Positions 1 to 41,703 of a DNA stretch of 41,703 bases are shown here, one piece after another. This DNA comes from an uncultured Opitutia bacterium (GTDB lineage Bacteria > Verrucomicrobiota > Verrucomicrobiia > Opitutales > Opitutaceae). The stretch is taken from the NCBI GenBank assembly GCA_903869665.1, contig CAIPZZ010000258.1, positions 1 to 41,703 of the forward strand, read 5' to 3'. The position numbers were made by a program, and so were the translations under genes. The first letter of the stretch is position 1. Each line of letters opens with the position of its first letter. The notes under the pieces were generated by a model. That model did not search any database and was not told where the DNA came from. It was given only the letters and a program-made list of their open reading frames with translations.

Positions 1-750
1 ACCCCGGCCACCGCGTCCGCCACCAGGAGCCGGCCCAGCGCCGCCGCGCCCGCCCCGGCCCGCGCCGCCGCCCGCGCCACGCAGGCGTGTCCACAGGTCA
101 ATCATGCCTGACTGACCGTCTACGTTGCTCGCCGAGCCGACGAGAAACGTCGGCGGCAGCGGCCCGGTCGTCTCCGGCGCGACCGGGGCCGAGCCCCAGA
201 CGAGCGCCATGAAGTCGGGGCGGCTGGAGACTTTTTCAACGGGATCGGTCGCGTCGGGATTGGCAGCGAGCTGATGGTTGTAGCCGGCCTCGGCGGCGAG
301 CGTGGCGCCTTCGCCGAGGCCGAGCAGGCCGATGCGGTTGGGGGCGATGCCGATGTTGCCTGCGCGTGTGCGAATTGTCTGTATGGCACGTGTCACATCG
401 GCAATGGCATCGGCCCGGTCGTGGCGATAACGCAGCACAAATGCGTTGATGCCACGGTCGGTGAGCCAGCGTTGAAGTTGCCCGGCGGCGCCGACTGAAA
501 GGTCGGTAGTTTCGTTACTCGGAATGATGAGCAGCGCGCTACCGGTGCTATTTTTCGTGGAAAAAAAAAGCCTGGAAAGCATGGGGCGGTTCGGAGCTAC
601 CGGTGCTGTGTCACCAGGCAAAAGCGGCCAGGAATCAGTGCTGTATGTTCCAATGCTTAATTGGGCGCGGATTGGCACAGCGGCGAAAGCAAGGCCGAGA
701 ACTGCGGTAAGGAAACGCGGGGATAATTTTAGGGCGGGGCGGGGGAGCAT
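1..750 (-). CDS. alpha/beta hydrolase (BD-FAE/acetyl-esterase-like), truncated by window edge
   Basis: Manual translation of the minus strand from ATG at 750 is open to the window edge (MLPRPALKLSPRFLTAVLGLAFAAVPIRAQLSIGTYSTDSWPLLPGD...LRYRHDRADAIADVTRAIQTIRTRAGNIGIAPNRIGLLGLGEGATLAAEAG...SSRPDFMALVWGSAP). Signal-peptide-like N-terminus and GLGEG in place of a GxSxG-type elbow. Absent from the ORF track, probably because it is edge-truncated. Confidence 0.7.
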   Translation of the reverse strand, partial: MLPRPALKLSPRFLTAVLGLAFAAVPIRAQLSIGTYSTDSWPLLPGDTAPVAPNRPMLSRLFFSTKNSTGSALLIIPSNETTDLSVGAAGQLQRWLTDRGINAFVLRYRHDRADAIADVTRAIQTIRTRAGNIGIAPNRIGLLGLGEGATLAAEAGYNHQLAANPDATDPVEKVSSRPDFMALVWGSAPVAPETTGPLPPTFLVGSASNVDGQSGMIDLWTRLRGAGGGAGRGGRGGAGPAPGGGRGGRG

Positions 751-850
751 AAAGCTCGCAAGCGTGGGGCCGGGCCGGGAAATTGCAATGCTGTGTTGGG
801 TCGGCGCGGACAATACGAGCGAACCAAACTCCCCCGCGCGCTGTTTATCC

Positions 851-918
851 CGTAGGGCCGGTGTCTTGCGCCGGCCGTGTTTTTTCCGGAGCGGCGTCTG
901 CAAGACAGACGCCCTACG
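851..918. repeat. twin-hairpin REPIN-like element (CAAGA/TCTTG loop family), copy 1
   Basis: CGTAGGGC...GCCCTACG inverted ends; two 8-bp stems with 5-nt loops TCTTG and CAAGA. Confidence 0.75.
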
Positions 919-942
919 ATGCGACAGGCTATCCTGGCTCAC

Positions 943-2151
943 TCACGGCCACACGCCATCCGGCCATGGGTAACTACCGGGCTTGATGAGGAGAAGCGGG
1001 CCGTCATTGTCGGCGGGGCGCAACGTGCCGACGCCGGGCGAGGCGGTTTCGCACGCGCGTAGGCGCGTCCAGCCGAGCGCGGCGATGACCGCGCGCGCGG
1101 TCGCGCCACCCTCCAACAATAGGCGCGCGGGCGCGGTCTCGCGGAGCACGCTGGCGACAACGGCGGCCAGGCTGGCGGTGAGTTCGGCGGGCGACTGGCC
1201 GCGCGTGGCCGGGCCATCGCCGATGCCGACCACGGTGCGGTCGCCGACGCGCAGCGCGCGTGCGATGGCGGCGGGGTCGTGTGGCAGGGCGAACAAGGGG
1301 ATACCGGATTTTTCCGCGTCGGCGCGGCGTTGTGGCCATGAAGCGGCGCTGCCGCAGACGAGGAGGGTGGGGGAGTGCGGAGTGCGGAGTGCGGAGTGCG
1401 GAATGGCGGGCGGCTTGGTGGTGGAGCGCGATGTCCCCGGCGCGCTTGTCGTTTCCTGAACGCGCCGGGACGTCGCGTTCCACCTCGATCCCTGGCCGGC
1501 GCGCATCGCCAGCAGAGCCGTGAAAAAATCCGCTGCGCCGACGGGGAGTGTGGCGGCGTCCACGCTGGCGGCGATGCGGGCGACATCGGCGTCGGTTTCG
1601 GCGTCGGGCGCTTCATGTAGGGGCGCAGACTTGCTGCGCCCTTCCGGCGGGCGGACAGCTTGGGCGTAGCAAGACTGCGCCCCTACGGGTTGGTCGGATT
1701 CGCTGAGCAGCTCCGCCACGCGCGAGGTTGTGCGCGGGTGTGCCGGGTCGCGGGCGAAGACGGTTTCGTGCAGCGGAACGCCCGCGACGAAATACTCACC
1801 GCCGCGGATAATGCGTCCGCGCGACGGGTTGGCGGAGAGGACGACGATGCGCGTCAGGCCCGCCACGTGCGCGATGGCGCGTGCCTCGGCGAGCACAGGG
1901 CCGCGCAGCACGGAGTCGCATTTCTTGAAAATCCACTCGGGCCGCGCGGCGAGCACCTGTTGCGCGACGGCCCCGGCCACGCGCGCGGCGTCAGGCGCCG
2001 GCAACGCGCGGGTGTCGGTGTCCACGCAGATCACGTCGGCGTCGGTGTCGGCGGAGAACACGGTCTGCACCTCGGCGCGCAGACCGTGGTGGAGGGCGAG
2101 GCCGGCCAGCTCGGCTGCGCCGCTCAGATCATCGGCGATGACGGTGATCAT
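943..2151 (-). CDS. four-carbon acid sugar kinase family protein (DUF1537)
   Basis: N-terminus MITVIADDLSGAAELAGLALHHGL, KKCDSVLRGPVLAE and C-terminal TLLVCGSAASWPQRRADAEKSGIPLF are typical of DUF1537/OtnK-type kinases. Contains several repeat-derived in-frame segments. Confidence 0.85.
   Translation of the reverse strand: MITVIADDLSGAAELAGLALHHGLRAEVQTVFSADTDADVICVDTDTRALPAPDAARVAGAVAQQVLAARPEWIFKKCDSVLRGPVLAEARAIAHVAGLTRIVVLSANPSRGRIIRGGEYFVAGVPLHETVFARDPAHPRTTSRVAELLSESDQPVGAQSCYAQAVRPPEGRSKSAPLHEAPDAETDADVARIAASVDAATLPVGAADFFTALLAMRAGQGSRWNATSRRVQETTSAPGTSRSTTKPPAIPHSALRTPHSPTLLVCGSAASWPQRRADAEKSGIPLFALPHDPAAIARALRVGDRTVVGIGDGPATRGQSPAELTASLAAVVASVLRETAPARLLLEGGATARAVIAALGWTRLRACETASPGVGTLRPADNDGPLLLIKPGSYPWPDGVWP
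1372..1402. repeat. 7-bp tandem repeat (GGAGTGC)4
   Basis: ggagtgcggagtgcggagtgcggagtgcgga read directly; in frame inside the DUF1537 CDS. Confidence 0.9.
1420..1484. repeat. twin-hairpin inverted repeat (GGTGGARCGCGAYGTCCC family)
   Basis: GGTGGAGCGCGATGTCCCCGGCGCG ... CGCGCCGGGACGTCGCGTTCCACC; the arms are near-perfect inverted copies. Confidence 0.8.
1617..1686. repeat. twin-hairpin REPIN-like element (CAAGA/TCTTG loop family), copy 2
   Basis: GTAGGGGCGCAGACTTGCTGCGCCC ... GGGCGTAGCAAGACTGCGCCCCTAC; arms differ at 2 of 25 positions; in frame inside the DUF1537 CDS. Confidence 0.85.
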
Positions 2152-2159
2152 AGGCGGAA

Positions 2160-2362
2160 TTTAATCACGGATGGACACGGATTAGCCGAGCCCCGGAATG
2201 GATGGCCGCAAAAAGACCCAAGAATCCGGGGGCGAATGAACGCTCCAAGGCGCCTATAGGCGCGCGGGCGATTCCCGCCTGAACCCCAGACATTTTTTGT
2301 GCCTCTTCGTGGCCAACCTGCCTTGGTTTGATCTGCGTCCATTCGTATTTATCCGTGGTTAA
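2160..2362. repeat. CACGGAT-type dispersed intergenic repeat
   Basis: aatcacggatggacacggatta at one end and tctgcgtccattcgtatttatccgtggttaaa at the other, in inverted orientation, between kdgT and the DUF1537 gene. Confidence 0.65.
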
Positions 2363-2365
2363 AGT

Positions 2366-3439
2366 TCACTCCGCGCGGCCGTCAATCCCGCGGGTGCGCT
2401 GGCGGCGGTCGAGGAGCGTGACGGCGAGCGGGCAGAGCAGCGCGGTGGTGATGACAGCGATGGAAATTTGCGCCGTGGCGTTGGCGGCGATCTCCTTGTA
2501 ATTGGCGGCGTTGGGCGAGCCGGCGGCGGCCGCCGCGGCCGCGATGGCGGCGGGCGTGAAAGTGGCGTTGCCCGCCGCGCTGGCGAAGGCGAACGCCGTG
2601 AGGCGGGAGCGAAAGCCGCCCGCCGCGAGCGCGAGCCACATCGCGCCGCCGGTGAGCGCGGTCGTGGCCACGCCGAGTAGCAGGCCGCCGGCGAGCAGCG
2701 CGGGGTTGGCGAAGACGGCGAGGTTCATGCCCGCGCCGAGCGCGAAGGCGAAGAACGGCACGAGCAACTTTTCGCCTGGCTGGAGAAACTGGCGGATGTC
2801 GGCGTCGAGGTTGCCGAGCACCATTCCGACCGCCAGCGGCGTGAGCACGCCAAGGAAGACCACAGCGGGAAAGGTTTCCCCCATCAATCCGAGCGCGAGC
2901 AGGGTGAGGAACGGCCCGTTGCACAGCGAGAGCACGGAGAGCGCGCCCACGTCGCTGCGGTTGCCATACTGGCTGGAGAGCGCGGCGAAGAGGCCGCCGT
3001 TGCCGTTGGTCAGCGCGGCGACGACCGCGAGGGTCGAGAGGCCGAGCCAGCCGTGAAAAGGATCGGAAAATTTTTCCAACGCGAGCCCGGCGGCTGCGCC
3101 GGCGGCGAACTTCGCGCCGGCGAGCAGCGCGCCCTTGCCCAGCGCGCGCGCACCCAGCCGCACCGTCATCTGGCTGCCGACACACACGAGAAACAGCGCG
3201 ATGAGCGTGGCCGCTCCGGCCTTGAACAGGCTTTCGGTGAAGGAGGCGACGTTCGGCGCCGCCCCGAGCCGCAAAAACTCATAATGGCCGTTAGCCAGCG
3301 GCGTGGCTCCGAGCGCCTTGAGCGCCACCTCGACCGGCGCGAAGTGCGCCTGGTCGAAGGTATTGAGCGCCGCGCCGAGCAGCAGCGGCCCCAGCATTAG
3401 CCCGCCAGGAACGCGCTCGAGGGTGGCCTTGATTTTCAT
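2366..3439 (-). CDS. kdgT: 2-keto-3-deoxygluconate permease
   Basis: MKIKATLERVPGGLMLGPLLLGAALNTF... with a KdgT-like hydrophobic transporter pattern. Confidence 0.8.
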   Translation of the reverse strand: MKIKATLERVPGGLMLGPLLLGAALNTFDQAHFAPVEVALKALGATPLANGHYEFLRLGAAPNVASFTESLFKAGAATLIALFLVCVGSQMTVRLGARALGKGALLAGAKFAAGAAAGLALEKFSDPFHGWLGLSTLAVVAALTNGNGGLFAALSSQYGNRSDVGALSVLSLCNGPFLTLLALGLMGETFPAVVFLGVLTPLAVGMVLGNLDADIRQFLQPGEKLLVPFFAFALGAGMNLAVFANPALLAGGLLLGVATTALTGGAMWLALAAGGFRSRLTAFAFASAAGNATFTPAAIAAAAAAAGSPNAANYKEIAANATAQISIAVITTALLCPLAVTLLDRRQRTRGIDGRAE

Positions 3440-3586
3440 GGGGCGGGCAAATTTTAGCGGGGCGAGAAGGAAGGACGCCAGCCGCAGCAGTAAACGTCAA
3501 GGGGGCTTCCGCCAACGCTTGGGTTGGACACCGCCGAAATATCCGCCACGCTCCGCCGCTAATCCACCCGACTCACCCGCGTTCCC

Positions 3587-4162
3587 ATGCACAAAGGCCG
3601 GCTCGAAGCGTTCAGCGACGGCGTGTTCGCCATCATCATCACCATCATGGTGCTTGAGCTCAAGGTGCCGCACGGCGCTGACTTCGCCGCGCTCAAGCCG
3701 CTCCTCCCGGTGTTTTTCAGCTACGTGCTGAGCTTCGCCTACGTCGGCATCTATTGGAACAACCACCACCATCTCTTCCAGGCGGTGAAGCACATCCGGG
3801 GCGCGGCGCTGTGGGCCAACCTGCACCTGCTGTTCTGGCTCTCGCTGTTTCCGTTTGTCACCGGCTGGATGGGCGAGAACCATCTCGCGCCGCTGCCGGT
3901 CGCGCTCTACGGCGGCGTGCTCATCATGGCGGCGGTGGCGTATTTCATCCTCGTGCGCGTGCTGCTCGCCGGCCACGGCCCGGAGACCGCGCTGGCGAAG
4001 GCCATCGGCTCTGATTTCAAGGGCAAGATCTCCGTCGTCATCTACGCTGTCGGCCTCGCGCTCACATTCCTCAGCCCCTGGCTCGGGGTCGCGCTCTACA
4101 CAGCCGTCGCCCTGCTCTGGCTCTGCCCCGACCGGCGGATTGAGAAAACGCTGGCGGAATGA
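3587..4162 (+). CDS. TMEM175-family (DUF1211) potassium channel
   Basis: MHKGRLEAFSDGVFAIIITIMVLELKVPHG contains the FSDGVFAIIITIMVLELK signature. Confidence 0.9.
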   Translation: MHKGRLEAFSDGVFAIIITIMVLELKVPHGADFAALKPLLPVFFSYVLSFAYVGIYWNNHHHLFQAVKHIRGAALWANLHLLFWLSLFPFVTGWMGENHLAPLPVALYGGVLIMAAVAYFILVRVLLAGHGPETALAKAIGSDFKGKISVVIYAVGLALTFLSPWLGVALYTAVALLWLCPDRRIEKTLAE

Positions 4163-4188
4163 TGTGCGCGCCGGGCAGCGGCGAGTCG

Positions 4189-5889
4189 TTACTCTAGCTT
4201 GAACTCGATTTTGCCCAAGGGGCCCCAGTCGGCGGTGTAGCTGCCTTTCTCGCCGGGCTTCGGGCCGCCGAGCGCGCCGCTGATGATGATGTCGCCGCGG
4301 TGGAGCACGTGGCCTTGCTCGACGATCTGGTTGATGGTGTTCATCAGCATCTCCGCTTGGCCGCCGACGGCCTCCGCGCCCTTGCCCTCGTGCAGCGTCT
4401 GGCCGTCGCGCTTGAGCGAGACGGCGAGTGCGTCGAGGTCAGAGATGGTTTCGGGCGCGACCTGCGCGCCGACGATGAATTGGTTGGAGCCGAGATTGGC
4501 CGCGATGCCGTCGGCGGCGACGATGGTGCCACCCATGAGCGGGGCCACGTTGACGGGCAGCTCGATCACCGGCACGAGCGCCTCGACGGCGGTCAGGGCC
4601 TGACGCGGCACGCGGACCTTGGTGCCGATGTCGGTGGCGATGACGTAGCCGATCTCCGTCTCGACATAGATGCCGCGCTTCGGGTTGAGCGCGATGGTCG
4701 GCGCGGGCGAGGCCTCGACGCGGCCGGACTTGAAGAGCACGCCGTGGTAGGCGCGCGTGACATTGATGCCGGCCTGGGCGGAGGCGGAGGTGTAAGCGGC
4801 CTTGTAGCCGGCGATGCCGCCGCCCGCCGCGAGCGTGGCCGCGATCACGCGCCGCTGCGCGGCGAACGCCGCCGTGAGGTCGGCCGTGCCGGTGGCGATA
4901 CTGAAGCGCGGGAGCGTGGCGGCTCCACCGTCACGCGCTTTCACGAGATCCTTCGCGTAGGCGCGCACCTCGGGCCGGTCGAGGAAACCGAGCTGGCCGA
5001 GCCAGCGCAGGCCGAGATCAGGCCACTCGGCGATGGTCAGGCCGGAGTCGCGGACGCCGAAGCCGTGCGCGCCGGCGGCGAAGATGTGCAGCTCGGCCGG
5101 GATGTTGGCCCGCTTGAGCGCGCCCATGAGGATGACGGAGCTGAGCGCTTGGTCGTCGAATGCGTGCGCGATGAACATCGGGGGCGTGCTGGCGTTGAGG
5201 CGCGAGGCCACGTCCTCGTTGAGGCCGTTGTTATTGGTGTAGCCGCCGCCATACATGACGAAATTAAAGTCGGGCCGGGAGGAGAGCTTGTCCGCGTCAT
5301 CCACCGGCTCGTATTGGCGCGGCTCGGCGTGGAGCGCGGTCATGCGGACGTTGATCTCCGCGCCGGCGGAGAACCCGATGGTGCCGATGGCGTCGGGGTC
5401 CACCTTCCACTCGGCGGCGTGGGCGCGGATGAGGCCCATGGCGCGCTGCGCGTCCTGCACGCCGACGCGCCAGCCCGGGCCGGGCGTGCGGCGGGGCACG
5501 CGATATTTGAGGAGAAACGCGGTGAGCCCGTGCTCGTTCAGCCACTGCGCGACCTCGTAGCCCTCGGTCTCGATGGCAAGGCGGTCGAGGCCGCCGCCGG
5601 GGATGACGAGCACGCCGGTGCCGGTGCGCTTGGCGGCGGGCGGTTGGAAGATGGCGAGCGTGGGCACGCTGACGTTCTCAATCTGGTCAAAGGGGCGCGG
5701 GCGGTTGGGCAGCACGCGCTCGGGGCCGAGGTTGCCGGTCTCGCCGGGGGCGGCGCCGGGCCAGAGGTTGATGACCGTGTCGGGCTTGACGGTGACGTTC
5801 GGCAGCGGCGGCAACTCGGCGAAGGCCGGCACGGCGGCGACGACAAGGAGCACAGCAAGCGCGGCGAGGGGGAGGAGCGGGGATTTCAT
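4189..5889 (-). CDS. fusion: N-terminal alpha/beta-hydrolase (acetyl-esterase-like) + C-terminal 2-keto-4-pentenoate hydratase/FAH-like domain
   Basis: N-half VLVIPGGGLDRLAIETEGYEVAQWLNEHGLTAFLLKYR...IGTIGFSAGAEI; C-half TADLTAAFAAQRRVIAATLAAGGGIAGYKAAYTS...RGIYVETEIGYVIATDI...HRGDIIISGALGGPKPGEKGSYTADWGPLGKIEFKLE; one uninterrupted 566-aa frame. Confidence 0.8.
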   Translation of the reverse strand: MKSPLLPLAALAVLLVVAAVPAFAELPPLPNVTVKPDTVINLWPGAAPGETGNLGPERVLPNRPRPFDQIENVSVPTLAIFQPPAAKRTGTGVLVIPGGGLDRLAIETEGYEVAQWLNEHGLTAFLLKYRVPRRTPGPGWRVGVQDAQRAMGLIRAHAAEWKVDPDAIGTIGFSAGAEINVRMTALHAEPRQYEPVDDADKLSSRPDFNFVMYGGGYTNNNGLNEDVASRLNASTPPMFIAHAFDDQALSSVILMGALKRANIPAELHIFAAGAHGFGVRDSGLTIAEWPDLGLRWLGQLGFLDRPEVRAYAKDLVKARDGGAATLPRFSIATGTADLTAAFAAQRRVIAATLAAGGGIAGYKAAYTSASAQAGINVTRAYHGVLFKSGRVEASPAPTIALNPKRGIYVETEIGYVIATDIGTKVRVPRQALTAVEALVPVIELPVNVAPLMGGTIVAADGIAANLGSNQFIVGAQVAPETISDLDALAVSLKRDGQTLHEGKGAEAVGGQAEMLMNTINQIVEQGHVLHRGDIIISGALGGPKPGEKGSYTADWGPLGKIEFKLE

Positions 5890-5910
5890 GGGGGAGGAGG
5901 GCGGGGCAGA

Positions 5911-5948
5911 AGTCTAAAGGTCGAAAGGTCTAAGGTCCAAAGTCGAGG
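5911..5948. repeat. degenerate octamer-type repeat (sense CTTTCAGA-like family), copy 1
   Basis: agtctaaaggtcgaaaggtctaaggtccaaagtcgagg, 22 nt upstream of the start codon at 5889. Confidence 0.6.
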
Positions 5949-6026
5949 GGCAGGGGCGCGCGACAGGACACGCGGTGGCGGGGATTTTGTCGAGCACGAT
6001 GCGAGGTCACGCGGGACCTTTGTAAT

Positions 6027-6067
6027 TGACATTGCGAGTCCGGCGCGGCCGGCGTGGCGATCCAGCC
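6027..6067. repeat. CATTGCGAG-type palindromic repeat, one arm
   Basis: tgacattgcgagtccggcgcggccggcgtggcgatccagcc. Confidence 0.6.
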
Positions 6068-6142
6068 AGGATTACAGATGGATAGCGTTGTCTCTGGTGC
6101 TCCTCGCCATGAGGGGGGGCCACATGAAGCTCTCTTGCGCGC

Positions 6143-7126
6143 TCAGGCTTCCACCGCGCGCTCAAGCATATTGAGGCCGTCCATCGCGGTGAGCTCCGGG
6201 CGCGAACCCAGAAGTTGTTTGATGAAGCGGAAGGGCCGGGCGATGCGTTCGTTAATCCAAGGGGCCTGGGTGTCGAAGCTCGCGAACGCCTCTCCTTGGT
6301 AGAGGTTGCGGCGGATGGAGTGGATCGCGTGGAGAAAATCTTCGCGCGGCACGGTGACGTTGAGCCCGTCGAGGGGCGCGGTGACGGTGTCGCCGACGCA
6401 GACCAGCTCCAAGTAGGCGGCGTAGGGATTTGCGATCGCAGTGTTCTTCTGCTGGTCGAGCGGGTTGATGATGCGGAAGGTGAGGAGCACGTTGCGGATG
6501 CCGGCGGTGGCGTCCTGCCGGCTTTGGAGAAACGGGTCCTGCGAGAGGCCAGCCTTCACGATCTCGTTTTTCAACTGCACGTCCTCGGCGATGAGCTGAC
6601 GGTGCAGCGTGAGCATGTCCAGCAACCCGTCGGCGAGCAGCGTGTGAAACGCCGCGAAGAACAATGGCTCGCGGACGTGCAGGCGGTCGAGCAGCGCGCG
6701 CACGTCGCCGGGGTCGCGCACGAGGCCGGCGGTGACCTCGCCGCGCGCGTGCAGCTCGGCGAGCTGTTTCGCCGCGCGGTGGGGCGCGGCCGACGCGAGC
6801 ACGTCGTGGATGAGCGCCTGCTGCGCGGGCGACACGGGGCGGATTTCTCCAGCGCAGAGCTTGGCGACATCGTCGAGCCAGTGGACGGCGTCGGCGCGCG
6901 CGGCGGTGTCCACATAGAAAAGCGTCCAGCCCTCGTCCTCCGACTGCCCGGCATGGTGAGCGAACGGCGCGTCGCGCAACAGGGTGCGGGCGATCTCGTC
7001 GCCCGCGACATCCGCCGCCTCGACGGCGAACAGCAGCCAGCAGTCCGGCGCGATCTCGGCCTGGCCGCCGTGGTCGCGCAGTTGCGGACCAAGGAAACGG
7101 AGGGCGGCGGGCAGGTCGGGTGGCAT
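6143..7126 (-). CDS. hypothetical protein
   Basis: Long uninterrupted frame; likely start at MPPDLPAALRFLG (7126) rather than 7186. No family recognised. Confidence 0.6.
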   Translation of the reverse strand: MPPDLPAALRFLGPQLRDHGGQAEIAPDCWLLFAVEAADVAGDEIARTLLRDAPFAHHAGQSEDEGWTLFYVDTAARADAVHWLDDVAKLCAGEIRPVSPAQQALIHDVLASAAPHRAAKQLAELHARGEVTAGLVRDPGDVRALLDRLHVREPLFFAAFHTLLADGLLDMLTLHRQLIAEDVQLKNEIVKAGLSQDPFLQSRQDATAGIRNVLLTFRIINPLDQQKNTAIANPYAAYLELVCVGDTVTAPLDGLNVTVPREDFLHAIHSIRRNLYQGEAFASFDTQAPWINERIARPFRFIKQLLGSRPELTAMDGLNMLERAVEA

Positions 7127-7207
7127 GGGTGATCTGAAGAATGGAGAAAGGGAGAAAGGAGCAGGGTGGCAACTCCCGCCCGACACGCGGCGGGTTGCAC
7201 TCGGCCA

Positions 7208-7792
7208 TCATCTCACCGCCTTGATTTCCTCCCAGAGCACGCCGAGGCCCATGCGCTCCAGCCACGGGGCCAGCGCGGCCTCGTCCACGCCGGTGACTTC
7301 CCGGATCGCGCGGATGTCGGCGGGATGCTTCGCCGAGCGGCCTTCGCGCCAGAACTCCAGCTTGCGCAGCACGACATATTCCGGCGGGGCCACGGCGATC
7401 TCCACGCCCTCGGCCCAGCGCAGACGGCGGCGTAGCGGCATCGCCCACGCGTGCAAGGGGTCGGCCCCAGTCAGGTAGATGTCCGCCTTGTAGCCGCTTT
7501 CGTGGTGGATGAGGTTGAAATGCCCGCGCTGGTTGCGGGCCTGCTCTGCGCGGATGACGGACTCTGGCGGCACATAAAATTCCGTCTCAGGAAACGCGCG
7601 CAGCAGGGCGGCACGGGAGGAGTCATCAAGCGTGAGCACGACATCGAGGTCGTTGGTCAGCCGGGGCTGGCCGTAGAGAATCGCGGCGGTCGCGCCGGTC
7701 ACCATGTAGGGCGCGCCGATGGCCTCCAGGCGGACGGCAAACAGGCTCAGCTCATCCGGTGGCGGCATGGAGGATGCGGTCGGCCACGGCAT
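7208..7792 (-). CDS. nucleotidyltransferase, AbiEii/MenT-like (toxin candidate)
   Basis: GATAAILYGQPRLTNDLDVVL matches the nucleotidyltransferase-fold GxxAxxxxGxxRxTxDxD pattern. The start may be the internal Met at 7768; either way it overlaps the upstream small ORF. Confidence 0.7.
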   Translation of the reverse strand: MPWPTASSMPPPDELSLFAVRLEAIGAPYMVTGATAAILYGQPRLTNDLDVVLTLDDSSRAALLRAFPETEFYVPPESVIRAEQARNQRGHFNLIHHESGYKADIYLTGADPLHAWAMPLRRRLRWAEGVEIAVAPPEYVVLRKLEFWREGRSAKHPADIRAIREVTGVDEAALAPWLERMGLGVLWEEIKAVR

Positions 7793-7976
7793 GGCGCACC
7801 TGCGCCTCGGTCCACTCCGGCTGGCGCTGGCGGAAACCGGCCGCCATCAGCTCGCGCATGGTGCGGTTCATGCGGAGCGCCTGCGCGAGACGTTGCTGCG
7901 GGGTCATGGCGCGGAAGATCGCCACCTGCCGCGCGTGGGCGGCGAGCTCGTGGTCGGTTTCGGCGGCGGACGGCAT
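7752..7976 (-). CDS. small Rv0078B-related-like antitoxin candidate
   Basis: 74 aa: MTPQQRLAQALRMNRTMRELMAAGFRQRQPEWTEAQVRHAVADRILHA resembles Rv0078B-related antitoxins; overlaps the start of the nucleotidyltransferase gene. Confidence 0.6.
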   Translation of the reverse strand: MPSAAETDHELAAHARQVAIFRAMTPQQRLAQALRMNRTMRELMAAGFRQRQPEWTEAQVRHAVADRILHAATG

Positions 7977-8084
7977 GGTGCCACAGTGGCCGCGGCGGTT
8001 TTGCTGGCAAGCGCGGTCTCGTGGAGGAATCCATCCTGATCGTCACCCGGCCGGTTCTTGGCCGCTTGACGGCTGGCCAACCAC

Positions 8085-8100
8085 GGCTTACGCGTAAGCC
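8085..8100. promoter_or_regulatory. 16-bp perfect palindrome, candidate VapB operator
   Basis: GGCTTACGCGTAAGCC ends 3 nt before the vapB-like ATG (8104); a second inverted repeat TTGGCC-N11-GGCCAA lies at 8058-8080. Confidence 0.6.
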
Positions 8101-8103
8101 ACC

Positions 8104-8358
8104 ATGACGCTCACCCTCTCCACCAAAGGCCAGCTTGTCCTCCCGGCCGCCGCCCGCGCCAAGCTCGGCCTTGTGCCCGGTTCCCGCCTCGACCTGCGCG
8201 TCGAGGCCGACCATCTTGTCCTCACCCCGCCCAAGCCCAAGGGGCGCCCCAGATTTCGCCGCTCCAAACTCACCGGCTCCCTCGTCCTCTGCGCCCGCCC
8301 CGGCGAACCGCCGCTCACCAGCGCGCGGGTCCGCGCCCTCCTCGCCGACTTCCCATGA
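8104..8358 (+). CDS. vapB: AbrB/MazE/SpoVT-domain antitoxin (VapB-like)
   Basis: MTLTLSTKGQLVLPAAARAKLGLVPGSRLDLRVEADHLVLTP is a typical AbrB-fold antitoxin N-terminus. Confidence 0.85.
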   Translation: MTLTLSTKGQLVLPAAARAKLGLVPGSRLDLRVEADHLVLTPPKPKGRPRFRRSKLTGSLVLCARPGEPPLTSARVRALLADFP

Positions 8359-8744
8359 ACTATCTGCTGGATGTCAACGTCGTCGTCGCCCTCCTCGGCG
8401 AGACGCACGACCTGCACGACCGCGCCGAGCGCTGGGTCGCCACCCTGACTGCCGCTGACGACCTGCTCCTCTGTCCTTGGGTTGAGGTCGGCTACATCCG
8501 TGTTACCCTCGCCACCCGGCGCGACCTCGCTCTGGCCGACGCCCAGCGCCTCCTCGCCGCCATGCGCTGCGGCCATGCCCGCCTCCGCGCCATCGCCGAC
8601 AATTCCCGCGCCGCCGCGCTCCCCGCTTGGGTGAAACACCACGGCCACGTTGGCGACGGCCACCTCCTCGCCCTCGCCGCCGACCAGGGCGCGAAGCTCG
8701 CCACGCTCGACACCGGCATCCCCGGCTCTTTCCTGCTGCCGTGA
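8355..8744 (+). CDS. vapC: PIN-domain toxin (VapC-like)
   Basis: MNYLLDVNVVVALLGETHDLHDRAERWV... with HVGDGHLLALAADQGAKLATLDTGI; ATGA overlap with vapB. Confidence 0.85.
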   Translation: MNYLLDVNVVVALLGETHDLHDRAERWVATLTAADDLLLCPWVEVGYIRVTLATRRDLALADAQRLLAAMRCGHARLRAIADNSRAAALPAWVKHHGHVGDGHLLALAADQGAKLATLDTGIPGSFLLP

Positions 8745-8753
8745 GGGAGCCAT

Positions 8754-9368
8754 TTATGTGACGACGGGCAACCTGTCCGTGGTCCCCGGCAAAAACGCGC
8801 AGCCGCCAGTCCCCGCGCTCGCGCCGTGAGCCCTGATTAGGTGGCTACTCGTCGGCCGCTCTATGCGGACAGAAATTTCCTTGTTGAGGCTTACCCATTT
8901 GCCCTTGGCCTCACGGTAGGCGACTTGAAAGCCTCGGTTTCCCTTATGTCGCTTGAATTTATATCCCGTTGAGTGGGCCCAATTATTTAGATTTTTTATC
9001 CCAAAACTAAGTTCAAGAAACTTCGCGTCTTTCACGGGCGGCAGGTGAAATCCCTTGAATACATGATCTATCTCAAAGGTGGTAGAATTGCTGTCTCCCG
9101 AGACGGAATGGGTGCCGAGACACGATATTTTAGGGTCAAATCCGTGATCACCTTGGCCGCCAAAAATGAGATTCGTTCCCCAGCCCAAATCTGGGCCTTC
9201 ATGATGCAGTTTTAGAATGGCCCCGTCGTGTGGTGAATATGTAAGTTTTCCGTGTCGCTTGAGCTTCTCGCGCGAACGTCCCTTTTCATCTGCAAAATTC
9301 GGCCACCAAGAGCCTTCGATTTCAAAGGAGGTATCCAGCCAAGGGCGTCTGGCTTTGGGAGGCTTCAT
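8754..9368 (-). CDS. probable truncated ApeA-like anti-phage protein (N-terminal domain only)
   Basis: DTSFEIEGSWWPNFADEKGRSREKLKRHGKLTYSPHDGAILKLHHEG and FEIDHVFKGFHLPPVKDAKFLELSFGIKNLNNWAHSTGY resemble ApeA N-terminal domains; no HEPN region follows; locally AT-richer DNA. Confidence 0.5.
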   Translation of the reverse strand: MKPPKARRPWLDTSFEIEGSWWPNFADEKGRSREKLKRHGKLTYSPHDGAILKLHHEGPDLGWGTNLIFGGQGDHGFDPKISCLGTHSVSGDSNSTTFEIDHVFKGFHLPPVKDAKFLELSFGIKNLNNWAHSTGYKFKRHKGNRGFQVAYREAKGKWVSLNKEISVRIERPTSSHLIRAHGASAGTGGCAFLPGTTDRLPVVT

Positions 9369-9399
9369 GATCTTGTTTGTGAAATTTTAGAATTTCAAT

Positions 9400-12300
9400 T
9401 TAAGTTCCGACCCACGCCCGGGCGTTGCGGAAGAGTTTCATCCACGGGGAATCCTCGGGCCAGTCGGCGGGGTGCCAGCTCATGCAGGCACTGCGGAAGA
9501 CACGCTCGGGGTGCGGCATCATGATCGTCACCCGACCCGTCGTTGTCGTGAGCGCAGTCAGGCCGAAGGGCGAGCCGTTGGGGTTGAGTGGGTAGTGCTC
9601 CGTGACTTCGTGGCGGTTGTCCACGAAGCGCGCGGCGACGAGGCCGCTGTCGCTGCACGCGCGCGCGGCGTCGACGCTCGCAAACTCGGTGAAGCCTTCA
9701 CCGTGGGCGACGGCGATGGGGATGACGCTGCCTTCCATGCCGGCGAAGAGGAGGCTGGGGCTTTTCTCGATTTTCACCGAGGCGAAGCGGGCCTCGAAGC
9801 GCTCGCTGCGATTTTGCACGAAGCGCGGCCAGTGGCCGGAGCCGGGGATGATGCTGTGGAGGTTGCTCATCATCTGGCAACCGTTGCACACGCCGAGGGC
9901 AAAGGCGTCCTCGCGGGCGAAGAACGCGGTGAACTCGGCGCGCGCGCGGTCGTTGAATAAAATACTCTTGGCCCAGCCTTCGCCGGCGCCGAGCACGTCG
10001 CCATAGCTGAAGCCGCCGCAGGCCGCGAGGCCGCGGAAGTCCTTGAGCGAGACGCGGCCGGTCAAAATGTCCGACATGTGGACGTCCACGGCGCGGAAGC
10101 CGGCCCGGGTGAACGCGGCGGCCATCTCGACCTCGCCGTTCACGCCCTGCTCGCGCAGGATAGCGATAGGGGGACGGGAGGAGGAAAGTAGCGGGTCGCG
10201 AGTAGCGGGTCGCGAGTAGTTGGAATGGGGAAACGTAATCTTCGGCGTGATGCCGGGGTTGGCGGGGTCGAGGCGGAGCTGCTGCTCCTGTTCGGCGCAG
10301 GCGGGGTTGTCGCGCAGGGCGGCGAGGCGGCGGGTGACGTCGGACCAGATGGCGCGGAGGGCGAAGAGGTTTTCCTCAAAGACCACCTTGCCACCGCGCG
10401 TGACGCGGAAGGTGTGCGTGCGGTTCAGCGTGCCGATGCGGGTGGTGCAGGCCTTGAAGCCGTGCTCGCGCAGCGTGAGGGAGACGTCGTCGAGGTCGGC
10501 GGCGCGGATTTGGATGACGGCACCGAGCTCCTCGTTGAAGAGCGCGGAGAAAATCTCATGGCCGTTGGGGAGCTCGAGGGCCACGCCGGTGTGACCGGCA
10601 AAGGCCATCTCAACAACGGTGGCGAGCAGGCCGCCATCGGAGCGGTCGTGGTAGGCGAGGAGTTTCTTCTGGCGGCCGAGGAGCTGGATGGCGTTCCAGA
10701 AATTCTTCAGGTCGGCGGGCCGGTCCACGTCGGGGGTAGCCTCGCCCATCTGCATGACGGTCTGAGCGAGGATGGAACCGCCGAGGCGGTTCTGGCCGCG
10801 GCCGAGATCAATCAAGAGAAGGACGGTGTCCTCCTCTTGAGAGTTCAAGTTGGGAGTTGAAGTTGAAGCAGCCAACAGAGGCGCGGGGCTGGATTCCGGA
10901 CTTGAACCGAAACTTGCCCCTTCAACTAGCTTCAGTGCGGGGCGCTGAAGCTGCGGCGTGAGCGTGAAGCGGATGTCGGCGACCGGCGCGAAAGCTGAAA
11001 TGATGAGCGAGATGGGCGCGGTGATACGTTTCTTTTCACCGGTAGCAGCATCGTTCCAGACGGTGCTCATGCTCATCGAGTCCTTGCCCACGGGAATCGT
11101 GACGCCAAGCGCGGGGCACAGCTCCATGCCGACCGCTTGCACGGCAGCGTAGAGGTCGGCCCCGTCGCCGGCGATGGCAGGCGCGGCCATCCAGTTGGCG
11201 GAGAGGTTGACCTTGCCGAGATCGCCGATCTGGGCGGCGGCGAGGTTGGTGAGGGCCTCGCCGACGGCGAGGCGGGCGGACGCGGCGGCGCTGTTGACGG
11301 CGACCGGCGTGCGCTCGCCCATGGCCATGGCTTCTCCGGTGTAAACGTCGAAGGCGGCGGCGGTGACGGCGCAGTCGGCGACGGGGACTTGCCACGGGCC
11401 GACCATCTGGTCGCGGGCGATGAGCCCGCCGAGCGTGCGGTCGCCGATGGAGATGAGGAAGGTCTTGTCGGCGACCGTGGGATGCGAAAGCACGCGGCGG
11501 ATCGCTTCGGCAAGCGCAGCGCGCTCGGCGGCGACGGGATTGGCGGCATCGGCCGGCGCGAGCAACGAAAGGTCGAGCGGGTGCTGCGGACGCCTCAGTG
11601 TGGTGTCGCTGCGCGCCATACGCGGCGGTTTGCCGAGGAGCACGTCGAGCGGGAGAGCAATCGGCGTGTTGTTGAAATGGGAATCCTCGAGGATGAGCTG
11701 CTTTTCCTCGGTGGCCTCGCCGACGACGGCAAACGGGCAGCGCTCGCGCTCGCAGAGTTTCTTGAACACTTCGAGCTGCGCGGCGGGAACCGCGAGGACG
11801 TAGCGCTCCTGCGACTCGTTGCACCAAATCTCCAGCGGGCTCATGCCGGGCTCGTCGTTGGGCAGCGCGCGGAGTTGGAAACGCCCGCCGCGCCCGCCGT
11901 CGTTGACGAGTTCGGGCAGCGCGTTGGACACGCCGCCAGCACCGACGTCGTGAATGAACGAAATGGGATTGTCCGCGCCGAGCGCCCAGCAGCGGTCAAT
12001 GACCTCTTGGCAGCGGCGCTCCATCTCGGCGTTGTCGCGCTGGACGCTGGCGAAATCGAGGTTCTCGTCGCCGGAGCCGCTGGCCATCGAGCTGGCCGCG
12101 CCGCCACCGAGCCCGATCAGCATGGCCGGCCCGCCGAGGACGATGAGCTGGTCGCCGGGGTTGATCTTGCCCTTCTGCACGTGCTCGGCGCGGATGTTGC
12201 CAAGGCCGCCGGCGATCATGATGGGCTTGTGGTAGCCGCGCAGCTCGCTTGCGCCGGAAGCGGCGGGAACTTTTTGCTCAAAGGTGCGGAAGTAGCCGTT

Positions 12301-13479
12301 GATGGCGGGGCGGCCGAATTCGTTGTTGAACGCCGCGCCACCCAGCGGGCCCTCAATCATGATGACGAGCGCGGAGACGATGCGGCCGGGCTTCCCGTGG
12401 TCTTTTTCCCATGGCTGGATGGCACCGGGAATTTTCAGGTTGGAAACCGTAAAGCCGACGAGGCCGGCCTTGGGCTTGGAGCCGCGGCCGGTCGCGCCCT
12501 CGTCGCGGATCTCGCCGCCGGAGCCGGTAGCAGCGCCGGGGAACGGCGAGATGGCGGTCGGGTGGTTGTGCGTCTCGACCTTGCAGAGCAGGTGGATGTC
12601 CTCGGTGGAGGACGTGTATTCGTTGGTGCGCGGGTCGGCGTAGAAGCGCCCGCCCGTCGAGCCGACCAGCACGGCAGCGTTGTCCTTATAGGCCGAGAGG
12701 ATGCCGTCGCTGTGCAGTTGGTAGGTGTTCTTGATCATCTGGAACAGCGACCGGTCCTTGGCGGAACCGTCGATTTCCCAGGTGGCGTTAAAAATCTTGT
12801 GGCGGCAGTGCTCGGAGTTGGCCTGCGCGAACATCATCAGCTCGATATCATTGGGGTCGCGGCCGAGCTTCGTGAAGGCGGCGACCAGGTAGTCAATTTC
12901 GTCCTCCGCGAGGGCGAGACCGAGCTCGAAATTGGCGGCGACGAGGGCGGCGCGGCCGGCGGCGAGCACGGGGATGGAGCGCAGCGGGCGCGGCGGCTCG
13001 TGGCGGAAAAGCCGGGCACAGGAGGCGACGTCGCCGCACACGATCTGGGTCATGCGGTCGTGGAGCAGGGCGCGCAACGTCGCCGTGTGGTCGGGCGCGA
13101 GCTTGGTGAGCGGAAAGGGCGGCGCGGTCTCGTCAAACGCGATCGTGTAGGAGGTCACGCGCTCGATGCGCCGCACCTTGGCGAGTCCGCAGATGCGCGC
13201 GATGTCGGTGGCCTTCGACGACCACGGCGAGATGGTGCCAGGGCGGGGGGCGACAACCTGAACTAGGCCTTTCAGGGGGGCGGCGGGACGGCTCGGGCCG
13301 TAGGTGAGGAGTTTCTCCAGGACGGCGCGTTCGCTGGCGGCCAGCTCGCCATCCACCTCGGCTACATGGACGAACTCGGCGGCGACGGCCTTGGCGGCGA
13401 GGCCGGCGGCCCGCAGGCTGGCGAGCAGCTTTTGGAGCCGGAAATCCGAGAGGGCAGGCGGGCCGCGGAGGATTAGCAT
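9400..13479 (-). CDS. purL: phosphoribosylformylglycinamidine synthase (PurL-PurQ fused type)
   Basis: 1359 aa; [57 protein letters not shown]-type region, C-terminal glutaminase [18 protein letters not shown]...[12 protein letters not shown]. Confidence 0.97.
10188..10219. repeat. 14-bp tandem repeat (GTAGCGGGTCGCGA)2.3, in frame inside purL
   Basis: gtagcgggtcgcgagtagcgggtcgcgagtag read directly. Confidence 0.9.
10837..10933. repeat. inverted pair of AAGTTGAA-type degenerate repeat arms, in frame inside purL
   Basis: tcttgagagttcaagttgggagttgaagttgaagc ... gacttgaaccgaaacttgccccttcaactagcttca. Confidence 0.65.
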
Positions 13480-13696
13480 GGTTAGGGTGGGATGTTTCGG
13501 AAGCGCGCCGCCGCGTCAAGAAAGGCGCGGGCGCGGCTGACAGGTTTTGCGTTTTTCCAGAAAGCCGTTGACCATTCCGGCCCGCCCGTCGGAATGGGCG
13601 GTTTCACCAACCCGTGCGGCCCAACGTCCAGCCAGCGCCTAGCCCGCATCGTCCCGTCTCCCGGGGCGCGAGGGCGGAGCGCAGCGGCTTTTCCCC

Positions 13697-15607
13697 ATGA
13701 GCGACAAACTCACCCACGAGTGCGGCATCGCGCTCCTCCGGCTGCGCAAGCCCCTGGCCTATTACCAGGAAAAATACGGCACGCCGCTATGGGGCTTCTA
13801 CCGGCTGTTTCTGCTCATGGAGAAGCAGCACAACCGCGGCCAGGACGGCGCGGGCGTGGCCTGCGTGAAGCTCGACCCGGGGCCGGGTGAGCAGTTCATG
13901 TTTCGCGAGCGCTGCGTGAAGTCCGACCCGCTCGGCAAAATTTTCAAGACGCTCCACGGGCAATACAATGCCCTCGTCGGCAGCGGCGACATCCACCCCG
14001 AGTTCGCCGCAACGGTGAAACGGCAGTTCGACTTCGGCGGCGAGCTCCTCATGGGGCATCTACGCTACGGCACCAGCGGCGGCTACAACCTCTCCTCCTG
14101 CCACCCGTATTTCCGCCGCAGCCCGTGGCCCACGCGCAACCTCGCGCTCTGCGGCAACTTCAACATGACCAACACGGCGGAGCTCAATGCGAGCCTCGTC
14201 GCGATGGGTCAGCATCCGATCTTCGCCACCGACACGCAGGCGCTGCTGGAAAAGATCGGCTTCTTCCTCGACGAGGAGCACGAGGATCTTTACCGCGCGC
14301 TGCGCGAGAAGGGCCTGCCGGGCGACGAGATCTCCCGCCGCATCAGCGATGAGCTGGATCTCGGTCGCGTGCTCACCCGCGCCGCCCAAAAGTGGGACGG
14401 CGGCTACACGCTCTGCGGTCTCGTCGGCAATGGCGACGCCTTCGTCGCGCGTGACCCGTCGGGCATCCGCCCATGCTGGTATTTTGAGAACGACGAAGTC
14501 GTGGCCTTCGCCTCCGAGCGCGCGCCGCTGATGACGGTGTTCGACCTCGCCGCCGAGGACGTGAAGGAGCTCGCGCCCGGCCACGTCGCCGTGCTCAAGC
14601 GCAGCGGCGCACTCGCCAACGCCCGGTTCACTGCGCCGCTGCCGCGCGCCTCGTGCTCGTTTGAGCGCATCTATTTTTCCCGCGGCAACGACGTGGACAT
14701 CTACCGGGAGCGACAGGCGCTGGGTGGCCGGCTCGCGGAGCAGGTGATTGCCTCCGTCGGCCACGACTGGGCCAACACCGTCTTCAGCTACATCCCCAAC
14801 ACCGCCGAGGTCGCGTTCTACGGTCTCATGTCCGCGCTTCGCACCCGCCGCCGCGACGAGGTCAAGGCCGCCTTGCTCCAGGCCGCGAAGGAGGGGAAAA
14901 TCACCGAGGCGCTCCTCGACGACCTCATTCTCCACAACTGGCCGCGCGGCGAGAAGGTCGTCTCCAAGGACATCAAGCTCCGCACTTTCATCGGCCAGGA
15001 AAAGGTCCGCAACGAGCTCGCCTCGCACGTCTATGACATCACCTACGGCTCCGTGCGCGCCGGCACGGACAACCTCGTGTGTGTGGACGACTCCATCGTG
15101 CGCGGCACCACGCTACGCAAATCCATCCTCCGCATCCTCGCACGGCTGGAGCCGAAAAAAATTGTCATCGTCTCCACCGCGCCGCAGATCCGCTACCCCG
15201 ACTGCTACGGCATTGATATGGCCGAGCTGGGCAAGTTCATCGCTTTCGAGGCCGCCGTCGAGCTGCTCAAGGAGCGCGGCCAGCACGAGCTGCTCGCCGA
15301 AACCTACCGGCTCTGCCGTGAGGCCGCGCGCACGGGCGAGGCCGTCAACCATGTCCGCCGCCTCTACGATCCGTTCACGCCCGGCGAGATTTCCGCCCGC
15401 ATCGCGCGCTTTGTTCGGCCTAAGGGCATCGCCTGGCAGGGCGAGGTCGAGGTCATCTTTCAAACCATCGAGAACCTCCACGCCGCGGTGCCCGCCCACA
15501 CCGGCGACTGGTATTTCACCGGCAAATATCCGACGCCCGGCGGCTACCGCGTCGTGAACCAGGCCTTCGTGAACTACTACGAGAAGAGCGAGGGCCGGCC
15601 TTACTGA
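13697..15607 (+). CDS. purF: amidophosphoribosyltransferase (long PurF type)
   Basis: HECGIALLRLRKP...EKQHNRGQDGAGVACVKL; LLMGHLRYGTSG; VCVDDSIVRGTTLRKSILRIL (PRPP-binding motif). Confidence 0.9.
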   Translation: MSDKLTHECGIALLRLRKPLAYYQEKYGTPLWGFYRLFLLMEKQHNRGQDGAGVACVKLDPGPGEQFMFRERCVKSDPLGKIFKTLHGQYNALVGSGDIHPEFAATVKRQFDFGGELLMGHLRYGTSGGYNLSSCHPYFRRSPWPTRNLALCGNFNMTNTAELNASLVAMGQHPIFATDTQALLEKIGFFLDEEHEDLYRALREKGLPGDEISRRISDELDLGRVLTRAAQKWDGGYTLCGLVGNGDAFVARDPSGIRPCWYFENDEVVAFASERAPLMTVFDLAAEDVKELAPGHVAVLKRSGALANARFTAPLPRASCSFERIYFSRGNDVDIYRERQALGGRLAEQVIASVGHDWANTVFSYIPNTAEVAFYGLMSALRTRRRDEVKAALLQAAKEGKITEALLDDLILHNWPRGEKVVSKDIKLRTFIGQEKVRNELASHVYDITYGSVRAGTDNLVCVDDSIVRGTTLRKSILRILARLEPKKIVIVSTAPQIRYPDCYGIDMAELGKFIAFEAAVELLKERGQHELLAETYRLCREAARTGEAVNHVRRLYDPFTPGEISARIARFVRPKGIAWQGEVEVIFQTIENLHAAVPAHTGDWYFTGKYPTPGGYRVVNQAFVNYYEKSEGRPY

Positions 15608-15608
15608 C

Positions 15609-16715
15609 ATGGCGCTGTCCTACGAGTCCTCCGGCGTCCGCTACGACCAGCTCGACGCCTTCAAGCGCGCCTGCCAGCAGGCCGCGCGTGCCACCGCCGG
15701 CGCGCTCACGGCCCACGGCTACGCCGAACCCGCCACCACGCGCGGCGAGAGCGCCTACCTCATCGAGGCCGCCGACCATTTCCTCGCGCACGTCGAGGAG
15801 GGCCTCGGCACCAAGAACCTCGTGGCCGACGCCGTCTATGCCGCGACGGGGAAATGCTTCTACCGCGAGATCGCGATTGATACCGTCGCCACCATCGTCA
15901 ACGACCTCGCTACCTGCGGCGCGCTGCCCATCTCGGTTGCCATGCACGCGGCCGTGGGCGACTCTGGCTGGTTCGCCGATAGCACGCGCATGAACGCCCT
16001 CGTCGCCGGCTGGGCCGAGGGCTGTCGCCAGGCCGGCGCGGTCTGGGGCGGTGGCGAGACGCCCACGCTCAAGGGCATCGTCGCGCCGGAGACCATTGTC
16101 CTCGCCGGCTCGGCCGTCGGAAAAATCTCTCCGAAAAATCTCCGCATCACCGGCGACGTGCGCGACGGCGACGCCATCATCTTCCTCGCTAGCTCCGGCG
16201 TGCAGACCAACGGCCTCTCGCTCTGCCGACTCATCGCGGAAAAACTCCCGCAAGGCTATCAGACCCCGCTTGGCCACGGCGACCCGCGCACCTATGGCGA
16301 GGCGCTACTCGCGCCGTCGGTCATCTATGTCGCGTTCGTGCGCGAGTGCCAGCGGCGCGGGATTAAATTAAATTACGCCGCGCACGTCACCGGCCACGGC
16401 TGGCGCAAGCTCATGCGCCTCGACGAGCCGTTCGTCTATGAGATCACTTCGCCACGCCCGCCCGGCGCGCTCTTTGACTTTCTCGCTGAGGCCGGCCCGA
16501 TAGACCGCCGCGAGATGTTCGCGACCTTCAACCAAGGCGTCGGCTTCGCCGCCTACGTCGCGCCCGAGGCCGCCGCCGCCGTGCTCGCCGCCGCCCAGGC
16601 CGCCGGCTACGATGCCTGGCTCGCCGGCCGCGTGAAAAAAGACGGCGCGCGCAAGGCCGTCACCGTCCCCTCGCTCGGCCTCGCGTTCGAGGGCGACACG
16701 CTACAAGTGCGGTGA
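15609..16715 (+). CDS. purM: phosphoribosylformylglycinamidine cyclo-ligase-like (AIR synthase)
   Basis: MALSYESSGVRYDQLDAFKRACQQAA; GLGTKNLVADAV; IVNDLATCGALPISVAMHAAVGD; directly follows purF. Confidence 0.85.
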   Translation: MALSYESSGVRYDQLDAFKRACQQAARATAGALTAHGYAEPATTRGESAYLIEAADHFLAHVEEGLGTKNLVADAVYAATGKCFYREIAIDTVATIVNDLATCGALPISVAMHAAVGDSGWFADSTRMNALVAGWAEGCRQAGAVWGGGETPTLKGIVAPETIVLAGSAVGKISPKNLRITGDVRDGDAIIFLASSGVQTNGLSLCRLIAEKLPQGYQTPLGHGDPRTYGEALLAPSVIYVAFVRECQRRGIKLNYAAHVTGHGWRKLMRLDEPFVYEITSPRPPGALFDFLAEAGPIDRREMFATFNQGVGFAAYVAPEAAAAVLAAAQAAGYDAWLAGRVKKDGARKAVTVPSLGLAFEGDTLQVR

Positions 16716-16739
16716 GCCCGCGCCGATTTTCTGTCCCGC

Positions 16740-17075
16740 ATGACACCCCAACAACCGCCCGCCCCGCCGCCGCGCGCGGGTGACGACGCGCCGCTCGGTC
16801 GGCCGGCGACGGGCCGCAGTTCCGGCGCGCGCTGGGCTGGTGGCATCGTGCTGGCGCTGGTGCTGTATGTCTTGAGCACCGGGCCAATGCTTAAGCTTAC
16901 TTTCACAGTCACTGGCCAACTTACCTACAAAACATGCCAGACGATTTACGCCCCGCTACTCTGGCTCGGTGAAACCGATACAGGCCAAGTTTACATTCAG
17001 CCGCTGCTGAAGTGGTATTGGTATGAAATTTGGAATTGCCCCTTGGATCCGTTTGGCGGTTGGCGCCCAATGTGA
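16740..17075 (+). CDS. small hypothetical protein with one predicted transmembrane segment
   Basis: 111 aa, GIVLALVLYVLSTGPMLKLTF; sits tightly between purM and nth. Confidence 0.5.
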   Translation: MTPQQPPAPPPRAGDDAPLGRPATGRSSGARWAGGIVLALVLYVLSTGPMLKLTFTVTGQLTYKTCQTIYAPLLWLGETDTGQVYIQPLLKWYWYEIWNCPLDPFGGWRPM

Positions 17076-17747
17076 GTGTCTTCGTTTAATTCATCCGTGC
17101 CCGCCTTCCCCTCCGCTGCCGCCCGCGCCGCCTTCGTTGACCGTCGCCTTGCGGAGCTTTACCCCGCGCCGCCCATCCCGCTCGCGCACCGCGATGCGTT
17201 CACGCTGCTCGTCGCCGTCGCTCTTTCCGCGCAATGCACCGACGCGCGCGTCAACCTCGTCACCCCCGCGCTCTTCGCCCGCGCTGGCACGCCAGAGACG
17301 ATGGCCAAGCTAACCGCCGCCGATATTTTACCGTTCATCCGCACCTGCGGCCTCGCGCCGACGAAGGCGAAAAATCTCGCCGCGCTCGCCCGCCAGCTCG
17401 TCGCCCGCCACGGTGGCGCGGTGCCCCGCACGTTCGCGGAGCTGGAGGCGCTGCCCGGTGTCGGCCACAAAACTGCCAGCGTGGTGATGGCGCAGGCCTT
17501 CGGGGTGCCGGCGTTTCCGGTGGATACGCACATCCACCGCCTCGCGCACCGCTGGGGCCTGAGCAATGGCCGCAACGTGGAACGCACCGAGGCCGATCTG
17601 AAGAAGCTCTTCCCGCGCGAGCATTGGAACGCGCTCCACCTGCGCATCATCTACTACGGCCGCGAGCACTGCACCGCGCGCGGCTGCGACGGCACGGTGT
17701 GTGAGATCTGCCGGACGCTGTTTCCCGGCCGGCGACCGCCGAAGTAA
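17076..17747 (+). CDS. nth: endonuclease III
   Basis: LLVAVALSAQCTDARVN; ELEALPGVGHKTASVVMAQAFGVPAFPVDTHIHRLAHRWGL (HhH-GPD). Confidence 0.93.
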   Translation: MSSFNSSVPAFPSAAARAAFVDRRLAELYPAPPIPLAHRDAFTLLVAVALSAQCTDARVNLVTPALFARAGTPETMAKLTAADILPFIRTCGLAPTKAKNLAALARQLVARHGGAVPRTFAELEALPGVGHKTASVVMAQAFGVPAFPVDTHIHRLAHRWGLSNGRNVERTEADLKKLFPREHWNALHLRIIYYGREHCTARGCDGTVCEICRTLFPGRRPPK

Positions 17748-17758
17748 GGGCGCGCAAC

Positions 17759-17819
17759 GTCCCGCTTCTCCCGAAGCGGGCTACGAGAAGAAAGTAGCCC
17801 GGCTCGGTAGAGCCGGGAC
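17759..17819. repeat. twin-hairpin REPIN-like element (GTCCC...GGGCTAC family)
   Basis: GTCCCGCTTCTCCCGAAGCGGGCTAC and GTAGCCCGGCTCGGTAGAGCCGGGAC; two 8-bp stems with 4-nt loops. Confidence 0.85.
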
Positions 17820-17942
17820 GGATCGAGCCGGCATCTCATTGTACGCAAGTCAACCGGCCGGTTCCGAAACGCGGCTCCTCCCGCGCCCCGCCTTGGGGCT
17901 TGAGCGCGGGCGCGTTTCCGCGCTGACTACCGCTTCCCCGCC

Positions 17943-18668
17943 ATGAACGCACACGTCGTCGTCTCCGATCTTGCCAAGCGCCACGGCGCGGTCGAGGCGG
18001 TGCGCGGGGTGAGCTTCGCCATCACACGCGGCGAGACGTTTGGCCTGCTTGGGCCGAACGGGGCGGGCAAGACGACCACGCTCGAGTGTCTCACCGGCCT
18101 GCGCGAGCCGGACCAGGGCCGCATCGAGATCGCGGGGGTGGATGTGCGCGCCACGCCGGAGGCGGCGAAGGAGAAGCTGGGTGCGGCGTTTGCGGGCGCG
18201 GCGCTGCCGGACCAGATCACGCCGCGCGAGGCGCTACAGCTCTTCGGCGCGTTTTACCGCGAGCGCGAGGAGCCGGCGGCGCTGCTCGCGCGCTTCGCCC
18301 TCACGGAGAAGGCTGACGCGCGTTTTACCACGCTCTCGACTGGGCAGAAGCAGCGGCTCGCGCTTGCGCTGGCGTTTGTCAACCGCCCGGAGTTTGTCGT
18401 GCTCGACGAGCCGGCGAGCGGACTCGACCCGCAAGCGCGGCACGAGCTGCACGCGCACATCGCCGCGATGAAGCGCGACGGCCGCACGGTGCTGCTCGCC
18501 ACGCACGACCTGCACGAGGCGGAGAAGCTCTGCGACCGCGTGGCCGTCATCGCGCGGGGCAAAATCGTCGCCGAGGGCCCGCCGCGTGAGCTGGCAGCGG
18601 GGGCGGCGTCGTTTGAGGACGCGTTCCTGCGTCTCGTCACCGGCGCGGGGGAGGGCACGGGCGCATGA
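17943..18668 (+). CDS. ABC transporter ATP-binding protein
   Basis: GLLGPNGAGKTTTLECLTGL (Walker A), LSTGQKQRLALALAF signature, FVVLDEPASGLDP. Confidence 0.95.
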   Translation: MNAHVVVSDLAKRHGAVEAVRGVSFAITRGETFGLLGPNGAGKTTTLECLTGLREPDQGRIEIAGVDVRATPEAAKEKLGAAFAGAALPDQITPREALQLFGAFYREREEPAALLARFALTEKADARFTTLSTGQKQRLALALAFVNRPEFVVLDEPASGLDPQARHELHAHIAAMKRDGRTVLLATHDLHEAEKLCDRVAVIARGKIVAEGPPRELAAGAASFEDAFLRLVTGAGEGTGA

Positions 18669-20014
18669 GCGGCCTGCACGAGCATTTCGTCTTGCAGCTC
18701 CGGCTCCACCTGCGGAACCGGATGGCGATGGTCTATGGCTGCGTGTTCCCGCTGATCTACCTCGCGGTGTTCTGGGTGCTCTACCGGCATGAGAAAGTGC
18801 CGCTCGTGCGTCACGCCGGAGAGTGGCTCACGGTGGGTGTGCTCGGCGGCGCAAGCCTAGGGCTGCCAACCACGCTGGTGGGCGAGCGTGAGCGCGGCGT
18901 GTGGCGGCGCTTCCGGCTCACACCCGTCGCGCTCTGGCGCGTGGTCGCCAGCACCATCGCGGCGCGCTATGTGATCATCATGGGTGCAGGCGCGCTCCAG
19001 CTCGGCGTCGCGCTGGCGGCAGGCATGCCGTCGCCAGCGCACCCGCTGGCGCTGTGGGCGGCGCTTTCGGTGGTGACGCTCGCGTTTATCGGGCTGGGCC
19101 TCGTGATCGCGGCGCTGGCGGACACGGTGCCTGCGGTGCAGGGCATCGGGCAGTGCGTGTTTTTGCCCATGCTGGTCGTCGGCGGAGTGGCGGTGCCGGT
19201 CGCGGCGCTGCCGGAGTGGGCGCGGCAGGTGTCGGCCTTTCTGCCGGGGCGCTACGCCGTGGACGCCCTGCAGGCGTGCGTGACGGGCGCGGGCCTGGGC
19301 GCGGCGCGGTTTGAGCTCGTGGCGCTGGTGGTGATCGGTCTCGCGGCGGGCGCGGCGGGCGCGAAGCTTTTCCGGTGGGACGCGTCGCAGCGTTTTCTCA
19401 CGCTGCGCGGCAAGGTCTGGCTCGTGCCTGCGCTCGCGGCGTGGCTCGCGGTCGGCCTCTGGGCCGGGCTGCGCGGCCCCGCGGTCCCGCCGCCGGAGAC
19501 CGCCGTCGCGCTCGCGCCGCCACCGGAGCCGCCCTGGATGAAACTCACCGACGCCGACATCGCCGGGCTCGATTTCCGCGTGCCGTCGGACGGCGGCGTC
19601 GTCGCGCCGATTGCGGCGGCCGACGACGAGCCCGACGAGAACACCACGCTGCTGCTCGACGACGTGGCCGCCGCATTGCCGACGTGGTCACCCGGCCTGG
19701 TGGCCGACGACGCGCAGGCCGTGCGCAACCTCCTCTGCCTTTGCGCCGTGCCCGACGTGGTGCAGCTCTCGGGCGAACGCTATCTGCCGCTGCTGGTGCT
19801 GGATTATCTTTCGCACCGCTACCCAAAGGACCGGCTGGTGAAGCTGCTCACGTGGATTGCCCTGCACCCCGACGACGGCACAGTGCTGCTCGATCTCAAC
19901 GAGCTCGGCATCCCCGGTGTCGTCGGCGACCCCGACCAAGTGCGCGAGCGCGCCTACCTCTACGCGCTCAAGTTCGTCATGCGCCTGACCGGCCGGAAGC
20001 CGCCCGGTCGCTGA
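18665..20014 (+). CDS. ABC-2 type transporter permease with C-terminal extension
   Basis: ATGA overlap with the ATPase; multiple TM segments, then about 170 aa of soluble sequence after AVPPPETAVALAPPPEPPWM. Confidence 0.85.
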   Translation: MSGLHEHFVLQLRLHLRNRMAMVYGCVFPLIYLAVFWVLYRHEKVPLVRHAGEWLTVGVLGGASLGLPTTLVGERERGVWRRFRLTPVALWRVVASTIAARYVIIMGAGALQLGVALAAGMPSPAHPLALWAALSVVTLAFIGLGLVIAALADTVPAVQGIGQCVFLPMLVVGGVAVPVAALPEWARQVSAFLPGRYAVDALQACVTGAGLGAARFELVALVVIGLAAGAAGAKLFRWDASQRFLTLRGKVWLVPALAAWLAVGLWAGLRGPAVPPPETAVALAPPPEPPWMKLTDADIAGLDFRVPSDGGVVAPIAAADDEPDENTTLLLDDVAAALPTWSPGLVADDAQAVRNLLCLCAVPDVVQLSGERYLPLLVLDYLSHRYPKDRLVKLLTWIALHPDDGTVLLDLNELGIPGVVGDPDQVRERAYLYALKFVMRLTGRKPPGR

Positions 20015-20078
20015 GGTAAGTCCTTTTGTGCCCGCGCTGGAGCGGTTTGAGTTGAAGTGTGGCCACCGCCCGGCGCTT

Positions 20079-20193
20079 TGTCATCGCGAGGTGCGCGAAG
20101 CGCGCCGTGGCGATCCAGGACTTCGACAATCTCAGTGCCCCGAGCACGGTCGAGGGGCTGGATTGCTTCGTCGCTGCGCTCCTCGCAATGACA
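20079..20193. repeat. CATTGCGAG-type dispersed palindromic repeat, both arms
   Basis: TGTCATCGCGAGGTGCGCGAAGCGCGCCGTGGCGATCCAG ... GGATTGCTTCGTCGCTGCGCTCCTCGCAATGACA. Confidence 0.85.
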
Positions 20194-20306
20194 CGATTCG
20201 GCCACACATTTTAACCCGCTCCAATCCTCGTGCTCTTGATCGTCATCGTGCGCGTGATCTTTCGCCTTCGGCCAGCTCCTCCTGCCTAGGACGCAGTCGC
20301 GTGATT

Positions 20307-20327
20307 GGTCGGGGATGAACCCCGACC
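20307..20327. repeat. single REP-like hairpin GGTCGGGG-ATGAA-CCCCGACC
   Basis: Perfect 8-bp stem with a 5-nt loop. Confidence 0.7.
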
Positions 20328-20410
20328 GACGGTTTCCAAACGATTCTGTGGCGCGCCAAAAACGGGGATTGCCACGCCCGCGCCGCCCCGCCACGTTGCC
20401 GCCCTTTCGC

Positions 20411-20487
20411 GGACGCTTAGCTCAGTTGGTTAGAGCACGTGCTTCACACGCACGGGGTCACAGGTTCGAGTCCTGTAGCGTCCACCA
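20411..20487 (+). tRNA. tRNA-Val (anticodon CAC), encoded CCA
   Basis: ggacgct/agcgtcc acceptor stem, cgtgc-ttCACac-gcacg anticodon arm, T arm ggttcgagtcc, ACCA 3' end. Confidence 0.95.
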
Positions 20488-20514
20488 TCGCCGGCGACGA
20501 GCCGGCCTGTTGCC

Positions 20515-21099
20515 GTGCTGCTCGCGTTTCACAAACCCTATGGCGTGCTCTCGCAATTCACACCGGAGCCGGGGTCGTGTTGGCGCACACTCGCGGAGTT
20601 CGGCCTGCCGGCCGATGTGTATCCGCTCGGGCGGCTCGACGCGGACTCGGAGGGGCTGCTGCTCCTCAGCGACGAGCCGGGCCTCAACACGCGGCTGATG
20701 GATCCGCGCCACGCGCACACGCGTGAATATTGGGCGCTGGTCGAGCGCGTACCGGACGACGCCGCACTTGCGCGGCTGGAGCGGGGCGTGGCCATCGGCG
20801 GGCACCAAACCCTGCCGTGCCGCGTGCGGCGGCTGGAGCCCGCGCCGGACTTGCCGCCGCGCGTGTCGCCGGTGCGTTTCCGCAAAAACGTGCCCGACTG
20901 CTGGCTCGCGCTGGAGCTGACCGAGGGCAAAAACCGCCAGGTGCGCCGCATGACGGCAGCCGTGGGCCACCCGACACTGCGGCTCGTGCGCGTCCGCATC
21001 GGTGGGCTCACGCTGGCTTCGCTCGAGCTCGCGCCGGGCAAGTGGCAGGAACTGACGAAAGCGGAGCGGGCGGCGGTGTTTGGTGGTGCCGCTGCCTAA
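20515..21099 (+). CDS. rRNA large subunit pseudouridine synthase E-like (RsuA/RluE family)
   Basis: LAFHKPYGVLSQFTPE...VYPLGRLDADSEGLLLLSDE...LTEGKNRQVRRMTAAVGHPTLRLVRVRIGG; GTG start likely. Confidence 0.92.
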   Translation: MLLAFHKPYGVLSQFTPEPGSCWRTLAEFGLPADVYPLGRLDADSEGLLLLSDEPGLNTRLMDPRHAHTREYWALVERVPDDAALARLERGVAIGGHQTLPCRVRRLEPAPDLPPRVSPVRFRKNVPDCWLALELTEGKNRQVRRMTAAVGHPTLRLVRVRIGGLTLASLELAPGKWQELTKAERAAVFGGAAA

Positions 21100-21935
21100 C
21101 GCTGAACTATCTGTTTCGCGTTCCGTTTCTCGTCGAACTCGCCGATTCTTGTGTGCCGACCACCGTCGGTTGAAACACCCTCGTGTGAGAGCAGCCTGCA
21201 ACCGTCGCATTTGAATTCAAAATGCCAGAATCGTGCTGGCGATTCCTGCGGGCGTTCAGTTCTCCAAGCAGCGCCGCATCCCGGACATGGCCGCTGATTT
21301 TCGCCCTTGGGCCTGCCCCAATAACGTTCCAGATAGTAAAACGTCGGCACACTTGTTGCGGCCTCGATCTCTCGGCACAAATTTCGGCCGTGCGCAGCAA
21401 GCGCACTCATTGGGTCTGCCAACTGCCGGTAAGCTCCAATTTCCAAGGCTCCGCATCCAAGCCAAATATTGTCGTGGTGGTAATAGCTCCTCTGCCAAGA
21501 ACACAACTGCTCCTTGTGCTCGAAGGCCACCGGAAGCATGAACACAGGAATCGGTGGCTTCCCGTCTCCACGGCAAACCGGCGATGCATGGGCAAAGGCA
21601 TGGGTGAACAAGTAAAGAAACGGCGCACCCTTCCATGATGATGAATGTTGCTTGGCTTCATCATCAAGAATCCGCCACACAGGTTCTCTGCCGAAGCTGG
21701 CCGTAACTTTCTTGAGTTCATCATTGCCGTATCGTGAGTGGTGGCGCGGCTCTGTCGCTGCTCGGCTGGCAAGCATCACGTGCGCATTCAGGCGGCCTTT
21801 CGTCCATGTCAGAAAATATTCACCGCAGATCTGGCCGGAATGCAACAGCGCCGCCAAGTAGCTTTCCGCAACGTCTTTGAGTTGATCGGGTTCGTTTCGA
21901 CGACGGCTGCCAAAGATGACGTTGGCGAGAATCAT
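21096..21935 (-). CDS. DUF2310-family Zn-ribbon-containing protein (likely)
   Basis: YYLERYWGRPKGENQRPCPGCGAAWR...FWHFEFKCDGCRLLSHE has two CxxC pairs in DUF2310-like context. Confidence 0.6.
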   Translation of the reverse strand: MILANVIFGSRRRNEPDQLKDVAESYLAALLHSGQICGEYFLTWTKGRLNAHVMLASRAATEPRHHSRYGNDELKKVTASFGREPVWRILDDEAKQHSSSWKGAPFLYLFTHAFAHASPVCRGDGKPPIPVFMLPVAFEHKEQLCSWQRSYYHHDNIWLGCGALEIGAYRQLADPMSALAAHGRNLCREIEAATSVPTFYYLERYWGRPKGENQRPCPGCGAAWRTERPQESPARFWHFEFKCDGCRLLSHEGVSTDGGRHTRIGEFDEKRNAKQIVQR

Positions 21936-21972
21936 GGCGTAGGTGTTTCAGACGAACCGTGTGCTTATTCGC

Positions 21973-22623
21973 TCACACGCGCTTGATGACCTCGGCGGCG
22001 GGGAGGCGGACCTTGGTGGCGGCGGCGTATTTGTCATCGGCGGCGCGGTGGCCTGCGGCGCAGGCGCAGAGCGTCGTGTAGGGCGTGCCGGCGAGGCCGA
22101 GGAGCTCGTCGTATTGCGCGGGGGCGATGCCCTCCATCGGACAGGTGTCCACGCCGAGGAGCGCGGCGGCGGTCATGAACTGGCCGAGCGCGATGTAAAC
22201 TTGGCGCGACTGCCAAGTGTCAAGGTAGCCGCCGGCTTTGGCACCGGCGAGGCTTTGCAGGATCATGCCCTTGTAGCCGTCGAGCGCCGCCGCCGTGCCG
22301 CCGCGCGCGGCGACAGTGCGGGCGATAAGCTGGTCCGCCGCCTCGGGGCCGAGGTCTTTCTTGAAAGCGAATACAACGAGGTGCGAGCAGTCGGCGGGCT
22401 GAGTCTGGTTCCACGAGGCGGCGGACAGCTTTTGCTTCACGGCGGGATCGGTCACGATGACGAATTTCCACGGCTCAAGGCCGAAGGAGGAGGGCGCGAG
22501 GATGAGCGACTGCTCCAACGCGGCCCAAGTGGCGGCGGGGATTTTTTTCGCCGGGTCGAATTTCTTGGTGGCGTAGCGCCAGTTGAGCGCGGAGAGGAGC
22601 TGGTCGGAGGAGATGGGCATCAT
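21973..22623 (-). CDS. NAD(P)H-dependent nitroreductase family oxidoreductase
   Basis: LNWRYATKKFDPAKKIPAATWAALEQSLILAPSSFGLEPWKFVIV...DTCPMEGIAPAQYDELLGL. Confidence 0.92.
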   Translation of the reverse strand: MMPISSDQLLSALNWRYATKKFDPAKKIPAATWAALEQSLILAPSSFGLEPWKFVIVTDPAVKQKLSAASWNQTQPADCSHLVVFAFKKDLGPEAADQLIARTVAARGGTAAALDGYKGMILQSLAGAKAGGYLDTWQSRQVYIALGQFMTAAALLGVDTCPMEGIAPAQYDELLGLAGTPYTTLCACAAGHRAADDKYAAATKVRLPAAEVIKRV

Positions 22624-22635
22624 GGTGGGAAGGAT

Positions 22636-22670
22636 GTCTTAAGGTCTGAAAGTCTGAAAGTCTGAAGGGC
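22636..22670. repeat. degenerate octamer repeat (sense CTTTCAGA), copy 2
   Basis: gtcttaaggtctgaaagtctgaaagtctgaagggc, 13 nt upstream of the start at 22623. Confidence 0.8.
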
Positions 22671-22697
22671 GTAAGGAAGAAGGTTGGAAGGAAGAAA

Positions 22698-22810
22698 ATC
22701 GTTCACGTTCTCCTACTCTTAATCGTTCTCGGTCTTGGTCTTGATCCGAAACCGATTTCGTTCCGCGCTTCGCGCGGGAGTAGGAGAACGATTACGATTA
22801 CGAGAACGAG
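22698..22810. repeat. GAGAACGATTAC-type degenerate inverted repeat, copy 1
   Basis: aatcgttcacgttctcctactcttaatcgttctcggtc ... gggagtaggagaacgattacgattacgagaacgag. Confidence 0.8.
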
Positions 22811-22811
22811 T

Positions 22812-23852
22812 TTAGGGGGTGAGGATCACCTTCATGTATTTCGCACCGTCGGGGGCGCTGAGCTTGTCGAACCACGCGGCGCCTTCGTCGAGGGTGGCGA
22901 CGGCGCTGATCATCGGGTCCACGCGAACCTCGCCGCGTGCGATGAGGTCGAGGCAGAGTGGGTATTCGCCGGCGGAGCCGCAGGTGCCGTGGAGGGTGAG
23001 CTCCTTGGTGACGACGGCCTGGAGGGGGAAATCGGCGGTCTTGGGTGCGAGATTCCCGACGAGCACGGCCGAGCCGCCGCGCCGGAGCGTGGCGATGGCG
23101 AGGTTGAGGGTGGGGCCGATGCCGACGACCTCCAGTGCGACATCCGCGCCGCGGCCGCCGGTGAGCTTGGCGACCTCGGCGACGACGTCGCAGGCGTCGG
23201 ACTTGAGGGTGTGCGTCGCGCCGAGCTCACGCGCAAGGGTGAGGCGGTTTTCGGCGAGGTCCACGGCGACGATCTGCTTCGCGCCGGCCCAGCGGAGCAC
23301 TTGGATAACAAACAGGCCGATCATGCCCGCGCCGACGACGACGGCGGTGTCGGTCGGGAGGATCTTCACGCGCTGCACGGCGTGGACGGCGATGGAGACG
23401 GGCTCGACCATCGCGGCGTGGGTATAGGAAAGCTTTTCGGGCAGCGCGTAGAGGATGCGGCCGGGCAGAGCGAGTTTCTCGGCGAACGCGCCGTGTTGGC
23501 GGTATTCGGCGGGCGCGACGCCGACAACGCGGCGGTTCTCGCAGAGGTTGACTTGGCCAGAGCGGCACGGGCCGCACTCGCCGCAGGAAATGGTGGAGTC
23601 GAAGGTCACGCGGTCGCCGGTTTTCCAAGGGCCGGCCTTGGGGCCGACGGCGAGAATCTCGCCGGAAGCCTCGTGGCCCATGATGAGCGGCGGGCGGCGG
23701 CGGCCGGTGGAGCCGTCCCAGCCGTGGATGTCGCTGCCACAGATGCCGCAGGCGCGGACGCGGAGGAGAACCTCGTCGGCGGCGGGTGTGGGTTCGGGGA
23801 AGCTCGGGTTGAGCTCAAGTTTGGACGGGGCGGTGAGGACGAGGGCTTTCAT
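22812..23852 (-). CDS. zinc-dependent alcohol/polyol dehydrogenase (MDR family)
   Basis: RACGICGSDIHGWDGSTGRRRPPLIMGHEASGEI...CGECGPCRSGQVNLCENRRVVG...VVGAGMIGLFVIQVLRWAGA. Confidence 0.93.
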   Translation of the reverse strand: MKALVLTAPSKLELNPSFPEPTPAADEVLLRVRACGICGSDIHGWDGSTGRRRPPLIMGHEASGEILAVGPKAGPWKTGDRVTFDSTISCGECGPCRSGQVNLCENRRVVGVAPAEYRQHGAFAEKLALPGRILYALPEKLSYTHAAMVEPVSIAVHAVQRVKILPTDTAVVVGAGMIGLFVIQVLRWAGAKQIVAVDLAENRLTLARELGATHTLKSDACDVVAEVAKLTGGRGADVALEVVGIGPTLNLAIATLRRGGSAVLVGNLAPKTADFPLQAVVTKELTLHGTCGSAGEYPLCLDLIARGEVRVDPMISAVATLDEGAAWFDKLSAPDGAKYMKVILTP

Positions 23853-23862
23853 GGAAAAATGT

Positions 23863-23890
23863 GTCTAAGGTCTGAAAGTCTGAAGGGCGG
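23863..23890. repeat. degenerate octamer repeat (sense CTTTCAGA), copy 3
   Basis: gtctaaggtctgaaagtctgaagggcgg, 11 nt upstream of the start at 23852. Confidence 0.75.
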
Positions 23891-23910
23891 GAAACTGACG
23901 GACGCCAAGC

Positions 23911-23945
23911 GGGAGAACGAGAAAGATTAAGAGAAAGAGAACAAG
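23911..23945. repeat. GAGAACGATTAC-type degenerate repeat, copy 2 (single arm)
   Basis: gggagaacgagaaagattaagagaaagagaacaag. Confidence 0.7.
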
Positions 23946-24131
23946 GCGAAGGACGGGAAATGTGTGAACGAGCGCCGGGCAACGCGCACGCAAAAAGTCT
24001 CGGATGAGCCGGGGGCCGACAAACTCGGGGCGCCATTCGCCTCGCGCCGCCGTCCCGCTGCCATTGGCCAAAAATGTCCGGTCGCGAAAATGGCCTGCCA
24101 TGAGGGAGCGCCCCCTCGGGCGCGAGTCGAA

Positions 24132-24217
<86 letters not shown>

Positions 24218-24329
24218 AAAAGCGGGATGGGCAAAATCGTTAGCCATGGCGCGCGCGGCAAGGCTTTTTTCGCCCCTTGCCCGGCGCGGCGGTAAACGGC
24301 ACGCTGCCGCCGCTGTCCGCGCGCACGCC

Positions 24330-25757
24330 ATGAACAACCTCCTCGAACACCCTTGGCTCGGGCTCCTGTCCGCCGCCTGCGGCGTGGTGCTGGCCCTGCT
24401 CGCGGTCGCGCGGCTGCTGGCGGAGAAGCGCCAGCCGGGCAACACCCTCGCTTGGCTGCTAGCCATTGTGCTCGTGCCGTGGCTGGGCGTGCCGCTGTTT
24501 TTGCTGATCGGCGGGCGAAAAATCGAGCGGCTCGCGCGGGCCAAGGGCGCGCTGCGGCCGGTCCTGCCCGGTGCCGTGCCGCCCGCGGGCCGGTCGGCGG
24601 GCCGGCCGGTCGCGCAGACCGTGGTGTCGGCCGGGGCCCCGCCGCCCATCGGTGGCAACACGCTGCGGCTGCTCGCCGACGGGCAGGAGATGTTCGCCGA
24701 GATGGAGACGCGCATCCGCGCCGCACGGCACAGCATCCATATCACCACCTTCATCCTCGGGCGCGACGACACGGGCCGACGCCTCGTGCGGCTGCTGGCC
24801 GCGCGCGCGCGCGAGGGAGTGAAGGTGCGGCTGCTGCTCGACGCGGTGGGCTGCATGTTCCTCAGCCGCGACTTTCTCCACCCGCTCACCCGGGCGGGTG
24901 GAGAGGTGGCGTGGTTCATGCCGGTGCTGCATTTCGCCACGCGCGGCTCGGCCAATTTGCGCAACCACCGGAAAATCGCCGTGTTCGACCACTGCGCGGC
25001 CATTGTGGGCGGGCACAACCTCGCCCGCAATTACCTCGGCCCGCAGCCGTGGCGGCGGCGCTGGCACGACTTCAGCGCGGTCGTCACTGGCCCGGCGGCG
25101 GTGCAACTGCATGAGATTTTCGTGGCCGACTGGGGTTTCGCCACCGGGCAGCCGCCAGCGGCACTGCGGGCGGGCCTCGCCGCCGACGAGGCCCGCGCCG
25201 AGCACGGCGACGCCGAGCTGCAAGTGGTCGCCAGCGGCCCCGACGTGCCCGGCGACCCGCTCTACGAGGGCATCCTCGCCATGGTGCAGGAGGCGCAGGA
25301 GAGCGTGACCGTGATCACGCCGTATTTCATCCCCGACGAGGTGCTGATGCGCTCGCTGGTCACCAAGGCCCGCGCCGGCCGCCGTGTGACGGTGCTCGTG
25401 CCGGCGAAGCCCGACCATCTGCTCACTGAGCTAGCGCGTCGCCACGCGCTGCGCGAACTGCATGCCGCCGGCGCGGAGGTGCGCCTCGTCGGCCCCGGCA
25501 TGATGCACAGCAAGGGGCTGATCACCGACGACCGGATCGCGCTCTTCGGCTCGGCCAACCTCGACCCACGCAGCCTGTTCCTCAATTTCGAGGTCGGCGT
25601 GTTCGTCCACTCGCGTGCCGAGGTGCGGGCGATGCGGGCGTGGGCCGACGGGCTGCGGGCACAGTCGCAGCCTTTCCGGCCGGAAAGGCCGCGCGGCTTC
25701 GCGCCGCTGCGCGAGCTGGCCGAGGACGTGGCTCGCCTGCTCGCGCCGCTGCTGTGA
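24330..25757 (+). CDS. cls: cardiolipin synthase (phospholipase D family)
   Basis: LRNHRKIAVFDHCAAIVGGHNLARNYLG (HKD variant) and MMHSKGLITDDRIALFGSANLDPRSLFLNFE; N-terminal TM segments. Confidence 0.92.
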   Translation: MNNLLEHPWLGLLSAACGVVLALLAVARLLAEKRQPGNTLAWLLAIVLVPWLGVPLFLLIGGRKIERLARAKGALRPVLPGAVPPAGRSAGRPVAQTVVSAGAPPPIGGNTLRLLADGQEMFAEMETRIRAARHSIHITTFILGRDDTGRRLVRLLAARAREGVKVRLLLDAVGCMFLSRDFLHPLTRAGGEVAWFMPVLHFATRGSANLRNHRKIAVFDHCAAIVGGHNLARNYLGPQPWRRRWHDFSAVVTGPAAVQLHEIFVADWGFATGQPPAALRAGLAADEARAEHGDAELQVVASGPDVPGDPLYEGILAMVQEAQESVTVITPYFIPDEVLMRSLVTKARAGRRVTVLVPAKPDHLLTELARRHALRELHAAGAEVRLVGPGMMHSKGLITDDRIALFGSANLDPRSLFLNFEVGVFVHSRAEVRAMRAWADGLRAQSQPFRPERPRGFAPLRELAEDVARLLAPLL

Positions 25758-25763
25758 GGGCGC

Positions 25764-27329
25764 TCAGCCCTGCGCGAGCTTGAAGTTCACCGCGTCCACC
25801 AGTGCCTCCCACGAGGCATCAATGATGTTGTCGCTCACGCCGACGGTGCCCCACACGGACTGGCCATCGCCGCTCTCGATCAGCACGCGCGTGCGCGCGC
25901 CGGTGCCGGCAGCGCTCTCCAAGATGCGGACCTTGTAGTCGCGCAACGTCAGCGCGCGCAGCGTCGGGTAGGTTTTCTCCAGCGCGAGGCGCAGTGCCCG
26001 GTCGAGCGCACCGACGGGGCCAGCGTCCTCCGCGACGGTGTGGACGTTCTCTCCGTTGACCTTGAGCTTGACCGTGGCCTCGGCCCACAGCTCCGCGCCG
26101 TGGCGCTCGATGATGACGCGGTAGCTCCCGATCTCGAAAAACGCTTTTCCCTGCGCGAGATGTTTCGCCACGAGCAGTTTGAACGACGCGTCGGCCGCCT
26201 CGTATTCGTAGCCGCGAAACTCGCGTTTCTTCAGCTCCTCGATGAGCGCCGGCATCGCCGGATTTTTCTCGTCGAGCGCGACGCCGAGCTCCTTCGCCTT
26301 GAGCATCAGGCTGCTGCGGCCGGCCATGTCGGAGACGAGCACGCGCGTGCGGTTGCCGACGAGCGCGGGATCAATGTGCTCGTAGCTGCGGGCGACCTTG
26401 CTGGCGGCGTTGGCGTGTTGGCCGCCCTTGTGCGCGAAGGCCGACTGGCCGACGAACGGCGCCTTCGGGTCGGGCCGCAGGTTGGCCAGCTCGTCGAAGA
26501 ACAGGGAGAGGTCGCGGAGCTGCGCGAGGTTGGGCGCGCAATGCGCGGTGCGGCCCATTTTCAGAAATAGGTTGGGCAGAACGGTGGTGAGGTTGGCGTT
26601 GCCCACGCGCTCGCCGTAGCCGTTGGCCGTGCCCTGCACGAGCGTCGCACCGGCGGTGATGCCCGCAAGCGTGAGCGCGACGCCGAGGCCGGAGTCGTTG
26701 TGGCAGTGGACGCCGACCTTGTCTGCGCCGAATTCACGCACGACGAGGGCCGTGATGTCCTTGAACTCGTCCACCAACGTGCCGCCGTTGGTGTCGCAGA
26801 GCGTGAGGTTGCTCGCGCCACCCCGGATGGCGGCGGCGAGCGTGCGGAGCGCGTAGGCGGGGTCGGCCTTGTAGCCGTCGTAGAAATGCTCGGCGTCGTA
26901 GATCACCTCGCGGCCCTGCGCGGCGAGGAACCGCGCGGACTCCTCGATCATGGCGAGATTCTCCTCCAACGTGGTGCGGAGCACCTCGGTCACATGCATG
27001 TCCCACGTCTTGCCGACGATGGTGAGCACGGGCATCCCGCTGTCGAGGAGGGTGCGGAGCTGCGGGTCGTCATCGGTCCGCCCGCCAGCGCGGCGGGTCG
27101 CGCCGAAGGCGGCGAGCTTGGCGTGCTTAAGCCGGAGGTTCTTCGCCTCCTGGAAAAACGTGATGTCGCGCGGATTGGAGCCGGGGAAGCCGCCCTCGAT
27201 GTAGTCCACGCCAAACGCGTCGAGCCGCTCGGCGATGCGAAGCTTGTCGGCCACGGAGAAGCTGATGCCCTCCCCCTGCGTGCCGTCGCGGAGAGTGGTG
27301 TCGTAGATCTTGAGGGCGGTGGTTTTCAT
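25764..27329 (-). CDS. cimA: citramalate synthase
   Basis: LKIYDTTLRDGTQGEGISFSVADKLRIAERLDAFGVDYIEGGFPGSNPRD...GVHCHNDSGLGVA...VQGTANGYGERVGNANLTT. Confidence 0.95.
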   Translation of the reverse strand: MKTTALKIYDTTLRDGTQGEGISFSVADKLRIAERLDAFGVDYIEGGFPGSNPRDITFFQEAKNLRLKHAKLAAFGATRRAGGRTDDDPQLRTLLDSGMPVLTIVGKTWDMHVTEVLRTTLEENLAMIEESARFLAAQGREVIYDAEHFYDGYKADPAYALRTLAAAIRGGASNLTLCDTNGGTLVDEFKDITALVVREFGADKVGVHCHNDSGLGVALTLAGITAGATLVQGTANGYGERVGNANLTTVLPNLFLKMGRTAHCAPNLAQLRDLSLFFDELANLRPDPKAPFVGQSAFAHKGGQHANAASKVARSYEHIDPALVGNRTRVLVSDMAGRSSLMLKAKELGVALDEKNPAMPALIEELKKREFRGYEYEAADASFKLLVAKHLAQGKAFFEIGSYRVIIERHGAELWAEATVKLKVNGENVHTVAEDAGPVGALDRALRLALEKTYPTLRALTLRDYKVRILESAAGTGARTRVLIESGDGQSVWGTVGVSDNIIDASWEALVDAVNFKLAQG

Positions 27330-27340
27330 GGGCGGTATGG

Positions 27341-27397
27341 TCGGAAGGTCGAAAGGGGAAGGTCTAAAGTCTTAAGGTCTGAAAGTCGGAAGGTCGA
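27341..27397. repeat. degenerate octamer repeat (sense CTTTCAGA-like), copy 4
   Basis: tcggaaggtcgaaaggggaaggtctaaagtcttaaggtctgaaagtcggaaggtcgag, 12 nt upstream of the start at 27329. Confidence 0.8.
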
Positions 27398-27403
27398 GTG
27401 CGG

Positions 27404-27437
27404 GAAAAACGAAAAACCCGGGCTGGATGGCCCGGGT
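27404..27437 (-). terminator. rho-independent-like terminator
   Basis: Minus strand ACCCGGGC-CATCCA-GCCCGGGT followed by TTTTCGTTTTT. Confidence 0.75.
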
Positions 27438-27479
27438 CAGGAAACTTGGCGTTGCTTGTCGTGTGCTTACGCCGCGTCC

Positions 27480-27960
27480 TGCCCGGGGAGGGCAATGATA
27501 ATCGCGGCAATAATGGGCGTGGCGGTCACGGTGCGGTCACGGTGGGCGGGACCGACGGGGTTGTCGAGGACGAATTTCGGACGAGGGCGAGGCGGAAGCC
27601 CACGCCGTCGTTGCGGTTGTCCCGCTCGCTTTGGTTGCGTAACGCTGAGCGAACGTCCGTCGCGCGGTTGATCCAACTGCCGCCGCGATCGATGCGGAGG
27701 GAGCCCGAGGCCGGTCCGCGCGGATTGGTCACCTCCCCACCCCGATAACGGCCAAGCCAGTCCAAGCACCATTCCCGCACGTTCCCGTGCATATCCGCCA
27801 ACCCCCACCCATTCGCCTGCTTCGTCCCCACCGGATGCGTTGTGCCTCCGCTGTTCTCCGCCGTCCATGGGAAAGCTCACGAAGTCCGTCTGAAGCGGGC
27901 CAGCCAAGGGCGGCGGCGTTTCGGTGGTCATGGTGTGGTCTGAGGCGGCTGCGCGACATT
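27480..27960 (-). pseudogene. SUMF1/formylglycine-generating-enzyme-like C-terminal remnant
   Basis: FPWTAENSGGTTHPVGTKQANGWGLADMHGNVREWCLDWLGRYRGGEVTNPRGPASGSLRIDRGGSWINRATDVRSALRNQSERDNRNDGVGFRLAL, with an in-frame TGA just upstream and no N-terminal domain. Confidence 0.7.
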
Positions 27961-28089
27961 CAGGGGCGGCTTGTCTCGCGTGGCAACGCGCAAGTGAGAA
28001 TCGGCGCCACGGTTCGGGGTCGGATCTAAGCCAGTGAAATCAGCCGTTGACAACGCGCTACGGTGGCGCAGCGTGTCGCTCCCCTTTGT

Positions 28090-28166
<77 letters not shown>

Positions 28167-28211
28167 ATTTCCCGCCGGGTGGACGCCCGGCCCGCCCGGT
28201 TTCCTTCCCCG

Positions 28212-30218
28212 ATGAATGCTAAATCCCCGCGTTTTCTCTGCGGCTTGGTGGCCGCGCTTGTGTCCGCCGCGATCTTGCGCGCACAGCCCGCCCCCGCCGC
28301 CACCCCGGTCATCCGGGTCAACGCCGCCGCGACCAAGCCGTCCAGCCCGCTGCTCTACGGGTTGATGACCGAGGAGATCAATTACTCCTACGCGGGCGGC
28401 CTCTACGCCGAGCTCATCATCAACCGCTCCTTTCAGGACAATGCGCGGAACCCCGACTATTGGTCGCTCGTGAAGGATGCCGCCGCAGCCGGATCCATCG
28501 CGCTCGACCGCACCGAGCATCTCAACGACGCGCTGCCTGTCAGCCTGCGGATTGACAACACCAGTGCCGCGCCCGGCCCGGCGCAGGGCGGGGCCGCCGG
28601 TGCGCCGCGCACCCGCCTCGGCGTCGCCAACGCCGGCTACTGGGGCATCCCGGTAAAACCATCCACGACCTATCGCGCGTCGTTCTTCGCCAAGGCCGAC
28701 AACAATTTCTCCGGCCCCGTCGCGCTTAGCCTAGAGAGCAACGACGGCGCGACCGTCTTCGCCCGCGCGCAGGTCACCGGCGTCTCCGGCGGCTGGAAAA
28801 AATATGAGGCCGTGCTGACCACTGCCGCCAACGTCAGTCCCACCGCCGCCGCGCGCTTCGTCCTCCTTACTGGCTCGCCCGGCACTGTCTGGCTCAGCCA
28901 GGTCTCGCTGTTTCCGCCGACGTGGAACAACCGCCCCAACGGCCTCCGCCCCGACCTCATGCGGCTCCTCTCGGACTTGCGGCCGACGTTCCTCCGTTTC
29001 CCCGGCGGCAACTACGTCGAGGGCAACTCGCCCGAGACGCGCTTCGACTTCAAGAAAACCATCGGCCCGGTTGAGGAGCGGCCCGGGCACATGGGGACCT
29101 GGAGCTATCGCTCCTCCGACGGCCTCGGCCTGCTGGAGTTTTTGACGTGGTGCGAGGATCTGAAAATGGAGCCCGTGCTCGCCGTTTTCGCGGGCCTGAC
29201 CCTCGGCGGCACCACGATCTCCGCCGGCCCGGCGCTCGAGCCCTACGTGCAGGACGCGCTCGACGAGATCGAATATGTCACCGGCGACGTGAGCACCAAG
29301 TGGGGCGCGCAGCGCGCGAAGGACGGCCACTCCGCGCCCTTCAAGCTGACCTACGTCGAGATCGGCAACGAGGACAACGCGCGCTCCAATTACGACGCGC
29401 GCTTCGCCCAGTTCCACGACGCCATCAAGGCGAAGCACCCGCAGCTCCAGCTCATCGCCACCCTCGCCGTCCAATCCCGCACGCCCGACCTGATTGACGA
29501 CCACCAGTATTACAACTCCGGCCAGATCACCGCCCGCCAGGCCGCCACCCGCTACGACACCGCTGACCGCAAAGGCCCCAAGATCATTTTCGGCGAATAC
29601 GCCACGCGCGGTGCCACCCCGCCCACACCCGACCTCAACAACGCCCTCGGCGACGCGGCCTTCCTGACCGGTCTGGAGCGCAACTCCGACCATGTCATCA
29701 TGTCCACCTACGCGCCGCTCTTTCTCAATGTGAATCCCGGTGCCTCCAGCTGGCCCACCGATCTCATCGGCTACGACGCGCTCAACAGCTTCGGTTCCGT
29801 CTCCTATTACGTCCAAAAAATGTTCGGCACCCACCACGGCGACACCATCTTGGCCACGACGATTGAGAACACGCCCACCGAGCGACTGACCGCCGACCGC
29901 GGCGGCAGCGCGCAACCGGCGGACGTGCCCTCGCTCTTCGCCAGCGCCACGCGCGACACCGCCAAGGGCGTGATTTACCTAAAAGTCGTCAACGGTGCCG
30001 GCACCCCGCAGCCCGTGAGTATCGAATTCAACGGCGTGAACGTCGCCGCGACCGGCGAGGCCACCGTGCTCACCTCAGCCAATCTCACCGACGTCAACTC
30101 CCTCACCGAGCCGATGAAGGTCACGCCGAAGACCGAGCCCGCCACGGGCCTCGCCGGTAAGTTCACCCGCACCTTCCCCGCTCATTCCGTCACTGTGCTG
30201 GAGCTGAAGGCGAACTGA
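28212..30218 (+). CDS. alpha-L-arabinofuranosidase (GH51), secreted
   Basis: Signal-peptide-like start; LYGLMTEEINYSYAGGLYAELIINRSFQ; RPTFLRFPGGNYVEGNSPETRFDFKKTIGP; TYVEIGNEDN; IIFGEYA. Confidence 0.93.
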   Translation: MNAKSPRFLCGLVAALVSAAILRAQPAPAATPVIRVNAAATKPSSPLLYGLMTEEINYSYAGGLYAELIINRSFQDNARNPDYWSLVKDAAAAGSIALDRTEHLNDALPVSLRIDNTSAAPGPAQGGAAGAPRTRLGVANAGYWGIPVKPSTTYRASFFAKADNNFSGPVALSLESNDGATVFARAQVTGVSGGWKKYEAVLTTAANVSPTAAARFVLLTGSPGTVWLSQVSLFPPTWNNRPNGLRPDLMRLLSDLRPTFLRFPGGNYVEGNSPETRFDFKKTIGPVEERPGHMGTWSYRSSDGLGLLEFLTWCEDLKMEPVLAVFAGLTLGGTTISAGPALEPYVQDALDEIEYVTGDVSTKWGAQRAKDGHSAPFKLTYVEIGNEDNARSNYDARFAQFHDAIKAKHPQLQLIATLAVQSRTPDLIDDHQYYNSGQITARQAATRYDTADRKGPKIIFGEYATRGATPPTPDLNNALGDAAFLTGLERNSDHVIMSTYAPLFLNVNPGASSWPTDLIGYDALNSFGSVSYYVQKMFGTHHGDTILATTIENTPTERLTADRGGSAQPADVPSLFASATRDTAKGVIYLKVVNGAGTPQPVSIEFNGVNVAATGEATVLTSANLTDVNSLTEPMKVTPKTEPATGLAGKFTRTFPAHSVTVLELKAN

Positions 30219-30242
30219 GTGAGCCTGGGGCCGGCCGCCGGC

Positions 30243-31208
30243 TCAGGCCCGCCGGCCCAGCCGCCCCAGAAGGCGTTGCAGGAGGATGAAGCCGAGCAGC
30301 AACGCGCCGATGATGATGCGCGTCCACGCCGGATCCAGCCGGCCGTCGAACCGGATAGCCGATTGGATGACGCCGAAAATCAGCAGCCCCAGCAGCGTGC
30401 CCAAGATGTTGCCGCGTCCGCCGGTGAGCAACGTGCCGCCGATGACCACGGAAGCGATCGCGTCCAGCTCAAGGCCGATGCCGTCGCGGGGGTTGCCGGA
30501 GCCGGAGTTGAGCATCAGGGCGAGGCCGGCGAGTGAGGCAAAAAAACCGTTGAGCGCATACACGCCGATGCGGGTGGAGGCGACCGGCAGGCCCATCAGC
30601 AGCGCCGACTGCTCGCTGCCACCGAGCGCGAGCAGGTTGCGCCCGAACCGGGTAAAGTGCCCGATGACCCCACCAGCCACCAAGACCGCCAGTAGCACCA
30701 CGGCGGATAGCTTGAGCGCGGCGGTTTCACCCAAAGGCCAGTCCCAGAGGGTGAGTTTGGTGAGCGCAGGGTGGGAGAGTCCGGTCGGGTCGGTGCTGAT
30801 CCAATACGCCGAACCGCGCATCAAAAACATGCCGGCCAAGGTGATCAAAAACGCCGGCTGCCGGAAATAATGGATGAGCGCGCCCATTCCGGCACCCAAC
30901 ACCGTGCCGACGCCCAACGCCAAGGCGGCGGCCAAGACGGGCGGGACACCTTTCTTTTCCACCAGCGTGGCGACCAGAATTGAGGTGAAGCCGACGACCG
31001 CGCCGACGGAGAGATCAATCCCGCCCGAAAAAATTACCAAGGTCATGCCGGTGGCAGCGATGCCTAGCGCGGCGTTGTCGGTGAACAAATCCGCCGCGAC
31101 GCCGAGCGAAAAAAAGTGGTCGTAGTTGAGTCCCGCCGCGACATAGAGCACCGCAAGCACGGCGGCGGTCACGATGAGGGGCAGGCGGCGTTGAAGGGCG
31201 GGTTTCAT
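30243..31208 (-). CDS. yjfF: sugar ABC transporter permease (YjfF-like)
   Basis: TGMTLVIFSGGIDLSVGAVVGFTSILVATL; IASVVIGGTLLTGGRGNILGTLLGLLIFGVIQ. Confidence 0.85.
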   Translation of the reverse strand: MKPALQRRLPLIVTAAVLAVLYVAAGLNYDHFFSLGVAADLFTDNAALGIAATGMTLVIFSGGIDLSVGAVVGFTSILVATLVEKKGVPPVLAAALALGVGTVLGAGMGALIHYFRQPAFLITLAGMFLMRGSAYWISTDPTGLSHPALTKLTLWDWPLGETAALKLSAVVLLAVLVAGGVIGHFTRFGRNLLALGGSEQSALLMGLPVASTRIGVYALNGFFASLAGLALMLNSGSGNPRDGIGLELDAIASVVIGGTLLTGGRGNILGTLLGLLIFGVIQSAIRFDGRLDPAWTRIIIGALLLGFILLQRLLGRLGRRA

Positions 31209-32215
31209 GCGACCTCCTTTTTGGGCAGCAGTCCGCGCAGCCAGCGACCAGCGCGGTCAGATTGGAGCACACAAACGACGAGGATGAGGATGGCCTTCGG
31301 CACGGACGCGACGGGCGGTGGCACGCCGAGAAACACGAGGGTGGGAGACAGGGTTTGCAGCAACAGCACGCCGGCAAAGGTGCCCGCCAGCGTGAAGCGT
31401 CCGCCATTGAGCGCGGTGCCGCCCACGACCACGGCGAAGATGGCGTCGAGCTCCATGTTTTCGCCCGAGCGGTAGGGGTCGGCGGCGCCGATGTTGGCCG
31501 CGTCCATCGCGCCGGCCAGCGCGGCACACAGGCCGCACAGCAGGTAGGCGAGGCATTTCATGCGGGCGGTGGCGAGTCCGGCGAAGCGGCTGGCGACGGG
31601 ATTGTCGCCGACGGCCTCGATGAACAAGCCGGCGGCGGTGCGGCGCAGGGCGGCCTGGGCGACGAGATAAAGCAGGCCGGCCAAGATGGCCGCGAAGGGC
31701 AGCCCGAGCAGGAAGCCTTTGCCCAGATACTCAAACCCGGGATGCTTGATCAGGAGCACATCGCCATGGGCCACAAACTGCGCGATACCACGGCCGCTCA
31801 CCATCAAGATGAGCGTGGCCACAATGGGTTGGACCCCGGCGTAGGCGACGAGGATGCCGTTGAGCAGGCCGGCCAGCGCGCCGGCACCAAGCGTGGCGGC
31901 GAGCACTAGCGGCAGCGACGTGTGGCCGCTGGTGATGCACAGTCCGGCCGTGGCACCGGCCACAGCCATGACGGAGCCGACGGAGAGATCCACGCCGCCG
32001 GTGGCGATGACCAGCGTCATGCCGAGGGCGACGACAAAGGTGCGGGCACCTTGGTTGAAAATATCCACCGGCGCGCCGAAGAGGTGTCCCTCCAGCACGC
32101 CAATTTTCAAGAAATCGGGATTGTGGATAAGATTGACGACCAGCAGCAGGGCGAGGCCGGCCAGTGGCCAGACCACCGGCGAGCGCAAAAAACGTTGGAG
32201 GCGCGAATCAATCAT
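31205..32215 (-). CDS. ytfT: sugar ABC transporter permease (YtfT-like)
   Basis: LGMTLVIATGGVDLSVGSVMAVAGATAGL; DAIFAVVVGGTALNGGRFTLAGTFAGVLLLQTL. Confidence 0.85.
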   Translation of the reverse strand: MIDSRLQRFLRSPVVWPLAGLALLLVVNLIHNPDFLKIGVLEGHLFGAPVDIFNQGARTFVVALGMTLVIATGGVDLSVGSVMAVAGATAGLCITSGHTSLPLVLAATLGAGALAGLLNGILVAYAGVQPIVATLILMVSGRGIAQFVAHGDVLLIKHPGFEYLGKGFLLGLPFAAILAGLLYLVAQAALRRTAAGLFIEAVGDNPVASRFAGLATARMKCLAYLLCGLCAALAGAMDAANIGAADPYRSGENMELDAIFAVVVGGTALNGGRFTLAGTFAGVLLLQTLSPTLVFLGVPPPVASVPKAILILVVCVLQSDRAGRWLRGLLPKKEVA

Positions 32216-33728
32216 GGGCTTGGTGGCCGCCGGCCATGGCTTGCATCACGCGCGGCGCGTTGAGGTCGGTGCCGGTGAACTCGGCGGCGTGGCGGCGCTC
32301 ACGCAGCACGACGACGCGCGTGCTGTTGCGCACGATCTCGTCGAGTTCCGAGGAGATAAACAGCACCGACACGCCGTCGGCGCACAACTGGGCGACGAGC
32401 GCCTCGATCTCTGCCTTCGCGCCGATGTCAATGCCGCGGGTGGGCTCGTCGAGGATGATCAGCGCCGGGCGGGTGGCGAGCCAACGAGCGAGCAGGACTT
32501 TCTGCTGGTTGCCGCCGGAGAGATTTTTAATCGGGGTCTCGGGGCTGGCGGTCTTGATGCGGAGGGCGCGGATGTAGTGGTCGCAGAGTTTGTCCTGCTC
32601 CGCGCGGGAGAGCGGGCGGGTGGCGCCTTGCCGGGCTTGCAGGGCCACGATGAGATTTTCACGCACGGAGAGATTGGGCAAAATACCCTCGTGCTTGCGG
32701 TCCTCGGAGCAGAAGGCGAGGCCGGCGGCGATGGCTTCGCGGGGTGAGTGCAGGCCCACGCTCTTGCCGTCGCGGGTCAGCTCGCCGCTGTCGCGCTGAT
32801 CAATGCCAAAGAGCAGGCGGGCGGTCTCGGTGCGGCCGGAACCGAGCAGGCCGGCGAGGCCGAGGATTTCGCCTTGGCGGATTTCGAGGTCGAGCGGGTG
32901 CAGGGCGCCTTGGCGCGACAGGCCCCGGGCGGCGAGCAGCGGCGCGCCCGTCGGAGTCTGGGTTGCGGTGCCGCCGGTGGCGTGCGTGGCCTCCGCGATG
33001 TCGCGGCCCAGCATTTTGCCCACCAACGCGAGGCGCGGCAGTTCCGCCGTGAGGTATTCGCCGACGAGGGCGCCGTTGCGCAGCACGGTGATACGGTCGC
33101 TCACCGCATAGACTTGGTCGAGGAAGTGAGTGACGAACACGATACCCAGGCCCTCGCCACGCAGCCGGCGCATGATGGCGAAGAGGTCGCCCACTTCCTT
33201 TTCATCGAGACTGGCGGTTGGCTCGTCGAGGATGAGCAGACGTGCCTTGAGGTCGAGGGCGCGGGCGATGGCGACCATCTGCTGCAAAGCGACGGACAGG
33301 CTGCCCAGCTCCGCATCCACATCGAGTTCAAGCCCGAGCCGCGCCAGCGCGGTGCGGGCGTGGCGGCGGACGGCGGGCCAGTTGACGAAACCGCCTTTGC
33401 CGGGTTGGCGGCCGAGGCAGAGGTTTTCCGCGATGGAGAGCGAGGTGACGAGGTTGACCTCTTGGTAAACGGTGCTGATGCCGCACTGCTCGGCCTCCTT
33501 GGGCGAGGCGGGGCGGACCAGTTCGCCTTTGAGGCGGATTTCGCCCGCGTCGGCAGGATACACGCCGGTGAGAACCTTGATGAGGGTGGACTTGCCCGCG
33601 CCGTTTTCACCGAGCAAGGCGTGGATCTCGCCGGCCAGCACGGTCAAATCCACGCCAGCCAGCGCGGTGACACCGGGGAACTTTTTCCCGATGCCGCGGA
33701 GGGCGAGGAGTGGCGGAGGCTGGCTCAT
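32208..33728 (-). CDS. ytfR: sugar ABC transporter ATP-binding protein (YtfR-like, two NBDs)
   Basis: LLGENGAGKSTLIKVLTGVYPADAGEI; LILDEPTASLDEKEV; NLSGGNQQKVLLARWLATRPALIILDEPTRGIDIGAK. Confidence 0.93.
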   Translation of the reverse strand: MSQPPPLLALRGIGKKFPGVTALAGVDLTVLAGEIHALLGENGAGKSTLIKVLTGVYPADAGEIRLKGELVRPASPKEAEQCGISTVYQEVNLVTSLSIAENLCLGRQPGKGGFVNWPAVRRHARTALARLGLELDVDAELGSLSVALQQMVAIARALDLKARLLILDEPTASLDEKEVGDLFAIMRRLRGEGLGIVFVTHFLDQVYAVSDRITVLRNGALVGEYLTAELPRLALVGKMLGRDIAEATHATGGTATQTPTGAPLLAARGLSRQGALHPLDLEIRQGEILGLAGLLGSGRTETARLLFGIDQRDSGELTRDGKSVGLHSPREAIAAGLAFCSEDRKHEGILPNLSVRENLIVALQARQGATRPLSRAEQDKLCDHYIRALRIKTASPETPIKNLSGGNQQKVLLARWLATRPALIILDEPTRGIDIGAKAEIEALVAQLCADGVSVLFISSELDEIVRNSTRVVVLRERRHAAEFTGTDLNAPRVMQAMAGGHQAHD

Positions 33729-33833
33729 GGAGCTGTCACGGAAGTGGCGAGGATGAAGCGAGGCAAGCGCGCACCGTCGGGCTGGCCGTCATTCGCTCGT
33801 GCCGCCGGGCGCTCCGGGCGTGCAGCGACGACA

Positions 33834-33862
33834 ATAAAAAAGGCCCGACACGTGGTCGGGCC
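33834..33862 (-). terminator. stem-loop with U-tract between substrate-binding and ATPase genes
   Basis: Minus strand GGCCCGAC-CACGT-GTCGGGCC followed by TTTTTTATTG. Confidence 0.75.
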
Positions 33863-33885
33863 CGAAGTAAAGCAGGGTGGGGCGC

Positions 33886-34845
33886 TCAGTATTGGCGCGT
33901 CGGAACGGCGGCGGTCGCGTTGGTCGAGTCGAAGAGTTCGTCCTTGTTGGAGGAAAACTTCGGCACGGTCTCGCCTTTCAGGATCTTCTCGACGGTGTCG
34001 TAGATCTTGGGGCCGAAGAGCGGGTTGCACTCGACGGTGCAGTTGATCTTGCCGGCGGCGACCGCCTGCACGGCCTCCTTGATGGCATCAATCGTGACGA
34101 TGAGGATGTCCTTGCCGGGTTTCAGGCCGGCTTCCTCAATGGCTTGGATGGCACCAAGGGCCATGTCGTCGTTGTGGGCGTAGAGGATCTGGATGTTTTT
34201 GCCGTGCTTTTTGAGCAGGGCTTCCATGACGGTCTTGCCTTCCGCGCGGCGGAAGTTGCCGGTCTGCGAGTCGAGCATCTTGAACTCGGGATGTTTGGCT
34301 AGTCCGTCGGCGAAGGCCTTCTTGCGGTCGTTGGCGGCGGCGGAGCCCGGTTCGCCTTGAAGCTCGACAATGTTCACGCGGCCACCGGCATTCTTGGCGA
34401 GCCACTCGACGGCCATGCGGCCTTCCTCATAGAAGTCAGAGCCGATGAAGGCGGTGAAAAGGGAATCGTCGGCGACCTTCACCTTGCGGTCCATGATGAC
34501 GACAGGGATCTTGGCCTTCTTCGCGTCGGCCAGCACCGGCTCCCAGCCAGTTTCAACAATGGGCGCGATCACGATGGCGTCCACGCGCTGGGCGATGAAG
34601 GAGCGCACCGCGGCGAGCTGGTTCTCCTGCTTGCTCTGGCCGTCGGAGAACTTGAGGTTGATGCCGCGCTGGGCGGCCTCGTCCTTGAGGGACTTGGTGT
34701 TGGCGGTGCGCCAAGCACTTTCCGCCCCGGTTTGGGCGAAGCCCACCGTGATGGGTTTTTTCGGCGCATCGGCGGCGCGAAGGCTGAGCAGACCGGTAAG
34801 AGCCACGATAGCGGCGACCGGGAGGAATTTGAGGAGGTTTTTCAT
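33886..34845 (-). CDS. ytfQ: sugar ABC transporter substrate-binding protein (YtfQ-like)
   Basis: MKNLLKFLPVAAIVALTGLLSLRAADAPKKPITVGFAQTGAESAWRTANTKSLKDEA; periplasmic binding protein pattern; start corrected from 34980 to 34845. Confidence 0.92.
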   Translation of the reverse strand: MKNLLKFLPVAAIVALTGLLSLRAADAPKKPITVGFAQTGAESAWRTANTKSLKDEAAQRGINLKFSDGQSKQENQLAAVRSFIAQRVDAIVIAPIVETGWEPVLADAKKAKIPVVIMDRKVKVADDSLFTAFIGSDFYEEGRMAVEWLAKNAGGRVNIVELQGEPGSAAANDRKKAFADGLAKHPEFKMLDSQTGNFRRAEGKTVMEALLKKHGKNIQILYAHNDDMALGAIQAIEEAGLKPGKDILIVTIDAIKEAVQAVAAGKINCTVECNPLFGPKIYDTVEKILKGETVPKFSSNKDELFDSTNATAAVPTRQY

Positions 34846-35073
34846 AGGGGTGAAAGATTTACAAACTGACATCGTGAGACCCAAAGTCGAGCCTTCAGTA
34901 AGGATGCCCAGCCAAATGTTCCAAAAGTTATGAGTGAAGCCCTTTTGCCATCCAAAGTGCAAAGATGCGTGAGGGGGCAAGCCGAAGGAGCAATTTGCTC
35001 GGCCGGCGGGCTTGTCCGGCCGGTGGACGCAGGTCCAGCGCGGTTAGCAGCATTTAGCGACCGGCCTCGCCGA

Positions 35074-35784
35074 CTAGCAGCCGGCTCCCGTCTGGCCGTA
35101 GTAGGCCCCCGGCCCGTGTTTGCGCTTGAAGTGTTTGTTGAGGAGTGCGGGCTCGATGGTTTTGAGTTTCGGCTCTAGCGACAGCGACATCAGCGCCATG
35201 TGGGCGATGCACTCGACGGCGACGGCGACCTCGACGGCTTTGGCGACATTCTTGCCCCAAGTGAACGGCGCGTGGCGGTTGACCAGCACGGCGGGAAAGT
35301 CGGCGGGGTCGAGTTTGCCCTGATGGAAACGCTCCACGATGACGTTGCCCGTCTCCCACTCGTAGGCCCCGCCGCCGATTTCCTTGGCGGTCATTTTCCG
35401 GGTGACGGGGATGTCGCCATAAAAATAGTCGGCATGCGTGGTGCCGAAAATCGGGATCTCGCGGCCGGCCTGGGCGAAGCTGGTGGCGTGGGAGCTATGC
35501 GTATGCACGACGCCGCCGATGTCCTTAAAAGCGAGCAAAAGCCGGCGGTGGGTGGGAGTATCGGAGGAGGGATTGAGCTTACCTTCAATCTTCCGGCCTT
35601 CGAGATCAATCAGCACCATGTCGGCGGGCTTGAGGTCCGCATAGGCGACGCCGCTGGGCTTGATGGCGAAAATACCGCGCGCGCGATCAATCGCGCTGGC
35701 GTTGCCGAAGGTCAGGTTGATGAGGCCGTGTCGCGGCAGAGCGAGATTGGCCTCGTAGGCCTCGCGTTTGAGCTCTTGGAGCAT
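35074..35784 (-). CDS. araD: L-ribulose-5-phosphate 4-epimerase
   Basis: MLQELKREAYEANLALPRHGLINLTFGNASAIDR...GGVVHTHSSHATSFAQAGREIPIFGTTHADYFYGDIPVTR; start corrected to 35784. Confidence 0.95.
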   Translation of the reverse strand: MLQELKREAYEANLALPRHGLINLTFGNASAIDRARGIFAIKPSGVAYADLKPADMVLIDLEGRKIEGKLNPSSDTPTHRRLLLAFKDIGGVVHTHSSHATSFAQAGREIPIFGTTHADYFYGDIPVTRKMTAKEIGGGAYEWETGNVIVERFHQGKLDPADFPAVLVNRHAPFTWGKNVAKAVEVAVAVECIAHMALMSLSLEPKLKTIEPALLNKHFKRKHGPGAYYGQTGAGC

Positions 35785-35795
35785 GGTGGATGGAA

Positions 35796-35880
35796 AAATC
35801 GTTCTCTTAATCTTTCTCGTAATCGTTCTCTTAGGGCTTGGTTGAGGGAGAAAGATTAAGATTACGAGAAAGAGAACGAG
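35796..35880. repeat. GAGAACGATTAC-type degenerate inverted repeat, copy 3
   Basis: aatcgttctcttaatctttctcgtaatcgttctctta ... gagaaagattaagattacgagaaagagaacgag. Confidence 0.85.
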
Positions 35881-35882
35881 GG

Positions 35883-37391
35883 TCAGGCGCGGATGCCTTG
35901 GGCGAGATGGTAATACACCTCGTTGTTGCGGAGATCCTGCTTGAGCGCGGGGAGCGTTGTATCGTCGTTGATGACGACGGTCTCGATGCCGGCGATCGTG
36001 GCGAAGTCCTCGAGCATCTCGGTGGTAACCGAGTAGCTGTAGCCCGTGTGGTGGGCGCCGCCGGCGTAGATCCACGCGGCGCAGGCGGTCTTGAAGTCGG
36101 GTTTGCACTCCCAGACGGCGCGGGCGACGGGGAGCTTCGGCATGGCGGGAACCTTCACGGCTTTCACCTCGTTGACGAGCAGGCGGAAACGGTTGCCGAG
36201 ATCGATCAGCGAGGCGTTGAGGGCGTCGCCAGTGGCGGCGTCGAACACGAAGCGCACGGGGTCTTCTTTGCCGCCGATACCGAGCGGGTGAATCTCGACC
36301 TTGGGTTTGCTGGCCGCGATGGTCGGGCAAATCTCGAGCATGTGCGCGCCAAGGACTTGGTGGCCCTTGGGCGAGAGGTGGTAGGTGTAGTCTTCCATGA
36401 ACGAGGTGCCGCCGGGCAGTCCGACGTTCATCACTTTCATGGCGCGGACGAGTGCGGCGGTCTTCCAGTCGCCCTCGCCACCGAAGCCGTAGCCCGCCGC
36501 CATCTGGCGCTGGGTGGCCATGCCGGGGAGCTGGCGCAGGCCGTGCAGATCCTCGAAGGTGTCCGTGAAACCCTTGTAGCCGCCGTCGGCGAGGAACTTC
36601 GCCAGCGCGAGGTCGAGCCGGGCGCTGTAACGCAGCTCATCGTGGCGCTTGCCGCCTTTTTTCAGGACGGGGGCAACGGCATACTGCTTCTCGTAGTCGG
36701 CGCAAAGGGCGGAGATGTCGGACTCCTTGACCGCTTTGACGACCTCGACGAGATCGCCGACGCCGTGCGTGTTGACGGCGAAGCCCAGCTTCATCTCGGC
36801 GGAAACCTTGTCGCCCTCGGTGACGGCGACTTGGCGCATGTTGTCGCCAAAGCGCACGAACTTCGCGCCCTGCCAATCGTGCCAAGCACGGGCGGCACGC
36901 TGCCAGGCACCGATGCGTTCGTGCACCTCGGGGTCGGACCAATGGCCGACGACCACCTTGCGGCCGAGGCGCATGCGCGTGTGGATGAACCCGGCCTCGC
37001 GGTCGCCGTGGGCGGCTTGGTTGAGGTTCATGAAGTCCATGTCAATCGTGCCCCACGGTAGGTCGCGGTTGAACTGGGTGTGCAGATGCAGGAAAGGCTT
37101 CTTCAGCACGTTGAGGCCGCGAATCCACATCTTGGACGGCGAGAATGTGTGCATCCACAGGACGAGGCCGGCGCAGTTGGCGTCGTTGTTGGCCTCGAGC
37201 ATGACGTTGGTGATCTCGTCTGGCGTGGTGAGCAGGGCTTTGAAGACGGTCTTCAACGGCAGCTGCTTCGACGCGGCCAGCGAGTCGGCGACGTGTTTGG
37301 CATTGGCGGCGACCTGCTTGAGCGGGCCGGGGCCGTAGAGGTGCTGCGAACCGCAGACGAACCAGATTTCGGGGGAGGCGAGGAGTTTCAT
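35883..37391 (-). CDS. araA: L-arabinose isomerase
   Basis: [38 protein letters not shown]...[12 protein letters not shown]-type region [20 protein letters not shown]; start corrected to 37391. Confidence 0.96.
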
Positions 37392-37708
37392 AGGAAAATG
37401 GGAGCCGCCGTTGGCGGCGATGGACACAGATTTGTTTCCCGCTCGCTGCCCTCCGTGGCAAGCGCATTCAGCCCCGCGCGCTCCGTCCCCGGGCACCAAG
37501 CCGCGCGGATGGCGCACGTTCGCCCTGCACGCAAACGGGGCTTGTGCCGCAACTCCCGTCGGGCAAATTCGCCGTCCATGGCCCGCCGCCCATCGCTCCG
37601 CGCCCGGTGTCACTCCGCCCGTTTCGCGCGGAGGAGCCATTCGTTGGGTCGGGGTAAAAGCGACGTGGTAACGCTTGTTTTGAAAGGCTGCAGACCGGAC
37701 TTGACTCC

Positions 37709-38482
37709 ATGAAAAGCGAGAAACAAAGCACTGCCTTAATCGTCCCATGCTACATAAAGTCGCAGTGGGACATTGAGTGCCTTGTTAGATTGTGCGGTAG
37801 CATCCAGCGGCAATCGCAGCCTTTCGATAAGGTCTATCTGGTGGATGACGCGAGCCCGCTAAAATATGAGGTTCACCCCAATTTTATTGAGCACATTTTT
37901 CTCGGCGAGAATGGTGGACCAGCGAGAGCCAGAAACGTCGCGATAAACAAGGCAATCAGTTCGGGCGCGCAATACCTTATGTTCACCGACCACGATTGCA
38001 TTTTAGACCCGAACTGGAACAAGGAGATGTCTTCATTTCTGGCGGCCACAGAGTTTGGAGCCGTCGGCGGCATGACTTATTCGTGGGGAAAAACACTGCT
38101 CGACCGCTATCACGATCTCAATGGGACGCTGGCGGGCAAATGGCTGCTGCCCGAGCGGAAAGAGCTGTGGTATATGCCCTCGCTCAACTTCGGAATGAAA
38201 AGGCAGGTCGCGGAACAATTCCCGTTCGACGAAAGATTCCCGACGGCGGCGGGAGAAGACGTGGATGTTTGCCTGCGCCTGCGCAGCAAATACAAGATCG
38301 GCTTTTGCGAACGCGCGAAGCTGTGGCACGACTACGGCTACAAAAACTCCGTTTCCGGCTTCAGCAAATTTCTCAAGCTGTTTAAAAAATACAAAAGCTC
38401 CAGTGCGACGGTTTACGAAGGGCACACGGTATTGATGTGGGATGCATCGGAATCCATCTACGAAGGAAACATGAAACCATGA
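37709..38482 (+). CDS. GT2-family glycosyltransferase
   Basis: [43 protein letters not shown]...[38 protein letters not shown]. Confidence 0.9.
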
Positions 38483-39501
38483 GCCTGATCTACAAACGCA
38501 GCGCCAACCAGCCGAGCCTGACCCATGTGATCCATGATTATTTGGGCGAAATGCGTCCGTTCGCGAAGCGGGTGGGGAATCCGCTTTTGATCGCACCGAT
38601 GCTGGTCCTGAAGTCGCTGGAATGGAGCATTTACAGATGGTATAAAACTCCCATCAGGAGATTTTACGGCGTCAAGGGGAATGAGTTGATTTACATGATT
38701 ACCAACGCTTGCAATGACCGCTGCCCCAAGTGCGGGATTTGGGAAAGGCCGGAACCCAGCGACCAGCACTTGATGATCTCTCATTTCATCAACTGCCTGC
38801 GGCGGCTGCATCACAATCTGTATCAGGTAACCCTGACCGGCGGTGAGCCCTTGCTTTTCAAAAGGGACGTGATGCAGATCGCCGAAGAAGCGAAGAGTTT
38901 GGGCGTGCCGATGGTGACGGTCACTAACGCCAGACTGGTCGACGAGCCTTTCCTGAAGCGATACAAGGAACTGGGGCACATCCTTGTAATTTCCGTGGAT
39001 TCGGTTGAGCGGCAAAAATGGAACGAATTCCGCGGGAGGCAAAACTTCGACCTCGTCTTCCCAAGGATCATGCTGGCGAAAGAGATTTTGGGCGACCAGT
39101 TGAGGATTCAATCCGTGCTTTCCCAGGAGTCAGCCGAGGAAATCCCCAAAGTCGTCGCTTGGTGCAAGCAGCAGGGGATTCAGCACAACACCCAACTCTA
39201 TCAGGACTTCGGAGCTTACAACTGGCACAATAAGGTTTCCGAGCAGGCGATGGTGGACGATGGCACGCCGTGCGCGGCGAGAAAAAACATCTGTATTTAT
39301 CCGAACGGCGACGTGGTAAAGTGCTTTGACCACCGCAGAATTCCACTCGCCAAGGAACCGCTGGGCAACATCGCCAAGCAGGACATCATCGAAATTCTCT
39401 GCACGAAGCGTTCTACCGAAATCTCAAAAATCATGAAGACCTGCAATTTCCCCTGCAAAAATATGTCGTGCAACAAACCCCAGACACTTTTGTTCAACTG
39501 A
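38479..39501 (+). CDS. radical SAM protein with SPASM-like C-terminus
   Basis: ITNACNDRCPKCGIWE (CxxxCxxC), TLTGGEPLLF; C-terminal CAARKNICIYPNGDVVKCFDHRR...LGNI...CNFPCKNMSCN. ATGA overlap with the GT2 gene. Confidence 0.92.
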   Translation: MSLIYKRSANQPSLTHVIHDYLGEMRPFAKRVGNPLLIAPMLVLKSLEWSIYRWYKTPIRRFYGVKGNELIYMITNACNDRCPKCGIWERPEPSDQHLMISHFINCLRRLHHNLYQVTLTGGEPLLFKRDVMQIAEEAKSLGVPMVTVTNARLVDEPFLKRYKELGHILVISVDSVERQKWNEFRGRQNFDLVFPRIMLAKEILGDQLRIQSVLSQESAEEIPKVVAWCKQQGIQHNTQLYQDFGAYNWHNKVSEQAMVDDGTPCAARKNICIYPNGDVVKCFDHRRIPLAKEPLGNIAKQDIIEILCTKRSTEISKIMKTCNFPCKNMSCNKPQTLLFN

Positions 39502-40025
39502 TGCAAGCTAAGCCGAGCGACATCATCATTCTGCGCGGTGCACCCGGTTCCGGCAAATCGCAGACCGCAAAAAGCCTGTCGCAGTTATTTCCCAGGGGCG
39601 TGAGACTGGAGGTGGACACGATTCGCCAGATGGTCGTTGCGGTGGATTGGAAGAACCAACAGGAGCACATCACGATGCTCCAAGTGGCTGCCGGTTTGGC
39701 TTGGGATTTCCTGCGACGTGGCTTTAGTCCGGTCATGGTGGTTGACACGTTTAGCGGCGACAAAATTTTCGGGTTTATGGATCGAATCCACCACTTCGAC
39801 AGCAACCTCACAATCAGTGTATTCGGGCTGTTCACGACTGAAGATGAATTGGAACGGCGATTGGCACTGCGTCAACATGGAGAGTTCAGAGATGTCGCAA
39901 TCTCCAAAAAGCTAAACAGCGACCTACTCAAAATAAGGCAAGAAGCGGAAACACTAATAGACACAACGGGGCTATTGCCCGCAGAGACGGCGCGTAAAAT
40001 TTACGAAAGCATGGCTGGGCGATGA
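39501..40025 (+). CDS. P-loop kinase/ATPase (AAA_33/zeta-toxin-like)
   Basis: IIILRGAPGSGKSQTAKSLSQLF (Walker A), VRLEVDTIRQM; TGATG overlap with the radical SAM gene. Confidence 0.8.
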   Translation: MQAKPSDIIILRGAPGSGKSQTAKSLSQLFPRGVRLEVDTIRQMVVAVDWKNQQEHITMLQVAAGLAWDFLRRGFSPVMVVDTFSGDKIFGFMDRIHHFDSNLTISVFGLFTTEDELERRLALRQHGEFRDVAISKKLNSDLLKIRQEAETLIDTTGLLPAETARKIYESMAGR

Positions 40026-40087
40026 TCTGCTATGGCACCCCCTGAAACACTTCGGCCTGCCGAACCAGAAAGACGTCAAAGATGGCG

Positions 40088-41703
40088 TCACCGCCGACAA
40101 GATTCCTTGATGGTCAGCAGTTGCTTCATCACGCCGCCGAGGTCGGCGGATTTGTTGCGGCCGCCGAGGCTGTCGTGCAGCTGGCGGTAGAGGGTGTAGA
40201 GCTCGTTGTAGGTTTTCTGCGCGGCGGCCTTGGGCTTGTAGGCGACTTTTTTGAGGGAGGTCATCTTCTTCTGCGCGGTGGGGAAGTCCGGGTGAGCGCC
40301 GGCGAGGACGGCGGCGCTGACGGCCGAGCCGAGCGCACAGGCTTGCGAGGAACCGGCAACGAGCATCGTGCAGCCGGTGATGTCGGCGTAGATCTGCATC
40401 AGGAGGGGGTTTGTCTCGGCGATGCCGCCGGCGCAGACGACGCGGTTGATCGGCACGCCGTATTCCTTGATGCGCTCGATGATGGCGCGAGCGCCGAAGG
40501 CCGTGGCCTCAATGAGCGCGCGATAGATCTCGGCTTGGGTCGTGTAGAGCGTCTGGCCGACGAGCAGGCCGGTGAGGCGCTGGTCAACGAGGATGGTGCG
40601 GTTGCCGTTGTTCCAGTCGAGGGCGAGCAAGCCGCTCTGACCGGGCGACAGTTTCGCCGCTTCGGCGGTCAACTTGGCGTGGAGTTTGGCGTCGCCGAGG
40701 ACGCCCTCGACGAACCACTTGAAGATGTCGCCCACCGCGCTCTGGCCAGCCTCAATGCCGTAGAAGCCGGGGAGGATCGCACCCTTGACGATGCCGCAGA
40801 TGCCCGGGATGTCGGGAACGGTCTTGGCGGCGGAGACCACGCCGCAGTCGCAGGTGGAGGTGCCGATGACCTTGACGAGCGTGCCCTCGGCGACGCCGCA
40901 GCCGATGGCGCCGTAGTGAACGTCGAACTCGCCGATGGCGATCGGGATGCCGGCGGGTAGGCCGAGCTTCTTCGCCCACTCGGGCGAGAGATTGCCGGCG
41001 GACTCGCTGGCGTCGTGGGCTTTGTCGTAAAGGCGGTCGCGGAGCGCGGCCAGTTTCGGGTCAAGCAAGGCGAGAAACTCCTTGTCGGGCAGGCCGCCCC
41101 AGTCGTCGGCGTAGAGGGCCTTGTGGCCGGCGGCACACACACCGCGCTTAACGGCCTTGGGGTCGGTGACGCCGGCGAGCTGGGCGGGCACCCAGTCGCA
41201 GAGCTCGACCCAGGAGTAGGCGGCGGAGAAGGCCTTCGGGTCGGTGTTGAGGCAGTGCCACAGCTTGGCCCAGAACCACTCAGAGGAATAGGTGTTGCCA
41301 CACTTGGCGATAAAGTGCGGGCTGTGCTGCGCCGCCAGCTCGGTGATCTTGGCCGCCTCGCGCCAGCTGGTGTGGTCCTTCCAGAGCCAGCACTGGGCGT
41401 TGAGGTTCTTGGCCCATTTTTTGTCGGCAGCGAGGGCGCGGTTTGAGGCGTCCACGGGGATCGGGCTGGAGCCGGTGGAGTCCACGCCAAGGCCGATGAC
41501 CTTGGCGGCAGAGAAGCCCTTTTGCTTCTTCGCTTGGGCGAGGGCACCTTTCACCGATTTTTCGAGGCCGAACAGGTAGTCGCCGGGGTGTTGGCGGGCG
41601 ACGTTGTGGTCGCGCGGGTCGAGCATCACGCCCTGCGTGCCGCTGGGGTAGTTGACGACGCAGGAGCCGAATTCTTTGCCGTCCTTGCAGCGCACGACGA
41701 GGG
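40088..41703 (-). CDS. araB: ribulokinase, truncated by window edge
   Basis: VIGLGVDSTGSSPIPVDASNRAL...GTSTCDCGVVSAAKTVPDIPGICGIVKGAILPGFYGIEAGQSAVGD...VCAGGIAETNPLLMQIYADITG; frame open to 41703. Confidence 0.95.
   Translation of the reverse strand, partial: LVVRCKDGKEFGSCVVNYPSGTQGVMLDPRDHNVARQHPGDYLFGLEKSVKGALAQAKKQKGFSAAKVIGLGVDSTGSSPIPVDASNRALAADKKWAKNLNAQCWLWKDHTSWREAAKITELAAQHSPHFIAKCGNTYSSEWFWAKLWHCLNTDPKAFSAAYSWVELCDWVPAQLAGVTDPKAVKRGVCAAGHKALYADDWGGLPDKEFLALLDPKLAALRDRLYDKAHDASESAGNLSPEWAKKLGLPAGIPIAIGEFDVHYGAIGCGVAEGTLVKVIGTSTCDCGVVSAAKTVPDIPGICGIVKGAILPGFYGIEAGQSAVGDIFKWFVEGVLGDAKLHAKLTAEAAKLSPGQSGLLALDWNNGNRTILVDQRLTGLLVGQTLYTTQAEIYRALIEATAFGARAIIERIKEYGVPINRVVCAGGIAETNPLLMQIYADITGCTMLVAGSSQACALGSAVSAAVLAGAHPDFPTAQKKMTSLKKVAYKPKAAAQKTYNELYTLYRQLHDSLGGRNKSADLGGVMKQLLTIKESCRR

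Follow-up and report, generated by a model that had tools for sequence, protein, structure and literature searches.

The window analysed here, a 41,703-nucleotide stretch of DNA that forms contig 258 of a fragmented genome, carries three plus-strand genes (positions 37709-40025) lodged between araB and araA of the host's arabinose operon and antisense to both. The first (37709-38482) encodes a GT2 glycosyltransferase of 257 amino acids, assigned by domain match and an alignment of 24 orthologues; the second (38479-39501) a radical SAM/SPASM-like enzyme of 340 amino acids, assigned by domain matches and alignment; and the third (39501-40025) a small P-loop kinase of 174 amino acids, assigned by domain match, alignment and a structure model. 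The genes are knitted together by two plus-strand overlaps, an ATGA at 38479-38482 joining the GT2 and radical SAM genes, a pair that overlaps in the other loci too, and a TGATG at 39499-39503 joining the radical SAM and kinase genes. Thus the radical SAM gene runs from an ATG at 38479 to a TGA at 39499-39501, and the kinase gene from a conserved ATG at 39501 to a stop at 40025; a longer kinase reading frame opening at a GTG at 39468 was rejected because alignment of the orthologues places the conserved start at 39501. Both minus-strand neighbours belong to the host operon: araA (L-arabinose isomerase, 35883-37391, with its ATG at 37391) is intact, as is the C-terminus of araB (ribulokinase, 40088-41695), which in relatives is directly followed by araA. 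What remains on either side is not cassette DNA, neither the stretch from the araA start to the GT2 gene (37392-37708), which shares no DNA similarity with other loci outside genes, nor that between the kinase and araB stops (40026-40087), in which no attC-like site was detected.

An initial annotation of this DNA had described the three-gene layout, both overlaps and the antisense position between araA and araB, all of which the sequence bears out, together with a composition richer in AT than the surroundings: GC content is 0.51-0.54 (~52%) over 37.75-40.0 kb, against 0.63-0.69 to the left and right of it. It had also held that the genes were inserted into the arabinose operon and had suggested comparing the araA-araB spacing in relatives. 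In the 14 relatives with both genes at the locus, 9-490 bp separate the araB stop from the araA start and the cassette is absent; given these uninterrupted pairs and the intact ara genes of the window, the insertion is derived, not ancestral. A search of the window for terminal repeats or target-site duplications returned chance-like matches only. On the plus strand beyond the kinase (40026-40115), one frame reads LWHPLKHFGLPNQKDVKDGVTADKIP, a possible remnant of a former neighbour gene.

The three genes are one unit. Scanning 85,462 prokaryote species with the radical SAM protein found 34 loci, with radical SAM identities of 58-90% over near-full-length matches. Wherever the contig reaches far enough to be testable, the GT2 gene lies directly upstream of the radical SAM gene (33/33 loci) and the kinase gene directly downstream (29/31), with constant order and strand. 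At two closely related archaeal loci, a Methyltransf_24 protein fills the kinase slot directly after the radical SAM gene (L032:8966-9460 and L033:8981-9460), and the genome of the latter holds a second copy of the cassette with a kinase (L041). The association ends at the borders of the trio: DNA similarity between the window and the other loci stops at the gene borders, and an all-against-all comparison of flanking reading frames of at least 60 amino acids yielded no further neighbour family common to more than three of the 34 loci. Genetic distances in any one of the three proteins track those in the other two (r = 0.56-0.75; Mantel, 0 of 1000 permutations for each pair), and their sequences indicate that all three genes are under purifying selection, with pN/pS of 0.04-0.23 in eight ortholog pairs, most of them near saturation in synonymous divergence. 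Contiguous orthologues in many phyla and pN/pS values in this range place the observation far beyond chance. The initial annotation had suggested a neighbourhood search for conserved co-occurrence, with a trio never found together elsewhere as the contrary outcome; in the counts above, the genes go together wherever this could be tested.

Carriers fall in at least seven bacterial phyla (Verrucomicrobiota, Bacteroidota, Chlorobiota, Planctomycetota, Myxococcota, Pseudomonadota in the form of Magnetospirillum molischianum, and candidate LCP-89) and, among the archaea, comprise Methanoperedens and relatives as well as one Euryarchaeota MAG. Within this breadth the unit is sparse. It occurs in one of 390 Verrucomicrobiota genomes sampled, which is the window's own, and in none of 347 Bacteroidota besides the centre genome of that sample; among 94 relatives of the window's host at the level of genus, family and order, no orthologue of the radical SAM protein was found, the weak matches being 25-37% identical with partial coverage. 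A tree does not keep the phyla together, and the unit moves horizontally between phyla and domains, as the word 'mobile' in the initial annotation had anticipated. Most carriers are MAGs, so that single placements could be binning errors; the pattern overall is not contamination, since the cassette lies on contigs with core neighbours (the ara genes here; dihydroxy-acid dehydratase and 2-oxoacid dehydrogenase acyltransferase at L013) and in the complete genome of Anaeromyxobacter oryzae (L040). Plasmid and phage collections yielded no orthologues. Three sets of more distant matches were set aside: radical SAM proteins of Bacteroidota with weaker similarity (E = 1e-22), which by their neighbours appear to be of MoaA or other types and thus provide no intermediate family; a 24% match on a plasmid of S. 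cattleyicolor, which appears to belong to an unrelated RiPP-like locus; and a 31% GT2 match in Gloeothece, which lies in a generic glycosyltransferase region.

Several Bacteroidota show how the unit travels: there it is, or once was, mobilised as an integron gene cassette with an attC-like site at its end. At three loci (L016, L019 and L025) the cassette sits among repeats of ~134 nt that follow genes and share their orientation. On the bottom strand these repeats fold in the manner of attC sites: an R-box stem that includes GTAAC/GTTAC is followed by a spacer that stays unpaired, one extrahelical base and a long stem formed by the L box, with a tip that varies. R and L boxes that complement each other, the spacer and the extrahelical base are present at each of the three loci, where the unit itself ends in such a site. 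A covariance model recovered sense-orientation sites on all three (seven on L019, three on L025 and two on L016) and scattered attC-like arrays in 8 of 15 carrier genomes tested. The left edge is equally sharp. In L016, L019, L024 and L025 it falls exactly at G|TTACCGGC, a G|TT junction, to the left of which the DNA is unrelated (22-40% identity) and to the right of which it is similar (56-97%); the left arm TTACCGGC complements the right-hand GCCGGTAAC, the relation predicted if recombination has divided an attC. The unit so bounded holds the three genes only, with ~55 nt before the GT2 gene and its end at the kinase. Since a scan for AAC...GTT hairpins separated attC from background only by way of the repeats, claims are limited here to repeat-supported sites and exact junctions. 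By the covariance model, neither the window nor its genome holds an attC, and no G|TT edge could be detected in the window.

The integron integrase model TIGR02249 gave no match in the attC-bearing carriers at E = 1e-40, gaps in the MAGs being a possible reason, and matched only three of 29 carriers overall (G456, G458 and G468). With no IntI found to go with them, the arrays of the attC-bearing carriers are most fittingly termed CALINs. Scattered attC-like arrays with no detectable integron integrase were noted in Bacteroidota and Chlorobiota MAGs (G462, G466, G475, G478 and G479). Beside the attC-like edge at two loci, in opposite orientations, lie group II intron-like ends (TCGAGTAGGC / GCCTACTCGA; L024:2490-2610 and L038:370-450), identified on visual inspection by a stretch resembling domain V.

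In all three enzymes the catalytic residues are invariant or nearly so across the orthologue alignments. The GT2 protein matches Glycos_transf_2 (E = 1e-11), and its metal-binding DHD (residues 94-96, positions 37988-37996) and GED (residues 182-184) are preserved at that level among the 24 orthologues; its best NCBIfam match is MftF (TIGR03965), at 54 bits with a cut-off of 280. The radical SAM protein matches Radical_SAM (E = 1.5e-13) and SPASM (E = 3.6e-5), and retains invariantly a CX3CX2C motif (C78, C82 and C85; positions 38710-38733), a GGEP motif and five C-terminal cysteines (C265, C282, C322, C326 and C331), preceded by a conserved N-terminal helical extension of ~65 amino acids. It resembles MoaA, viperin, SuiB and BlsE in sequence and, in a model too poor for assigning a substrate (pLDDT 60), in fold, with SuiB and SkfB among the best structural matches of that model; it scores 59 bits against the viperin model NF038283, for which the cut-off is 180, and 60 bits against PADLOC pVip. 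The enzyme forms a discrete family. The kinase matches AAA_33 (E = 2e-10) and carries a Walker A motif GAPGSGKS (positions 39537-39560) with invariant D39, R42, R120 and R124; its structure model (pLDDT 91) predicts a gluconate-kinase/chloramphenicol-phosphotransferase fold.

A link to sugar supply, not foreseen in the initial annotation and the strongest lead on function, emerges from three loci (L018, L031 and L037) in which a UXS1-type UDP-xylose synthase (UXS) gene is fused to, abuts or overlaps the cassette; L031 adds genes for GalU and UDP-glucose dehydrogenase. Human UXS1 is the best PDB match of all three linked genes (E = 2e-61, 2e-56 and 2.5e-23, the last for a 70-amino-acid end). 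Overall, 28 of 29 carrier genomes have a UXS, the window's own on contig 1, and G468 is a carrier in which no canonical UXS was detected. Co-occurrence alone is weak evidence, as the gene is common anyway, with a background rate of 39/149 in the phylum of Methanoperedens, 132/199 in Bacteroidota and 80/90 in the window's order. At the same threshold, a UXS lies elsewhere in the genome of 25 of the 26 unlinked carriers and no second one in the three linked genomes (Fisher p = 0.001), the latter all being MAGs (G461, G472 and G477), of which a more sensitive search leaves the absence clear in G461 and G477 only, G472 encoding another SDR that is 38% identical to a canonical UXS. From this genomic linkage and complementarity with UXS we infer that the GT2 enzyme uses UDP-xylose as its donor.

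Taken with the structure of the unit, these observations suggest a self-contained mobile cassette of three enzymes for the UDP-xylose-dependent glycosylation of a common acceptor, followed by radical modification and phosphorylation, a reading to which we assign a probability of about one half. The host's own UXS, or one brought along, would provide UDP-xylose, from which the GT2 enzyme would transfer xylose or a derived sugar to an acceptor that every host has; next, the radical SAM/SPASM-like enzyme would remodel acceptor or sugar, and the kinase, whose slot a methyltransferase occupies at the two archaeal loci, would phosphorylate a hydroxyl of the product. Precursor peptide, transporter and regulator are all missing from the unit, so that its enzymes probably act on a molecule commonly found inside cells. 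More tentatively, and with the odds somewhat against so specific a statement, this would be an undescribed stand-alone system of GT2, radical SAM/SPASM-like enzyme and sugar kinase that spreads among bacteria and archaea in the form of an integron-type cassette, depends on UXS, and either adds to a universal cellular molecule a phosphorylated modification derived from xylose or produces a nucleotide-like metabolite that bears xylose, possibly against phages.

The last of these purposes is compatible with xylose chemistry and amounts to an account in its own right, in which the cassette would be an anti-phage or conflict system that yields an altered nucleotide or nucleotide sugar, following the viperin-like logic of a radical SAM enzyme coupled with a kinase, or that alters some molecule of the host on which phages depend. 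It would suit a unit that is rare, patchy, mobile and cross-domain and whose radical SAM core is close to the viperin and MoaA folds, and the surroundings offer some encouragement: a protein with GmrSD_N and Schlafen domains in the adjoining cassette of the L019 array and, from raw neighbour listings, type I restriction-modification near L016 and L046 and AbiEi (two members), a PD-(D/E)XK nuclease and AAA_21 among the neighbours. The radical SAM protein nevertheless reaches only 59 of the 180 bits required of a viperin and bears a SPASM-like Cys-rich tail, and the unit has neither effector nor sensor. A defence role is plausible as a lead only, with a chance we would put at rather less than one in three. 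Fainter still is the prospect that the unit is a fragment of a surface polysaccharide pathway (O-antigen, capsule or exopolysaccharide) adding a xylose-phosphate decoration. The adjoining UXS genes in three loci and the GalU and UDP-glucose dehydrogenase genes of L031 would fit, but the neighbours at most loci are unrelated or core genes (ara here, the pair named above at L013), recurrent flippases, polymerases or other glycosyltransferases are absent from 119 flanking proteins and from the neighbour clusters, and the mobile unit has no membrane export component. The initial annotation had allowed for an ancestral arrangement within a known O-antigen or capsule cluster; the flanks hold no such recurrent cluster.

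Maturation of a RiPP, mycofactocin-like or other, in which the SPASM enzyme would modify a peptide encoded elsewhere and the GT2 enzyme glycosylate it, draws on MftF as best NCBIfam match of the GT2 protein (54 bits) and on SuiB and SkfB among the best structural matches of the radical SAM protein. The MftF score is nonetheless a fraction of its 280-bit cut-off, no RRE or PqqD-like partner was seen, and no reading frame, small or large, is common to the surroundings of the cassettes, where a search for a precursor through shared flanking frames and DNA similarity found nothing. Furthermore, with only ~55 nt upstream of the GT2 gene and the kinase at its end, the attC-bounded unit could not accommodate a precursor gene, which argues against a co-carried RiPP precursor and for a substrate provided by the host. 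On these grounds, and with viperin scores as far below their cut-off, the RiPP-like leaning of the initial annotation finds no support, and we consider such a role improbable. Equally improbable is a minimal small-molecule pathway of nucleoside- or aminoglycoside-like type with the kinase or methyltransferase as self-protection: the resemblance of the kinase to chloramphenicol phosphotransferase and a tunicamycin-resistance protein, its replaceability by a methyltransferase and the weak similarity of the radical SAM protein to BlsE speak for it, and are offset by the absence of an exporter and a scaffold-forming enzyme and by a BlsE similarity no better than that to MoaA or viperin.

The cassette has partial counterparts among known systems. 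Mycofactocin likewise pairs a SPASM-type radical SAM enzyme (MftC) with a GT2 enzyme (MftF), to which that of the cassette is weakly related, but the cassette adds a small kinase, shows no equivalents of MftA, MftB, MftD or MftE, and carries no precursor within its mobile unit. Like the cassette, prokaryotic viperins (pVip) have a MoaA/viperin-like core, a mobile, patchy distribution and, in some cases, a kinase next door; the cassette differs in its SPASM-like C-terminal Cys cluster, its ~65-amino-acid N-terminal extension, its GT2 partner, a kinase of gluconate-kinase type and scores far below viperin cut-offs. With integron gene cassettes and CALIN arrays, including those of archaeal integrons (PMC9668308), it has in common attC-like sites with the canonical bottom-strand fold, the G|TT junction, co-oriented genes and presence across phyla and in archaea, and it departs from them as a three-gene operon of 2.3 kb, with no integrase found in the attC-bearing carriers and no attC at the window copy. 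A term search pointed to gentamicin biosynthesis (PMC12689558) as a pathway that brings UDP-xylose and radical SAM enzymes together; the cassette differs from it in having three genes only, a transferase of GT2 type and no aminocyclitol or scaffold genes. The literature searched, which took in few subscription papers, contained no description of the trio of GT2, radical SAM enzyme and kinase.

The cassette fits no family tested, and it carries a testable metabolic prediction, that of UDP-xylose. It is also a precisely bounded mobile unit, an example of an integron cassette of operon size whose genes occur in archaea as well. From Bacteroidota, Verrucomicrobiota, Planctomycetota and Proteobacteria to archaea, its radical SAM protein keeps an identity of 58% or more, yet far fewer than one percent of the genomes sampled have the unit; to be so similar across phyla while so rare, it must bring its hosts a benefit that is portable and worth retaining. 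Individual copies show signs of wear. The GT2 gene of the closest relative's cassette is split by an IS3-type insertion (L013:6195-7656, with an integrase-core-like reading frame at 6435-7484), the radical SAM gene of Magnetospirillum molischianum has an in-frame TAG (L026:2350-3372), and the GT2 gene of Anaeromyxobacter oryzae is apparently frameshifted (L040:7259-7995); these last two isolate genomes may hold decayed copies. At a further locus (L037:279-755), the first part of the GT2 gene is overlapped by a second radical SAM reading frame, which is truncated and matches the family profile at E = 1.4e-28.
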